Source: Polyangia bacterium (GTDB taxonomy: Bacteria > Myxococcota_A > Polyangia > Polyangiales > Sandaracinaceae). Taken from it: DNA of 32,368 nt. Each line of letters begins with the position of its first letter. Positions within the stretch are counted from its first letter, which is position 1. Shown one piece after another: positions 1 through 32,368 of this stretch. Below the pieces are notes generated by a model. The model was not told the DNA's origin. It saw only the letters and a program-made list of their open reading frames with translations, and did no database searches. The translations under genes and the position numbers were made by a program. The stretch spans positions 1 to 32,368 of the forward strand of contig JAUHXR010000069.1 of assembly GCA_030426845.1 (NCBI GenBank). The letters run 5' to 3'.

Positions 1-911
1 CCACCGACGTCGCGGCGCGGGGCATCGACGTCGACTCGGTGAGCCACGTCTTCAACCTCGACCTGCCGACCGCGGCCGAGGCCTACGTCCACCGCATCGG
101 GCGGACCGGCCGCGCGGGTCGCGACGGAATCGCGATCAGCCTCGTCACCCCCGCCGAGGTCTCGCGCCTCCGCTTCTTCCAGCGCGCGCTCGACGTCTCG
201 ATCGACCGCGGCGAGGTGCCCTCGGACGCGGAGATCGCGGGCGCCGAGCGGGTCCGCCTGCTCGACGCGGTGCGCGCGCGCGTCGGCGAGGACCTCGGCC
301 CCGGCGTGGAGGCGCTGCTCGCCGATCTCACGGACGGCGTGGACCCGCGCGAGGTGGCCGCGGCCGCGCTTTCGATCCTCGCCGACGATCGCGGCCTCGA
401 GCTCGACCGCGACCACGACGAGCGCCCGCCGAAGTGGGCGCGCCGAAGCGGGCCGCAGGATCGGCCGGGCCGGCCGGGTCCCGCCGGGTCCCCTTCGGCC
501 GCGGACGAGGTGGAGCTCTTCCTGCCGATCGGCAAGCGCCGCGGCGTGCGGCCGGGCGACCTGGTCGGCGCGATCGCGAACGAGCTCGGGATCGACGGCG
601 GGAGCATCGGCCGCGTCTCGATCTTCGATCACAAGAGCTTCGTGCGCGTCACGCAGGATGCGGCCGACTCGATCCTCGGCGCCAAGCGCACGATCGCGAT
701 CCGCGGGAGCGAAGTCCCGATCTCGAAGGCGCGCCCCAACAGCGGCGCGGGTCCGCGTCCTCCTCGAGGCGGGCCGCGTGGATCGTCGGACCGACACAAG
801 CCCGGTCGGCCGCCGCGCCCTGGCAAGCCCGGCAAGCCCAAGGGACCCCGCCCCGGCAAGCCGCCGCGCACCGGCAAGCCGAAGCGCCGCGGCGGCCCGA
901 AGGGCGGATAG
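1..911 (+). CDS. DEAD-box ATP-dependent RNA helicase, C-terminal part (5' end outside window)
   Basis: The reading frame is open from base 3, so the gene begins upstream of the window. The visible protein starts inside helicase domain 2: motif V ([10 protein letters not shown]) is at bases 3-32 and motif VI ([11 protein letters not shown]) follows about 20 residues later. These motifs bind RNA and ATP in superfamily 2 helicases. A linker is followed by a roughly 75-residue module starting [18 protein letters not shown], which matches the DbpA RNA-binding domain of DbpA/CsdA-type helicases that remodel rRNA. The tail is a low-complexity basic stretch of Pro, Gly, Lys and Arg, probably a non-specific RNA tether. 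A strong hairpin terminator lies 39 bases past the stop. The neighbour downstream is an RRM protein, so both belong to RNA metabolism. Whether it is DeaD/CsdA or RhlE-like cannot be settled without the N-terminus. Confidence 0.93.
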
Positions 912-949
912 TGCCCCGAGCGGGTATCCGTGTTACTCCCATGGAGTGT

Positions 950-988
950 GAGGGCGTCCCCGCGTCTGGCGCGGCGCCCTCCTTTTTT
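950..988 (+). terminator. Intrinsic terminator after the helicase gene
   Basis: A 7-bp perfect outer stem (950-956 with 975-981) stacks on an inner 5-bp stem (960-964 with 970-974, loop TCTGG). It is followed by CTTTTTT at 982-988. It is the only hairpin in the window I found with a clear T tract, and it separates the helicase from the RRM gene. Confidence 0.85.
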
Positions 989-996
989 GTTGTTCC

Positions 997-1011
997 GAGC
1001 CGTATGGGCTC
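997..1011 (+). promoter_or_regulatory. Small hairpin in the leader region of the RRM gene
   Basis: GAGCC (997-1001) can pair with GGCTC (1007-1011) around a 5-nt loop, between the upstream terminator and the RRM start at 1078. It might lie in the RRM mRNA leader, but a 5-bp stem in GC-rich DNA is weak evidence and no promoter elements are clear. Confidence 0.2.
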
Positions 1012-1077
1012 AAGGAAGGCAGGTCCCGGAGTTTTGATCGATCAACGACGAGCCGCGGCTTCACGAACGGGGGACCG

Positions 1078-1536
1078 ATGAGCACCCCCGACAAGCGCGC
1101 GAGAGAGAACCGCAAGGCGAAGAAGAAGCGCGACAAAGAAGCGCGCCGCTGGGAGCGCCGCGAGCGCGGAACCCAGGAGCTGGAGGTGGTCAGCGCGGCC
1201 GAGGTCGTGGGCGACCTCCGGTCGATCGAAGAGGTCATGGCCGAGCTCGAGGGCGGCGGCGTGACGAGCGGCCCCGCACCGTCGGTGCCGAGCAAGCTCT
1301 TCGTGGGTGGCCTCAGCTACGACACGGACAACGACGGCCTCCGCGCCGCGTTCGAGGAGTACGGCGAGGTGCTCGACGCGGTGGTGATCACCGACCGCAA
1401 CTCGGGCATGTCGCGCGGGTTCGGCTTCGTGACGATGGCCGACAAGAAGGACGCGCCGCGCGCGATCAAGGGCCTCGACGGCGCCGATCTCGATGGCCGT
1501 CGCCTCGTGGTCAACGTCGCGACCGATCGTCGCTGA
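1078..1536 (+). CDS. RNA-binding protein with one RRM domain
   Basis: 152 residues. The N-terminal 60 or so residues are highly charged (Lys/Arg then Glu rich) and probably helical or disordered. From about residue 71 comes a complete RRM fold: RNP2 is KLFVGGL and RNP1 is RGFGFVTM, the two beta-strand motifs whose aromatic residues stack on RNA bases. The C-terminus ends soon after the last strand (RRLVVNVATD). Single-RRM bacterial proteins of this kind (Rbp type) are common in cyanobacteria and myxobacteria and have been linked to cold response and mRNA binding. The long charged N-terminal extension is atypical of the short Rbp proteins. A purine-rich GGGGGA element precedes the ATG. It follows a helicase gene but lies beyond that gene's terminator, so it is probably transcribed separately. 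Confidence 0.92.
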   Translation: MSTPDKRARENRKAKKKRDKEARRWERRERGTQELEVVSAAEVVGDLRSIEEVMAELEGGGVTSGPAPSVPSKLFVGGLSYDTDNDGLRAAFEEYGEVLDAVVITDRNSGMSRGFGFVTMADKKDAPRAIKGLDGADLDGRRLVVNVATDRR

Positions 1537-1588
1537 CGCGCCGGGCTGACGCGCCGGCAGGGAGCTCGCGGCGGAGGGAGACGGATCG

Positions 1589-2482
1589 ATGCGCGACGTC
1601 TTGAACGAGCTGATCGACATCCTCCGCCTCGAGCGCATCGAGGAGAACATCTTCCGCGGCCAGAGCCAGAACCTCGGCTGGGGGCGCGTGTTCGGCGGCC
1701 AGGTCGTCGGGCAGGCGCTCTCGGCTGCGGAGCAGACCGTCCCCCCCGGCCGCGCGGTCCACTCGCTCCACGGCTACTTCCTGCGTCCCGGCGACGCGGA
1801 GAAGCCGATCGTCTACACCGTCGATCCGATCCGGGACGGCAAGAGCTTCACCACCCGCCGCGTGGTCGCGGTGCAGGGCGGCGTCGCGATCTTCTCCCTG
1901 TCGGCGTCGTTCCAGATCGACGAGCCCGGCCTCACGCATCAGGCCGAGGCGATGCCCGAGGGGGTCCCTCCGCCCGATGGGCTGCGCAACGAGCGCGAGC
2001 TGGGTGAGCGCTACCTCGCGCGGCTCCCCGAGGCGGTGCGCGCGACGATCCCGCGCGCGATGCGCGAGCGCATCGTGGCCGAGCGTCCGATCGAGGTGCG
2101 CCCGGTGGCGCCGATCGACCCGCTCGATCCGGGCGAGCGCCCGCCGCAGAAGCAGGTCTGGTTCCGCGCGAACGGCACCCTGCCGGACTCGCCCAGCGTG
2201 CACCAGTACCTGCTGGCCTACGCGTCCGACTTCCACCTCTTGGGCACCGCGATGATGCCGCACGGCGTGAGCTGGCTGACCCGCGGCATGCAGGTCGCCA
2301 GCCTGGACCACGCGATGTGGTTCCACCGCCCGTTCCGTTTCGACGACTGGCTGCTCTACGACATGGACGCGCCGTCCGCGCAGGGCGCCCGGGGCCTGGC
2401 GCGCGGGCGCTGGCTCACGCGCGACGGAGCCCTCGTGGCGACGACCGCGCAAGAGGGCTTGATGCGCGACCGGCGCGGCTGA
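1589..2482 (+). CDS. tesB: Acyl-CoA thioesterase II
   Basis: 297 residues, close to the 286 of E. coli TesB. It hydrolyses medium- and long-chain acyl-CoA to free fatty acid and CoA in the cytoplasm. The family pattern runs along the whole length: N-terminal hotdog half with FRGQSQNLGWGRVFGGQVVGQ, HSLHGYFLRPGD and GKSFTTRRV, then the C-terminal half with LAYASDFHLL, LDHAMWFHRPFRFDDWLLY and a final AQEGL. The Asp in ASDFHLL and the Gln in AQEGL correspond to catalytic Asp and Gln residues described for E. coli TesB. The ATG at 1589 is preceded by a good GGAGGGAGA ribosome binding site. The gene lies 52 bases after the RRM gene and 68 bases before the polymerase gene. No functional link to either is evident. 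Confidence 0.95.
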   Translation: MRDVLNELIDILRLERIEENIFRGQSQNLGWGRVFGGQVVGQALSAAEQTVPPGRAVHSLHGYFLRPGDAEKPIVYTVDPIRDGKSFTTRRVVAVQGGVAIFSLSASFQIDEPGLTHQAEAMPEGVPPPDGLRNERELGERYLARLPEAVRATIPRAMRERIVAERPIEVRPVAPIDPLDPGERPPQKQVWFRANGTLPDSPSVHQYLLAYASDFHLLGTAMMPHGVSWLTRGMQVASLDHAMWFHRPFRFDDWLLYDMDAPSAQGARGLARGRWLTRDGALVATTAQEGLMRDRRG

Positions 2483-2550
2483 GCGGCCGCGGGTCCGCCC
2501 ACGCGTCAGAGGCGCGCGGCCCGACCGGCGGTCGGAGTATTCTCGTCGCG

Positions 2551-5136
2551 ATGTCCCGCGTCCTCGTCGTCCACGCCACGAACGTGCTCGCGCGGGGCTT
2601 CGAGGCCACTTCGCCGGACGCGGCCCGAGGACAGGACGGCGGCTCGACCAGCGCGCTCCGCTTCGTGACGCGCGCGCTCCTCGCCGCGATCGGGTTCAAG
2701 GAGCCCGAGCGCGCCGTGGCGGTGCTCGACGCCGCGGTCGACCCGGCGCGGCTCCCGCCCGCCCACGCGGCCCAGCTCCGGCGTCTCCGTGAGGTGCTCG
2801 AGGCGCACGGGCTGAGGTGCGTCGACGCGGGCGGTGGCGGTGGGAGCTTGCCGCGTGCGATCGACGTGGTCGCCTCCTACGTCGCGGCGGCGCGGGCGCT
2901 CGGGCACGACGTGGTGGTCGTCGGCAGCGACAAGCGCCTCGCGCAGCTCGTGAGCGACGACGTGTGGTGGTACGACCCGTACAAGGACGCCCGCTACACG
3001 GTCGACATGGTGCGCAAGCGCTTCGACGTAGGCCCGGACCGGGTCGCCGAGTGGCTCGCGCTGGTCGGCGACGACGACGCGCTCCCCGGGATCAAGGGCA
3101 TCGGGCGCAAGGGCGCGACCGCGCTGCTCGAGCGCTTCGGCTCGGTGCGCGCCGCGCTCCCGGAGGCCGCGTCTCTCGGGGGCCGCACCGGGAACGCGCT
3201 CGTCGCGGCCGGCGCCGCGGTGGAGGCGGAGGTCGCCCGCGCCGCGCTCCGCGGGGACGCGCCCCTGCCGATGCCCCTCGAGACCCTGTCCTACGCGCCG
3301 CCGGACGCCGAGACGCGGCAGGCGCTCTACGAATTGCTCGGCTTCGTCTCGCTCCTCGCGCGTGGCGACGCGCCTCCCGAGGTGGCGACCGAGGTCTGCG
3401 CGACGCCCGCCGCTGTCGAGGCCGCCCTCGCCGCGCTGGGGCCCGGGCCGATCTCCCTCCACGCGTTGATCGGCGACCCGTCGCCGCCGCGCGGCGCCCT
3501 CGTCGGGATCGCCCTCGCGAAGGCGGGCGGGCCCGCGTTCTACGTCCCGGCGGACGAGCCTCGCCTCGGCGCGCTGGCGCCGTTCCTCGCCGACCCGAGC
3601 CGCCCCAAGATCGGCCACGACGTGAAGGCGGCGGAGGTCGCGCTCGCGCGCCGTTCGATCCCGGTCGCGGGGGTGGTCGCGGACGCGGCCTGCGCGTCGC
3701 ACCTGCACGAGCCGAGCAACTTCGCGCCCCAGGATCTGCCGATCCTCGCCAAGCGGATCCTCCGCCGCCCGCTCCGCGAAGAGGACGAGGTGCGCGGCGT
3801 CGGGCGATCGCGCAAGGGGTGGGGCGAGCTCCCCGAGGCCCGCGCGGCCGCGTTCGCGGGGTCGTACGCGGAGGCGGCGGCCTGCGTGTGGGAGGCGCTC
3901 GCGCCGACCACGGATCGTGCGCTCCTCGACGAGTACCTCGCGCTCAGCGAGACGCTCGTCCGCATGGAGCTGCGGGGCGTCGCGGTCGACGCAAAGGACC
4001 TGTCGCGCGCGGGGGACGACTTCGCCCGCATCGGGGCCGAGCTCGAGGCGGAGATCTACGGGCTCGCCGGCAAGGAGTTCAACGTCAACTCCACCAAGCA
4101 GCTCGGCGAGGTGCTCTTCGAGCAGCTCGGTCTGCCGGTGGTCAGCCGCACGAAGACCGGCTGGAGCACCGCCACGCACGCGCTCGAGCGCATCGAGGGC
4201 GCGCACCCGATCGTGCCGCTCGTCATCCGCTGGCGCCTGCTGCGGCGGCTCAGCGACACGTGGGTGACCGCGCTGCTCGCGGCGATCGACCCGGACGGCC
4301 GCGTGCGCTCGACGTTCTCCCCCGCGCGCTCGTTCTCGGGCCGCCTCGTCAACGCGAACCCGGACCTCGGGCGGGTCCCGGGCGCGACCCCGGAGATGTC
4401 GCGCATCCGCCACGCGTTCCGCGCGCCGGCCGGGCGCGCGCTCCTCTCGCTCGACTATCGCCAGCTCGGGCTCTACGTGCTGGCGCACCTGACGAAGGAC
4501 CCGAACCTCGTCGGCCCGCTCCGCGACGAGGCCGACATGCACGCGCTGACCGCGGCCGCGGTGCTCGACATCCCGCTCGCCGAGGTCGACCGGGCGGCGC
4601 GCCAGCGCGGCAAGGTCGTCAACTTCGCGACCTTCGCCGGGCAAGGCGCGAGCGCGCTGCGGATGCAGCTCGGGATCACCCCGCGCGAGGCCAAGCGCTA
4701 CATCGCGCGCTTCGATCGGCGCTACGCGGTGGCGCGGGCGTTCCAGGAGGAGCAGCTCCGCCTGGCCCGCGAGCGAGGCTACATCGTCACGATCGCGGGG
4801 CGTCGCTGGCCGATCGGCGACCTCGACTCGAACGACGCGATGATCCGGGGCTACGCCGAGCGGCTGGCGCGCCGCGCGACCCACGAGGGCTCCGTCGCCG
4901 ACGTCTCGCGGCGCGGCCTGCTGCGCGCCGACGAGGCGCTGCGGGCGGCGGGGATCGACGCCTTCCCGCTGCTCCAGATCCACGACGAGGTCCTGTTCGA
5001 GGTGGCCGAGGCGGCCGTCGACGAGGCGGCCGAGATCGGGTCCGAGGCGATGCGGACCGCCTACGAGCTCGAGGTGCCGCTCCGGGTGGGGCGCAAGTCC
5101 GGCCCGAGCTGGTCGGAGCTGTCGCCTCTCGGGTGA
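2551..5136 (+). CDS. Divergent DNA polymerase I-family paralogue, nucleases apparently inactive, altered ribose gate
   Basis: 861 residues from the ATG at 2551. The architecture is that of full-length Pol I: 5'-nuclease fold with H3TH (LPGIKGIGRKGATALLERFG), a 3'-5' exonuclease fold, then the polymerase domain. Catalytic polymerase Asp residues remain: D in motif A (LDYRQLGLYVLAHL) and HDE in motif C (LLQIHDEVLFEV). Motif B keeps R, K and F (RQRGKVVNFATFAG). By hand alignment to E. coli Pol I several key residues differ. Steric-gate E710 is Gly, its partner Y766 is Ala, R712 is Tyr, N845 is Arg and Q849 is Glu. All four exonuclease carboxylates (D355, E357, D424, D501) are lost. In the 5' nuclease several metal-binding acids are replaced (D13 by His, E113, D115, D140) and the arch region is shortened. 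A canonical polA presumably exists elsewhere. I infer an accessory, polymerase-only enzyme; its role is unknown. Confidence 0.85.
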   Translation: MSRVLVVHATNVLARGFEATSPDAARGQDGGSTSALRFVTRALLAAIGFKEPERAVAVLDAAVDPARLPPAHAAQLRRLREVLEAHGLRCVDAGGGGGSLPRAIDVVASYVAAARALGHDVVVVGSDKRLAQLVSDDVWWYDPYKDARYTVDMVRKRFDVGPDRVAEWLALVGDDDALPGIKGIGRKGATALLERFGSVRAALPEAASLGGRTGNALVAAGAAVEAEVARAALRGDAPLPMPLETLSYAPPDAETRQALYELLGFVSLLARGDAPPEVATEVCATPAAVEAALAALGPGPISLHALIGDPSPPRGALVGIALAKAGGPAFYVPADEPRLGALAPFLADPSRPKIGHDVKAAEVALARRSIPVAGVVADAACASHLHEPSNFAPQDLPILAKRILRRPLREEDEVRGVGRSRKGWGELPEARAAAFAGSYAEAAACVWEALAPTTDRALLDEYLALSETLVRMELRGVAVDAKDLSRAGDDFARIGAELEAEIYGLAGKEFNVNSTKQLGEVLFEQLGLPVVSRTKTGWSTATHALERIEGAHPIVPLVIRWRLLRRLSDTWVTALLAAIDPDGRVRSTFSPARSFSGRLVNANPDLGRVPGATPEMSRIRHAFRAPAGRALLSLDYRQLGLYVLAHLTKDPNLVGPLRDEADMHALTAAAVLDIPLAEVDRAARQRGKVVNFATFAGQGASALRMQLGITPREAKRYIARFDRRYAVARAFQEEQLRLARERGYIVTIAGRRWPIGDLDSNDAMIRGYAERLARRATHEGSVADVSRRGLLRADEALRAAGIDAFPLLQIHDEVLFEVAEAAVDEAAEIGSEAMRTAYELEVPLRVGRKSGPSWSELSPLG

Positions 5137-5193
5137 GCTCGTCGGGTTTGCCATCGACAGTGGAGCCGGATCCGGTAAGCTGGCCTCGCTCCG

Positions 5194-5961
5194 ATGCGGA
5201 CCCTCCTCGCGCTCGTCTGTCTGAACCTGCTGGCATGCAACGACATGCCGGCCCCGGTCGACGCCGACGGGCGCGACTCGGGCGCGCGGGCGGACGCGGG
5301 CGAGACGGGCGGCGTGGACTCCGGCCCCGGCGGCGTGGACTCCGGCCCCGGCGGCGTCGACTCGGGTCCCCCGACGGGCTGCGTCTACCCGGCGAACCCC
5401 GTGGAGCCGATGGCGGTGGGCAGCGTCCTGTGGCCCTACGCGTGGCCCGAGGCGATCGACGGGACGGGCACCAACTTCCCGATCGACCTCGAGCAGGTCA
5501 CCTGCAACACCGACCCGAACATCGACTGGAGCCCGTTCGACGTCCTGGTGTTCATCGCCATCCCGGCCTGGTGACCGGACTGCCGCACGCACGCCGGTTC
5601 GGTGGCGCAGGTCGAGGAGCAGTTCGTCGCAGCGGGAGCCCAGATCATCTGGGTGCTGCAGCAGGACAGCTCGGTCCAACAAGGCACCGCGATGAGCTGC
5701 CGGGACTTCATGAACGCGAACCCCCGCAACAGCGACGCGGGGTGGTGCGTGGGGGACGGTGAGACCACCGGCCAGATGACGCCGAGCGACCGCACCTGGA
5801 CCGACTCACCGCTGGCCCTGGGGCGTGGCTACGACCTGATCGTGTCGCGTCGCGACATGGTGATCCGCGACGCGCCGACTCACGGCACGCCCTCGGGCAA
5901 CGAGAACCTGACCGGCGCCGAGCTCCTCGCTCGCGTCCAGACCGTCATCGACTCGCTCTGA
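5194..5961 (+). CDS. Putative selenocysteine-containing thioredoxin-like lipoprotein (in-frame TGA at codon 127)
   Basis: One reading frame runs from ATG 5194 to TGA 5959-5961, interrupted only by TGA at 5572-5574. Read through, it gives 255 residues: a lipoprotein signal (MRTLLALVCLNLLAC), a short Asp/Gly/Ser/Pro linker and a thioredoxin/peroxiredoxin-like domain. The TGA sits in VFIAIPAW-TGA-PDCR, which aligns with WATWCPPCR of TlpA/ResA-type thioredoxins. It therefore falls exactly on the first redox Cys, giving W-U-P-D-C with the resolving Cys at 130. Downstream coding is intact and keeps high third-position GC. A SECIS-like hairpin follows directly. The expected role is a membrane-anchored thiol/selenol oxidoreductase in the periplasm or at the cell surface. 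The alternative is a recent nonsense mutation of a Cys codon (TGC to TGA) or a sequencing error. No sel genes lie in the window. Confidence 0.72.
5308..5370 (+). repeat. Three tandem 21-bp units encoding GGVDSGP linker repeats
   Basis: Three consecutive 21-bp units encode GGVDSGP three times in the linker between the lipidated N-terminus and the thioredoxin-like domain. The first two units are identical and the third differs by a few synonymous bases, pointing to recent slippage or duplication. The repeat length keeps the frame. Confidence 0.85.
5573..5613 (+). promoter_or_regulatory. Candidate bacterial SECIS element
   Basis: Hand folding gives one hairpin beginning inside the TGA. Pairs are 5573-5576 with 5610-5613, 5581-5583 with 5607-5609, 5585-5586 with 5605-5606, and 5592-5596 with 5600-5604 (one G-U). 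The apical loop is GTT at 5597-5599. All right-arm bases are paired; the left arm has bulges at 5577-5580, 5584 and 5587-5591. The loop begins 22 bases after the TGA and its first base is G, as expected for bacterial SECIS elements read by SelB. In DNA this rich in GC other folds are possible, including a 6-bp pairing of 5573-5578 with 5594-5599. Confidence 0.5.
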
Positions 5962-5990
5962 GCTGCCCGAGGAGAGCCGCGCGGGCGCTC
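5960..5990. terminator. Hairpin between convergent stop codons
   Basis: GAGC-T-GCCCG (5960-5969, one bulged T) pairs with CGGGCGCTC (5982-5990), joining the stop of the selenoprotein candidate and the stop of the convergent ferritin-like gene. It could serve as a bidirectional terminator, but neither side has a T tract. Confidence 0.4.
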
Positions 5991-6819
5991 AGGCGAGTCG
6001 CCGGGCGTGCCAGGCGCGGTGGGCGGGGACGCCGAGGCGCTCGAGGCCGGGGACGACCGCGCCGGTGATCGTGCCGTAGAAGACCTCGCGGGCGAGCGCG
6101 GGGTCGTCGGCGCCCAGCGCGATCTCGGGCTCGGTCGGCGGCACGAACGGGCCGGTCGGCGCGAGCTCTCGCTCGAGCGTCGCGAAGCCGACCTCGAGGA
6201 AGCGCTCGAGGGCGACGAGCTCGTCGGGGTTCGCCTCGAGCCACGGGCGCCACGCCTCGAGGTAGTGGAAGCCGAATTGTCCGTGGAGGATCTCGTCCGC
6301 GAGGAGCCGTCGGTTGACCTGCCGGAGGTACGGGTCGCTCATGCGATCGAGGACCGCGACGAAGCGCGCGCAGGCGACCATCTCGGAGCAGCACGTGGTG
6401 AAGATCACGTTGCGCAAGGCGCGTTGCTCGAGGCTGACGCCGGGGTGCTCGGCGAGGCGCTCGAGGGTCAGGTCGGCCTCGCCCTCGGGCTCACCGCCGA
6501 GCGCCTCCACGACCTCGGCGCAGGTCAGGGTGTGGCGCAGCTCGTCCTGCGCCATCCGGAGCATGACGACCTTCGCGTCGAGGCTCGCGTTGGCTTCGAA
6601 GAGCTGGTCGGCCAGCTGCGAGAAGACCGTGCTCGAGCGGTGCTCGAAGATCATCCGCGCGCGCCACTGCTCGCGCACCTCGGCGACCGTGTCGGCCGGG
6701 TAGAGGCTGGCGTCGAAGCGCACGCTCGGGTCGACCGTCACGCGCTCGAGCGCGGCGGCGACCCGCTGGTGCTCCTGCGCGAGCGGGGTCTCGCTCAGCG
6801 CGGGGCGGAGCCGGCTCAC
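5989..6819 (-). CDS. Ferritin-like di-iron protein
   Basis: 276 residues from GTG at 6819. The start is set by the 4-base GTGA overlap with the stop of the upstream lipoprotein gene, which implies translational coupling. The sequence is mostly helical and carries the ferritin-like ligand pattern: Glu in MIFEHRSS, ExxH in AQDELRH, Glu in TTCCSEMVACARF, and ExxH in LLADEILHGQFGFHY. In this fold the four helices bind two irons bridged by the glutamates and activate oxygen. The length exceeds ferritin proper, and the separated ExxH pairs resemble di-iron oxygenase-type members rather than iron-storage proteins. There is no signal peptide, so it is probably cytoplasmic. Being the last gene after two Cys-rich lipoproteins suggests it acts on, or with, those proteins or their metal. 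That link is inference and the substrate is unknown. Confidence 0.8.
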   Translation of the reverse strand: MSRLRPALSETPLAQEHQRVAAALERVTVDPSVRFDASLYPADTVAEVREQWRARMIFEHRSSTVFSQLADQLFEANASLDAKVVMLRMAQDELRHTLTCAEVVEALGGEPEGEADLTLERLAEHPGVSLEQRALRNVIFTTCCSEMVACARFVAVLDRMSDPYLRQVNRRLLADEILHGQFGFHYLEAWRPWLEANPDELVALERFLEVGFATLERELAPTGPFVPPTEPEIALGADDPALAREVFYGTITGAVVPGLERLGVPAHRAWHARRLA

Positions 6820-7187
6820 GCGGCGACGCTGGGCGGGAACAGGGGGCCGATCGCGAGGCAGCACATGACCTCGTCGTCGCCCTGGCAGAGGGGGAGCGGG
6901 CCCGCGTCGGCGCCGAAGGCGCACGAGCACGTCTCGCAGACGTGCGGCCCCGCGTCGGGCGGCGCGCCCGCGTCGGACAGGGGCCACCCCGCGTCTTCCC
7001 TGCCCGGCGGCCCGGCGTCGAAGCCGGGCGGCCCGGCGTCGGTGAGGATCGATGGCCCGCTGTCGCGCATGCCACCGCCCGCGTCGTCGCGTCCGTGGCT
7101 GTCCCCACAGCCGGTGGAGACACCGGCGAGGCCGGTGACGAGGGCGAGCGCGCGAGCCACGCGAAGGTAGTGAGGGGTCGAAGTCAA
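6816..7187 (-). CDS. Six-cysteine lipoprotein, downstream paralogue (lipoprotein B)
   Basis: 123 residues. It starts with TTG at 7187, five bases after a GGGAGG ribosome binding site. The signal peptide ends in a lipobox-like GVSTGC. A linker of about 50 residues rich in Asp-Ala-Gly-Pro follows. The C-terminal module has six Cys in the pattern C-x2-C-x-C-x11-C-x7-CC and ends LAIGPLFPPSVAA. Its N-terminus (MTSTPHYLRV) and C-terminal module are nearly the same as in the upstream gene, so they are tandem duplicates with diverged linkers. Its TGA stop overlaps the GTG of the ferritin-like gene. No known domain was recognised; the Cys module could bind metal, form disulfides or be enzymatically modified. 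Confidence 0.82.
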   Translation of the reverse strand: MTSTPHYLRVARALALVTGLAGVSTGCGDSHGRDDAGGGMRDSGPSILTDAGPPGFDAGPPGREDAGWPLSDAGAPPDAGPHVCETCSCAFGADAGPLPLCQGDDEVMCCLAIGPLFPPSVAA

Positions 7188-7231
7188 GGTAGCCTCCCGC
7201 GGAGAGGGTAGCCGATCGGCCGGGGCGACGC

Positions 7232-7801
7232 TCAGGCGGGGACACTCGGCGGGAAGAGCGGGCCGATCACCGCGCAGCAGATGCCGGCGCCCGGGACGCT
7301 GAAGCAGCTCGGCATGTCGCCCGCGTCGACGCCAGGGACCATGAGGCAGCTGCAGGTCGCGCAGAGGTCTCCTCCGTCGCGGCCGAAGCTGCCTGCGTCG
7401 GCGCGCGAGCCCGCGTCGGGGAACGCGATCGAGCCGTCGGGCCGGGGCGGGCTAGCGTCCGGCAGACCGAGGCCCGCGTCTCTGCGCGGCCCGCTGTCCA
7501 CGCCTGCCTCGAGCGGCCCGACGCCGGCGTCGGCCCGTCCCGCGTCGGCGATCGCCCCCGCGTCCATGCCGCCGGGCCCCGCGTCCATCGCGCCGGGGCC
7601 CGAGTCGACGTCGGTCGGGCCCGCGTCGCCCGGCCCGGAGTCCAGGCTCCCGGGCCCGGAGTCCCTCGTCTGGGCGCCCGAGTCCATGATGACCGGGCCG
7701 GCGTCGGTGCCGCCGCCCGAGTCGCAGGCCTGGACGCCGGCGAGGCCGGTGAGGAGCGCGAGCGCGCGGGTGACGCGCAGGTAGTGCGGGGTCGAAGTCA
7801 A
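7232..7801 (-). CDS. Six-cysteine lipoprotein, upstream paralogue (lipoprotein A)
   Basis: 189 residues. The TTG start at 7801 sits five bases after GGAGG, the same start codon and spacing as the downstream copy. The signal peptide ends GLAGVQAC. A long linker, about 100 residues of DAGP/DSGP-like repeats, leads to the C-terminal module C-x2-C-x-C-x13-C-x8-CC followed by AVIGPLFPPSVPA. Only the two ends are conserved between the copies: the signal region and the Cys module with IGPLFPPSV. That conservation suggests the module is the functional part and the linker only a spacer holding it away from the membrane. It is first of a three-gene set (44-base gap, then an overlap) ending in the ferritin-like protein. 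Function is unknown. Confidence 0.82.
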   Translation of the reverse strand: MTSTPHYLRVTRALALLTGLAGVQACDSGGGTDAGPVIMDSGAQTRDSGPGSLDSGPGDAGPTDVDSGPGAMDAGPGGMDAGAIADAGRADAGVGPLEAGVDSGPRRDAGLGLPDASPPRPDGSIAFPDAGSRADAGSFGRDGGDLCATCSCLMVPGVDAGDMPSCFSVPGAGICCAVIGPLFPPSVPA

Positions 7802-7832
7802 GCGGGCCTCCGTCGAGCAGGGTACCGCAGGG

Positions 7833-8282
7833 TCACGGGACGCGCACCGCGCGCAGGCGGAAGGTGACGGTGCACGGCTCGCATCGCGGCGCGAGCTGCC
7901 ACGTCGATTGCAGGGTCCCGGTCAGCACGCGGGGCGTGGACCAGCGCAGCGACCAGGCCTCGCGCACGCCGCCGGGGCACGCGTCGGCGGAGCGGAAGGA
8001 GCCCTCCGCCAGGAGGCGGTCGCCCTGGACCCGCGCGGTGTAGGTGCGGTTCACGACGTCGGCGAAGATGCGCCCGCGCGCGCGATCGAGCTGGATGTGC
8101 CGCGCGGCGAGGACGATGCGGCCGCCGCAGCCGTCGGCCTCGGGCGCGCCCTCGATCCGGTACCGCTCGACGGTCGGTCGAGGGCGGGGGGCCGGTGGCG
8201 CGTCGGTCGGGCCGGCGGCCGCGGGCGCGGCGGCGAAGGCCAGGAGCACGGCCGCGGCCCAGGCGAGGTGCGCAGATCGCAT
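7833..8282 (-). CDS. Small secreted protein of unknown function
   Basis: 149 residues from ATG 8282. It has a clear signal peptide (MRSAHLAWAAAVLLAFAAA, cleavage near AAAGP) and a short proline-rich segment. A beta-rich domain of about 110 residues follows, with alternating hydrophobic strands (GGRIVLAARHIQLDRARG, TGTLQSTWQL, CTVTFRLRAVRV) and four Cys likely to form two disulfides. I recognise no family; the pattern would suit a small beta-barrel or beta-sandwich in the periplasm. The gene ends 31 bases before the twin lipoprotein operon on the same strand, so co-transcription with it is possible but unproven. Confidence 0.72.
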   Translation of the reverse strand: MRSAHLAWAAAVLLAFAAAPAAAGPTDAPPAPRPRPTVERYRIEGAPEADGCGGRIVLAARHIQLDRARGRIFADVVNRTYTARVQGDRLLAEGSFRSADACPGGVREAWSLRWSTPRVLTGTLQSTWQLAPRCEPCTVTFRLRAVRVP

Positions 8283-8437
8283 GGGGGGAGGATAGCCAAC
8301 GAGCCCCGATCCCCCACCCGCGAGGATCGGGCCGACGCCGCGGGCGCCCGCTACCCTGTGTGGCTCGCACTCGAAATTGACGAAGCGCGCCGCGAGGCAA
8401 GCTCGCGACGCGCTCCGCAACATCCTGAGTCGAGGGG

Positions 8438-8566
8438 CTACTTGCCCTTCTTCGCGCCCTTCGCCGCGGGCGCCGCCACCGGGGCGGCCGCGGGCGCCTT
8501 GGCCTTGTTGCCAGCCTTCTTCTGGGTCTGCTTGCGCTTCTTGTCCTTCGGGCTCTTGTCTCCCAT
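8438..8566 (-). CDS. 42-residue lysine/alanine-rich basic protein
   Basis: The start is well defined: ATG at 8566 follows a near-perfect GAGGAGGG ribosome binding site. The product begins MGDKSPKDKKRKQTQKK and continues as a Lys/Ala/Pro-rich tail ending KGAKKGK. It resembles the small MGDKSPK-type proteins seen across several bacterial phyla and the tails of histone H1-like proteins, so binding to DNA or RNA is plausible. The resemblance is by composition only. About 155 bases separate it from the downstream secreted-protein gene, and I see nothing supported in that gap. Confidence 0.75.
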   Translation of the reverse strand: MGDKSPKDKKRKQTQKKAGNKAKAPAAAPVAAPAAKGAKKGK

Positions 8567-8680
8567 GGCACCCTCCTCGGTGAACGCCTGGGTCGGTGAG
8601 GGCCTCGCCCTCGGGAGCCCGCACAGCAACGCGTGTGCCACGCTCGTCGCGACGCGGCGCCACCGATCGTCGGTCGCGGA

Positions 8681-8729
8681 GTGCAGCGGTTGCACGGGCC
8701 GGGCGTGCAAGGCGTGCACGAGCGTGCCC
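8681..8729. promoter_or_regulatory. Clustered TGCAC/GTGCA motifs in a divergent intergenic region
   Basis: The 215-base gap between the lysine-rich gene (start 8566, minus) and the DUF2330 gene (start 8782, plus) contains an inverted repeat TTGCAC (8690-8695) / GTGCAA (8705-8710) with a 9-base spacer. GCGTGC also recurs every 9 bases at 8704, 8713 and 8722. This could be an operator for the divergent genes. No promoter hexamers are clear. Confidence 0.25.
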
Positions 8730-8781
8730 GCTGCCCTCCGGAATCGGGCTGGCACGAAGGCTGAACGGCTGCGCGGCAGCC

Positions 8782-10056
8782 ATGCGACGACCCGCCCTCG
8801 TGCTGAGCCTGCTCTCCCTCGCGCTCGCGCCCGTCAGCGCGCGCGCCTTCGTCGGCCCAGCGCTGGACGGCGCGGTCGCGCCAAGCCCGGAGCCGGCGAG
8901 CGTCGTGGTCTTCCGGGTCGGGCGCGACACGATCGTGACCTTCCGTCCGCCGCGTGGCGCGCGCGCGGGCGCCCCGCTCCTTCTGCCGGTCCCCGGATCG
9001 ATCGGGGTGGACGACGTGCGCACGCTCCGCGGCGACGCGCTCGATCGCGTGGAGACCCTGACCGAGCCGCGGCTGGTCGAGCTCTGGGAGCGCGACCCGT
9101 GCGAGCGCGCGAGCCCCGGCAGCCCGGGCCAGCGGGGCGGGGAGGCCCGGCCGACCGCCGAAGCGCGCCTCGACCGGGACGGCTACGCGATCACGGTGAT
9201 GCGCCCGCGCAGCGCGGCCGGGCTGGTGGGATGGCTGCGGGGCCACGGCTACCCGACGCCGCCCCGGCTCGAGGCGGCGGCGCGCGCCTACGTCCAGCGC
9301 GGCTACGCGTTCGTGGTGGCCCGCCCGCGGCCCGGGGTGGTGGGCCAGCCGCCGCTCCGCCTCCACGTGCGGAGCGACCGGCTCGTCCTGCCGCTGGCGC
9401 TCGCCGATCGCGCGTCCGATCCGCTGGTCGTCCACGTGATCGCGCCCGAGCGCTACCGCGCGGTCGACCGCGCCAACGTGCTCGTGCCCACGGACCTGGC
9501 GCTGCACCCCCGCGCCCGCGAGCGCTTCGACGAGGTGTACGCGACGATCCTGGATCGCGTCCTCGCGCGTCACCCGGGGGCCGCGGTGACCGAGTACGCG
9601 GCGCCGCTCGGGACCTGCGTCGCGTGCCCGACCGAGCCCCTCACCGACGCGGACGTCGACGCCCTCGGCGGCGACGTGCTCGGCCCCGCGCGCCCGGCCC
9701 TCGACCGCCTCGTCCTCACGCGCCTGCGCGTGCCGGTGGGGGCCGACGTGGAGCTGGCTCCGGCGCCGCCGCTCCGACCGGCCCGCTCGGCCGCTCAGGC
9801 CGCGCGCCGGCCGCCGCGCCGCGCGCAGGCCTACGCGGCGCGCTTCGCGATTCAGCACACGTGGGACGCTCCCCGTCAGTGCGCTGCCCCCGCGCGTCCT
9901 CGCTGGGGCGCCGCGCTCGGTCGCGGACGGCCGCCCGTCCGGGTGGCCGCGCCGACCCGGGAGATCATCGAGACCGGGCACCTCCGCCGCTATCTCCTGA
10001 CGTGGACCCCGGTGCTCCGGATCCCGTCGCGCGGCGACGCGGCCCCCGCCGACTGA
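8782..10056 (+). CDS. DUF2330 family exported protein
   Basis: 424 residues from ATG 8782. A signal peptide (MRRPALVLSLLSLALAPVSARA) precedes the mature protein. The sequence follows the DUF2330 pattern: an early FVGPALDGA, VVVFRVGRDTIVTFRP, LLLPVPGSIGVDDVRTL, a paired LVELWERDPCE, AGLVGWLRGHGYPTP, PLRLHVRSDRLVLPL, VLVPTDLALHP and TEYAAPLGTCVACPTEPLT. The family occurs mainly in myxobacteria and cyanobacteria and has no known biochemical role. The CVAC pair near residue 275 is typical. The Cys-bearing position suits an exported protein. The last 100 residues are Arg/Pro/Ala rich and less conserved. It is followed 13 bases later by the TatA/B-like gene, so the two are probably co-transcribed. 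Confidence 0.85.
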   Translation: MRRPALVLSLLSLALAPVSARAFVGPALDGAVAPSPEPASVVVFRVGRDTIVTFRPPRGARAGAPLLLPVPGSIGVDDVRTLRGDALDRVETLTEPRLVELWERDPCERASPGSPGQRGGEARPTAEARLDRDGYAITVMRPRSAAGLVGWLRGHGYPTPPRLEAAARAYVQRGYAFVVARPRPGVVGQPPLRLHVRSDRLVLPLALADRASDPLVVHVIAPERYRAVDRANVLVPTDLALHPRARERFDEVYATILDRVLARHPGAAVTEYAAPLGTCVACPTEPLTDADVDALGGDVLGPARPALDRLVLTRLRVPVGADVELAPAPPLRPARSAAQAARRPPRRAQAYAARFAIQHTWDAPRQCAAPARPRWGAALGRGRPPVRVAAPTREIIETGHLRRYLLTWTPVLRIPSRGDAAPAD

Positions 10057-10069
10057 TAGACTCCCCGCG

Positions 10070-10303
10070 ATGTTCGGGCTGGGTTGGATCGAGCTGCTGG
10101 TCATCGCGGGCGTGATCATGCTGTTCGCGGGCCCGGCCGGGGTGCGCAAGGTCGTGCGGACCGTCCAGAGCCTCAAGCAGACCAAGGACGAGCTCACGGG
10201 CGGCTCCGCGCTCGACAAGCTGCAGAAGGTCGACGAGCTCCTCGGGGGCGAGCGCGACGAGCCCGAGGCCCCGGCCGACGAGCCGGCCGACCGCGCGCCC
10301 TGA
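10070..10303 (+). CDS. TatA/TatB-like small membrane protein
   Basis: 77 residues. One N-terminal membrane helix (MFGLGWIELLVIAGVIMLFAG) is followed by a Gly-Pro hinge, an amphipathic helix (VRKVVRTVQSLKQTKDEL) and an acidic Pro/Ala tail. This is the layout of TatA/TatB subunits of the twin-arginine translocase, and MFGLGWIELLVI closely resembles the TatA/B start. The usual Phe-Gly hinge is replaced by Phe-Ala-Gly-Pro, closer to the TatB LGP form. No tatC lies in the window, so it may be an orphan paralogue. The alternative is an unrelated single-pass protein. Confidence 0.65.
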   Translation: MFGLGWIELLVIAGVIMLFAGPAGVRKVVRTVQSLKQTKDELTGGSALDKLQKVDELLGGERDEPEAPADEPADRAP

Positions 10304-10332
10304 GCCGCGCCGCTCGGACGCGCGTCGCCGTG

Positions 10333-10411
10333 CGTCTCGTGTCGCAGCGTCTCGTGTCGCAGCCGCGTCGCAGCGTTCCGCGTCGCAGCCGCGTCGCAGC
10401 CGCGTCGCAGC
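10333..10411. repeat. Short irregular tandem repeat, six copies of GTCGCAGC
   Basis: GTCGCAGC occurs at 10341, 10356, 10367, 10382, 10393 and 10404, spaced 15, 11, 15, 11 and 11 bases. The units are built from CGTCTCGT- and CGC-flanked versions. It fills the gap between the convergent TatA-like gene and the first VWA gene. It is not a CRISPR array: units are too short and there are no spacers. Confidence 0.75.
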
Positions 10412-10415
10412 GCGT

Positions 10416-11615
10416 TCAGCGGCGCAGGGCGTAGACGAGCCGATCGATCGCGCCCGACAGGTCGCTGGTGCAGACCGAGGCCATCGCCACCCGCGCCCCC
10501 CGCGCCTCGAGCCCCTGCGCGAGCCGTGCTTCGCGGACCGGGGGGAACGCGAGGCCGGTGCCGGGCTCGTTGCACGAGGGGACCAAGCGGGTCGGGTTCA
10601 TCGGATCGGACCGCTGCTCCATGCGGTCGTCGCGGACTTCGGGGTCGGGGCTGATCAGCGCGGGCCAGTCGGTGGGCCCGTCCACCGGCGTCTGGAGATC
10701 GACCGGCACCCCGACGATCGGGACGAAGACCAATCGATCGGGAGCCCGGCGGAGCTGGAGGAGCCCCTCGACGTAGCGCTCGATCGGGTGCATCGCGGCT
10801 TGCGCGTGCACGAAGCACCGCAGGTTGAGATCTGCGGTGTAGACGGCGCTCGACGGGTTGAACAGGTCGGGGTCGCGCGCCGAGCAGTCCTCCTCGTCCG
10901 AGAGGGTGACGATGGCGAGCAGCGAGTCGTCGCGGACGAAGCCCTGGTGCCGGTCGTCGCCGTGGCCGAGCGTGTCGCCGAAGAAGCGGGGCGGCTCGTA
11001 GCCCGGCGCGGTGCCCGGGGTTGGCCGGGCGGGGCTCAGCGCCTTGAGGAGGGCCTCGAGGGGCTGCTCGAAGCCGCAGCCGCCGGTGCCATGGCTCAGG
11101 CAAGCCAGGTCCCGCGCCGGCTCGAGCGCCGGGTCGGTGGCTCGCCGCTGGAGCCACCGGGGATACTCGGGCACGCACCCAATGATGGCGAGGAGGCCGG
11201 CGGTCCGGAGCACGCCGTCGTCGCCGAAGCTCGAGTTGACGCACGTGGGGAGGGTGAAGCCGCCGGTGCCCATGTCGGTGGTGACGACGCCCGCCTGGAC
11301 CGTCTCGAACGGCTGGAGGTCGGCGACGCCGTCGCCGTCGACGTCGCCGCTCGCGAGGATCTCGAAGAGCCGCGGGAGCTCGGCGGTGAGGTTGGCCTGC
11401 TCCTCGGTCATGCTCCCGGAGTTGTCGATGACGAAGAGCAGGTCCAGGTCGGTCGCGAGGGCCGAGGGAGGGCCGGCATCGGGGATGCTCGGGGGCCCGG
11501 CGTCGGCCGGAGGATCGGCCGGCGTGGGGCAGCCGACCAGCAGCGCGAGGCCGAGCCAGGACGCGGCTCGTCGGTCCGGGGCGGCGCGGTCGTCGGGGCG
11601 TTGAGGGTCTCGCAC
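10416..11615 (-). CDS. VWA-domain lipoprotein, copy 1
   Basis: 399 residues from GTG 11615. The N-terminus has a basic stretch, a hydrophobic core and a lipobox-like LLVGC, then a DAGPPS linker. The von Willebrand A domain begins at LDLLFVIDNSGSM, whose D-x-S-x-S is the MIDAS metal site. A calcium-type loop DVDGDGVAD and DMGTGGFTLPTC follow. Conserved Cys residues (PTC, IGC, DLAC, GGCGFEQP, EEDCSARD, LRCF, PSC, VCT) suggest several disulfides. In this family the domain binds protein or ligand through a divalent ion on the cell surface. It is one of three paralogues in a row with the copies at 11695-12867 and 14798-15976. The downstream 3' region is the GTCGCAGC repeat. Confidence 0.85.
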   Translation of the reverse strand: MRDPQRPDDRAAPDRRAASWLGLALLVGCPTPADPPADAGPPSIPDAGPPSALATDLDLLFVIDNSGSMTEEQANLTAELPRLFEILASGDVDGDGVADLQPFETVQAGVVTTDMGTGGFTLPTCVNSSFGDDGVLRTAGLLAIIGCVPEYPRWLQRRATDPALEPARDLACLSHGTGGCGFEQPLEALLKALSPARPTPGTAPGYEPPRFFGDTLGHGDDRHQGFVRDDSLLAIVTLSDEEDCSARDPDLFNPSSAVYTADLNLRCFVHAQAAMHPIERYVEGLLQLRRAPDRLVFVPIVGVPVDLQTPVDGPTDWPALISPDPEVRDDRMEQRSDPMNPTRLVPSCNEPGTGLAFPPVREARLAQGLEARGARVAMASVCTSDLSGAIDRLVYALRR

Positions 11616-11670
11616 GCCCCTGAGTCGCGCAAGGTACGTGCCCGGAGGTCCTTCGTGGCGCTCCGGGCTC

Positions 11671-11695
11671 AGGCCGCCACCGGGGTTGGCGGCCT
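11671..11695 (-). terminator. Hairpin at the 3' end of VWA copy 2
   Basis: A perfect 9-bp stem (AGGCCGCCA 11671-11679 with TGGCGGCCT 11687-11695) closes a 7-base loop CCGGGGT as read on the plus strand. It touches the TGA of VWA copy 2. There is no T tract. The same loop and inner stem recur at 14774-14790 downstream of VWA copy 3. Confidence 0.5.
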
Positions 11696-12867
11696 CAGCG
11701 GCGCAGGGTGCGCGCGAGGACCTCGACCGCGTCGGCGAGGTCGCTCGTGCAGATCGACGCCAGGCCCACGCGCGCGCCGCGCTCCTCGAGCATGGAGGCG
11801 ACGCGAACGATCCGGAGGGGGGGGAACGCGAGCCCGGTGTCCGCTTCGTTGCACGAGGGGAACAGCCGCGTCGGGCTGGCGGGGTCGACGCGCTGGCGCA
11901 TCCGGTCGTCGCGTACCGACAGGTCCGCGCCGATGAGCGGCGGGAAGTCGATCGGCTGACCGGGCCCGGGCTCGAGGTCGCGCGGGATGCCGACGATCGG
12001 CATGAAGGCGAGGCGGTCGGGGCTGCGGCGCAGCTGGAGCAAGCCGTCGACGTAGCGGTCGAGCGGGTGGAGCGCCTCGCCCGCGAACGCGAAGCAACGC
12101 AGGTTGAGGTCCGCGTTGTAGGCCGCGCTGTCCCGGTTGAACAGCTCGGGGTCGCGCGCCGAGCAGTCGTCCTCGTCGGAGAAGACGACGATCGCGAGGA
12201 GCGAGTCGTCGCGCACGAAGCCCGCGTGGGCGCGGTCGCCGTGACCGGCGGTGTTGCCGAGGAACCGCGGCGAGGCGTAGTTGGCCGCGGTGCCCGCGTT
12301 CGCGGCCGCGGGGCTGAGCGCCTTGAGGACCGCCTCGAGGGGCTGCTCGAACCCGCAGCCGCGCGTCCCCGCGCTGAGGCAGGTGAGCGGCCGCGCGATC
12401 GCCTCGGGCGCGTCGCTCGCGCGCCACTCGATGAAGGATGGGTAGCTCGCCGCGCACCAGAGCGGGGCGGCGGGGGCGCTCGCGGTGCGGAGGATCCCGT
12501 CGTCGCCGAAGCTGGAGTTGGCGCAGGTCGGGACGGTGAAGCCGCCGGTGCCCATGTCGGCCGTGATCACACCCGCGTGCACGGTGTCGAACGGGCGGAA
12601 GTCTGCGACGCGGTCCCCGTCGAGGTCGCCCGTCGCGAGGATCTGGAAGAGCCACGGGAGCTGCGCGGCCAGGGCCTGCTGCTCGGACGTCAGGCTCCCG
12701 GACGTGTCGATCAGGAACAGCAGGTCCAGGTCGGTCGCGACCGGGAGCGGAGCGCCCGCGTCGAAGGGCCCCGAGTCGCCGGCTCCCGCGTCCGTATCGC
12801 GCGCGCCGCCGCAGGACGCGCTCGCCAGCGCCAGGAGGCACGCGGCCAAGCGCGGGAGCGCGTACAC
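11695..12867 (-). CDS. VWA-domain lipoprotein, copy 2
   Basis: 390 residues. I chose the GTG at 12867 because GGAGGA lies six bases upstream, it begins directly with a signal peptide (VYALPRLAACLLALASASC, lipobox ASASC), and it leaves a 23-base gap after the Cys-repeat gene. An ATG at 12903 would overlap that gene. After a DAGAGDSGP linker the VWA domain carries MIDAS DTSGSL, then DLDGDRVAD, DMGTGGFTVPTC, GCGFEQPLEAVLKALSP and DEDDCSARDPELFN. It is the same order of motifs and Cys as copy 1. The calcium-type loop is altered here (DLDGDR rather than DVDGDG). It is probably co-transcribed with the upstream Cys-repeat lipoprotein gene. Confidence 0.86.
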   Translation of the reverse strand: MYALPRLAACLLALASASCGGARDTDAGAGDSGPFDAGAPLPVATDLDLLFLIDTSGSLTSEQQALAAQLPWLFQILATGDLDGDRVADFRPFDTVHAGVITADMGTGGFTVPTCANSSFGDDGILRTASAPAAPLWCAASYPSFIEWRASDAPEAIARPLTCLSAGTRGCGFEQPLEAVLKALSPAAANAGTAANYASPRFLGNTAGHGDRAHAGFVRDDSLLAIVVFSDEDDCSARDPELFNRDSAAYNADLNLRCFAFAGEALHPLDRYVDGLLQLRRSPDRLAFMPIVGIPRDLEPGPGQPIDFPPLIGADLSVRDDRMRQRVDPASPTRLFPSCNEADTGLAFPPLRIVRVASMLEERGARVGLASICTSDLADAVEVLARTLRR

Positions 12868-12890
12868 GCGCGTCCTCCGCGACCCTCGCG

Positions 12891-14690
12891 CTACCGGCAG
12901 CACAGCGGCACGCCGCAGGACTCACTCACCGAGCTCGTGCAGGTCATGGTCGAGATGCAGCCGGGGAACATCGGTCCGCGCGTGTAGAACGGTGAGCTGC
13001 CGTCGACGTGCACGTAGATGTTGGCCGCGCCGCCGCAGGCGCAGGTCGCCGCGCCTCCCGTGCAGGAGCAGCCGGAGGTCGACAGGTAGCTGAGGACGGT
13101 GGGCGCGCAGAGGGTGGAGCCAGGGCAGAGATCCCAGCCCGCGCCGAGCGCCATGCACGACGTGCGCGCGGTGGCCTGGTCGGCGGCCGACACCGTGCTC
13201 GGCATGTAGACGCAGGTGGTGCCCTCGAAGATGCCCGGGCAGGGGTTGATCCCGCAGAAGCCCATGGTGCACGTGCCGGTGGCGCAGTCGCTCGCGACCG
13301 CGCACCGGTCGTTGTCGGGGCAGCGGGGGCAGGCGGTGGAGCCGCCGCAGTCGACGTCGGTCTCGCCGCCGTTGGTCACGCCGTCGGCGCAGGTGGGCGC
13401 GTCGCAGGTGCCGCCCGTGCAGACGCCGGAGAGGCAGTCGGTCCCCACGACGCAGGCCAGCCCGTCGGCGCAGCCGAGGCACGTGCCGCCGCCGCAGTCG
13501 ATGTCGGTCTCGGCCCCGTTGAGGAGGCCGTCGCCGCAGCCCGCCGCGTTGCAGCGCATCGAGGCCCCGTCGCAGAGACCCGAGAGGCAGTCCGCCGGGC
13601 CGGTGCACATCAACCCGGTGCCGCAGCCCCCACACACGCTCCCGCCGCAGTCCACGTCGGTCTCGTCCTGGTTGCGCACCGAGTCGGAGCAGCTGACGCA
13701 CACGCCGGCCTCGCAGACGCCCGAGGCGCAGTCGGTCGGCCCGGTGCAGGTGGCGCCGTCCGCGCAGGCCGCGCAGTTGGGCCCGCCGCAGTCGACGTCG
13801 GACTCGCCCTGGTTCTGCACGCCGTCGGTGCAGCTGATGCAAACGTTGCTGTCGCACGTGCCGTCGAGGCAGTCGCCGTCGACGAGGCACATCTGGCCGG
13901 CCGCGCACGGGTCGCAGGTCGCGCCGCCGCAGTCGACGTCCGTCTCATCGCCGTTGGTGGTCATGTCCACGCAGGACACGCAGCCCATCGCCACGCAGCG
14001 GTTGCTCACGCAGTCCGCGTCGATGAGGCAGCCGAGCGTGTCGGCGCAGGGCGGGCAGGTCGCGCCGCCGCAGTCGAGGCTCGTCTCGTCCTGGTTCTGC
14101 ACGTTGTCGTTGCAGGCCGCGGCCGTGCACTCGCCCATCGCGCAGATCTGGCTCTCGCAGTCGCCGTTGGTCACGCAGTCGAGGCTCGGGCCGCAGGGCG
14201 GGCACATGGAGCCGCCGCAGTCGACGTCCGTCTCGTCGAGGTTCTGGAGGCCGTCCTCGCACGAGCTCATCGTGCACTCGCCGGCCCGGCAGCGGCCGCT
14301 GAGGCACTGGTCGTTCGAGGAGCAGGTCTGGCCGCCGCCGCAGAGGGGGCAGGGGTCTGCCCCGCAGTCCACGCCCGTCTCGGTCCCGTTGCGCACGCCG
14401 TCCATGCAGGTGGGCGTCAGGCACCGGCCGCGGCCGCAGACCCCGCTCTCGCAGTCGGTGCCCGCGCCGCAGGGCTCCCCGTCGGCGCAGGCGTCGCACG
14501 AGCCGCCGCAGTCGATGCCCGTCTCGTCGCCGTTGCGCTCGCCGTCGTCGCAGAGCGCGCCGGGCGGGCCGGCGTCCATCGGGCCGGAGTCGCGCCGGGC
14601 ACCTGCGTCGAACCCGGGGGGATCGCCGTCACAGCCGACGAGGGCGAGGGGCGAGAGGAGCGCGAGACACGCGAGCTGGCGGTACTTCAT
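12891..14690 (-). CDS. Cysteine-rich repeat lipoprotein (nine repeats)
   Basis: 599 residues from ATG 14690 (MKYRQLACLALLSPLALVGC, a good lipoprotein signal). After a DAGARRDSGPMDAGP linker come nine repeats of about 45-49 residues with consensus C-x-DG-x-x-NGDETDVDCGG-x-x-C-x-x-CADG-x-x-C, ending DC-x-SG-x-C-x-x-G-x-C, eight Cys per repeat. The acidic N-x-DETD-x-DCGG core looks like a calcium site. Repeats of this kind are common on surface proteins of myxobacteria. The last 115 residues form a different Cys-rich domain (ARTSCMALGAGWDLCPG, then GCSCTGG and CACGG) ending VPLCCR, loosely similar to lectin-like sugar-binding folds; that similarity is weak. A long extracellular stalk with a C-terminal binding head is my inference. 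It sits between VWA copies 3 and 2. Confidence 0.85.
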   Translation of the reverse strand: MKYRQLACLALLSPLALVGCDGDPPGFDAGARRDSGPMDAGPPGALCDDGERNGDETGIDCGGSCDACADGEPCGAGTDCESGVCGRGRCLTPTCMDGVRNGTETGVDCGADPCPLCGGGQTCSSNDQCLSGRCRAGECTMSSCEDGLQNLDETDVDCGGSMCPPCGPSLDCVTNGDCESQICAMGECTAAACNDNVQNQDETSLDCGGATCPPCADTLGCLIDADCVSNRCVAMGCVSCVDMTTNGDETDVDCGGATCDPCAAGQMCLVDGDCLDGTCDSNVCISCTDGVQNQGESDVDCGGPNCAACADGATCTGPTDCASGVCEAGVCVSCSDSVRNQDETDVDCGGSVCGGCGTGLMCTGPADCLSGLCDGASMRCNAAGCGDGLLNGAETDIDCGGGTCLGCADGLACVVGTDCLSGVCTGGTCDAPTCADGVTNGGETDVDCGGSTACPRCPDNDRCAVASDCATGTCTMGFCGINPCPGIFEGTTCVYMPSTVSAADQATARTSCMALGAGWDLCPGSTLCAPTVLSYLSTSGCSCTGGAATCACGGAANIYVHVDGSSPFYTRGPMFPGCISTMTCTSSVSESCGVPLCCR

Positions 14691-14773
14691 ACACCCACCC
14701 AAGCCTACTTCCCCGATCGAGGCAAGCCGGACGCGTGCGCGGCCCTCGCCCGATCCTCTGGACCGTCACCGCG

Positions 14774-14790
14774 CGCCACCGGGGTTGGCG
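14774..14790 (-). terminator. Hairpin at the 3' end of VWA copy 3
   Basis: CGCCA (14774-14778) pairs with TGGCG (14786-14790) around the loop CCGGGGT, the same loop as at 11671-11695, in the same position just past the stop of a VWA gene. The outer stem pairs are not conserved. There is no T tract, so a role in RNA stability is as likely as termination. Confidence 0.35.
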
Positions 14791-14797
14791 AGCCGGC

Positions 14798-15976
14798 TCA
14801 GCGCCGCAGGGCGTAGACGAGCCGATCGACCGCGCCGGAGAGGTCATTCGTGCAGATGGAGGCCACGGACACGCGGGCGCCGCGGCGGTCCAGCTCCGAG
14901 GCGGCGCGGACGATGCGGACCGGCGGGAAGGCGAGGCCGGTCCCGGGCTCGTCGCAGGACGGGAAGAGCCGGACGGGGTTGGTCGGATCGATGCGCTCCA
15001 CCATGCGGTCGTCGCGCACCGCAGGGTCGGGGCTGATGAGGGGCGGGAAGCTCGGCGGCACGTCGGCTGGGCCCTCGAGGTCGCGGGGGATTCCCACGAT
15101 GGGAACGAACGCGAGCCGGTCCGGGCTGCGCCGGAGCTGGAGCAGGCCGTCGACGTAGCGGCTCACTGGATGGAGCGCCTCGTTCGCGTGGGCCAAGCAG
15201 CGCTGGTTGAGGTCGGCCTGGTAGACCCCGCTCGCCAGGTTGAACAGCTCCGGGTCATGCGCCGAGCAGTCATCCTCGTCGCTGAAGAGGACCACCGCGA
15301 GGAGGGAGTCGTCGCGGGCGAACCCGCGGTGGCGATCGTCGCCGTGACCCTGGGCGTTGGCGAAGAACCGCGGCGGCTCGTAGCCGGCCGCCGTGCCCGG
15401 GGTCGCGCGCGCGGGGCTGAGGGCCTTGAGGATCGCCTCGAGGGGCTGCTCGAAGCCGCAGCCCGAGGTGCCCTGGCCGATGCACGCGAGCGGGCGCGCG
15501 ATAGCCTCTGCCGGGTCGTCCGCGCGCCACTGGAGGAACGGGGGGTAGCGCGCCTCGCAGCCGGCGAGCGCGGTGCTGCCGGCGGTCTGCAGGACTCCGT
15601 CGTCGCCGAACATCGAGTTGGTGCAGGTCGGGACGTTGAACCCGCCGGTGCCCATGTCGGCGTTGATGACCCCGGCCTGCACCGTGTCGAAGGGGCGGAC
15701 GTCGGCCGCGCCGTCGCCGTCGATGTCGCCGCTCGCGAGGATCTCGAACAGGCGCGGGAGCGCGGCCCCGAGCGCGGCCTGCTCTTCCGAGAGGCTCGCC
15801 GAGGTGTCGATGAGGAAGAGCAGGTCGAGGTCGTTCGCGGGCGGCGGCGGCGGCCCCGCGTCGGGGGGCGCCGCGTCACCGGGGCCACCGTCGGCGGGCT
15901 CGGCGCTCGAGCAGGCGGCCAGGATCAGCATCACGCTCGAGGCTCGAACGAGGGTGGCAAGTCGCAAGGAAGTCAT
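14798..15976 (-). CDS. VWA-domain lipoprotein, copy 3
   Basis: 392 residues from ATG 15976 (MTSLRLATLVRASSVMLILAACSSA, lipobox LAAC). The linker is a DGGPGDAAPPDAGPP stretch. The VWA domain has MIDAS DTSASL, calcium-type loop DIDGDGAAD, DMGTGGFNVPTC, GCGFEQPLEAILKALSP and DEDDCSAHDPELFN, and ends SGAVDRLVYALRR exactly like copy 1. It is first in the run copy 3, Cys-repeat, copy 2, copy 1, all on the minus strand. Copy 1 and copy 3 share the C-terminal VDRLVYALRR-type ending, whereas copy 2 ends VLARTLRR. They arose by duplication. A surface adhesion or ligand-binding role is likely but not shown. Confidence 0.86.
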   Translation of the reverse strand: MTSLRLATLVRASSVMLILAACSSAEPADGGPGDAAPPDAGPPPPPANDLDLLFLIDTSASLSEEQAALGAALPRLFEILASGDIDGDGAADVRPFDTVQAGVINADMGTGGFNVPTCTNSMFGDDGVLQTAGSTALAGCEARYPPFLQWRADDPAEAIARPLACIGQGTSGCGFEQPLEAILKALSPARATPGTAAGYEPPRFFANAQGHGDDRHRGFARDDSLLAVVLFSDEDDCSAHDPELFNLASGVYQADLNQRCLAHANEALHPVSRYVDGLLQLRRSPDRLAFVPIVGIPRDLEGPADVPPSFPPLISPDPAVRDDRMVERIDPTNPVRLFPSCDEPGTGLAFPPVRIVRAASELDRRGARVSVASICTNDLSGAVDRLVYALRR

Positions 15977-16471
15977 GTGACCAGCGTAGCAGTATCTCGC
16001 CAAAGGGATCTTGACCGATTGACCACGGTCCTCGACGCCGATCGCGGCGCCGCGCCCTCCTCGACGATATGCGGCATCCCCTCGACGGTCGCAGCGCCAA
16101 CCTCGACGCCAACCTCGACGCCGAGGCCTCGCGCTGGATCGATCAAGATCCCTGTGGCGAGGTGAAAGTGAGCGCGCGCGGAGAGCGCATCTGCGTCAAG
16201 CCACCTGAGCCTCTTGGGGAGCGGCGCCAGCGAGCGCGTCCGCCGGGGGCTCGCTCGAGGATGGATGCGACTCTCCGGTGCGCGCGGGTCGGGAGCCGGT
16301 CGGGCCGGCATGCGGGTGGACGAACGGCAGACGCAGTAGCCGTCGAGCACCTCGGTCGGCGCCGACGGCTCGAGCGCGATCGCCTCGGCCTCGTGCACCT
16401 CGGGCGCCTCCGTGCGGGCGCTCTCTTGCCCCGGCGCCGCGACGGGGCTACTCCGAGGCGGTGGGTGGGCA
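15977..16471. other. Intergenic region of about 500 bases without a supported gene
   Basis: Open frames exist on both strands here (for example minus-strand 15973-16398), but none shows a domain, signal peptide, ribosome binding site or consistent third-position GC bias. The region separates divergent genes, VWA copy 3 (minus) and the PilZ-like gene (plus), so it should hold both promoters; I could not assign hexamers with confidence. It also contains a 12-bp tandem repeat. Confidence 0.5.
16095..16122. repeat. 12-bp tandem repeat, 2.3 copies
   Basis: CGCCAACCTCGA occurs at 16095-16106 and 16107-16118 and continues CGCC to 16122, in the intergenic region upstream of VWA copy 3. It is too short to say more. 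Confidence 0.7.
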
Positions 16472-16855
16472 ATGACCGAGCGCGACTCTCACATGCGCCT
16501 GACGGCGTTCCGCGATCCGAAGGCGGCCGAGGACGCGGAGGCGGAGCGACGTCGCGGGGAGCGGCTCGGGGTCCGCTTCCCGGCGACCCTCGTGACCGAG
16601 TCCCTCGAGATGGACGTGGAGCTGACGGTCGAGAACGTCAGCCTCGGGGGCCTGTTCGTGCGGGCCGACTTCCTCGAGCCCGAGGGCACGCGCCTCACCC
16701 TCGCGGTGCAGCTCCCCGACGAGCGCGGGACGATCGAGATCCGCGGCCGCGTCGCGTGGGTCACCGAGGTCGAGCCGCGCGGGCCCGGGATGGGCATCGA
16801 GCTCGACGAGACCTCGCTCGCCGCGTGGGACGCGGCGGTCGTGAAGTCGGCCTGA
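16472..16855 (+). CDS. PilZ-like domain protein (myxobacterial TIGR02266 type)
   Basis: 127 residues from ATG 16472. After an Arg/Glu-rich N-terminus (EAERRRGERLGVRFPATLV), one domain follows with VELTVENVSLGGLFVRAD, then TRLTLAVQLPDERGTIEIRGRVAWVTE and GPGMGIELDE. The N-x-S-x-x-G element and the strand order match PilZ domains, in particular the paralogous family abundant in Myxococcus. In classical PilZ an R-x-x-x-R motif before the barrel and D/N-x-S-x-x-G bind cyclic di-GMP. Here the Arg cluster (RRRGERLGVR) is present but not in a clean R-x-x-x-R position, so binding is uncertain. It may regulate motility or adhesion, and its divergent neighbour is a surface VWA lipoprotein. Confidence 0.8.
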   Translation: MTERDSHMRLTAFRDPKAAEDAEAERRRGERLGVRFPATLVTESLEMDVELTVENVSLGGLFVRADFLEPEGTRLTLAVQLPDERGTIEIRGRVAWVTEVEPRGPGMGIELDETSLAAWDAAVVKSA

Positions 16856-16903
16856 GCCTCCGCGCCGGTCGCGCGAGGTGGGGCTCCGCGGCGAAGCGAT
16901 CGG

Positions 16904-18199
16904 CTATGCGAGCGGCGCCTTGGGCAGCCCGTCCCAGCACGCGTCGTAGTCGGGCTGCAGCGTCTCGGAGGAGAGCGCCTGCGCGGTCGGCCGGAACACC
17001 CACGCGCTCTCGAACATGAACGCGAGGGTGTCCTCGATCTTGTGGGGCGCCAGCTCCACCTCCACCGCGCGCTCGTAGGTCACGCGGTCGGGCCCGTGGG
17101 CGCTCATGCAGTTGTGGAGCGAGGCGCCGCCCGGCGCGAAGCCGTCGGCCTTGGCGTCGTAGACGCCGTGCACGAGCCCCATCAGCTCGCTCATCACGTT
17201 GCGATGGAACCACGGCGGGCGGAACGTGCCCTCGGCGACCATCCAGCGCGGGGGGAAGATCACGAAGTCGCACGCCGCGGTGCCGGGGGTGTCGGTCGGC
17301 GCGGTGAGCACCGTGAAGATCGACGGGTCCGGGTGGTCGAAGCTGACCGTGTTGATCGTGTTGAAGCGCGCGAGGTCGTACTTGTACGGCGCGTAGTTGC
17401 CGTGCCACGCCACGACGTCGAGCGGGCTGTGATCGAGCGTCGTCTCCCACAGCCGCCCGAGGAACATCTGGATCATCCGGGTCGGCCGCTCGACGATCTC
17501 GAACGCCGCCTCGGGCGTCAGGAAGTCGCGCGGGTTCGCGAGGCCGTTGGCCCCGATCGGCCCCAGATCGGGCAGGCGGAACGGCGCGCCGTAGCTCTCG
17601 CAGACGTAGCCCGCGGCGCCGCCGTCTGCGGGGCCGTCGGGGAGCTCGACGCGGAAGCGCACCCCGCGCGGCACGACGCCGATCTCGCCGGGCCCGATCG
17701 CGAGCACGCCGAGCTCGGTGACGAGGCGGAGCGCGCCGCGCTGCGGGACGAGGAGGAGCTCGCCGTCGGCGCTCGAGAAGACCGCGTCCTCCATCGAGCG
17801 GTTCGCGGCGTAGAGGTGCACCGCGAGGCCCTGGCGCGCGGCGGGGTCGCCGTTGCCCGCGAGGGTGAACAGGCCCTCCACCCAGTCGGTGGGCGAGCTC
17901 GGCGCCGGCCGCGGGCTCCAGCGCAGGCGGTTCGGCGTGACCTCGCCCTCGAAGGGCCCCCCGAAGAAGCGAGGGTGGGGCAGCCGCGCGTAGGGCCGGT
18001 GCGTCGCGCTCGGCCGCATGCGGTAGAGCCAGCTCCGCCGGTTCTCGGCGCGCGGGGCGGTGAACGCGGTGCCCGAGAGCTGCTCCGCGTAGAGCCCGAG
18101 CGGCGCGCGCTGGGGGGAGTTCTGACCGGTCGGGAGCGCGCCCGCGATCGCCTCGGTGGCGTGCTCGTTGCCGAACCCGCTCAGGTAGCCGTCGCTCAT
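16904..18199 (-). CDS. hmgA: Homogentisate 1,2-dioxygenase
   Basis: 431 residues from ATG 18199 ([17 protein letters not shown], the classic family N-terminus). The enzyme opens the ring of homogentisate to maleylacetoacetate in tyrosine and phenylalanine breakdown, using Fe(II) in the cytoplasm. By comparison with human HGD the iron ligands are all visible: His in [11 protein letters not shown], Glu in the same motif, and His in MSAHGPD. The active-site His in [14 protein letters not shown] is also present. Length matches the family. The gene starts 22 bases after the end of the HupE-like gene on the same strand, so the two may be co-transcribed. No fumarylacetoacetase or other tyrosine-degradation gene is in the window. 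Confidence 0.97.
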
Positions 18200-18221
18200 G
18201 GCGTGCTTATAGCTCGCGGGC

Positions 18222-19310
18222 TCACAGATCCAACGCGCGCGTGACCAGCCAGTAGAGCCCGACCGCCGCGATCGCGATCGAGCCGCCCTGCACGACCACC
18301 GCCCGGTAGCGCGGGCTCCGCGCCGCGACGGCGAGCGCGGGCACGACGAGCGCGACCAGCGCGAGCTGCGCGAGCTCGACGCCGACGTTGAACGCGAGGA
18401 GCGCGACCACCCGCTCGCCGGCCGGCAGCACCAGCTCGCGGAGCACGCTCGAGAAGCCGAAGCCGTGGACCAAGCCGAAGAGCCCGGCCACCACGCGCAG
18501 CTCCGCGCGCGCGTCGGGACGCGCGAGGTTGTGAGCCGCGGCGAGGACGATCGATCCGCCGATCGCGCTCTCGACGAGGCGCGAGGGGAGCGTGACCACG
18601 TCGAGCGCGGCCGCGATCAGCGTCACGGAGTGCCCGATCGTGAACGCGGTCACCACCAGCGCGACGTCCCGCAGCGCCGCCGCGGTCCCGTCCCTCCGCG
18701 CGCGCTCGCCCGCGACGAGGAGGAGCGAGAGCAGAAACAGGAGGTGGTCGTAGCCGGTGACGAGGTGCCAGGCGCCCTCGACGAGGAAGGTCCAGAGCGT
18801 CGAGCCCGCCTCGGGCGCGTCGAGCGCGAGCTCCTGTCGGCCCGCGCGGAGGACGGTCGCGCGATCGCCGAGCCGGACGATCGCCTCGTGCTGCGCGTCC
18901 TCGTCGAAGACCGCGTGGTCGCGGTAGAGCGTGGGCCGCCCTTCGCAGGTGAAGCGCAGCGCCACCCGGACCGCGCGCGTCATCCGCAGGGCGCCCGAGA
19001 CGTCGACGGCCGAGACCTCGCTCGCCTCTGCCGCGCACCGATCACCCCCCGCGCGGACCTCGAAGACGCGGGCGGCCCAGCTCCGGATCGCGTCGGCGCG
19101 CGGGGTGAGGTCGTCGGCGCGCGCGTCGTCAGCGTCGTCGAGCGAGAGCGCGTAGGCCACGTCCACGGGGTCGAGCTCGACCCGCGCGCTCACCTCGCGC
19201 GGCCCGACCGTCAGCCACGTGAGCTTCGTGCTGCCGAGGTGGGCGCGCGCTACGCCCGGCGCGGACGCGGCCCACACCGAGAGAGCGAGCGGCAAGAGCA
19301 CCCAGCGCAT
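18222..19310 (-). CDS. HupE/UreJ-like membrane protein
   Basis: 362 residues from ATG 19310. A signal peptide ([23 protein letters not shown]) starts the mature protein at HLGSTKL. About 150 residues of periplasmic beta-rich domain follow, with one likely disulfide (DRCAAE to FTCEG). The C-terminal half has about six membrane helices with family motifs [31 protein letters not shown] and [13 protein letters not shown]. This is the HupE/UreJ_2 arrangement. HupE homologues have been connected with nickel or cobalt uptake, and the conserved His residues may be metal ligands, but the long periplasmic domain marks a distinct subgroup without a firm function. It reads divergently from nudC with 65 bases between. 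Confidence 0.85.
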
Positions 19311-19375
19311 GGCCGGCGCATCATGCCGAGCTGGACGGCGGCGCGGCAACCACCGGCCCGTGCTAAGCCGCGGCC

Positions 19376-20248
19376 ATGCGAGGCGATCCTCTCGACCGAG
19401 CGGCCCACCTGCGGCGCGACGACGCGTTCCTCGCGGCCGCCCGCGCCAACCCCGAGACGCGGCTCGTCCCGGTGTGGCGGGGCCGCTGCTTGGTGACGGG
19501 TCGACCCGCGCGCGCGCTGACCCCGACCGTGGCCGAGGCGCCCGAGCTCCTCGAGTCGGCGGAGGACGTGGTGTTCCTCGGCCTCGACGGCGAGCGCGCG
19601 GTGCTCCTCGTCGACCTGCCCGCGGAGCCTGACCCGCCGACGATCGGGGAGGGCGTGTTCCTGAACCTCTTCGCCGCCGTGACCCAGCTGTCGTTCGACG
19701 AGATGGCGCTCCTCGCCTACGCGCGCGGCATGGCGGTCTGGCATCGCGCGCATCGGTTCGATCCCAAGACCGGGCTGCCCACCAAGCTGGTCGAGGGCGG
19801 CTTCGCGCGCGAGTCCGACGACGGAGCGCGGCACTTCCCGCGGCTCGACCCGGCGGTGATGGTCTTGGTGGTGGACGGCGACCGCTGCCTGCTCGCGCGC
19901 CAGCCGGCGGCCCCGCCGGGGATGCTCTCGGCCCTCGCGGGGTTCGTCGAGCCGGGCGAGACGCTCGAGGAGTGCGTGGCCCGCGAGACGCTCGAGGAGG
20001 TCGGCCTCGAGGTCCGGGACATCCGCTACTTCGGGTCCCAGCCGTGGCCGTTCCCCCGCTCGCTGATGATCGGGTTCTTCGCCGAGGCGGTGACCACCGA
20101 GATCCGGCTCGACGACGAGGAGCTGGAGGAGGCGCGCTGGCTCACCCGCGACGAGGTCCGGCGCTCGGAGGGCTTCTTCATCCCCCCGCCGTTCTCCCTC
20201 GCGCACCACCTCATCCGCGCGTGGGCAGATCCGGCGGGGACGTCGTAA
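19376..20248 (+). CDS. nudC: NudC-like NAD(H) pyrophosphatase (Nudix), zinc ribbon lost
   Basis: 290 residues from ATG 19376. The Nudix box is complete (GFVEPGETLEECVARETLEE, then VG) and binds the catalytic metal. The NudC signature SQPWPFPRSLM follows, which identifies enzymes that split NADH, and in E. coli NAD-capped RNA, into NMNH/NMN and AMP. The N-terminal domain is of family length. The zinc ribbon that normally carries four Cys between the two domains is represented by WHRAHRFDPKTGLPTKLVEG and HFPRLDPAVM with no Cys at all, so zinc is probably not bound. Only nine bases separate it from yaaA, indicating an operon; both fit redox or peroxide stress. The start lies in a 65-base divergent gap shared with the HupE-like gene. 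Confidence 0.9.
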   Translation: MRGDPLDRAAHLRRDDAFLAAARANPETRLVPVWRGRCLVTGRPARALTPTVAEAPELLESAEDVVFLGLDGERAVLLVDLPAEPDPPTIGEGVFLNLFAAVTQLSFDEMALLAYARGMAVWHRAHRFDPKTGLPTKLVEGGFARESDDGARHFPRLDPAVMVLVVDGDRCLLARQPAAPPGMLSALAGFVEPGETLEECVARETLEEVGLEVRDIRYFGSQPWPFPRSLMIGFFAEAVTTEIRLDDEELEEARWLTRDEVRRSEGFFIPPPFSLAHHLIRAWADPAGTS

Positions 20249-20257
20249 GGTCCCGCG

Positions 20258-21049
20258 ATGCTGGCCGTCCTCTCCCCCGCGAAGTCCCTCGACGAGTCCC
20301 CTGTGCGCCCGGGGCTGCCGACGACGCAGCCCGCCCAGATGAAGGACGCCGAGTCCCTGATGCGCACCGCGCGCGGGCTCACGCAGAAGAAGATCGCCGA
20401 GCTGATGAAGCTCAGCCCCGAGCTGGCCAAGCTCAACTACGACCGCTACCGCAGCTACGCGCTGCCGTTCACCGACCAGAACGCGCTCCCGTCCGCGATG
20501 ATGTTCGACGGCGACGTCTACAAGGGCCTCGACGCGCGTTCGCTCACCGACGAGGACCTCGCCTGGGCCCAGGAGCACGTCGCGATCCTCTCGGGCATGT
20601 ACGGGCTGTTGCGCCCGCTCGACCTCATCCAGCCGTACCGGCTCGAGATGGGCACCCGGCTCAAGACACGCCGCGGCGCGAGCCTCTACCAGTTCTGGGG
20701 CGACTCGATCACGGACCGTGTCAACGAGGCGCTCGCGTCGCACGAGGACCCGACGCTCGTGAACCTCGCGTCCAACGAGTACTTCAAGGCCGTCCGGCCC
20801 AAGCGCCTCGCGGGCCCCCGGGTCGACGTGGTGTTCGAGGACTGGAAGGACGACGCGCGCACCCCGAACGTGATCAGCTTCCTCGCCAAGCGAGCGCGGG
20901 GCGAGATGGCGCGGTGGATGATCCAGCGCCGCGTCGGGCGGGTGGACGAGCTGCGCGCCTTCGACGTCGGGGGCTACGTGTTCCAGCCCGAACGGTCCGA
21001 CGACGCGCGCCTCGTGTTCGGGCGACCCTTCGTGCCCGTGGGCGGGTGA
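20258..21049 (+). CDS. yaaA: Peroxide stress protein YaaA (DUF328)
   Basis: 263 residues (E. coli YaaA has 258). The family landmarks are LAVLSPAKSLD at the N-terminus, LMKLSPELAKLNYDRY, ALPFTDQNALPSAMMFDGDVY, ILSGMYGLLRPLDLIQPYRL, EMGTRL, FWGDSITDRVNE and LVNLASNEYFKAV. E. coli YaaA lowers free intracellular iron during hydrogen peroxide stress and binds DNA. It is cytoplasmic. The gene follows nudC by nine bases. Confidence 0.95.
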   Translation: MLAVLSPAKSLDESPVRPGLPTTQPAQMKDAESLMRTARGLTQKKIAELMKLSPELAKLNYDRYRSYALPFTDQNALPSAMMFDGDVYKGLDARSLTDEDLAWAQEHVAILSGMYGLLRPLDLIQPYRLEMGTRLKTRRGASLYQFWGDSITDRVNEALASHEDPTLVNLASNEYFKAVRPKRLAGPRVDVVFEDWKDDARTPNVISFLAKRARGEMARWMIQRRVGRVDELRAFDVGGYVFQPERSDDARLVFGRPFVPVGG

Positions 21050-21111
21050 GCGCGCGGCGCGCCCGCCAACGTGGACGTCAAGTTTCCCCAGGCGCGGCCG
21101 AACGTACCGGG

Positions 21112-22146
21112 GTGCGAAACGAGGAACTGGTCGGCCGGCTCGAAGAGCTGGCCTCTGCGCAGCAGCTCGCCTCCGACCACATCGGGGCCTACGCGAAGCG
21201 GTGCCGCGACCATCGGGACAGCGCCATCGCGGCGGTGGACGCGACCGAGCAGGTCCAGCGAGACGTCGAGCGGTCGCGGCAGTCGGTCGAGGCGCTCGGC
21301 CTGTCCGCGGAGGAGCTCTCGGAGATGGCCCGGAGCTTCGCCGGGGTGGCCCAGGTCCTGCGCGCGGTCGCGGCCGACCTGGCGGTGATCGAGGAGATCG
21401 CGGTCGAGACGAACATCCTCGGGATCAACGCGGCCATCGAGTCGGCGCGCGCCGGCGAGCACGGCCGCGGTTTCGCGGTGGTGGCGAGCTCGATGCGCGA
21501 GCTGTCGCGTCAGAGCCGCCAGGTCGTCGATCGGGTCGGGGAGTCGCTCCGCACGATCGCCGGCGACGTGGAGCGGGTCTCCGTGAGCGCGCAGCGCAGC
21601 GCGACCTCCAACGCAGGCCATGTGGTCGACGCGACCGAGCGCCTCCGGGCGATCGACGAGGGCGCCGCCCACGTGGTCGCGCGCACCCGTGACATGGCCA
21701 CGCGCCTGACCCAGGAGGAGGCGCACGTCACCGAGCTCGGTCAGGAGCTCTTGCAGTGTGCGGAGCGGACGGCCGGCGCGGTCGCCGAGACCATCGGCCA
21801 GGTCGAGGGGGCGATCGTCGACCTCTCTCCGGCGGAGGCGAACGGGCAGCTCGCGCGCTTCACGGTCATCGACGTCCGCAACGCCGACGAGCTCGCCTCG
21901 GAGCTCGGCCACATCCGAGGGTGCGTCAACCACCCGCTCGGCGCCGACCTCGAGGCCGCCCTCGCGCCCCTGCCGCGCGACACCCCGTACCTCTTCGTCT
22001 GCCGCAAGGGCGGCCGCTCCGCGCGGGCGGCCCAGCTCGCGCGTGGCCTCGGCTTCCACGAGATCTACAACCTCGACGGCGGCATGGAGCGCTGGAACGA
22101 GGCCGGCCTGCCGACCGCCCGGATGCGCCTCGCGCGCGCTGGCTGA
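21112..22146 (+). CDS. Cytoplasmic chemoreceptor signalling domain fused to a rhodanese domain
   Basis: 344 residues from GTG 21112, the first plausible start in frame. Residues 1-240 are one long coiled-coil with the MCP signalling core: IEEIAVETNILGINAAIES, then ARAGEHGRGFAVVASSMREL, the hairpin tip that contacts CheA and CheW in chemoreceptors. There is no membrane segment and no periplasmic sensor. Residues 245-340 form a rhodanese domain (VIDVRNADELASELGHIRGC, LFVCRKGGRSARAAQLARGL, IYNLDGGMERW), with the active-site loop C-R-K-G-G-R-S, so it could carry a persulfide. The coiled-coil is shorter than in most receptors. I infer a soluble receptor or adaptor that reports sulfane sulfur or redox state to a chemosensory array. 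No che genes lie nearby, so its partner array is encoded elsewhere. Confidence 0.85.
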   Translation: MRNEELVGRLEELASAQQLASDHIGAYAKRCRDHRDSAIAAVDATEQVQRDVERSRQSVEALGLSAEELSEMARSFAGVAQVLRAVAADLAVIEEIAVETNILGINAAIESARAGEHGRGFAVVASSMRELSRQSRQVVDRVGESLRTIAGDVERVSVSAQRSATSNAGHVVDATERLRAIDEGAAHVVARTRDMATRLTQEEAHVTELGQELLQCAERTAGAVAETIGQVEGAIVDLSPAEANGQLARFTVIDVRNADELASELGHIRGCVNHPLGADLEAALAPLPRDTPYLFVCRKGGRSARAAQLARGLGFHEIYNLDGGMERWNEAGLPTARMRLARAG

Positions 22147-22164
22147 GCCGTACGGCCGGCTCAG
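22143..22164. terminator. Hairpin spanning two convergent stop codons
   Basis: A perfect 8-bp stem (CTGAGCCG 22143-22150 with CGGCTCAG 22157-22164) with a 6-base loop contains the TGA of the MCP-rhodanese gene in one arm and the stop of the convergent gene in the other. It is likely a bidirectional 3'-end structure; neither side has a T tract. Confidence 0.5.
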
Positions 22165-22742
22165 AGGTCGAGCTGCGGCCCGAGGACTATCGAGGCCCGC
22201 GGGAGGCCGAAGCCGCTCCGCCACCCGGCGCGGAAGCGGAGCTCCAGCTCCGGCAGAGCCACCCCGAGGAGCGCGTCGAGGCGGACGCTCAACGGGCCCG
22301 CCAGGCGGACGGAGAGGGCGGCGCGGGCGTAGGGGGTCGCGGCCCAGTAGGCTTCGTCCCCGTCGACCAGCGCGAGGGTCGCGGCGAGGCCGAGGGCCAC
22401 GCGGACGGCGATCGGCGCGTCGTCCTCGAGGAGGGAGTAGCCGAGGGCCGCCCCGAAAGAGGTCGTCCAGAAGGTGAACTCGAAGCGCCGCTGGGTGAGG
22501 TTCGACTCGGGGACGGCGAAGAGCCCGAAGACCTCCGCGTAGAGGCGCTCCACGAGGCGGACCTCGACCGCGGCGGCGACGTCCACGAACGGCTCGATCT
22601 CGCCGGGCGACAGGGCCACCCCGCCGCCGGCCCACAGGCTCACCGCGCGCCGGGGCGCCTCACGCGGGGGATCCGGCGGTGGGTCTGGCGGAGGGGCGGC
22701 GGGCGCGGCGAGGCTCGCCCACTCTTCGAGCGACTGCTGCAC
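22161..22742 (-). pseudogene. C-terminal part of an outer-membrane beta-barrel-like protein, 5' end apparently lost
   Basis: About 194 residues if read from GTG 22742, though the frame runs open further upstream. The visible protein begins QQSLEEWASL and continues through a Pro/Asp linker (PPPDPPPDPP). Some 150 residues of alternating short strands follow (SLWAGGGVALS, RFEFTFWTTSFGAALGYSLL, IAVRVALGLAATLALV, YARAALSVRLAGPLSVRLDALL), ending GLPRASIVLGPQLDL, which looks like an eight-strand outer-membrane barrel. There is no signal peptide and no ribosome binding site at the candidate start. Beyond about 22750 the coding bias switches to the opposite strand. In related layouts such barrels follow a larger N-terminal domain, so I think the front of the gene has been deleted. 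An intact gene with an odd start remains possible. Confidence 0.5.
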
Positions 22743-22788
22743 CTTCGACGCGATCGCCGGGCGCCCCGAGGCCGACGGCGGCGAGTGG

Positions 22789-23118
22789 GTGTGGCTCGGC
22801 TCGGGCATCGGCGAGGGGCCCGGCGGCGACGGCACGTGTACCCTCGATCTGCTCGACGACACCGGCGCATGCCACCCCTGCACGCCGGTGATGGAGTGCT
22901 TCAACGACTGCGGCCCCTGCGAGCTCTGCCTCGGCCGGACGACCCTGCCGCCCGAGTGCTTCCCTCCGGACGGCGGCTACCCGGACGGCGGCTACGACGG
23001 CGGCTACCCGCCCCCGCGCTGCGAGCCGGGCGTGCAGGAGTGCGGCCTTCCGGGCGAGCCCGAGTGCCCGACCGACTACTACTGCGTCACCGGCTGCTGC
23101 GTCCCGACCCTCATCTGA
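22789..23118 (+). pseudogene. Cysteine-rich secreted protein fragment, N-terminus missing
   Basis: The first possible start codon in frame is GTG 22789, but coding-like sequence (FDAIAGRPEADGGEW) extends upstream in the same frame without a start. The 109 residues contain 13 Cys, including CHPC, CGPCELC and a terminal GCC, and a Tyr/Gly/Pro repeat (DGGYPDGGYDGGYPPP). The ending CEPGVQECGLPGEPECPTDYYCVTGCC resembles small disulfide-rich modules of surface lipoproteins. There is no signal peptide. Together with the head-to-head truncated barrel gene, it suggests a deletion or inversion breakpoint near 22720-22770. Confidence 0.45.
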
Positions 23119-23176
23119 GGCGGCGCCCCGAGCGCGCCCGACGGATGGACGTTCCCGCGGGCTGCGCCGGGGCGAC

Positions 23177-23647
23177 TCAGCTCCCGGCGAGCCCGGGGTC
23201 CTCGCCCGCCTGCCACACCAGGTCGGCGAGGTCCGCGCGCGCCTCGTCCTCGAGCAAGCCGATGTGCACCGTGAGGCCGGCCTCGCGGAGCATCGCGATG
23301 CCCTGACCGCGGTTGCGAGGGTGAGGATCGACCATGGCGACGTAGGTCGTGCCGACGCGGCGTCGGATCATCTCGGCCGCGCAGCTCGGAGTGCGCCCGT
23401 GAAAGGCGCAGGGCTCGAGCGTCACGAACGCGATCGCGTCGTCGAGCGGGCCCTCGAGCTGCGCGAGCGCCATCGGCTCGGCGTGGGGCTGGTAGGGCGG
23501 CTGCGTGTGCCCTCGGGCTACCACGACCCCGCCGCGTACGATCACGCAGCCGACCGGAGGGTTCGGGCGGCACGCGGGCAGAGCGCGCCGGCCCTCGACG
23601 AGCGCCTCGCGCATGAAGGCCTCGCGCTGCGCTGACGTGAGATTCAT
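23177..23647 (-). CDS. Stand-alone RibD-type zinc deaminase
   Basis: 156 residues from ATG 23647. It matches the deaminase half of RibD and related cytidine-deaminase-fold enzymes: RRALPACRPNPPVGCVIVRGG, HAEPMALAQ (zinc His plus catalytic Glu), TLEPCAFHGRTPSC (two zinc Cys) and VDPHPRNRGQGI. In riboflavin synthesis this domain deaminates the pyrimidine intermediate, but RibD normally carries a reductase domain of about 200 residues that is absent here; the protein stops after ADLVWQAGEDPG. It could be a split RibD partner, a pathway-specific deaminase in pyrrolopyrimidine or antibiotic synthesis, or a nucleic-acid or nucleotide deaminase. No other riboflavin gene is present, so the substrate is open. 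Confidence 0.88.
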   Translation of the reverse strand: MNLTSAQREAFMREALVEGRRALPACRPNPPVGCVIVRGGVVVARGHTQPPYQPHAEPMALAQLEGPLDDAIAFVTLEPCAFHGRTPSCAAEMIRRRVGTTYVAMVDPHPRNRGQGIAMLREAGLTVHIGLLEDEARADLADLVWQAGEDPGLAGS

Positions 23648-23701
23648 GCCGTCAGGGTATCTCGGCGCCGGCCTCGCATGTGGGCTCTGGCGGGCGGCGG
23701 C

Positions 23702-25273
23702 TCAGGGGCAGGCGGGCGCGGGGGCGCCGACGTCGATCACCGCGAACTCGGGGCCCGCGCCGCAGTCGATGACCGTCCAGACCTCCACTGGGGCCTCGGT
23801 CTCCTCGATCGACAGGTCGTAGTCGAGCGGGCCCGATGCGCCGTTGATGTTCACGCGGTTGCCCATCCCGAGCTGCCGGTGGATCGCGGGGATGTTCGAG
23901 CCGTAGAGCTCGAGCGGCGAGCCGGCCGTGTCCGAGAGGCGTCGCAGGCCGCGGGCGAGGTTGAGGCCGGTGATCCCGTCGGCCTGGGCGCTCGCGAAGC
24001 CGGTGGCCGCGATGAGCATCATGGCCGCGTCGTAGGCGTTGGCGGTGAAGGTGAGCGCGGTGACGTCCGAGCCGTACTCGCTCGTGTAGTCGACGACGAA
24101 GCGGTCGTAGATCAGGCCGCTCGCGGGTTGTGGGCGCGTGCCGCGCACCTGCGCGAAGACGGCCTGGTTGGCCGGGAGCACGCCGTCGAGCAGGTCCTGG
24201 TTGCCCGCGCTGTCGGTCATCAGCAGCACGCGTCCGTCCCACGCCGTCCCCGCGTCGCTGGCGACCGAGTTGAGGAACGCGACTCCGTCGGTCGTCGACG
24301 ACGAGACGAAGATGATGTCGGTGTTCGTGGAGTCGCGGGCGGCGAGGATCGCGGCCCCGCGATCGGCCGCGTCGGAGTAGGAGAAGAGCTGGACGCTGAC
24401 CCCCGCCGCGGCGAGCCGGGTCCCGACCACGTCGCTCAGGCCGTCGCCGTAGGCCCCCGCCTGGAAGACCACGCCGACGTTGGTGACGGAGCGCGCGGTG
24501 ATGTCCTCCGAGAGCGTGGTGCCCTGGAAGCTGTCGGGCGCGGCGGTCCGCCAGAGCAGGCCCGGCGCGTCGTCGGTCGGCGAGACGTTGTCGAGCGTGG
24601 TGAGCGCGGGGCTCGTCGCCGAGGGCGAGATCACGAGGGCGCCGTCGTCGGCGACCTCGGAGAACACGGCCTGGGTGTCGCCCGACGAGGCGGGGCCGAC
24701 GATCGCCGGCACGTGGGCCTGCTCGACGAGCCAGCGGGCCGAGCTCACCGCGACCTCGCGGCGCTGATCGGCGTTGCCGCGATCGGCCGGCTCGATGTTG
24801 CAGAAGACCAGGCCGTACGGGCCGGCCGCGAGGCCCTCGGCGCCGTTCGCGAGGACCGCCGCGAGCCGGGCGGAGTTCTCGCGCGCCTCGTGGGTCGCGA
24901 GGGACCGGTCCATGAGGTTGCCGAACACCACGCGCTCTTCGTGGCCCGCGCCGGTCAGGAGGTCGGCCGGGTAGGTGAGGGTGCAGTTGTCAGGGACGTC
25001 GAGGGCGGCGCAGCGCTGGTCCACACAGGACTGGGCCCACGACCCGGCCCGCTGGCGGCACTCGAGATCGCTCGTGCAAAGCGTGCTGTCGCTGAAGCAG
25101 AAGCCGTCCTCGCCGCAGGCGTAGTCACCGCCGAAGCGCGTCTGGCACTCGTCATCGCTCGCGCAGCTCGTCTGCTCGGTGAGCGAGAGCGAGCAGCCCG
25201 CGAGGCCGACGGCCAATCCGGCCGCCAGGGCCACCGCCGCGCACGCGAGGCGCTCAGAGCGTGCCCACGACAT
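23702..25273 (-). CDS. Type I periplasmic-binding-protein lipoprotein with Cys-rich N-terminus
   Basis: 523 residues from ATG 25273. The signal peptide ends in lipobox AVGLAGC. About 75 residues with ten or more Cys (CASDDECQTRF, CGEDGFC, CTSDLECRQ) precede the main domain. From about residue 110 to 480 there is a two-lobed fold like the branched-chain amino acid binding proteins (Peripla_BP_6): VVFGNLMDRS, VPAIVGPASSGDTQAVFSEV, LVISPSATSPALTTLDN, TNVGVVFQAGAYGDGL and YDAAMMLIAATGF. No ABC permease genes are near. It overlaps the upstream TPR gene by 20 bases and is the last gene of the kinase operon, so I infer a surface or periplasmic ligand sensor rather than a transport protein. Confidence 0.87.
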   Translation of the reverse strand: MSWARSERLACAAVALAAGLAVGLAGCSLSLTEQTSCASDDECQTRFGGDYACGEDGFCFSDSTLCTSDLECRQRAGSWAQSCVDQRCAALDVPDNCTLTYPADLLTGAGHEERVVFGNLMDRSLATHEARENSARLAAVLANGAEGLAAGPYGLVFCNIEPADRGNADQRREVAVSSARWLVEQAHVPAIVGPASSGDTQAVFSEVADDGALVISPSATSPALTTLDNVSPTDDAPGLLWRTAAPDSFQGTTLSEDITARSVTNVGVVFQAGAYGDGLSDVVGTRLAAAGVSVQLFSYSDAADRGAAILAARDSTNTDIIFVSSSTTDGVAFLNSVASDAGTAWDGRVLLMTDSAGNQDLLDGVLPANQAVFAQVRGTRPQPASGLIYDRFVVDYTSEYGSDVTALTFTANAYDAAMMLIAATGFASAQADGITGLNLARGLRRLSDTAGSPLELYGSNIPAIHRQLGMGNRVNINGASGPLDYDLSIEETEAPVEVWTVIDCGAGPEFAVIDVGAPAPACP

Positions 25274-26081
25274 GGACGCCTCCTCCCTGGGGACCCGCGC
25301 TGGGCAGGACCCGCCACGCGGCCGCGCCGTCGGCGCTGTCGCCGCCGGACGTCGCGCCGACGATCAGCAGCACGAGGCCGGTGATCCCGAGCGCGCCGGC
25401 CGCGGCCCAGCTGATGTCCGCGCCGAGCGCGAAGCCCGACTCGCGGTCGAGCAGCTCGCGGGCCTCGGCCACGCAGACGCCGCCGGGACAGAGGAGCGCG
25501 AGCCCGTTCGTCGCGTCCGTCTTCGCGAGGCCGAGGCCGATGCCCACGCCGCCGGCCGCGAGGCCGAGGCCCAGGAACACGACGCCGGCCGCGATCAGCC
25601 CGCCGTCGCCACCGCCGCCTCCGCCTCCGCCTCCGTCGCCCGCTCCGCGTCGCGGCGCGGGCGTGGAGTAACGAGGCGGCGGCAGGTCGCCCGGACCGGG
25701 GCTGACCCCGCCGGTGCCCTCGGCCTCGACCCGGGCCTCGAGAGCGGTGATCCGCGCGTTGACCGTCGCCTGGTCGTACTCCGGCGCCGACGGTGCGTAG
25801 CGGCGCAGCGCGTCGATCGCGGCCTCGAGCCGACCCGCCCGCTCGTAGGCGTTGGCGAGGTTGAAGAGCAGCGCCGCTCGGCCGCTCAGCTCGTAGGCCT
25901 GGCGAAACAGGTCGATCGCCTCGTCGTAGTCGCCGGCCGCGTACATCCGCTCGCCGCGCAGGTAGAGCTCCCGCGCGCGATCGTCATCCGTGAGGGTCGG
26001 GCCGTCCGAGGAGGGTTGGGCCCACGCGCTGGCCGGGAGGCCGATCAGCACGAGGGCGAGGCAGATTGCGGATCGAGTCAT
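25254..26081 (-). CDS. TPR-containing membrane protein with glycine-rich linker
   Basis: 275 residues from ATG 26081. It has a signal peptide (MTRSAICLALVLIGLPASAWA) and about two TPR units (ARELYLRGERMYAAGDYDEA, AALLFNLANAYERAGRLEAA). A proline-rich stretch and a run of nine or more glycines follow, then two membrane helices (GGLIAAGVVFLGLGLAAGGV, AAGALGITGLVLLIVGATSG) with a likely disulfide loop (CPGGVC) between them. This TPR-plus-two-helices form is a recurrent myxobacterial type, often beside PEGA kinases. Its ATG overlaps the kinase stop by four bases (ATGA), so the two are translationally coupled. It may link the kinase to the envelope; function is unproven. Confidence 0.85.
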   Translation of the reverse strand: MTRSAICLALVLIGLPASAWAQPSSDGPTLTDDDRARELYLRGERMYAAGDYDEAIDLFRQAYELSGRAALLFNLANAYERAGRLEAAIDALRRYAPSAPEYDQATVNARITALEARVEAEGTGGVSPGPGDLPPPRYSTPAPRRGAGDGGGGGGGGGDGGLIAAGVVFLGLGLAAGGVGIGLGLAKTDATNGLALLCPGGVCVAEARELLDRESGFALGADISWAAAGALGITGLVLLIVGATSGGDSADGAAAWRVLPSAGPQGGGVHVVGTL

Positions 26082-27829
26082 CGCGTCCAGGGGTCGAGAT
26101 TGTCGCTTCGCCGTGACGGCGTCCAGTCGCTCCCACGCGGCTCGGGATCGGGGGTCGCCGCGGCGGGGGTGGGCTCCGCGGCGGGGGCAGGCTCGCCCGC
26201 CGGCTCCGACCGCGCCGGCGCGCCGCGGGGGCGCGCCACGCGACCGCGTGCGGCGGAGGCGCGGGGGCGCTCGGCGGCCTCGGCCTCCGAGTCGGTCCCG
26301 GTGTCGGCCCCGGTGTCGGCCTCGGTGTCGGCCTCGGTCTCGGCCTCGGTCTCGGCGTCAGCCGCGACGGCCGAGCGCGCCGCGCCGACCTCGTCCGAGG
26401 GTGCGTCGCCCGCCGCTGCCTGCGCTGCCTCGACCTCGCCGGGGGCCGGTTCGGCCGGCGTAGGGAGCGGCGACAAGGTCACCTCGGACGGCGGCGGGGC
26501 GTCACGGAACGTGAGCGTCATCGGCTCGTAGCCCTCGGCCCGGACGCGCAGCGCGTGGGTGCTCCCGTCGCGCGCGAAGCGCTGCTCGATCCGCCCGCCG
26601 CCCCACACGACTCCGTCCAGCTCGACGATCGCGCCCTCGGGGTGGACGTCGACCGCGACCGTGTAGCTCTCCGGCGCGGCCGGGGCCCCGGGGCCCGCGA
26701 GCGTCCACGCGTAGAACCCACCCGCGGCGGCCACGCCAAGCAGCAGGACCGCGGCCAGCGCGAGCGGCCACCGCGCGCGCGGCTCGGGCGCGAGGGTGGG
26801 GTGGCTCGAGTCGCGACGCCTCCTCGCCGGGGGGATCGACGTGCTCGGCGCGGGCGGGGCCGCGCGCAGGCGCGGTCGAGAGACGGCCGGGACTTCGAAG
26901 GGCGTCAGGGTCGTCGGCCGGATCCCCAGCTCCTCGGCCCAGTAGCTCTGCGCCGACGGGCTGGCGAACGGCAGGAGCGCGGCCATGAAGTCGTGCATCG
27001 TCTCGAACCGCTCCTGGCGGGTCGGCGCCATCGCCTTGAGCACGACGGCCTCGAGCGACGGAGGCAGCCCCGCGCGGTGCACGCTCGGCGGGTCGAAGCC
27101 CTCGTGGCCTACCTCGTGGAGCAGCTCGAGCACGGTCGTGCGGTCGCGCGGGAGCTTGCCGGTGAGCGTCTGGTAGAACATCACGCCGAGCGCGTACTGG
27201 TCGGTCTTCGAGTCGATGGGCTCCCCGCGCGCCTGCTCCGGCGACATGTAGTGCGGCGTCCCGATCACGCTCGAGTCGAGGGTCAGCCGCGGGTCCGAGG
27301 TGACGAGCCGCGAGACCCCGAAGTCGAGGACGGTGGGGCGCCGGCGGTGGCCCTCGACCGCGAGGATGACGTTGTCGGGCTTCAGATCCCGGTGGACCAC
27401 CCCCTGCTCGTGGCCGGCCGCGATCGCGGCCGCGATAGGCAAGAAGATGTGCACCGCCTCCTCGATCTCGAAGGCGCCGTGCTCGGCCAGGTGCTCCTCG
27501 AGCGTCGGGCCGGGCAGGTACTGCATCACCAGGTAGGGGATGTCGCCGGCGCTGCTGACGTCGAAGATCTCGACCACGTGCCGGTTGCGGATCCGCGACG
27601 CCGCCTGGCCCTCGCGGAGGAAGCGTCCCCTCAGGTCCGACCGCTCACGCGCGTGGCGGTTGAGGACCTTGATGGCAACCTCCTTGTCGAGCTTCGCGTG
27701 GCGCGCGAGGTAGACGTCGGCCATGCCCCCGACGCCGATCAGCTTCTCGATCAGATAGACGCCGAGGCGATCGCCCGCGTGGAAGTCACGCGGGGTGTCC
27801 TGAGGGGTGAGCTCGCCGACCGTGCTCAT
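26078..27829 (-). CDS. Membrane Ser/Thr protein kinase with PEGA domain
   Basis: 583 residues from ATG 27829 (a GTG lies six bases upstream). The N-terminal kinase is complete: glycine loop GVGGMADVYLAR, Lys in VAIKVLN, catalytic HRDLKPDN, DFGVSR, and SPEQARGEP for APE. Residues 285-345 form a basic Pro-rich linker, then one membrane helix (WPLALAAVLLLGVAAAGGFY). Outside the membrane a PEGA domain (VDVHPEGAIVELDGV, HALRVRAEGYEP) is followed by a low-complexity tail rich in Glu, Ala, Thr and Asp. This is the PknB-like layout common in myxobacteria, with a periplasmic sensor part. It heads a three-gene operon with the TPR and binding-lipoprotein genes. The lipoprotein may feed a ligand signal to it. 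Confidence 0.94.
   Translation of the reverse strand: MSTVGELTPQDTPRDFHAGDRLGVYLIEKLIGVGGMADVYLARHAKLDKEVAIKVLNRHARERSDLRGRFLREGQAASRIRNRHVVEIFDVSSAGDIPYLVMQYLPGPTLEEHLAEHGAFEIEEAVHIFLPIAAAIAAGHEQGVVHRDLKPDNVILAVEGHRRRPTVLDFGVSRLVTSDPRLTLDSSVIGTPHYMSPEQARGEPIDSKTDQYALGVMFYQTLTGKLPRDRTTVLELLHEVGHEGFDPPSVHRAGLPPSLEAVVLKAMAPTRQERFETMHDFMAALLPFASPSAQSYWAEELGIRPTTLTPFEVPAVSRPRLRAAPPAPSTSIPPARRRRDSSHPTLAPEPRARWPLALAAVLLLGVAAAGGFYAWTLAGPGAPAAPESYTVAVDVHPEGAIVELDGVVWGGGRIEQRFARDGSTHALRVRAEGYEPMTLTFRDAPPPSEVTLSPLPTPAEPAPGEVEAAQAAAGDAPSDEVGAARSAVAADAETEAETEADTEADTGADTGTDSEAEAAERPRASAARGRVARPRGAPARSEPAGEPAPAAEPTPAAATPDPEPRGSDWTPSRRSDNLDPWTR
26300..26359 (-). repeat. Five tandem 12-bp units in the kinase tail
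   Basis: Five consecutive 12-bp units of the type GGTGTCGGCCTC or GGTCTCGGCCTC encode the acidic run ETEADTEADTGADT in the periplasmic tail of the kinase. Unit length is a multiple of three, so expansion keeps the frame and would only change tail length. Confidence 0.85.
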
Positions 27830-27920
27830 GGCCACAGCATACCAAAACGGGGACCACGGATCTCAGTCGGAGCGGAAAGATGACCCATGGGTCACCTTGT
27901 CTCCGTGTACCCTCTGCCTC

Positions 27921-29390
27921 GTGCGTTCCGGCGCGACCCTGGCCCGGCTGGCCTTCCTGCTGGTGGTGAGCGGCGGGGCCCTCGGCTGCGGGGGGCCGTC
28001 CGAGGAGGTGCGTGCGGCCTACGCCGACCTCCTCCGGCCGGCCGAGGCCTGCCGCGCCCCGGCTCCGCCGACCGTCACCCCGGAGGAGATGCGGGCCGAC
28101 CACGACGTCCTCGAACGGGCGCTCCGGCGCGGCTACGGGGGCTACGAGCTCGCGGCCGACGAGGCGACCTGGGACGCGCTGCTCCGCGCGGGCCGGGCGG
28201 GCCTACCCGACGCGCCGGTCAGCCCCCTCGCCTTCCGCGATCGGCTCCTCGAGGAGCTCGCGTTCCTGGACGACAACCACGTCGGGCTCTGGCTCTACGT
28301 CGACGGCCGGCGCCGGTGGCGCTCGACCAGCGGGCACCACCAGGCCTACGTCGGTGACCTGCGGCTGCGGCGCGACGGGGACGCCTACGTCGACGCCGAC
28401 GGCCGCCGGCTGCTCTCCTGCGACGGGCGACCCGCGGCGGAGGTGATCCGCCCGATCGTGGACGCCGATGCCCTGCCGGAGGCTCGGTTCGCGCCGATGC
28501 TCCTGTCGCGCGAGCGGATCGAGGAGGTCACCTGCGCGCTGCGGTCCCCCGACGGCGCGACGGTCGAGGCGCCGGTCCCGCTCCGCCGGCTCGATGTCCG
28601 CGGCCCACGCGGTCCGTCCTTCGAGCGCCTCGACGCGCCGTTCCCGTGGCTGCGCCTGCGGACCCTCTTCACCGACCGCGCCGACGCGCTGGAGCGCTTC
28701 GTCCGCAGCGGGGTGGAGGTGCGTGACGCGCCGGTCGTGGTGGTCGATCTGCGGCGCGCCGGCGGCGGGTCGGACCGCTACCTGCTCCGCTGGTTCCGCA
28801 ACCTCACCGACCAGACCTTCGCCTACTGGCAGACCGACGCGCTCGAGAGCGAGGTCACGCTGCAGGGCGCGCTCACGTTCTGGGGCTGCGTCCGCAGCCT
28901 CAGCCGGACCACGGACCCCGGCGGGCGGCGGTGGCTCGACGACCGGGTCGCCCGCGCCCGCCGCGAGCTCGACCGCGCGATGGACGCGCGCGGCCGGTTC
29001 CGCGAGCGTGACCCCGAGGCGCTGCGGCTCCCGGGGGTGGCGCCCGGCCCCTTCGAGGGGCGCCTGGTGCTGCTCGTCGATCGCGGCTGCGGCTCCGCCT
29101 GCGAGACGTCCGTCCTGCTCGCGCGGCAGGTGCCGGGCGCGATCGTGATCGGCGAGAACACCGAGGGCGTCATGAAGGTGGGCGAGCTGCGGTGGTACCA
29201 GCTCCCGCACAGCCGCATCTGGGTCTCGCTCGGCCACCGGTCGCACCGCGATCCGACGGCGACGTTCCGCGAGAGCTTCGGGTTCGAGCCCGACCTCTGG
29301 CTCGACGGCGACGATCCCGCGGGGGACGTGCGCGCGCTCGCGGCCTGCCTCGCGGACCCGACGTGCGGCGACGCGATCCGGCCGCGGTGA
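27921..29390 (+). CDS. S41-family peptidase-like lipoprotein
   Basis: 489 residues from GTG 27921, chosen because it begins a lipoprotein signal (VRSGATLARLAFLLVVSGGALGC, lipobox GALGC) at once. The N-terminal helical region (EEMRADHDVLERALRRGYGGY, RDRLLEELAFLDDNHVGLWL) is the cap seen before the catalytic core of C-terminal processing and tricorn-type proteases. The core has VVVVDLRRAGGGSDRYLLRW and, around the expected nucleophile, LLVDRGCGSACETSVLLARQ, then VIGENTEGVMKVGE. In S41 enzymes this Ser works with a Lys or His/Glu system; I see Ser in GSACE but not a safe general base. A pair of Cys flanks the Ser, which is unusual. No PDZ domain is visible. The gene converges with a GNAT gene only four bases away. 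Confidence 0.82.
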   Translation: MRSGATLARLAFLLVVSGGALGCGGPSEEVRAAYADLLRPAEACRAPAPPTVTPEEMRADHDVLERALRRGYGGYELAADEATWDALLRAGRAGLPDAPVSPLAFRDRLLEELAFLDDNHVGLWLYVDGRRRWRSTSGHHQAYVGDLRLRRDGDAYVDADGRRLLSCDGRPAAEVIRPIVDADALPEARFAPMLLSRERIEEVTCALRSPDGATVEAPVPLRRLDVRGPRGPSFERLDAPFPWLRLRTLFTDRADALERFVRSGVEVRDAPVVVVDLRRAGGGSDRYLLRWFRNLTDQTFAYWQTDALESEVTLQGALTFWGCVRSLSRTTDPGGRRWLDDRVARARRELDRAMDARGRFRERDPEALRLPGVAPGPFEGRLVLLVDRGCGSACETSVLLARQVPGAIVIGENTEGVMKVGELRWYQLPHSRIWVSLGHRSHRDPTATFRESFGFEPDLWLDGDDPAGDVRALAACLADPTCGDAIRPR

Positions 29391-29394
29391 CGGC

Positions 29395-29982
29395 TCACGC
29401 TGGCGGCGGCGGGGCGCTCGGGCGGGCGAGGAAGCGGGTCATGATGAGGTCGTCGACGTAGCGGCCGTCCTCGAGCCGGACGAACCGGGCGCGGCGCGCC
29501 TCCTCGACGAAGCCGAGGCCCCGGTAGAGCGCGTGGGCGCGCTCGTTGTCGGCCCGCACGTAGAGCTCGAGGCGGGTCAGCCCGCTCGCCTCCGCGTGCG
29601 CGATGAGCGCGTTCATCAGCGCGCGGCCGATGCCCTGGCGCTGCACCTCCGGGTGGACGCCGAGCGAGAGCACGCCGACGTGCCGGCACCGGGAGGGCCC
29701 GAGCTGGTTGAGCTGCGCGGTGCCCGCCATCGCGTCGACGCCCTGCACGTCCGCCACCAGGCACAGCGTCGCGTCGCCCGAGGCCAGCTGGTGATGCAGG
29801 GCCTCGATCCGGCGGCGTTCCTCCTCGGGACCCCGGATCTGGGCTGGCGACAGGACCATGCCGCGGCCGTCCTCCGCGAGCCGGCGGTCCAGCGCGAGCG
29901 TGCGCGGGGCGTCGGAGTAGGCGATGGGGCGGATGATGCCGCGGCGCCCATCACGGAGGGTGATGTCGAGCGGGTCGAGCAC
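29395..29982 (-). CDS. GNAT-family N-acetyltransferase
   Basis: 195 residues from GTG 29982. The acetyl-CoA binding motif is LGVHPEVQRQGIGRALMNAL, typical of GNAT motif A (R/Q-x-x-G-x-G/A), with motif B LELYVRADNERAHALYRGLGF and the end FVRLEDGRYVDDLIM. The LYRGLGF and YVDDLIM pattern resembles RimI-like and L-amino acid acetyltransferases. It moves an acetyl group from acetyl-CoA to an amine; the substrate cannot be read from the sequence. It is probably cytoplasmic. No operon partner is evident: the nearest upstream gene is divergent. Confidence 0.9.
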   Translation of the reverse strand: MLDPLDITLRDGRRGIIRPIAYSDAPRTLALDRRLAEDGRGMVLSPAQIRGPEEERRRIEALHHQLASGDATLCLVADVQGVDAMAGTAQLNQLGPSRCRHVGVLSLGVHPEVQRQGIGRALMNALIAHAEASGLTRLELYVRADNERAHALYRGLGFVEEARRARFVRLEDGRYVDDLIMTRFLARPSAPPPPA

Positions 29983-30151
29983 GGTCGTTCCGTTCGGCGA
30001 GCTGGATCACTGTAGCACTGGGCGGGAGCAGGTCCGCGGCCGATGGGGCTGCGGGGTGGGGGCGCGGGTCTCCGGAGCGGCCCTCCGCGCGACACCGAAT
30101 ACGACCGAGCGGGGCCTACGGTTCGGCACGCTCCTGGCACGAGGGAGAGGC

Positions 30152-31222
30152 ATGCGGCACCTCCCCCTCGCGCTCCTCCTCCTCCTCGCGACGGCCTGCG
30201 CCAACGGCAGCCACTCCACCCCGACCCCCTACAGCGGGGACGCGGGGCTGCCCATCACCTGCGGCGCCGCGAGCCAGCCGTGCTGCCCCGGCGCGGTGCC
30301 GTGCGTGAGCGGCCTGTCCTGCACCGTCGGAGGCTACTGCGAGCCGGGCGCGGGCGGCGCCTGCGGCTTCAACGGCCAGGCGTGCTGCGCGGACGGCGCG
30401 CTGCCGTGCCAGGCGGGGCTGACCTGCGACGGCGTCGCGTGTCGGCCGACGACGGGCGCGACCTGCGGCGGGGTCGATCAGGCCTGCTGCGCGACCGCGG
30501 TGCCCTGCGCCGCCGGGCTGACCTGCGACGGAACCGCCTGCCGCGCGGCCGCGGCCGGGTGCGGCGGGCTCGACCAGGCCTGCTGCGCGAGCGCGACCCC
30601 TTGCCAGGGCGGGCTCACCTGCAGCGCGGGCGTCTGCCAGGGAGGCACCGGAGGCTGCGGTGCGGGCGGCCAGGCGTGCTGCGCCGGCGCGACCCCGTGT
30701 CAAGCCGGGTTGATGTGCAGCGCTGGGGTCTGTCAGGGCTCCGGCGGGACCTGCGGCGGGTTCGACCAGGCCTGCTGCGCGGGCGCGACGCCATGCCAGG
30801 GTGGGCTCACGTGCGTCGGCGGCTTCTGCGACTCGTCGGGCACCGGGCCCTGCGGCACGGAGTGGGAGGCGTGCTGCACGACGGGGACGCCGTGTCAGTC
30901 CGGCCTGAGCTGCTTCGACGGGTTCTGCGAGCGCGGGGGCGGCACGGGGGCGTGCGGGACGGAGTGGGAGGCGTGCTGCACGACGGGGACGCCATGTCAG
31001 TCGGGCTTGAGCTGCCTCGGTGGCTTCTGCGAGCGCCCGGGCGGCACGGGGATGTGCGGGACCGACCTCGAGGCGTGCTGCACGACGGGGACGCCGTGTC
31101 AGTCGGGGCTCGTCTGTTTCATGGGGTTCTGCGATCGCTGCGGCGAGCTCTTCGGCCCCTGCTGCACGAGCGGCGCGCAGTGCCAGTCGGGGCTGAGCTG
31201 CGTGATGGGGGAGTGCGAGTAG
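30152..31222 (+). CDS. Ten-repeat cysteine-knot-like lipoprotein
   Basis: 356 residues from ATG 30152, which follows a strong GAGGGAGAGG ribosome binding site. The signal peptide (MRHLPLALLLLLATAC) has a lipobox. Ten repeats of about 30-36 residues follow, each with six Cys in the order C-x(5-6)-CC-x(4-5)-C-x(4-5)-C-x(3-4)-C and a core like CG-x-x-x-x-ACC, TPCQSGL and C-x-x-G-F-C. The adjacent CC after a short spacing is the signature order of small inhibitor-cystine-knot folds; whether these are true knots is unproven. Repeats 7-9 (about 30850-31135) are nearly identical in DNA, so expansion is recent. Repeat 10 is more divergent. An exposed, rigid, protease-resistant surface rod is likely. 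Confidence 0.86.
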   Translation: MRHLPLALLLLLATACANGSHSTPTPYSGDAGLPITCGAASQPCCPGAVPCVSGLSCTVGGYCEPGAGGACGFNGQACCADGALPCQAGLTCDGVACRPTTGATCGGVDQACCATAVPCAAGLTCDGTACRAAAAGCGGLDQACCASATPCQGGLTCSAGVCQGGTGGCGAGGQACCAGATPCQAGLMCSAGVCQGSGGTCGGFDQACCAGATPCQGGLTCVGGFCDSSGTGPCGTEWEACCTTGTPCQSGLSCFDGFCERGGGTGACGTEWEACCTTGTPCQSGLSCLGGFCERPGGTGMCGTDLEACCTTGTPCQSGLVCFMGFCDRCGELFGPCCTSGAQCQSGLSCVMGECE

Positions 31223-31225
31223 GCG

Positions 31226-31930
31226 TCAGTCGACGCGCGGCCGGATCTGGGCGCAGAGCTCGATCGTCGGGTTCTCGGGGAGCGGGATCCGCGCGCCGGC
31301 GCCGTCGAGCACTACCGGCGCCGAGACCCCGCGCGCGCCCGACAGGCTGAGCTCGACGCAGCCGTCCTCGCGCCACGGCCCGAGCAGGAAGCCGTCGGTG
31401 CAGCACGGCATCCAGCGGAAGGTGCAGCTCCCCGCGCCGGTCGCCGGGTCGTGGCTGCACTCGTTCGGCTCGTCGCTCACCACCAGCCCGGGCGGGGGGA
31501 AGGCCGGCGAGTCCGGCTGCCGGAGCTGCCAGCGGGCGAGCAGCTCGCCGCCCGAGTCGTCCATCGGCACGTCGGCGATCAGCGCCACGTAGGCGCCGTC
31601 GCAGCCCGGCTCCCACTGCGTCCCGATGACCACGCCGTCGGGGATGCGGATGTCGGGGGTGGGGTTGGCGCTCTCGCGATCGGGGCTGTCGTAGGAGTAC
31701 CAGGCCGCGCCGCAGGCCTCGCCCTCGAACGGGGTGAGCGACGCGCCATCGAGCGTGAAGCAGGCGAGGCCGTCGTCGGGGACGGCGTCGCAGTCGTCGT
31801 CGAGGCCGTTGCAGACCTCGGGCGCGCACTCCCCCGCGTCGCGCTCGCCCGCGTCGCCGAGGTCGAGGCCGGTACGGGCGCCGCACCCGAGCGCGAGGAG
31901 GGCGAGGAGCCACGCGAGACGAGCCGCCAT
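31226..31930 (-). CDS. Lipoprotein with MopE-type metal-binding motif
   Basis: 234 residues from ATG 31930. The signal peptide ends in lipobox ALGC, followed by a DLGDAGERDAGE linker. The segment APEVCNGLDDDCDAVPDDG is the CNG-x-DDDCD-x-x-x-D/E motif found in MopE-type and many myxobacterial surface proteins, thought to bind metal. The remaining 160 residues form a beta-rich domain with about eight Cys (EACGAAW, GCDGAYV, NECSHD, CTFRWMPCC, GCVELSL), which I cannot assign. It converges with the ten-repeat lipoprotein gene only three bases away. It is probably surface exposed; function is unknown. Confidence 0.82.
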   Translation of the reverse strand: MAARLAWLLALLALGCGARTGLDLGDAGERDAGECAPEVCNGLDDDCDAVPDDGLACFTLDGASLTPFEGEACGAAWYSYDSPDRESANPTPDIRIPDGVVIGTQWEPGCDGAYVALIADVPMDDSGGELLARWQLRQPDSPAFPPPGLVVSDEPNECSHDPATGAGSCTFRWMPCCTDGFLLGPWREDGCVELSLSGARGVSAPVVLDGAGARIPLPENPTIELCAQIRPRVD

Positions 31931-31976
31931 CGGCGCACCCTACACGACGCGGCGCGAGGGCTCAGCCGCTCGCCGC

Positions 31977-32368
31977 TCAGTCGCCCGGAACGCGCAGCGC
32001 GACCTGCAGCGGCGCCTCGTCCGAGATCGTCACCACGACCTCGCGCCCGTCGGCGCGGCGCACCGCGACCTGGAGCGCGAGCGGCCCGACCGCGAGCCGC
32101 AGTCCAGGATCCTCGAGCGACGGCGGCCCGAGCCGGACCTCGTCCCGTCGTGTGAGCGGGTGCCCCGCGTCCTGCAGCAGCTCGATCAGCGTCCGCGCCG
32201 CGTCGGGCGCCTCGGGGAGGGGATGCCAGACGAGCTCCGCGAGGAGGAGCGCGAGGCGCCGCGCCCGATCCTGCAGCGCGCTCCACGTCAGCGCCTCGAG
32301 CGCGGCCGGCGCGTAGGCCGCCCGCAGCGCCTGCTGCGCCGACACGATCGCCGTCCGCGGCCAGGGGT
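31977..32368 (-). CDS. Protein of unknown function, 5' end possibly outside the window
   Basis: The minus-strand frame is open to the window edge. A GTG at 32345 would give 122 residues (SAQQALRAAYAPAALEALTW, LALLLAELVWHPLPEAPDA and a C-terminal VAVRRADGREVVVTISDEAP), but coding-like sequence (PWPRTAI) continues upstream. The first half is helical and the second half a small beta sheet. No family is recognised. It ends 47 bases before the MopE-motif lipoprotein gene on the same strand. Confidence 0.55.
   Translation of the reverse strand, partial: PWPRTAIVSAQQALRAAYAPAALEALTWSALQDRARRLALLLAELVWHPLPEAPDAARTLIELLQDAGHPLTRRDEVRLGPPSLEDPGLRLAVGPLALQVAVRRADGREVVVTISDEAPLQVALRVPGD

Follow-up and report, generated by a model that had tools for sequence, protein, structure and literature searches.

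The window (the whole stretch of DNA that was analysed, 32,368 nucleotides) carries on its forward strand an open reading frame that runs from an ATG at 5194 to a TGA at 5959-5961 and whose sole internal stop is a TGA at 5572-5574, codon 127. A sequence-only reading had described this TGA as the only break in the frame and had proposed a candidate selenoprotein; the first point was confirmed, and the second gains support from the selenocysteine (Sec) machinery of the genome, the conservation of the TGA and a covarying SECIS hairpin. We consider the gene almost certainly intact despite its in-frame stop. DNA polymerase I is the upstream neighbour on the same strand and ends at 5136, and no conserved gene neighbours besides the gene itself were found around 19 family loci. 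The features of the recoded gene are as follows.

5194..5961, + strand: predicted Sec-containing redoxin lipoprotein, complete recoded ORF (single internal TGA, family alignment; 255 residues plus the TGA stop)
5194..5238, + strand: lipoprotein signal peptide with lipobox L-L-A-C15 and Asn as residue +2 (from the sequence, MRTLLALVCLNLLAC)
5239..5379, + strand: acidic low-complexity linker with VDSGPGG repeats (from the translation)
5380..5958, + strand: Redoxin / AhpC-TSA-like domain (Pfam matches in members; hhalign to Cys relatives, 99.5%)
5503..5505, + strand: invariant Cys104, retained in the Cys relatives too (family alignment)
5572..5574, + strand: TGA codon 127, predicted to be read as selenocysteine (PAW-U-PDC; TGA in 21/21 family members)
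5581..5583, + strand: invariant Cys130 of UxxC, predicted to be the resolving residue (family alignment)
5588..5607, + strand: SECIS hairpin with the apical loop GGUUC (5596-5600) 21 nt downstream of the TGA; the pair 5588/5607 covaries in relatives
5698..5700, + strand: invariant Cys169, missing from the aligned Cys relatives (family alignment)
5746..5748, + strand: invariant Cys185, missing from the aligned Cys relatives (family alignment)
5824..5826, + strand: Arg211, within G-R-G-F/Y, aligned with the cis-Pro site of the Cys relatives (alignment; at least 90% conserved)

Codon 127 is flanked by Trp126 and Pro-Asp-Cys130 and stands first in a CxxC-type motif. As the same gene also terminates normally at a TGA, the data argue for a context-dependent recoding; a variant genetic code was ruled out, considering that TGA terminates other members as well. 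We also compared the gene with its paralogue in the same genome (G000). Results showed 13 synonymous and 11 non-synonymous codon differences over 64 codons before the TGA and 38 and 33, respectively, over 128 codons after it, a similar ratio on the two sides, while GC3 was 0.98 before the TGA and 0.91 after. Judging from these codon patterns, coding constraint persists past the TGA, in line with the earlier statement that coding quality is kept downstream.

We searched for the family with a profile in 379 Myxococcota genomes, then in two classes (71 + 318 genomes), and found 21 genes in 18 genomes belonging to four family-level groups of the phylum Myxococcota. Every member contains exactly one in-frame TGA, always at the codon-127 column (21/21), and 37 columns located on both sides of it are invariant in an alignment of 20 members. 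The paralogue in G000 (C140) is 72% identical to the window protein and the orthologue in G003, a Sandaracinaceae metagenome-assembled genome (MAG), 60%, both with a single in-frame TGA at the same codon. Cys was found at this column in 0/21 members, and none of the 21 was a decayed copy or had a second in-frame stop, so the decayed relatives with other stops that would have spoken against the proposal did not turn up. From the alignment, we judge this conservation of the TGA column to be far beyond chance. The gene is duplicated in several genomes, in tandem at G253:C176:18504-20141 and as G000:C123/C140 and G346:C12/C75, and every copy has retained a TGA and a SECIS hairpin. A scan of viral contigs for the family gave no match.

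Outside the family, the next profile matches appeared at E values of about 1e-19 and weaker in the 379-genome search and at 1e-17 in the class search. Those that were aligned are Cys forms with a WCxxC motif and no internal stop, sharing about 22-30% identity with the Sec family, to which hhalign still links them with a probability of 99.5%. In a maximum-likelihood tree, a single branch with a support of 99/100 parts the Sec forms from the Cys forms. The gene family therefore has an in-frame UGA at the very site held by Cys in its homologues, as expected of a selenoprotein, and the placement of W-U-P-D-C at the first catalytic Cys of thioredoxins, as well as the anticipated finding of homologues with a conserved TGA (here in many genomes) and of distant ones with Cys, was borne out. 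The WCxxC lipoproteins of Myxococcota (for example G000:C364, G003:C68 and G002:C113) resemble the Sec family in N-terminal architecture, Cys104 and redoxin-like domain; they differ in having Cys for Sec, in possessing the cis-Pro, in missing Cys169 and Cys185 and in forming a separate clade. Several of them also show an extra C-terminal region with, by eye, a pre-peptidase-type look.

The N-terminus shows a hydrophobic signal peptide with a lipobox Cys, as in bacterial lipoproteins, reading LLAC in the window protein. A lipobox was found in 20/21 members (some judged by eye), the lone exception sitting at a contig start. Together with the DSGP repeats, this agrees with the lipid-anchored, exported protein with a DSGP linker that had been predicted. 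The linkers of relatives are alike in kind, although their sequence is unalignable with that of the window. A small ORF at window positions 7232-7801 (- strand), which has no Pfam match, resembles the signal peptide and linker at its own N-terminus (profile search, E 4e-4); this is probably the low-complexity similarity of lipoprotein linkers.

Assignment of the domain relies on weak but recurrent matches. The window protein matched Pfam AhpC-TSA at E 7e-5 (23.3 bits, below the gathering score of 26) and Redoxin at E 1e-4 (22.6 bits, below the gathering score of 26.6), while among 20 members, at E values up to 0.1, Redoxin was matched by 19/20 and AhpC-TSA by 18/20, with a best E of 4e-5. The family profile matched no solved structure below E 0.45, and an AlphaFold model built from two sequences had a pLDDT of 37. 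At the level of motifs, the alignment places G-R-G-F/Y-D-I-I-V-x-R-x-x-M of the Sec family where the Cys relatives read F-P-S-A-F-V-V-R-R-x-D-M. Thus, on the alignment alone, the cis-Pro that precedes the third core strand in Thioredoxin/TlpA proteins is replaced by G-R-G-F/Y. Peroxiredoxins (Bcp/AhpC), which belong to the same superfamily, share with the Sec family an Arg where thioredoxins have the cis-Pro, and this Arg is a peroxiredoxin trait. Unlike them, the Sec family has no peroxidatic PxxxT/SxxC motif (PxxxTxxC in Bcp/AhpC), its own motif being PAW-U-xx-C with the reactive residue at the first-Cys position of thioredoxins. Cys169 and Cys185 plausibly form a structural or second-shuttle disulfide.

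We asked whether the genome is able to decode Sec. All four genes proposed for this check, selA, selB, selC and selD, were found in G000. The tRNA-Sec gene (selC; 78 bits, anticodon tca) is flanked on one contig by selA (339 bits) and selB (249 bits), the latter with a readable frame of 608 codons. The selD gene (337 bits, G000:C311:2309-3235) carries an in-frame TGA of its own in LTESGG-U-AAK, the classical GGUxxK position; therefore, selenophosphate synthetase by itself makes Sec decoding a requirement of this genome. Considering the two whole classes, tRNA-Sec is present in 15/18 genomes bearing the lipoprotein gene and in 170/371 others (Fisher p 0.003), the bearers with no match being G176, G289 and G476 (90, 73 and 71% complete). 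In the window's own family the figures are 2/2 bearers and 0/8 others. An earlier contrast of 15/17 bearers with 1/20 others used hand-picked comparison genomes; as the two-class count replaces it, the association between tRNA-Sec and the gene is real but weaker. Matches at or above the Rfam cut-off were found in 134/318 genomes of the class of G000 and in 51/71 of the class of G088, so by this gene count selenocysteine use is common in Myxococcota and Sec decoding extends wider than the lipoprotein gene, as expected. Two tRNA-Sec matches per genome were seen in G141, G437, G466, G467, G493, G306 and G168, which may reflect genuine duplication, mobile copies or the mixing of bins.

We also looked for a SECIS element, using a published bacterial model (a loop of 3-9 nt that lies 16-37 nt from the UGA and has a G among its first two nucleotides, with an energy limit of -7.5 kcal/mol; PMC13188914). 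In 20/20 members scanned, the loop of the best hairpin lay 20-22 nt downstream of the UGA, and the energy of this hairpin was at or below -7.5 kcal/mol in 19/20, the remaining one having -7.2; the 21st member (G476) folds likewise. Loops were mostly of the type NGUUC or NGGGA. Single-sequence energies are unremarkable in such GC-rich DNA, and several members, taken singly, fold no better than codon shuffles; as a family, the mean energy was -10.1 kcal/mol versus -8.3 +/- 0.6 for synonymous-codon shuffles, none of 60 being as low. Covariation was counted over the 11 members with a common stem register, where the pair of columns 17/36 (5588/5607 in the window) is C-G in five, G-C in four and A-U in two, complementary in 11/11 (permutation p 1e-4), and shifting the partners abolishes pairing. 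Column 36 corresponds to the third position of a codon. In 4 members, AGC replaces TCG for an almost invariant Ser and the hairpin forms in a shifted register. Because the register of the stem thus varies among members, the consensus that RNAalifold drew from the full set of 20 sequences was weak.

No sign of a pseudogene is commoner than a lone in-frame stop, and the window assembly (G000, 95% complete) is a fragmented draft of 538 contigs; one could imagine that a TGC, TGT or TGG was mutated or misread as TGA, leaving a protein that is dead or ordinary. However, 18 genomes carry the same TGA in 21 genes, the sequence on either side of it is under purifying selection, no copy has a second stop, and the conservation of the TGA across genera refutes this reading, to which we assign practically no weight. 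Programmed truncation, with the 126 N-terminal residues as the main product, or reading of the UGA by another tRNA, for example for Trp or Cys, was also considered: the short form would retain the lipoprotein anchor and the linker, and near-cognate read-through of UGA is known in bacteria. Against this, the stop falls on the catalytic residue, with the bulk of the domain still to come; the downstream part is strongly conserved, Cys occupies the site in homologues, and both the SECIS hairpin and the complete Sec machinery are present, making this explanation very improbable.

The alternative that deserves most attention accepts a selenoprotein and sees it act purely as a thiol-disulfide oxidoreductase (reductase or isomerase) of the periplasm like TlpA, ResA or DsbE, with no peroxidase function; it differs from our preferred explanation in chemistry only, and our confidence in the two overlaps. 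The UxxC aligns with the WCxxC of the relatives, Cys130 is invariant, and among the WCxxC relatives a TlpA-like one resembles thiol-disulfide oxidoreductases and thioredoxins of solved structure, while the class-typical cis-Pro is replaced by the Arg of G-R-G-F/Y, reminiscent of the active-site Arg of peroxiredoxins. We give this alternative a little less than an even chance. Arg211 for cis-Pro hints at peroxidase-like chemistry, and on present sequence evidence a peroxidase-like and a disulfide-reducing activity have roughly equal odds. More specifically, the proteins could be lipid-anchored selenoperoxidases that face the envelope and make up a Sec-only family of Myxococcota missing from the catalogues; Sec for Cys, Arg for cis-Pro and the extra Cys pair would have arisen on one branch and turned a thiol-disulfide oxidoreductase into a selenol peroxidase; we advance this scenario tentatively, as possible rather than probable.

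Whatever the chemistry, we hold with high confidence that the window gene encodes a lipid-anchored, exported selenoprotein with a redoxin-like domain, in which UGA 127 specifies Sec, Sec127 would be the nucleophile and Cys130 the resolving residue; most likely, the product works in the periplasm as a lipid-anchored selenol oxidoreductase and belongs to the redoxin (AhpC/TSA-TlpA) superfamily. From the conserved UGA, the Sec machinery, the hairpin, the lipobox and the clade, we infer selenium incorporation, cellular location and chemistry as follows. SelB, bound to the SECIS hairpin that starts 14 nt past the UGA, would deliver tRNA-Sec, which would decode codon 127 as selenocysteine. The signal peptide would then export the product, with the lipid anchor on Cys15, presumably in the periplasmic leaflet of the outer membrane because the +2 residue is not Asp. 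The flexible acidic linker would bear the redoxin-like domain with the reactive Sec in its PAW-U-xx-C motif. In the manner of other UxxC redoxins, Sec127, predicted to be the nucleophile from the aligned Cys of the WCxxC relatives, would attack an oxidised substrate that may be a disulfide or a peroxide, with Cys130 then resolving the intermediate as a selenenylsulfide; Arg211 at the cis-Pro place tilts the prediction to peroxidase-like chemistry.

We asked whether the family was already known. In a 2026 catalogue, 119 families or subfamilies of prokaryotic selenoproteins are listed, many of them thioredoxin-like with UxxC, and its Table 1 includes a "Redoxin family protein" (UxxC, PF08534; PMC13188914), represented by HEU0032618.1 and MBA3499694.1. 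This entry is probably the "Prx-like 3" described in the Global Ocean Sampling study, a set that was delimited by weak similarity and whose Cys homologues number thousands in marine reads (PMC2398784). By description, the only basis of this comparison, the entry resembles our family in having Sec in UxxC and a weak Redoxin similarity (E about 1e-4 in the Sec lipoprotein, below the cut-off) and differs in having Cys homologues, whereas the Sec lipoprotein family has none in the genomes searched; our family may be a divergent part of it. The Prx-like thiol:disulfide oxidoreductase selenoprotein (PF00578, UxxC/UxxU) also shares the AhpC-TSA superfamily and UxxC, and is set apart, again by description, by the sub-cut-off Pfam scores, lipobox, acidic linker and Arg for cis-Pro of the Sec family. 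The NCBIfam library includes many UxxC redox selenoproteins, yet none of its models (release 20.0, June 2026) matches the window protein, and the sole redox match among 20 members was SelL-related (E 0.07, one member). The texts of PMC13188914, PMC9312934 and the deep-Sep paper mention neither Myxococcota nor lipoproteins, and our literature searches found no paper on selenoproteins of Myxococcota. The earlier suggestion that such a protein would be unusual and not described thus stands in part: no NCBIfam model covers it, while exported selenoproteins have precedent and the nearest catalogue entry was compared by description only.

In conclusion, the Sec lipoprotein presents, as far as sequence can tell, a real and convincing new selenoprotein family of a well-known kind. 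Standard annotation ends the window protein at residue 126, ahead of most of its domain. Its recognition adds a well-supported, apparently unannotated family in Myxococcota, a phylum whose selenium use scarcely features in the papers searched, and one that is Sec-only in the genomes searched and predicted to be exported and lipid-anchored. As no reversion to Cys was seen across several genera, the advantage of selenium over sulfur becomes testable at one defined site.

Follow-up and report, generated by a model that had tools for sequence, protein, structure and literature searches.

A conserved hairpin downstream of an in-frame UGA is a probable bacterial SECIS in a predicted redox lipoprotein gene of the Myxococcota

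The selenocysteine insertion sequence (SECIS) of E. coli fdhF is the prototype of the bacterial elements. SECIS-directed insertion of selenocysteine (Sec) is textbook biology, and UxxC proteins with AhpC-TSA/Redoxin-like domains are a known kind of selenoprotein. The published rule for bacterial SECIS elements describes an apical loop of 3-9 nt on an upper stem of 4-16 bp, with a G among the first two loop bases and then G/U, a spacing of 16-37 nt between the UGA and the loop, and an energy of -7.5 kcal/mol or lower (PMC13188914). Here, we analyzed a 32,368-nt contig stretch from a Sandaracinaceae genome (hereafter, the window) and found a hairpin at 5588-5607 that, with a probability of about 0.93 on sequence evidence, would serve as the SECIS for Sec at the UGA of a secreted redox protein. 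The coordinates of the locus are collected in Table 1.

Table 1. Features of the predicted selenoprotein gene and its putative SECIS, in window coordinates
Feature	Position	Strand	Basis or remark
Predicted selenoprotein gene	5194-5961	+	255 aa with the TGA read as Sec; terminal TGA 5959-5961
UGA, predicted to be read as selenocysteine (U127)	5572-5574	+	TGA at the same codon in 21/21 family members; Cys in inspected distant relatives
Redox motif UPDC (UxxC)	5572-5583	+	U127 and C130 invariant, n = 21 sequences
Putative bSECIS hairpin core	5588-5607	+	Folds, pair counts, recoding test, Cys-homologue control
Hairpin pairs	5588-5607, 5589-5606, 5590-5605, 5592-5604, 5593-5603, 5594-5602, 5595-5601, 5596-5600	+	Bulged A5591
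Apical loop G(GUU)C	5596-5600	+	Folds; rule as stated in PMC13188914

The open frame (5194-5958, 255 codons) is interrupted solely by the in-frame TGA, and translation with table 11 splits the gene into ORFs at 5194-5574 and 5602-5961, the two pieces into which standard annotation would break it. The product starts with a lipoprotein-type signal peptide and lipobox (MRTLLALVCLNLLAC), followed by an Asp/Gly/Ser-rich linker and a thioredoxin/AhpC-TSA-like domain whose active-site stretch reads DVLVFIAIPAWUPDC; the family product also has a conserved C-terminal block of its own (CVGD..T, HGT..GNEN). The signal peptide and the redox motif suggest that the protein is probably a secreted, lipid-anchored thiol/selenol redox protein with a likely role in extracytoplasmic thiol-disulfide or peroxide chemistry, in which Sec would likely permit faster or more oxidation-resistant catalysis. 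A Pfam scan returned weak AhpC-TSA and Redoxin matches for 8 of 8 members. The window's protein matches them with E values of 6.7e-5 and 1e-4, respectively, and falls below the gathering cut-offs of both families (23.3 against 26 bits for PF00578; 22.6 against 26.6 bits for PF08534), so it can be called only AhpC-TSA-like or Redoxin-like. None of the NCBIfam family models matches any of the eight members even at E <= 1, no solved structure searched by sequence matches the window's protein, and no plasmid relatives of the gene were found.

The protein is conserved on both sides of the TGA in 20 further homologues. A paralogue in the same genome (72% identical) and an orthologue in another genus within the family (60% identical) each have one TGA at the same codon, the orthologue being the sole match in a contig scan of GTDB, apparently on the Sandaracinaceae MAG contig JAHBWG010000069.1. 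The remaining TGA homologues are 42-55% identical and spread across the phylum. After class and phylum searches, the close members total 21; each has a single TGA, and none has Cys in its place. The distant relatives that we inspected carry WCxxC at the UGA position.

The genome also encodes the machinery for Sec insertion. Its tRNA-Sec (78.3 bits, on contig C428) is flanked on one side by a selA-like ORF, which was recognized by eye beside the tRNA and has no model score, and on the other side, 69 bases away, by selB, which scores above its model cut-off and contains the winged-helix SelB-wing_3 domain. A selD gene, likewise above its cut-off, lies on contig C311 and has one in-frame TGA of its own, followed by a hairpin that also satisfies the bacterial SECIS rule and is, judging by its sequence, probably a second SECIS of the same genome. 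At that locus (C311:2309-3235, minus strand), the TGA lies in ESGGUAAK, and the hairpin has seven pairs and a CGUGA loop 26 nt downstream. In a test of nine genomes of the same family, tRNA-Sec scored 75-78 bits in the two that carry the TGA gene, and nothing exceeded 50.4 bits in the other seven. Of twelve further genomes of the phylum with the TGA gene, ten have a tRNA-Sec, the two without it being 90% and 73% complete. Overall, no tRNA-Sec was found in three genomes with the TGA gene. Two of them, G158 at 71% completeness and G524 at 73%, are clearly incomplete, whereas G425 reaches 90%. Conservation of the TGA in homologues, Cys at the same position in distant relatives and the presence of the machinery in the genome together mark the TGA as almost certainly a Sec codon.

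The hairpin consists of 8 bp around a GUU triloop (5597-5599), has G as its first loop base and folds at -10.6 kcal/mol. It starts 13 nt after the UGA, which places its loop 21 nt (counted as GGUUC) or 22 nt (counted as GUU, with 5575-5596 between) downstream, in agreement with the initial annotation, which had located a GTT loop with a leading G 22 bases after the TGA. Its statement that distance and loop fit the bacterial SECIS rule was likewise confirmed, with loop size, G position, spacing and energy all inside the published limits. When at least the first 8 nt after the UGA were omitted from folding, these being bases that a stalled ribosome would be expected to cover, the minimum-energy structure paired 5588-5590 and 5592-5596 with 5600-5607 whichever of the tested starts and ends was used, the latest start giving the same hairpin one pair shorter. 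The isolated 49-nt segment 5572-5620, for which a 14-pair stem beginning within the TGA had been proposed, instead prefers a different apex (loop 5593-5596) and does not exceed its shuffles in stability (z = 0.17), and another stem wins in a 111-nt context (z = -1.71). Loss of the apex at minimum energy, which had been named as grounds for abandoning the hairpin, thus formally occurs in these two segments but not when the bases under the presumed stalled ribosome are omitted. An Rfam scan of 5400-5800 gave chance matches only, all below gathering scores. The hairpin falls within the codons of T132 to A138 and lies 3' of the UPDC motif, so that the RNA signal constrains the stretch after the active site rather than the CxxC residues; the suggestion that structure and motif are read from the same bases therefore gives way to one of adjacent elements.

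The hairpin is conserved throughout the family. In 21 of 21 TGA genes, the apical loop starts 21-23 nt after the UGA and has G in its first two bases, against a recoding expectation of 6.5 of 21, although the sequences are related by ancestry and nominal probabilities are overstated and ordinal only. Of 22 Cys homologues put through the same geometric test, just one passes. The geometry and a cut-off of -7.0 kcal/mol were chosen after the folds had been seen; at -7.5 kcal/mol, 20 of the 21 members pass, and the remaining one stands at -7.2. The alignment of the 21 sequences is gap-free from the UGA onward, and a single consensus structure fits only 12 of them, with bulge position and register varying between subgroups. 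Within this class of 12, pairing holds in 90.5% of cells compared with 80.0% in shuffles, and the covariation score exceeds all 500 shuffles. Pair 5588/5607 is unbroken in all 12 of these members, which share one lower helix (CG in 6, GC in 4, AU in 2); the other stem pairs are nearly invariant, and the two-sided covariation comes mainly from this one pair. Inspection of the folds places the bulge at A5591 in seven members, including the window's, at C5592 in five and on the 3' side, near 5604, in another five, whereas four members have no bulge, a stem of the form CACGC-loop-GCGUG and the Ser codon AGC instead of TCG. At loop codon 8, Ser is encoded by AGT in 7 of 7 cases, whereas in the remainder of these genes AGT accounts for 9 of the 238 Ser codons.

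The contrast between TGA genes and Cys homologues, the covarying pair and the presence of selA, selB, selD and tRNA-Sec together support the SECIS-like reading that the initial annotation had offered. Homologues with TGA that lack a comparable hairpin were sought as a refutation, and there were none among the 21 TGA genes. The compensatory changes that it had anticipated in homologues are present at pair 5588/5607 and absent from the basal pairs. We see about even odds for a broader proposal, namely that these genes constitute an undescribed Myxococcota-type selenoprotein family in which Sec is apparently obligatory, and in which the SECIS keeps its loop and spacing even as the bulge changes position and Ser is encoded now by TCG, now by AGC; the RNA fold and the protein would then evolve under joint constraint.

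In a single sequence, such a hairpin is weak evidence, and it is the comparison that carries the case. Of all TGAs in this GC-rich window, counted over both strands (n = 486), 57% satisfy the generic rule for bacterial SECIS elements and 11% the narrower geometry found here. A SECIS call in GC-rich genomes must therefore rest on comparison, since the majority of TGAs fit the generic rule. For the window's gene alone, 37% of synonymous recodings also qualify, and the recoding p is 0.095. The energy profile under synonymous recoding has its strongest negative signal 10-36 nt after the UGA (combined z = -4.66, single genes being weak). Codon identity is 0.69 in the hairpin and 0.58 +/- 0.22 in the rest of the gene, not clearly higher. 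A codon-bias scan of the window found five TGAs with protein-like bias on both sides and, apart from the TGA at 5572-5574, no other convincing candidate for a Sec codon.

These data also bear on other explanations of the locus. If the TGA were an ordinary stop, as the two table 11 ORFs would have it, the gene would be truncated at 126 aa, and its downstream half would be either an independent ORF with GTG at 5602 or what is left of a pseudogene. We consider this extremely improbable, given that the halves form one conserved Trx-like domain in 21 sequences, that the TGA falls exactly on the catalytic U/CxxC, and that the domain is uninterrupted in Cys homologues. Because both halves align as one domain, the TGA is neither a stop nor a lesion, and the UGA is an intact coding position. 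The open frame through the TGA is all that favors a reading of the codon as another amino acid, for example Trp via a reassigned code or a suppressor tRNA. However, the homologous residue is Cys, the invariant Trp being a different residue that precedes it; the genome encodes tRNA-Sec, SelB and SelD; and among the five TGAs with protein-like bias only this one lies in a redox motif; we give such a decoding next to no credence.

An alternative that is less remote, if still unlikely, accepts Sec at the TGA but assigns its insertion to another fold, either a 9-bp stem (5574-5582/5595-5603) or the 14-pair stem, and regards 5588-5607 as incidental. These or similar folds are indeed the minimum-energy structures of some isolated segments. 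Over the 21 homologues, however, the 9-bp stem is 79.9% paired compared with 78.6% in shuffles, with nothing above the shuffles, and the 14-pair stem, at its basal pairs 5573-5576/5610-5613 and 5581-5582/5608-5609, is 61.1% paired compared with 62.6% and has no two-sided changes. Both stems, moreover, require bases that would lie under a ribosome stalled at the UGA. The 9-bp stem and the basal stem were rejected on this alignment, and the hairpin at 5588-5607 is our preferred SECIS.

By analogy with described systems, we infer that SelB binds this hairpin and that Sec is incorporated at the UGA. Once the UGA reaches the A site of the ribosome, the apical loop GGUUC would be bound by the C-terminal winged-helix domain of SelB in its complex with GTP and Sec-tRNA-Sec, and the complex would thus be held beside the A site. 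Sec would then be inserted at the UGA instead of release-factor termination, after which the hairpin would be melted and translated as T-H-A-G-S-V-A.

In-frame TGAs also occur at several other loci. L035 (G169:C176) contains a tandem pair of putative Sec genes of the window's family, with TGAs at 1888 and 2773, both with the family's hairpin. A distant TlpA-like homologue on the minus strand of L046 (G015:C329) has its TGA in LWUSVC; the hairpin that comes next, with a perfect 7-bp stem (GUGAGGC-AGGUC-GCCUCAC), has its loop 20 nt after the UGA. In L063 (G056:C11:6000-14000, minus strand), five consecutive paralogous UxxC genes lie within ~4 kb, with an in-frame TGA in each, and one more such gene occurs on a separate contig (L062, G056:C445). 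Each of these genes has its own hairpin 15-17 nt after the UGA, and the stems differ (CUGCG-CGUGU-CGCAG, CUGAC-CGUGU-GUCAG, GAGCG-GGUC-CGCUC, CUCGCG-GGUC-CGCGAG). A tandem selenoprotein gene array of this kind seems unusual.

The minus strand of the window also contains two groups of paralogues. Adjacent small Cys-rich ORFs at 6816-7187 and 7232-7801, probably secreted, have a common start (MTSTPHYLRV) and a common end (GPLFPPSV). Three lipoprotein-like paralogues are encoded close together at 10416-11615, 11695-12903 and 14798-16003. They have a D-x-S-x-S motif that by eye resembles von Willebrand A, and a repeat protein with DVDCGG repeats (12891-14702) lies between two of them.

Our study adds a well-supported Sec-using lipoprotein family for this bacterial group, on which a literature search found no relevant selenoprotein paper. 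Compared by name, no entry in a 2026 inventory of 119 selenoprotein families is obviously this family, although it could fall under the Prx-like or Redoxin entries. The family is of the known UxxC AhpC-TSA/Redoxin-like kind, and no curated model searched matches it. Like the Prx-like thiol:disulfide oxidoreductase (PF00578) and Redoxin-family (PF08534) selenoproteins, the window's protein has an AhpC-TSA/Redoxin-like domain, a UxxC motif and Cys relatives; it differs in its sub-cut-off scores, the lack of an NCBIfam match, its predicted lipoprotein nature, its Asp/Gly/Ser-rich linker and its C-terminal block. SaoT and the HUIPC-motif selenoproteins (NF040730, NF047660) are also thioredoxin-like UxxC proteins, whereas the eight members of this family have no NCBIfam match at E 1. 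An alignment of 21 SECIS elements whose stems have diverged while their spacing is fixed should help to refine models of bacterial SECIS elements and to test how SelB recognizes them. These elements agree with the bSECIS consensus in lying directly 3' of the UGA and inside the coding region, and in their small loop, G position, spacing and, for 20 of the 21, energy, whereas the family is distinguished by an RGUUC loop 21-22 nt after the UGA and by one bulged stem nucleotide (A5591; C5592 or near 5604 in relatives) that is lacking only in the CACGC-CGGGA-GCGUG subgroup.
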